This document shows positions 1 through 9,467 of a DNA stretch of 9,467 nucleotides, piece after piece (position 1 is the first letter of the stretch; each line of letters begins with the position of its first letter). Origin of the DNA: DRGV01 sp018903055 [NCBI: bacterium] (lineage in GTDB: Bacteria > UBP18 > UBA7526); NCBI GenBank assembly GCA_018903055.1, contig JAHIPW010000120.1, positions 1-9,467 of the forward strand, written 5' to 3'. Both the position numbers and the translations under genes were made by a program. The notes beneath the pieces are model-generated. The model was not told the origin of the DNA. It searched no databases and saw nothing but the letters and a program-made list of their open reading frames with translations.

Positions 1-1
1 A

Positions 2-316
2 GATGCTTCAATATTACAAAACAGAATATTATTCCCTTATCTCGGGTTAAGCACTGAGAATATTAAAGATAAAAGGTATCTTAATTATTTCCCGGGCAAC
101 CCAGTTGGATTAGCACAGATGAAAGAATTAGTTGATAGGGGCAACAAATACCAGTTTGCTGTTTCATTAGCCGCAGTTGATTTTAATGAGCTAAAAGCGG
201 TAGCTGATAAAGGTATAGAAGATCCAGAAATAGTAATGCCGCAAAAGTCAACATATTTCTGGCCGAAACTATTGAGTGGGATTATATTGTATAAGTTTGA
301 AAGGAAGGTGCTTTAA
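2..316 (+). CDS. DUF1015 family protein, C-terminal part (5' end outside window)
   Basis: The frame is open from the left edge to a TAA at 314-316, so only about the last 104 residues are visible. The ending VMPQKSTYFWPKLLSG followed by IILY is the hallmark C-terminus of the DUF1015 family (COG4198), in which an MPxKSTYFxPK motif closes the protein. An upstream stretch with an FPGN segment and a GNKYQFAVSL strand also fits. The biochemical role of DUF1015 proteins is not established. In many anaerobes the gene sits beside serC/serA, so a link to serine metabolism is inferred from context. Here it is followed after one base by a phosphoglycerate dehydrogenase-like gene, whose Shine-Dalgarno (AAGGAAGGTG, 301-310) lies inside this gene's last codons. 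The two were therefore probably co-transcribed and translationally coupled. Confidence 0.82.
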   Translation, partial: DASILQNRILFPYLGLSTENIKDKRYLNYFPGNPVGLAQMKELVDRGNKYQFAVSLAAVDFNELKAVADKGIEDPEIVMPQKSTYFWPKLLSGIILYKFERKVL

Positions 317-317
317 A

Positions 318-926
318 ATGAAAATACTAATCGCTGATGCATTTTCAAAAAATCTGCCAGATAAGTTAAAACCTTTTGGAAAAGTGACCGAAAACCTAAA
401 CGATTTACCAGAGGCTGACATTGTCCTAATAAGAAGTAAAACAGAAGCAAATAAAGAGTATATAGACAGAGCTGAAAACTTAAAAATGATTATCAGGGGC
501 GGAGTCGGGATTGATAATATTGACGTTGATTATTGTAAACAAAAAGGTATTATTGTCAAAAACACACCTAGCGCATCGTCAGTGGCAGTTGCCGAGCTGG
601 TATTTGCCCATTTATTATCTTTAAAGAGGCATATTGTAAGAGCACATACTACTACTAAAGCAAAAGGCTGGGAGAAGAAAAAGCTAAAGGGAACCGAGCT
701 TTATAAGAAAACTTTTGGTCTTATTGGCCTGGGCAGGATTGGCAGAGAAGTTGCCAAACGGGTCAGGGCATTTGGTATGGAAGTTATGGCATATGATCCT
801 TATGTGAAGGAATCTGATCTTGCTGAGATGGTAAGTTTTGATGAACTGTTAGCTGAATCTGATATTATATCATTACATATTCCAACTACCGAATATTGGA
901 TATTCGTATCACTACATTTTGCCTGA
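318..926 (+). pseudogene. D-3-phosphoglycerate dehydrogenase-like gene, interrupted: 5' fragment
   Basis: This is the N-terminal part of a D-isomer-specific 2-hydroxyacid dehydrogenase of the short phosphoglycerate dehydrogenase type. I chose the ATG at 318 over the ATG at 276 because it follows AAGGAAGGTG at good spacing and yields the family N-terminus MKILIADAF. Visible landmarks are the substrate-domain strand RGGVGIDNID (60-69), KNTPSASSVAVAELV (81-95) and the NAD-binding glycine motif GLGRIG (137-142). Family similarity runs to HIPTT (codon 191, base 890). The next 11 codons (EYWIFVSLHFA) are unrelated and end in TGA at 924. A full family member has about 305-330 residues. The catalytic Arg, Glu and His all lie in the missing half, so this fragment cannot be an active dehydrogenase. 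The missing half is found at 3537-3844. The intact gene would have followed DUF1015 as a serine-related pair. Confidence 0.88.
890..906. repeat. 17-bp palindrome at the left junction of the inserted segment
   Basis: CGAATATTGGATATTCG has perfect 7-bp arms around a 3-base centre. It sits exactly where similarity to the dehydrogenase stops. A palindrome close to an insertion boundary recalls the subterminal hairpins of IS200/IS605-type elements, but no transposase gene is present here and the match may be coincidental. Confidence 0.4.
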
Positions 927-1075
927 AAACAGCATTTTTTGGTATTTTATCGTCGGGAACCTATTTTTGTTCGCCTTTCAACTGTCAAACTTGAGTCTTT
1001 AAAATGTTGGCTTTAAAAATGTTGAGTATCCTTGTTTCAACCCTTCTTTAGTCCCAAAATACGGGGGTTTGATCG

Positions 1076-2245
1076 TTATTTTATTGCTCTCACCCTGATT
1101 ATATTCTCAATGGCTGCTATTTTTTCTATAGTTTTTTCGGTAACTTCTCTCGCAATGTCTACAATATTATAAGCAATATCACCCTTACTTTTATTAATCA
1201 TTCCAATAATATTCAGATTGGCTTTGCTGAAGACGGTAGATAACTGTGCTACCATTCCTGGAATGTTTTTATTAACAATGGTTAGGCGGCTGGTATCAGG
1301 GTTTCTCTCCAGTGAGCAGGCAGGGAAATTAACGGAATTAGTGATATTGCCATGTTCCAAAAAGTCTCTTATCTGGTTTACCACCATGCTGGCGCAATTA
1401 TCTTCTGCTTCTTCTGTGGAGGCACCGAGGTGCGGAATGCAAATAACTTTGTCCATATGTAGTAATTCATCATCCGGAAAATCTGTCACATAACTAGCGA
1501 CTATACCGTCAGCGATAGCTTTCTTAAGGTCTTCGCTATTAACAATGCCGTTTCGTGAAAAATTGAAAATGCGTACCCCCTTCTTCATCTGGGAAAATTT
1601 CTCCGCATCAAGCATGCCTTTGGTTTTATCATTAAGCGGCACGTGAATAGTGATGTAGTCGCTAGTGGCAATTAAGCGGTCCATACCTATGGCGCTTTTT
1701 ACTTCATTGGAAAGTTTCCAGGCGCTCTCCACGGAAATAAATGGGTCATATCCTTCTACCTCCATACCGAGAGACACCGCATCGTTAGCCACCATTATCC
1801 CTATAGTCCCTAATCCAATCACACCCAATTTTTTATTTTTTATTTCAAATCCGGCAAATTGTCCCTTGTTTTTTTCAACCAGCGCCGGCACTTCCGCTCC
1901 TTTACCTTTTAATGTTTTACAATATTCAATACCCGCAGGCAGATTTCTTGCGGAAAGTATCATTGAGGCAATCACTAATTCTTTCACTGCATTGGCATTC
2001 GCCTCCGGAGTATTAAAAACCACAACACCTCTGGCTGAGCATTTATCTACAGGAATGTTATTGACCCCAGTTCCTGCCCGTCCGACCGCTTGCAATGTTT
2101 CTGGAATCTCCATCTGTAGCATATCGGCACTTCTTACCAGAATCGCATCCGGATGCGTGATTTCAGCGCTTATCTCGTATTGGTCCAGAGGAAATTTTGA
2201 CAATCCTATCGGTGAAATTTTGTTCAGTGTTTTTATTTTGTACAT
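1076..2245 (-). CDS. serA: D-3-phosphoglycerate dehydrogenase with C-terminal ACT domain
   Basis: This enzyme oxidises 3-phosphoglycerate to 3-phosphohydroxypyruvate with NAD+, the first committed step of serine synthesis, in the cytosol. The 389-residue protein has a split substrate-binding domain (about 1-95 and 280-305) and a nucleotide-binding domain with GLGTIG at 144-149. The catalytic residues are R231 (in FNFSRNG), E260 (in FPDDE) and H272 (in PHLGAS). A C-terminal ACT domain spans about 318-389 (NIPGMVAQLSTVF...NIIGMINKSKGDIAYNIVD). ACT domains in this family bind serine or other amino acids for feedback control, so allosteric inhibition is likely but inferred. The ATG at 2245 follows a GGGAG ribosome binding site. 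The gene lies 33 bp downstream of serC on the same strand and is co-transcribed with it. Length and active site are complete, so it should be functional and could cover for the split dehydrogenase around it. Confidence 0.95.
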   Translation of the reverse strand: MYKIKTLNKISPIGLSKFPLDQYEISAEITHPDAILVRSADMLQMEIPETLQAVGRAGTGVNNIPVDKCSARGVVVFNTPEANANAVKELVIASMILSARNLPAGIEYCKTLKGKGAEVPALVEKNKGQFAGFEIKNKKLGVIGLGTIGIMVANDAVSLGMEVEGYDPFISVESAWKLSNEVKSAIGMDRLIATSDYITIHVPLNDKTKGMLDAEKFSQMKKGVRIFNFSRNGIVNSEDLKKAIADGIVASYVTDFPDDELLHMDKVICIPHLGASTEEAEDNCASMVVNQIRDFLEHGNITNSVNFPACSLERNPDTSRLTIVNKNIPGMVAQLSTVFSKANLNIIGMINKSKGDIAYNIVDIAREVTEKTIEKIAAIENIIRVRAIK

Positions 2246-2278
2246 AGCCGACTCCCTTTAAAATTAATCACGCGGATT

Positions 2279-3367
2279 TTAAACTTTATTTTTTAATTCA
2301 AAATCCTGCATAAATTGAACCAACTTCTTCACTCCTTCTGGCGGCATTGCGTTGTAAATACTTGCTCTGCAACCGCCGACGCTGCGATGTCCTTTAAGAG
2401 TAACCAATCCTATTTTCTTAGCTTCATTCAGGAATTGATCAGTCAACTCATCTGTCGGCAAAGTGAAAGGTATATTCATAAAAGAACGGAACTTGGGATT
2501 GGTGACCGGCGCTTTATAGAGTTTTGATTCATCTATAGTTTTGTAAAGCATCTCCGCTTTGGCTTTGTTACGCTCTGCAATGGCTTTTACTCCACCCTCT
2601 GCTTTTACCCACTCAAAAACAAGCTTGGAAATATAAATGGCATAGCACGGTGGAGTGTTATATAGGGAAGTATTTTCGGCATGTATTTTATAATCAAGCA
2701 TGGTGGGAGTAATTGGCAAGGCATTTCCTACTAAATCTTTTTTCACTATGACTACCGTGACACCGGCTGGTCCAATATTTTTCTGCGCCCCGGCATAAAT
2801 AAGACCGAACTTAGTTACCTTATACTCTTCACCTAAAATGTTAGAAGACATATCCGCCACCAGCGGCACCTCACCAGTACTGGGCAGTTCCCTAATTGTC
2901 GTCCCTTCAATAGTATTGTTAGTCGTGATGTGGAAATAATCAGCATCTTGGGAGAACTTGGATTCATCCCATTTGGGAATTTCCGCAAAATTCTTATCTT
3001 CGGAAGAAGCTACCACATTTACCGTGCCATACTTCTTGGCTTCGGATATGGCTTTCTTCGCCCAGCTACCGGTATTGATATAGTCGGCCTTCTTGGATTT
3101 ACGAAAAAGATTAAGCGGCACCATGGCAAACTGCAGCGACGCCCCACCCTGTAAGAATAAGACATAATAAGTATCAGGAATATTCATAATTTCGCGTAAC
3201 GTCATTTCAGCACTCTGGATAATTTCTTCAAACTGTTTGGAGCGGTGGCTCATCTCCATCACACTCATGCCACTGCCTTTATAATCCAGCATCTCTTCGG
3301 CTGCCTTTTTTAGTACCGGCTCGGGCAACATTGCCGGTCCTGCTGAAAAATTAAATACTCTTGCCAT
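2279..3367 (-). CDS. serC: Phosphoserine aminotransferase
   Basis: This is a PLP-dependent class V aminotransferase. It converts 3-phosphohydroxypyruvate and glutamate to O-phosphoserine and 2-oxoglutarate, the second step of serine synthesis, and often also serves pyridoxal phosphate synthesis. The 362-residue length is normal for SerC. Diagnostic features are the N-terminus RVFNFSAGPAMLP, the GSGMSVMEMSHRS block (31-43), FLQGGASLQFAMVPLNL (71-87), the TNNTIEGT segment (149-156), VADMSSNI (170-177) and the PLP-binding lysine K196 in AGAQKNIGPAG. The ATG at 3367 is preceded by an excellent AAGGAGGT (3376-3383) at 8-base spacing. It is the first gene of the serC-serA operon. Its upstream leader and promoter lie at 3368-3535. 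No phosphoserine phosphatase gene is present in the window. Confidence 0.96.
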   Translation of the reverse strand: MARVFNFSAGPAMLPEPVLKKAAEEMLDYKGSGMSVMEMSHRSKQFEEIIQSAEMTLREIMNIPDTYYVLFLQGGASLQFAMVPLNLFRKSKKADYINTGSWAKKAISEAKKYGTVNVVASSEDKNFAEIPKWDESKFSQDADYFHITTNNTIEGTTIRELPSTGEVPLVADMSSNILGEEYKVTKFGLIYAGAQKNIGPAGVTVVIVKKDLVGNALPITPTMLDYKIHAENTSLYNTPPCYAIYISKLVFEWVKAEGGVKAIAERNKAKAEMLYKTIDESKLYKAPVTNPKFRSFMNIPFTLPTDELTDQFLNEAKKIGLVTLKGHRSVGGCRASIYNAMPPEGVKKLVQFMQDFELKNKV

Positions 3368-3476
3368 TATTGTTTACCTCCTTATTTAAACTGATAAGTA
3401 AACCAACGGGGATTTTGAGAATTAGTGAAAGTGAGATAGATTTTTCACTCACCAGATTTTTATAACCTCTGGTCAA
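3351..3476 (-). CDS. Possible 41-residue leader peptide overlapping the serC start
   Basis: In the serC leader a second Shine-Dalgarno, AAAGGAGG (3483-3490), stands six bases before a TTG at 3474-3476. From there a frame runs 41 codons and stops (TAA, 3351-3353) just inside serC, out of frame with it. The peptide reads MTRGYKNLVSEKSISLSL (with TTG as Met) and continues to KEVNNNGKSI. It contains six serines, four of them within residues 10-17. A serine-rich peptide ahead of a serine operon would fit ribosome-mediated attenuation or translational coupling, but this is inference. I recognise no homologue, and a chance open frame behind a spurious ribosome binding site is possible. Confidence 0.3.
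   Translation of the reverse strand: MTRGYKNLVSEKSISLSLILKIPVGLLISLNKEVNNNGKSI
3424..3473 (-). promoter_or_regulatory. serC leader: overlapping, mutually exclusive hairpins
   Basis: Read on the minus strand, ACCAGA (3468-3473) pairs perfectly with TCTGGT (3451-3456). Just downstream, GTGAG (3448-3452) can pair with CTCAC (3431-3435). AGTGAAA (3443-3449) can instead pair with TTTCACT (3424-3430). The last two pairings share bases and exclude each other, as in attenuators. No U-run follows, so a classical intrinsic terminator is not formed. Any control would have to act on translation or work by another route. The functional reading is inference. Confidence 0.3.
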
Positions 3477-3506
3477 ACTTAACCTCCTTTCGTTTACAAT
3501 GGTATT

Positions 3507-3535
3507 ATTATAATACAAAACAAAATAATTGTCAA
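3507..3535 (-). promoter_or_regulatory. Consensus sigma-70-type promoter of serC-serA
   Basis: On the minus strand a perfect TTGACA (3530-3535) and a perfect TATAAT (3507-3512) are separated by exactly 17 bases (3513-3529). Transcription should start near 3500, giving a leader of about 133 nt before serC. The -35 box ends only about one base inside the inserted segment, so the operon was moved with its complete promoter but almost nothing upstream of it. Confidence 0.85.
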
Positions 3536-3536
3536 T

Positions 3537-3844
3537 AGTTCGAATGAGAATATTATCAATAAAGATACCATCGCTAAAATGAAAAATGGGGTTATAATTA
3601 TTAACACTGCCCGAGGCTCAATAATAGATGAAGATGCATTGTATGAGGCTTTACAGTCTGGCAAGGTTAAAGCAGCAGCAATTGATGTTTAAAAAATGAA
3701 CCTCCAGAAGGAAGTAAATTGTTAGAAGCGGATAATGTACTGTTGACGCCCCATCTGGGAGCAAGCACTCATGAAAACATGGAAAGGATCGAAGAGATTA
3801 TAGTTGAACAGATTGGAGAATTTTTGGCAAGTAAGCCCCGTTAG
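3537..3844 (+). pseudogene. D-3-phosphoglycerate dehydrogenase-like gene, interrupted: 3' fragment with frameshift
   Basis: This is the second half of the gene that begins at 318. The frame starting near 3537 reads SSNENIINKDTIAKMKNG, then VIIINTARGSIIDEDALYEAL, to AAAIDV, where a TAA (3690-3692) interrupts it. Shifting by one base restores KNEPPEGSKLLEADNVLL, TPHLGASTHENMERIEEII, and an ending FLASKPR with TAG at 3842. The family expects V-F-K-N-E-P here, so one base is missing from the T/A run at 3688-3696. The catalytic Arg (NTARG), Glu (NEPP) and His (PHLG) are all present. There is no start codon with a ribosome binding site. The C-terminus is probably shortened as well: the final codons CCC CGT TAG belong to the left arm of an inverted-repeat element (3836-3849), where homologues continue with a few more residues. 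Sequence is otherwise well preserved, so the disruption looks fairly recent. Confidence 0.88.
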
Positions 3845-3943
3845 ACTCTCAAATATCGTTCTGTAGTTTTTCCAATAGTTTTGATACCGACTCTAAATAG
3901 ATTAGTTATTCTCACATGTTGGTAGATTAGAGTCTAAACGGGG
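3836..3943. repeat. 108-bp MITE-like element with 14/15-bp terminal inverted repeats
   Basis: The left arm CCCCGTTAGACTCT (3836-3849) is the reverse complement of the right arm AGAGTCTAAACGGGG (3929-3943), apart from one missing T. The flanks show TAAG before and TAAAG after, a possible imperfect target duplication. The element carries no gene. Its left arm supplies the last codons and stop of the truncated dehydrogenase, and its right arm supplies the GGGG that serves as the only Shine-Dalgarno-like sequence of the next gene. A weak TTGATA-17-AGTTAT promoter candidate (3881-3909) lies inside. As an alternative, it could be a large transcribed hairpin acting as a gene boundary. Confidence 0.5.
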
Positions 3944-3949
3944 TAAAGA

Positions 3950-4894
3950 ATGATTCATTTCCTAATTATACTCAAGAATTATATTGTTGAACTACTGCCC
4001 GTCTTAGCCATTGGATTCTTCTTAAGCGGCATCATTCATGAATTCCTTCCCACCGCCTGGGTGGAGAGGCACCTGGGAGGAAGAGGGATAAGACCCATTA
4101 TTTATGCCACTATTTCCGGAGCACTTCTTCCTCTATGTTGCTTTGGTGCCCTACCGGTGGCCGTTAGTTTCTACAAAAAAGGGGCACGTCTTGGGCCAGT
4201 TTTAGCCTTCCTTGTCGCTACTCCCGCTACCTCAGCCACCGCCTTTTTGGTAACCTATCGTCTCTTAGGGTTAAACTTCACCCTTTTCTTATGTCTTTCT
4301 GTTATTCTAATCGGTTTAACCCTTGGCCTCATGGGAAATCTCTTTAGACTCTCTCCTGCTCCTCATTCCCTCCATAGAGAAGATCCGGTCTGTGGAACCC
4401 ACCATCCCGGCTCCTCTCATTGCCGGGAAACCTTTGGAAAAGAGCCTCAGAAGTATGTGGGGGAGAGTAGACATAGAAAAGGTATCAGAGAAAGGATAAG
4501 ATCTGTCTTTAAATTTGGCTTCTGGGACCTATTAAAAGAGATCGGTCCAGAGTTAGCCCTGGGTTTAGTCTTAGCGGCTCTCATCATGGTTGTCACTCCC
4601 GTGGGAAGGCTGATTGAGAATTACTTAAGCGGAGGATTCGGTTATCTCTTTGCCCTTCCCTTTGGATTGGCCATATACATCTGCTCCACAGCGAGCGTTC
4701 CCTTAGTTCATGCTTTCTTAACCCAGGGGATGAATATTGGAGCAGGATTGGTCCTTTTAATTGTGGGACCGGTCACCAGTTTTGGTACTATCTTGGTTGT
4801 TAAAAAAGAGTTTGGCACAAGAATCCTATTCCTCTATCTGCTCGTTATCTGTGCCTTATCATTAATCCTGGGATATGGGTTCTCTAAAATGTAA
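3950..4894 (+). CDS. COG0701-family permease (putative heavy-metal/metalloid efflux)
   Basis: This is a 314-residue polytopic inner-membrane protein of the ArsP_1/COG0701 permease family (the group that includes SO_0444-type Cu/Zn exporters). It has about eight hydrophobic segments in two halves. Family-type motifs are LLPLCCFGALPVAVSFYKKG (59-78) with a cysteine pair C63-C64, FLVATPATS (87-95) in the first half, and ICSTASVPL (244-252) and GPVTSFGT (273-280) in the second. The central cytosolic loop (about 137-185) holds a metal-ligand-rich cluster, VCGTHHPGSSHC (147-158), plus further histidines. This suggests binding of a soft metal or metalloid. The substrate is not proven; arsenic is suggested by the adjacent arsR and acr3, while the loop would also fit Cu or Zn. 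The ATG at 3950 has only GGGG (3940-3943) as ribosome binding site. It lies 151 bp before arsR with arsR's own promoter in between, so it need not be in the same operon. Confidence 0.82.
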   Translation: MIHFLIILKNYIVELLPVLAIGFFLSGIIHEFLPTAWVERHLGGRGIRPIIYATISGALLPLCCFGALPVAVSFYKKGARLGPVLAFLVATPATSATAFLVTYRLLGLNFTLFLCLSVILIGLTLGLMGNLFRLSPAPHSLHREDPVCGTHHPGSSHCRETFGKEPQKYVGESRHRKGIRERIRSVFKFGFWDLLKEIGPELALGLVLAALIMVVTPVGRLIENYLSGGFGYLFALPFGLAIYICSTASVPLVHAFLTQGMNIGAGLVLLIVGPVTSFGTILVVKKEFGTRILFLYLLVICALSLILGYGFSKM

Positions 4895-4985
4895 GGATAC
4901 GTTACTACTTGGTTGGATAAACATCATCATTTGTTTCCGAGAAAAATCTTCTGCTGCCTGAGATTACTTGGGGAGTAGAATTTTT

Positions 4986-5014
4986 TTGACATTTATATGA
5001 ATATATGTTAATAT
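4986..5014 (+). promoter_or_regulatory. arsR promoter
   Basis: TTGACA (4986-4991) and TAATAT (5009-5014) are separated by 17 bases (4992-5008). This is the evident promoter for arsR and, with no terminator before it, acr3. The ArsR operator palindrome covers the -10 box and most of the spacer. Confidence 0.78.
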
Positions 5015-5021
5015 ATTCATA
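4996..5021. promoter_or_regulatory. ArsR operator: perfect 11-bp inverted repeat
   Basis: TATGAATATAT, a GTTA centre, then ATATATTCATA: the arms are perfectly complementary over 11 bp. Position over the -10 region, AT-rich content and the ATTCAT core resemble ArsR/SmtB operators. The expected mode is repression by occlusion of RNA polymerase, released when arsenite binds the repressor encoded immediately downstream. Confidence 0.8.
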
Positions 5022-5045
5022 AGATTGATTGAATGGGGGGAAATT

Positions 5046-5384
5046 ATGGAGAAGATGGGTAAATTATTCAGAGCTTTAGCGGATGAAACCAGATTGCGTA
5101 TTTATTTGCTTTTGCTGAAGGGAGAACTGTGTGTCTGCGAATTGGTAGATATACTGAATATGGAACAATCAAGGATTTCACATAGTTTAAGGGTTCTAAG
5201 AGAGGCGAGTCTTGTTGATGACCGACGGGAAGGTAAATGGATTATCTATTCGGTAAATCCAGAGATGAGCAGGAATGGAATTATCCAGGGATTAAGAGAT
5301 GAATTGAAATTATCAACTCAGGATTTAAAAAATCTTGATAGATGTAAGAAAGAGAAGTTAAGAGAAAAATGCAAGAAGAGATAA
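5046..5384 (+). CDS. arsR: ArsR family arsenite-responsive repressor
   Basis: This 112-residue winged-helix repressor belongs to the ArsR/SmtB family. The N-terminal helix holds FRALADETRLRIYLLLL (8-24). The metalloid site ELCVCELVDIL (27-37) has C29 and C31 in the CxC arrangement of arsenite-sensing ArsR proteins. The recognition helix is in EQSRISHSLRVLREASLV (40-57), and the wing is DDRREGKWIIYSV (58-70). Two more cysteines, C100 and C109, near the C-terminus could add ligands. I chose the ATG at 5046, preceded by a G-run (5035-5040), over a TTG at 5025 that would add seven atypical residues. The protein should bind the palindrome just upstream and control itself and acr3. The 118 bp before acr3 contain a gene remnant. 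Confidence 0.93.
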   Translation: MEKMGKLFRALADETRLRIYLLLLKGELCVCELVDILNMEQSRISHSLRVLREASLVDDRREGKWIIYSVNPEMSRNGIIQGLRDELKLSTQDLKNLDRCKKEKLREKCKKR

Positions 5385-5385
5385 T

Positions 5386-5475
5386 ATGTTATTAGAAATA
5401 TTAAAGGCAGGTTTAATTGTTTTAAGAAAATGTGTTGTTATTTTAATAACAGTTACAGGGAAAGAATATAATTAA
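5386..5475 (+). pseudogene. Short 29-codon frame after arsR, possible remnant of a second permease
   Basis: An ATG one base after the arsR stop, with GAAGAG five bases upstream, opens a 29-codon frame beginning MLLEILKAGLIVLRKCVVIL. Its first 15 residues resemble the start of COG0701 permeases commonly encoded right after arsR in anaerobes (pattern LEILKAGLxVLxEY). The similarity then stops. The likeliest reading is the leftover 5' end of a deleted permease gene, recognised from memory of the family rather than from alignment. A small functional membrane peptide is possible, as is coincidence. Confidence 0.35.
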
Positions 5476-5502
5476 TCTAGGGTGTTTGAAAAAGAGATAA
5501 TT

Positions 5503-6684
5503 ATGGCTAATGAAGAAAGAAAACTTAATGTATTCGAGAAATATCTTACTTTCTGGGTTCTGTTATGTATTGCCGTCGGCATTATTATTGGTAAAGTTGC
5601 ACCAAATATGGCGAAATTTCTGGATGGACTGGCAATTTATATTAAGGAAGCGCCGGTAGTTTCTATCCCCATAGCGGTCTGTTTATTTTTTATGATGTAT
5701 CCCATTATGATTAAGATAGATTTTGCCGAGGTACTTAAAGCCGGGAAGTCTCCCAAGCCAGTAGGATTAACTTTATTTGCCAACTGGGCTGTTAAGCCAT
5801 TTACTATGTACGCTATCTCTCTTTTCTTTCTCGGGTTTCTTTTCAAGAAATTTATTGGAGCCAACGCAGTTGATTATGTCAAACTACCACCCGGTGCTAC
5901 TGATTGGATAGTGGGAGCGGTTCATGGTGCGGGCACTGTTGTTAGGCATAACGGATTAAAAATGCTTGAGATTCCACTTTGGAGGAGTTATCTTGCCGGA
6001 TGTATTCTTCTGGGGATTGCCCCCTGCACGGCAATGGTTCTCGTCTGGGGTTTTCTGGCAAAAGGTAATGACGGACATACCCTTATTATGGTAGCGATAA
6101 ATTCTCTAACCATGCTCTTTTTCTATGGACCTCTTGGTGGGTTTCTACTTGGTATAGGCAGGTTACCTGTTCCCTGGCAGGCATTATTACTTTCTATTAG
6201 TATCTATGTCGCACTGCCTCTTGTTGCCGGATATTTTTCAAGAAAATGGATAATAAAGATAAAAGGTGAAGGATGGTTCAAGGAGAAATTTTTACATTTA
6301 CTTACCCCGGTATCGATTATTGCGCTCTTATTTACTCTTGTTTTACTCTTTTCATTTAAAGGCAACATAATTTTAACCAAACCCCTCACTATCCTATGGA
6401 TAGCGATACCGCTTTTCATTCAGACGAATCTTATATTCTGGCTCACTTATGGACTGGCAAGAATTCTTAAACTCCAGTATGAAGATGCCGCACCCTCTGC
6501 TATGATCGGGGCCAGCAATCATTTTGAGGTAGCCATTGCTACCGCCACGATGTTGTTTGGACTGTCTTCCGGAGCAGCCCTGGCAACAGTTGTGGGAGTG
6601 CTCATTGAAGTTCCCGTGATGTTAATGCTGGTGAAGATATGTCTGAGAACACACAGATGGTTTGAGGTAAGAAAAGCTATTTAA
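5503..6684 (+). CDS. acr3: Acr3-type arsenite efflux permease
   Basis: This 393-residue inner-membrane carrier has ten predicted membrane segments and exports arsenite, As(III), using the proton-motive force. Family landmarks are [19 protein letters not shown] (56-74), NWAVKPF (94-100), [20 protein letters not shown] (171-190) with the essential cysteine C175, [19 protein letters not shown] (199-217), [13 protein letters not shown] (336-348) and VLIEVPVML (366-374) with conserved E369. Between segments 3 and 4 lies a ~40-residue stretch (118-157) present in one bacterial Acr3 subgroup. The ATG at 5503 has a modest AAAGAG upstream; a GTG at 5482 would add seven residues and has no ribosome binding site. 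The gene follows arsR in the same direction and ends before a strong terminator. No arsenate reductase gene (arsC) is visible, so arsenite itself, or arsenate reduced elsewhere, would be the substrate source. Confidence 0.96.
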
Positions 6685-6787
6685 TGAATCATCAGGGAAA
6701 TCGCCTACATTATGACTTTAACCTTAAATATTTTGTAAATCCAATCTAACGGCGCACTATCACTCTTCGCCACTAAAGAATGAATTG

Positions 6788-6819
6788 AAGCAGGAGCCTT
6801 AAAAGGCTCCTGCTTTTTT
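6788..6819 (+). terminator. Strong intrinsic terminator after the ars genes
   Basis: AAGCAGGAGCCTT (6788-6800) pairs perfectly with AAGGCTCCTGCTT (6803-6815), and a run of six T (6814-6819) follows. It lies about 100 bp after the acr3 stop. No gene is seen in 6685-6787. Confidence 0.93.
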
Positions 6820-6875
6820 GTTCGCGTTGTTTCGTGTTCTTTTCTTTTTGCGTCTTTAAGTTAAATTTTGCCTGT

Positions 6876-6894
6876 CCCGAGCGAAGTCGAGGGG
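6876..6894. repeat. CCCGAGCGAAGTCGAGGGG interspersed-repeat-like motif
   Basis: This imperfectly palindromic GC-rich motif stands out from AT-rich surroundings. Near-identical sequences (the complement reads CCCCTCGACTTCGCTCGGG) are, to my knowledge, common as intergenic repeats in many unrelated bacterial genomes. Only one copy lies in this window, so its repeat nature here is inferred. Confidence 0.35.
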
Positions 6895-6912
6895 CGCTTT
6901 TGCGGTTGCAGT

Positions 6913-6995
6913 TTGCAATTTTCCCCAAAATATGCTAAATAAAAAGCCCTTTTCGTCGGAAAAGATAATTTTTTGAGTTTTTTCAGAAAAAGACT
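6913..6995 (+). repeat. Dispersed repeat, copy A (upstream of the toxin-antitoxin promoter)
   Basis: Bases 6924-6961 are identical over 38 bp to 9262-9299 (copy B). The family extends left to TTGCAATT (6913-6920) and right through a T-rich stretch, a short hairpin and AAAAAGACT. Copy A ends exactly at the -35 box of the next gene. A shorter copy C is at 7618-7644. All three face the same way. No coding potential is evident. Confidence 0.8.
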
Positions 6996-7022
6996 TGACA
7001 AGGGAATAAAATGTGATATAAT
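6995..7022 (+). promoter_or_regulatory. Promoter of the AbrB/RelE module
   Basis: TTGACA (6995-7000), a 16-base spacer, then TATAAT (7017-7022): near-perfect consensus. The expected start near 7029 gives a ~40-nt leader before the antitoxin gene. Confidence 0.83.
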
Positions 7023-7030
7023 AATATTAG

Positions 7031-7051
7031 AAATTCAGAAATTACGAATTT
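7031..7051. promoter_or_regulatory. Inverted repeat, candidate autoregulatory operator
   Basis: AAATTC (7031-7036) and GAATTT (7046-7051) form perfect 6-bp arms just downstream of the predicted transcription start. Toxin-antitoxin operons are usually repressed by the antitoxin binding such a site. The assignment is inference; in AT-rich DNA a 6-bp palindrome can arise by chance. Confidence 0.35.
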
Positions 7052-7069
7052 TATAAAGGAGGTTAAAAA

Positions 7070-7342
7070 ATGACTGTCCTGACTCTGAGAAAGAATGCCC
7101 AGCTGACTTTACCAAAAAGGGTAAGAGAAGCCTTGAATCTCCATGAGGGAGATCTTATAGAGATGAAGGTCAAAGACAAGAAAGTTATCCTGACGCCCCA
7201 GATGACCATCGATTCTGAACAGGCCTGGTTCTGGGTTAAAGAATGGCAGAAGAAGGAAGCAAGGGCTGAAGCAGATATCAAGGCGGGCCGGGTAAAAAAA
7301 TTCTCTTCGGCTAAAGAATTGATGAAAGAACTGGAGAAATGA
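7070..7342 (+). CDS. AbrB/SpoVT-fold antitoxin
   Basis: This 90-residue protein has an N-terminal swapped-hairpin AbrB/SpoVT/MazE-type DNA-binding domain. TLRKNAQLTLPKRVREALNL (5-24) and HEGDLIEMKVKDKKVILTP (25-43) match the pattern of that fold (R/K...QLTLPKxVRExLxLxEGDxI). The C-terminal half (44-90), rich in charged residues (EWQKKEARAEADIKAGRVKK), is likely the toxin-wrapping tail. The ATG at 7070 follows AAAGGAGG (7055-7062) at 7 bases. Its stop overlaps the toxin start in ATGA (7339-7342), the usual layout for coupled antitoxin-toxin translation. It should neutralise the toxin and autorepress the promoter. A stand-alone AbrB-like regulator is less likely given its partner. Confidence 0.86.
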   Translation: MTVLTLRKNAQLTLPKRVREALNLHEGDLIEMKVKDKKVILTPQMTIDSEQAWFWVKEWQKKEARAEADIKAGRVKKFSSAKELMKELEK

Positions 7343-7599
7343 ACCTCTATCGCACGGAGGAATTTGATAAGGCCCTGAAATCCCTGCCCAAGAAACTACA
7401 GGAAAAGACCGCCAAGAAACTGGAACTTTTCAAAAAGAATCCCAGACATCCTTCCCTTCGTACTAAAAAGATCAAATCCGCCAGAGGAATCTGGGAAGGC
7501 TCTATTGATAAGAAATATCGCTTTACCTTTGAAAGGGGAAAGGACACCATTATTCTGCGGGTAATCGGTCCCCATAACGAAGTGCTAAAACATCCTTAG
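7339..7599 (+). CDS. RelE/ParE-superfamily toxin
   Basis: This 86-residue basic protein starts in the ATGA overlap with the antitoxin. The RelE/ParE fold pattern is visible: an N-terminal strand and helices YRTEEFDKALKSLPKKLQEK (4-23) and AKKLELFKKNPRHPSLRTKK (25-44), the strand region GIWEGSIDKKYRFTFERG (50-67), and the closing VIGPHNEVLK (75-84). In mRNA-cleaving members the R/K residues in the strands and a late histidine are used. R61, R64 and H79 are candidates here, but I cannot assign the active site firmly. Whether it cleaves ribosome-bound mRNA like RelE or poisons gyrase like ParE cannot be told from sequence. The partner is AbrB-type rather than RelB-type, as in the prlF-yhaV pair. 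Confidence 0.86.
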   Translation: MNLYRTEEFDKALKSLPKKLQEKTAKKLELFKKNPRHPSLRTKKIKSARGIWEGSIDKKYRFTFERGKDTIILRVIGPHNEVLKHP

Positions 7600-7617
7600 G
7601 ACCAAGCTAGCCAAGGC

Positions 7618-7644
7618 TTGCAATTCCTCCCCAAAATATGCTAA
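7618..7644 (+). repeat. Dispersed repeat, short copy C
   Basis: TTGCAATT (7618-7625) and the 16-mer CCCCAAAATATGCTAA (7629-7644) match the left part of copy A (6913-6920 and 6923-6938) with one small gap and one substitution between. Similarity stops after 7644. It lies just behind the toxin gene and contains the first ATG (7638) of the following frame. Confidence 0.65.
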
Positions 7645-7658
7645 TCTGGGTAAAAAAG

Positions 7659-9062
7659 ATGCTGATGAGTAAAAGACGAAAAGGATTGATGATCTTATTT
7701 ATCATGCTACTTTTGATGCTCTCTTTGTTAATTCCTAAGTATACCATGGTATATACAAATGGAAAATTGGTCGATCGTTCCGTGAAAAAACCCATAAAAG
7801 TGGTTGACTATTATACCGGAAAACCCATAGAGGGGGCACTCATTACTTCAGGCAATGATGTTGAACGGGCCGACGAAAATGGCATGTGTTATATGAAAAT
7901 CGAAGGGAACAAGGTAGCGGTGAGGGCTTACGGATACTTAAGGACTGAGCAGATGATCACCTCGCCTCAAGAGATAAAGTCGTTGTCTTCTACACTCAAA
8001 GCTATCTACCTTTCTTTGCGGGAAAAGGTAGCGGTAATAGATGAGCAGATGATCACTGCACCTCTAGAGATAAAGCTGGTGCCTTTTACCCCAAAAGCCC
8101 TTTACCTTTCCTTTTACGGAATAGGGGACAAAACATTGCGGGAATCTGCACTCAAGCTTATACAAGAGACCGAGCTTAATGCCCTGGTCATAGATGTGAA
8201 GGGAGACCGGGGCATGCTACCTTATAAAAGTACCATCCCCCTCGCCGCAGAAGTGGGCGCTCAAAAAATAATAACCGTAAAAGACATGAGTGGCCTGATA
8301 AAATCCTTGAAAGAAAAGGACATATATACCATCGCCCGGATCGTCGTGTTTAAAGACAATCTCCTCGCTCTGAAAAGGCCTGATTTAGCGGTAAAGACTC
8401 AGAGTGGAGAGATATGGCGTGATCGGGAAGATCTGGCGTGGGTGGATCCATTCAAAAAGGAGGTATGGGATTATAATATTAATATTGCCGTTGAAATTGC
8501 TCAATATGGGTTTGATGAGATACAGTTCGACTATGTCCGATTTCCCGATCCGTCATCCTTTCAATGTTCTATGCCCAACACGATGGAGAATAGAGTAAAG
8601 GCCATCTCTGGATTTCTCCTGGAAGCAAAAAAGAGACTTTTGCCCTACAATGTCTTTCTTTCGGCAGATATCTTCGGATACGTATGCTGGAATCTCAATG
8701 ATACCTATATTGGACAAACCCTTGAGGAACTTGCCCCCCATCTGGACTATCTATCTCCGATGCTCTATCCTTCTGGATTTCAGTATGGGATACCCGGTTA
8801 TAGAATTCCCGTTACCAACCCCTATGAAATTGTCTATCTTGCCCTTAAAAGAGCCCAAGAACGTACCAATCTCCCCGCCATTCGCTTCAGACCCTGGCTG
8901 CAAGCATTTAGAGATTATGCCTTCGATGGAAGAATCTTTGAGGAGAAAGAAATAAGAGATCAGATCAATGCTGCTGAGAAATTTGGTTCCCACGGCTGGA
9001 TGCTCTGGAACCCCCGTAACATCTACTCGGGAGATGGACTGAAAAGAGATGCCCCCCCCTAA
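7659..9062 (+). CDS. Putative glycoside hydrolase, DUF4015 (GHL13-type), membrane-anchored or secreted
   Basis: The frame opens at ATG 7638, but that codon lies inside the dispersed repeat and has no ribosome binding site. ATG 7659 (GGG eight bases upstream) or 7665 (giving MSKRRKGLMILFIMLL) is likelier. Counting from 7638, a basic N-terminus and a hydrophobic segment (17-32) form a signal peptide or anchor. A carboxypeptidase-regulatory-like beta domain follows (VVDYYTGKPIEGALIT...ADENG, 55-100). Then comes a TIM-barrel DUF4015 domain (about 151-465) with IDVKGDRG (185-192), WVDPF (268-272), FDEIQFDYVRFPD (292-304), SADIFGY (342-348), YLSPMLYPSG (371-380) and GWMLWNP (453-459). D/E residues in the FDEIQFDY segment are the probable catalytic acids. 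Substrate unknown; the family is predicted to act on extracellular polysaccharide. The region before the barrel is duplicated (see findings). The gene ends beside a run of eight C followed by CCGGGGG, a weak hairpin without a T-tail. Confidence 0.9.
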   Translation: MLMSKRRKGLMILFIMLLLMLSLLIPKYTMVYTNGKLVDRSVKKPIKVVDYYTGKPIEGALITSGNDVERADENGMCYMKIEGNKVAVRAYGYLRTEQMITSPQEIKSLSSTLKAIYLSLREKVAVIDEQMITAPLEIKLVPFTPKALYLSFYGIGDKTLRESALKLIQETELNALVIDVKGDRGMLPYKSTIPLAAEVGAQKIITVKDMSGLIKSLKEKDIYTIARIVVFKDNLLALKRPDLAVKTQSGEIWRDREDLAWVDPFKKEVWDYNINIAVEIAQYGFDEIQFDYVRFPDPSSFQCSMPNTMENRVKAISGFLLEAKKRLLPYNVFLSADIFGYVCWNLNDTYIGQTLEELAPHLDYLSPMLYPSGFQYGIPGYRIPVTNPYEIVYLALKRAQERTNLPAIRFRPWLQAFRDYAFDGRIFEEKEIRDQINAAEKFGSHGWMLWNPRNIYSGDGLKRDAPP

Positions 9063-9250
9063 CCGGGGGAACCATCACTGACAGAAGAACCTCCACTATG
9101 GAAAATATTGTCCATGATCTTTGTAATACCATACTCTTTCCTACTTAGAGAAACAACTGTAATTATTCGTCCACCCTCTTTGTTGATCGGACATCCCATT
9201 GGAGATTAAATCACCATAATCGTATTCTTCATCACTGGCATCATTAGAAG

Positions 9251-9350
9251 TTGAAATATGGCCCAAAATATGCTAAATAAAAAGCCCTTTTCGTCGGAAG
9301 AGGTAATTTTCTGAGATTTCTGACTTTTTCAGAAATCTCAAAAAAAGACT
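9251..9350 (+). repeat. Dispersed repeat, copy B
   Basis: Bases 9262-9299 are identical to 6924-6961. Weaker similarity extends left (TTGAAAT, 9251) and right to AAAAAAAGACT (9340-9350). Relative to copy A it has extra bases inside the right-hand hairpin. It precedes the gene starting at 9427, as copy A precedes the toxin-antitoxin genes. The stretch 9063-9250 before it holds no gene I can recognise. Confidence 0.8.
9312..9340. repeat. 12-bp perfect hairpin within copy B
   Basis: TGAGATTTCTGA (9312-9323), loop CTTTT, TCAGAAATCTCA (9329-9340). The outer TTTT/AAAA can extend the stem. It is followed by A, not T, on the plus strand, so it is not an intrinsic terminator for plus-strand transcripts. 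Confidence 0.75.
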
Positions 9351-9426
9351 GCGGAGGCTGAGATACATAGGTAACACTTGTGGTATGATTAAGAGTGACA
9401 CTAAATTACCATAAGGAGTTACCGAA

Positions 9427-9467
9427 ATGAGTAAGTCTCTTAGTTTCTATTACTTTAAGACCAAGCC
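9427..9467 (+). CDS. Start of an unidentified gene (runs off the right edge)
   Basis: An ATG at 9427 follows AAGGAG (9413-9418) at eight bases. The 14 visible codons read MSKSLSFYYFKTKP. I do not recognise the family from so short a piece. A weak TATGAT (9384-9389) may be the -10 box. A GGTAAC/GTTACC pair (9370-9375, 9418-9423) brackets the leader and puts the ribosome binding region next to a possible stem. The repeat copy just upstream leaves a mobile-element gene possible, but nothing visible proves it. Confidence 0.55.
   Translation, partial: MSKSLSFYYFKTK

Follow-up and report, generated by a model that had tools for sequence, protein, structure and literature searches.

Horizontal gene displacement is usually inferred from phylogenetic trees, at a stage when the displaced gene is already gone. 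In the xenologous gene displacement in situ and mosaic operons that Omelchenko and co-workers reportedly described in 2003, a resident gene gives way, at its own locus, to a horizontally acquired one with the same role, the swap reportedly taking place within the operon. Here we describe a locus that we read as a clear example of this known kind, xenologous displacement by insertion, with differences that make its history unusually legible; a two-gene unit, rather than a single gene, lies inside the resident gene, reversed and with its own predicted promoter, and both halves of the resident are still visible. The window, i.e. the whole stretch of 9,467 nucleotides analysed, is one short contig (9.5 kb) from an uncultured bacterium, whose draft genome has 191 contigs, 85% completeness and 2.95% contamination, and the junctions at both ends of the insert are known from assembled sequence rather than from reads.

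Anatomy of the locus

A gene of the phosphoglycerate dehydrogenase type (dh) is interrupted at 894/3541 (window coordinates) by a 2,646-bp reverse-strand segment. The 5' part of dh (318–894, forward strand), which runs through codon 192 and breaks off one base into codon 193, matches PF00389 and PF02826 and lies in an open reading frame at 276–926, with an ATG at 318; the 3' part occupies 3541–3844 of the same strand. The two parts match PF02826 in complementary ranges (profile positions 1–102 and 106–153 of 178; Pfam), and in an alignment with 14 homologues, taken from 26 dh loci (L098–L123), they are separated by one column, at which every homologue has one residue. When 318–894 is joined by script to 3541, the frame remains open across the site. 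These complementary ranges and the one-residue, in-frame junction bear out the preliminary description, which had recognized two same-facing halves of one short dehydrogenase. Its insert edges, 890 and 3537, were about right; the alignment and the in-frame join refine the insert to 895–3540, with a 1-bp ambiguity at the T of 894/3540. The 3' half, formerly placed at 3537–3844, does end at 3844, within the left arm of an inverted repeat, but it starts at 3541 and is frameshifted near 3689, all 14 homologues matching one frame before that point and another after it. Split at codon 193 and frameshifted in its 3' half, the resident dh has probably lost its activity.

The inserted segment (895–3540, reverse strand) consists of a predicted promoter, a leader, serC, serA and a tail of ∼180 bp. 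Both genes are intact. The product of serC (2279–3367, reverse strand; 362 aa) matches PF00266 and scores above the cut-offs of TIGR01364 and NF003764, which identifies it in NCBIfam as a phosphoserine transaminase (phosphoserine aminotransferase). That of serA (1076–2245, reverse strand; 389 aa), a phosphoglycerate dehydrogenase, carries PF02826, PF00389 and the C-terminal ACT domain that had been claimed for it, now found by Pfam, and matches solved phosphoglycerate dehydrogenases. As for a shared role, SerA and the 5' half of dh have the same best NCBIfam model, the phosphoglycerate dehydrogenase profile TIGR01327, each with a score below its cut-off. The only further open reading frames of at least 80 aa in the segment are two antisense to serA.

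The two genes are co-directional, serC first, with a 33-bp gap, and appear to share one promoter; the candidate, a sigma-70 promoter of the form TTGACA-17-TATAAT upstream of the pair (3507–3535, reverse strand), has 12/12 consensus positions and a 17-nt spacer and sits 5 bp inside the right edge of the insert. The scan as a whole found as many promoters as shuffled sequence (9, against a mean of 8.9), so this one stands out solely through its perfect match. With that qualification, open reading frames, domains and consensus uphold the earlier claim of an intact serC and serA with their own promoter between the halves. A known RNA leader upstream of serC was rejected, since Rfam gave nothing there at gathering score and its three matches (E 0.45–0.64) all fall outside the leader.

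To the right of dh lies the inverted repeat just mentioned (3836–3942; CCCCGTTAGACTCT ... AGAGTCTAAACGGG), whose arms are 86% complementary. Its core 10-mer occurs 18 times in 163,201 bases of host-family loci versus once in 309,873 bases of others, a count that excludes loci nested within the window or within another locus (family loci from 47 to 31, others from 80 to 78) and that was made on family loci of which many were chosen for matching the window or another contig of the same genome, C38, and which are hence not a random sample. It is the single-arm core that recurs; the two-arm pattern with a spacer of 20–50 bases has one match, on C38. Beyond the repeat, outside the insertion, are genes for an ArsP-type permease, an ArsR regulator and an ACR3 arsenite transporter (TIGR00832, acr3; 3949–6822, forward strand). 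This block is 87–88% identical in nucleotides to two relatives (G003 and G004) throughout, and its part at 6136–6822 is 93% identical to a third (G005), the likeness beginning sharply at 3949. Judged by this identity, the arsenic genes are native to the host family.

The resident locus and its relatives

Upstream of dh, positions 1–316 of the forward strand encode the last 104 aa of a DUF1015 (PF06245) protein, the rest of the gene being lost at the edge of the contig. This piece is recognized by its likeness to the DUF1015 gene on C38, with 94.7% nucleotide identity over 301 bases; the piece alone gives no match in a Pfam search, and the full C38 protein matches PF06245 at 3.5e-60. On C38, too, dh begins after DUF1015, with its initial 11 bases present, and this DUF1015-dh start adjoins MnmA-NadA, which is 82% identical to that of a genome of the same genus (G001). 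The same neighbourhood is found farther afield. Among the 11 closest dh homologues examined (54–61% identical to the window dh), DUF1015 lies 40–115 bp upstream of dh in seven and ∼0.7 kb away on the same side in an eighth; nine of the 11 encode SerC within ∼100 bp downstream. The earlier proposal that dh stood next to DUF1015 is thus confirmed by adjacency in 7 of 11 close homologues and by the pairing on C38. The window dh falls into one clade with 10 of the 11 (SH-aLRT 96; dh tree of 41 rows), in which DUF1015-dh-serC is the usual order. Eight loci with this order (L098, L099, L101–L105 and L108) share with the window the order and strand of DUF1015-dh and a similar dh length; they have a co-directional serC after dh, whereas the window has none there and carries the putatively foreign pair inside dh instead. 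A locus of Candidatus Diapherotrites archaeon AUK230, with the order DUF1015-class V aminotransferase-SerA, likewise has DUF1015 (60% identical to that of C38) beside serine-type genes, but this locus is uninterrupted, and the clade of the window dh does not include the archaeal SerA. In the literature library that we searched, no paper combines DUF1015 with serine or with phosphoglycerate dehydrogenase.

Among the six genomes of the phylum that we examined, DUF1015 (104-aa query) and SerC were each found in one, the window's own; the five relatives, of 53–93% completeness, yielded neither. Weaker dehydrogenase matches do occur in two of them, G003 and G004 (34% identity at best), and what these two miss is the DUF1015-dh locus alone. 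The search of related genomes for an uninterrupted locus, as the preliminary description had proposed, accordingly gave a divided answer; none was found in the five same-phylum relatives, and such loci were seen in distant homologues. A feature of xenologous displacement, the uninterrupted locus in close relatives, was therefore not observed among these five genomes, and our picture of the empty site comes from distant homologues because DUF1015 was found in the window's own genome alone. As side observations, the name mfd is confirmed for the gutted gene at the DUF1015-dh locus, with remnants on contigs C38 and C187, and a tentative toxin-antitoxin assignment is weakly supported.

Origin of the inserted pair

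Where did serC-serA come from? In a search of 386 genomes, SerC is 84–85% identical (amino acids) in all four genomes examined of the order of one family, f198, with the next families at 68%; SerA is 80–81% identical to the SerA of three f198 genomes. In the SerC tree (42 rows), the window protein sits inside f198, in a four-row clade with SH-aLRT 99; in the SerA tree, which has 11 rows because a serC locus could enter only if the 1.5 kb flanking it held an almost complete SerA (>330 residues), the window protein sits beside f198 in a four-row clade with support 100/100. The SerC and dh trees were both made by a quick method, with no row dropped by the length filter. The phylogeny of both dehydrogenases, a check suggested beforehand, separates them; dh belongs with the DUF1015-dh-serC clade and SerA with f198, so newcomer and resident differ in origin, as expected of xenologous displacement.

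The likeness to f198 is confined to the genes. Nucleotide similarity of 72–74% to two f198 loci spans 1076–3386 and 1087–3383, i.e. serC-serA and little more, and neither of the two f198 loci, each compared over 14 kb, contains anything that matches the flanks of the insert. The f198 pairs (L064, L065 and L124) have the same gene order and orientation and 80–85% protein identity, but they stand among other genes, whereas the window pair stands inside dh between flanks unmatched in the f198 sequences searched. Between insert and f198, dN is 0.10–0.11 and dS is not computable, and in codon usage serC and serA are slightly closer to G000 than to f198. We infer that the pair is foreign, acquired from, or via a relative of, the unrelated bacterial family f198, the transfer having probably run from that donor to the host.

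Proposed history and alternatives

We base our reading on observed features, namely the anatomy of the locus, the in-frame junction, the two phylogenetic origins and the host-family DNA on the right, and consider it probable that a serC-serA unit of foreign origin was inserted once, reversed, into the resident DUF1015-linked dh, that the newcomer covers the lost step and that dh then drifted. A transcription unit with its own promoter would have been acquired from f198 or via its relative and would have entered codon 193 in a single reverse-orientation event. If expressed and functional, the incoming SerA would supply the interrupted step and SerC the next one, for which no second gene was found in the window's own, incomplete genome; for this reason the break could have been survivable, and selection may have tolerated it. 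The frameshift in the 3' half would represent later drift. Junction anatomy and trees thus agree with the original idea of an operon landing in a resident dehydrogenase; that it "replaced" dh is a reading drawn from the broken frame.

Might the arrangement instead reflect contigs of different organisms fused in metagenome assembly or binning? The contamination estimate, three phylogenetic sources on a single 9.5-kb contig, the lack of SerC and DUF1015 matches in the five relatives and the sharp onset of likeness at 3949 would all fit such an artefact, as would two DUF1015 versions in the bin; the window and C38 copies are 5% apart, so strains may be mixed. A two-sided chimera, however, would need to break dh and pick it up again at the very same codon, without loss of sequence. 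Moreover, the DUF1015-dh arrangement on the left is seen again on C38 and at 8 of 11 homologue loci, and the right side of dh is joined to a host-family-enriched repeat and to arsenic genes that appear native to that family. We regard an assembly chimera as unlikely. Far less credible still is a local inversion in which the resident serC of a DUF1015-dh-serC operon, plus a second serA, was turned into dh. A rearrangement could join neighbours, and serC is directly downstream of dh in 9 of 11 clade loci, but the window SerC is only 47–53% identical to the SerC of those nine, versus 84–85% to f198, and the SerC and SerA trees, in which both proteins cluster with f198, contradict it. The grouping with f198, together with the absence of SerC matches in the five phylum relatives, argues for a foreign pair rather than an inverted resident serC.

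Foreign acquisition leaves the mechanism to be considered. Immediately outside each edge of the insert stands a copy of the 5-bp direct repeat CGAAT (890–894 and 3541–3545, forward strand); at random pairs of positions, a 5-bp match occurs with a frequency of 0.0018. The repeat is compatible with a 5-bp target duplication, and serC-serA could on that basis be cargo of a defective transposable element mobilised in trans. This idea bears only on how the segment integrated and does not conflict with a foreign origin. The left edge also has a short palindrome, CGAATAT/ATATTCG, and the consensus promoter lies at the other. The repeat and the in-frame join, however, point to different mechanisms; a CGAAT duplication would put the original gene out of frame at the site, so an exact, loss-free insertion would fit the reading frame better. 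Without duplication, the uninterrupted site would read CGAATCGAAT. No terminal inverted repeats link the ends, either among the 25 longest of 91 repeat pairs or by eye, and folding at the edges is no stronger than in shuffled sequence (z −0.32 and −0.59). Neither flank has a further copy; 880–1080 has none in its own genome, and 3387–3560 has none there, in the five same-phylum genomes or in four of the donor family. We rejected a transposable element on these grounds, and carriage as the passenger of one is, in our estimate, doubtful. The suggested search for the segment elsewhere succeeded for the serC-serA block, matched in f198 loci, and failed for the flanks, which are single-copy in their own genome and unmatched where searched; the description of an operon moving as a compact cassette is accordingly not sustained. 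Viral carriage was also rejected; the N-terminal part of dh has no match in viral contigs (SerC has five loci, at 57–59% identity), and among the best five of 10 plasmid and five of 7 phage matches no record covers 80% of the segment, the best plasmid record reaching 36% and the best phage record 14%.

Implications

The preferred reading, insertion of a foreign unit into a resident analogue, would make this locus a displacement intermediate frozen in place, with both resident halves, the insertion point and the foreign unit still readable. It also draws attention to the uncharacterised DUF1015 as a repeated neighbour of serine genes. Such a case would let one ask whether operons preferentially settle in genes whose loss they repair. 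By simple arithmetic, a random insertion into the 1.09-Mb draft would hit dh, a gene of ∼880 bp, with a chance of ∼0.08%, and an analogue could be favoured as a landing site because only there does the newcomer itself repair the damage. We raise, tentatively and as the less probable option, a history in which insertion was licensed by complementation beyond chance and serine genes were acquired twice in succession, DUF1015-dh at the gutted mfd locus and then serC-serA inside dh. If so, complementation-licensed insertion would leave operon displacement marked by a scar that can be dated and that does not depend on orientation, and a poorly sampled small-genome lineage would have drawn its serine genes from two unrelated sources, one after the other.

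The resident locus

At its left end the window carries the C-terminal 104 aa of a DUF1015 protein, followed by the first 192 codons (318–894) of a short, D-3-phosphoglycerate-dehydrogenase-type gene (dh), the 3' part of which lies at 3541–3844. Between the two parts, on the opposite strand, stand intact serA (1076–2245) and serC (2279–3367). What type of locus was interrupted? A search of 386 genomes yielded dh homologues, and the best 11 besides the window (L098–L108; 54–61% identity) were inspected with 1.5-kb flanks. In seven of these 11 loci DUF1015 ends 40–115 bp upstream of dh on the same strand; in an eighth, L098, the distance is about 0.7 kb. Nine of the 11 have a SerC that starts within about 100 bp downstream. 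In a quick tree, the window dh shares a clade with 10 of these homologues, and only L107 falls outside (SH-aLRT 96). Taking clade membership and neighbors together, the resident locus is therefore, as judged from sequence, of the DUF1015-dh-serC type; the resident's own serC is absent from the window. No paper joining DUF1015 with serine or with phosphoglycerate dehydrogenase was found in the literature collection searched.

The insertion junction

The junction was aligned with 14 of 26 fetched dh homologues (L098–L123). A single column separates the two halves, and each of the 14 fills it with one residue; directly beside this column, L111 lacks two residues. A scripted join of 318–894 to 3541 keeps the frame open across the site. 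The insert thus spans 895–3540 (2,646 bp, with 1-bp ambiguity) and, given the one-residue column and the in-frame join, went in without any necessary loss of dh sequence. Further downstream, the 3' half is frameshifted near 3689, with 14/14 homologues fitting one frame before and another after. Folding at the insert edges is no better than in shuffles, and no inverted repeat shared between the insert ends was seen, either among the 25 longest of 91 inverted repeats or when the ends were compared by eye. CGAAT directly abuts the insert on each side, a 5-bp match with a frequency of 0.0018 for random position pairs in the window's first 4 kb, and it may be a target duplication made on insertion; however, collapsing the two copies would put the original dh out of frame at the site.

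Origin of the insert

SerC matches were found in 122 of the 386 genomes searched, the best besides the window's own being in two genomes of f198, an unrelated bacterial family (85 and 84%; the next two, 68%). All four genomes examined from the f198 order have SerC at 84–85%, in two pieces in one genome. In trees, the window SerC falls inside f198 (support 99) and the window SerA beside it (100/100). For serC-serA versus f198, dN is 0.10–0.11; dS was not computable. At the nucleotide level, two f198 loci match over 1076–3386 and 1087–3383; f198 similarity therefore reaches from the serA stop to about 20 bp upstream of serC. A predicted promoter that fits the consensus at 12/12 positions lies 5 bp inside the right edge of the insert. 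The proposal in the preliminary description that serC-serA moves as a cassette is not supported: 880–1080 has no second copy in the host genome, 3387–3560 matches nowhere else in that genome nor in four f198 and five same-phylum genomes, and no plasmid or phage record covers 80% of the segment.

Linkage to the host genome

The dh 3' end runs into an inverted repeat (3836–3942) with an arm core enriched in the host family: family loci (163,201 bases) contain the 10-base core 18 times, in 10 of 31 loci, and other loci (309,873 bases) contain it once, in 1 of 78. A search for the exact two-arm pattern with a 20–50 base spacer gave a single place, on C38, another contig of this genome. Inverted repeats whose arms read CCCCGTTAGA...TCTAACGGGG, exactly or nearly, were seen at window 3836–3942, on C38 (L048 1406–1470) and at another fetched locus (L058 2326–2405 and 5113–5193). 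To the right lie genes for an ArsP-type permease, ArsR and ACR3, a block 87–88% identical along its length to two same-family genomes; this identity begins sharply at 3949, beside the permease start codon, and 6136–6822 is 93% identical to a third same-family genome. The permease is present in two copies (window 3950–4894 and L048 3577–4572; 83% identical); the C38 copy has a YHS domain, and much of this region is missing from the window copy, with the reading frame kept.

Several smaller features were also observed in the window. Fragments of 6690–7069 match in all six genomes of the phylum; 6913–6981 and 9251–9319 form a 69-bp direct repeat (88% identity); 7070–7599 holds two small overlapping ORFs resembling a toxin-antitoxin pair, the first with a MazE antitoxin domain (PF04014) and the second with a sub-threshold ParE-like match (PF24732); and the DUF4015 protein gene has an internal duplication of 72 nt (7946–8113; 78% identity).

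A second DUF1015 and apparent mfd remnants

C38 carries a second DUF1015, with 94.7% nucleotide identity to the window's across 301 bases; after it come the initial 11 bases of dh. This DUF1015 adjoins NadA and MnmA, both with 82% identity to their counterparts in a same-genus genome, G001, and directly before it is a stretch matching mfd residues 1–19 (L048 1258–1314). The last 42 residues of mfd, 1003–1044, match on C187 (L093 8449–8574). In G001, MnmA, NadA and a whole mfd (named by TIGR00580) are consecutive. A search of the host's own draft genome (1.09 Mb; 191 contigs, one of which is the full window; completeness 85.3%, contamination 2.95%) found no whole mfd; other matches lie on C29 (42% identity, residues 509–880, in a 711-aa frame) and C73 (63%, residues 67–107, in a 401-aa frame). 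From these sequences, mfd seems to have been gutted. DUF1015-dh may therefore itself have arrived at a gutted mfd, as far as an incomplete genome can tell. A Candidatus Diapherotrites MAG, AUK230, has DUF1015 (60% identical to that on C38), a class V aminotransferase and SerA adjoining (L059 5956–9326), which may point to cross-domain transfer or to a wrongly binned contig.

How the arrangement may have arisen

The main rival is that the whole arrangement is an artefact, since it is known from the draft assembly; we consider this unlikely. The simplest account is horizontal transfer, in which an incoming serC-serA unit would have struck the resident gene for the same step. The nearest known case is xenologous gene displacement in situ with mosaic operons, reportedly described by Omelchenko and co-workers in 2003. 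The window would work like such a displacement, but here by insertion into the resident gene. With the insert's own putative promoter and both predicted enzymes, the break would have been harmless, and the resident dh would have decayed afterwards. By length, the chance of a random hit on dh is about 0.08%; the pattern may be explained by survival of the hit rather than by aim.
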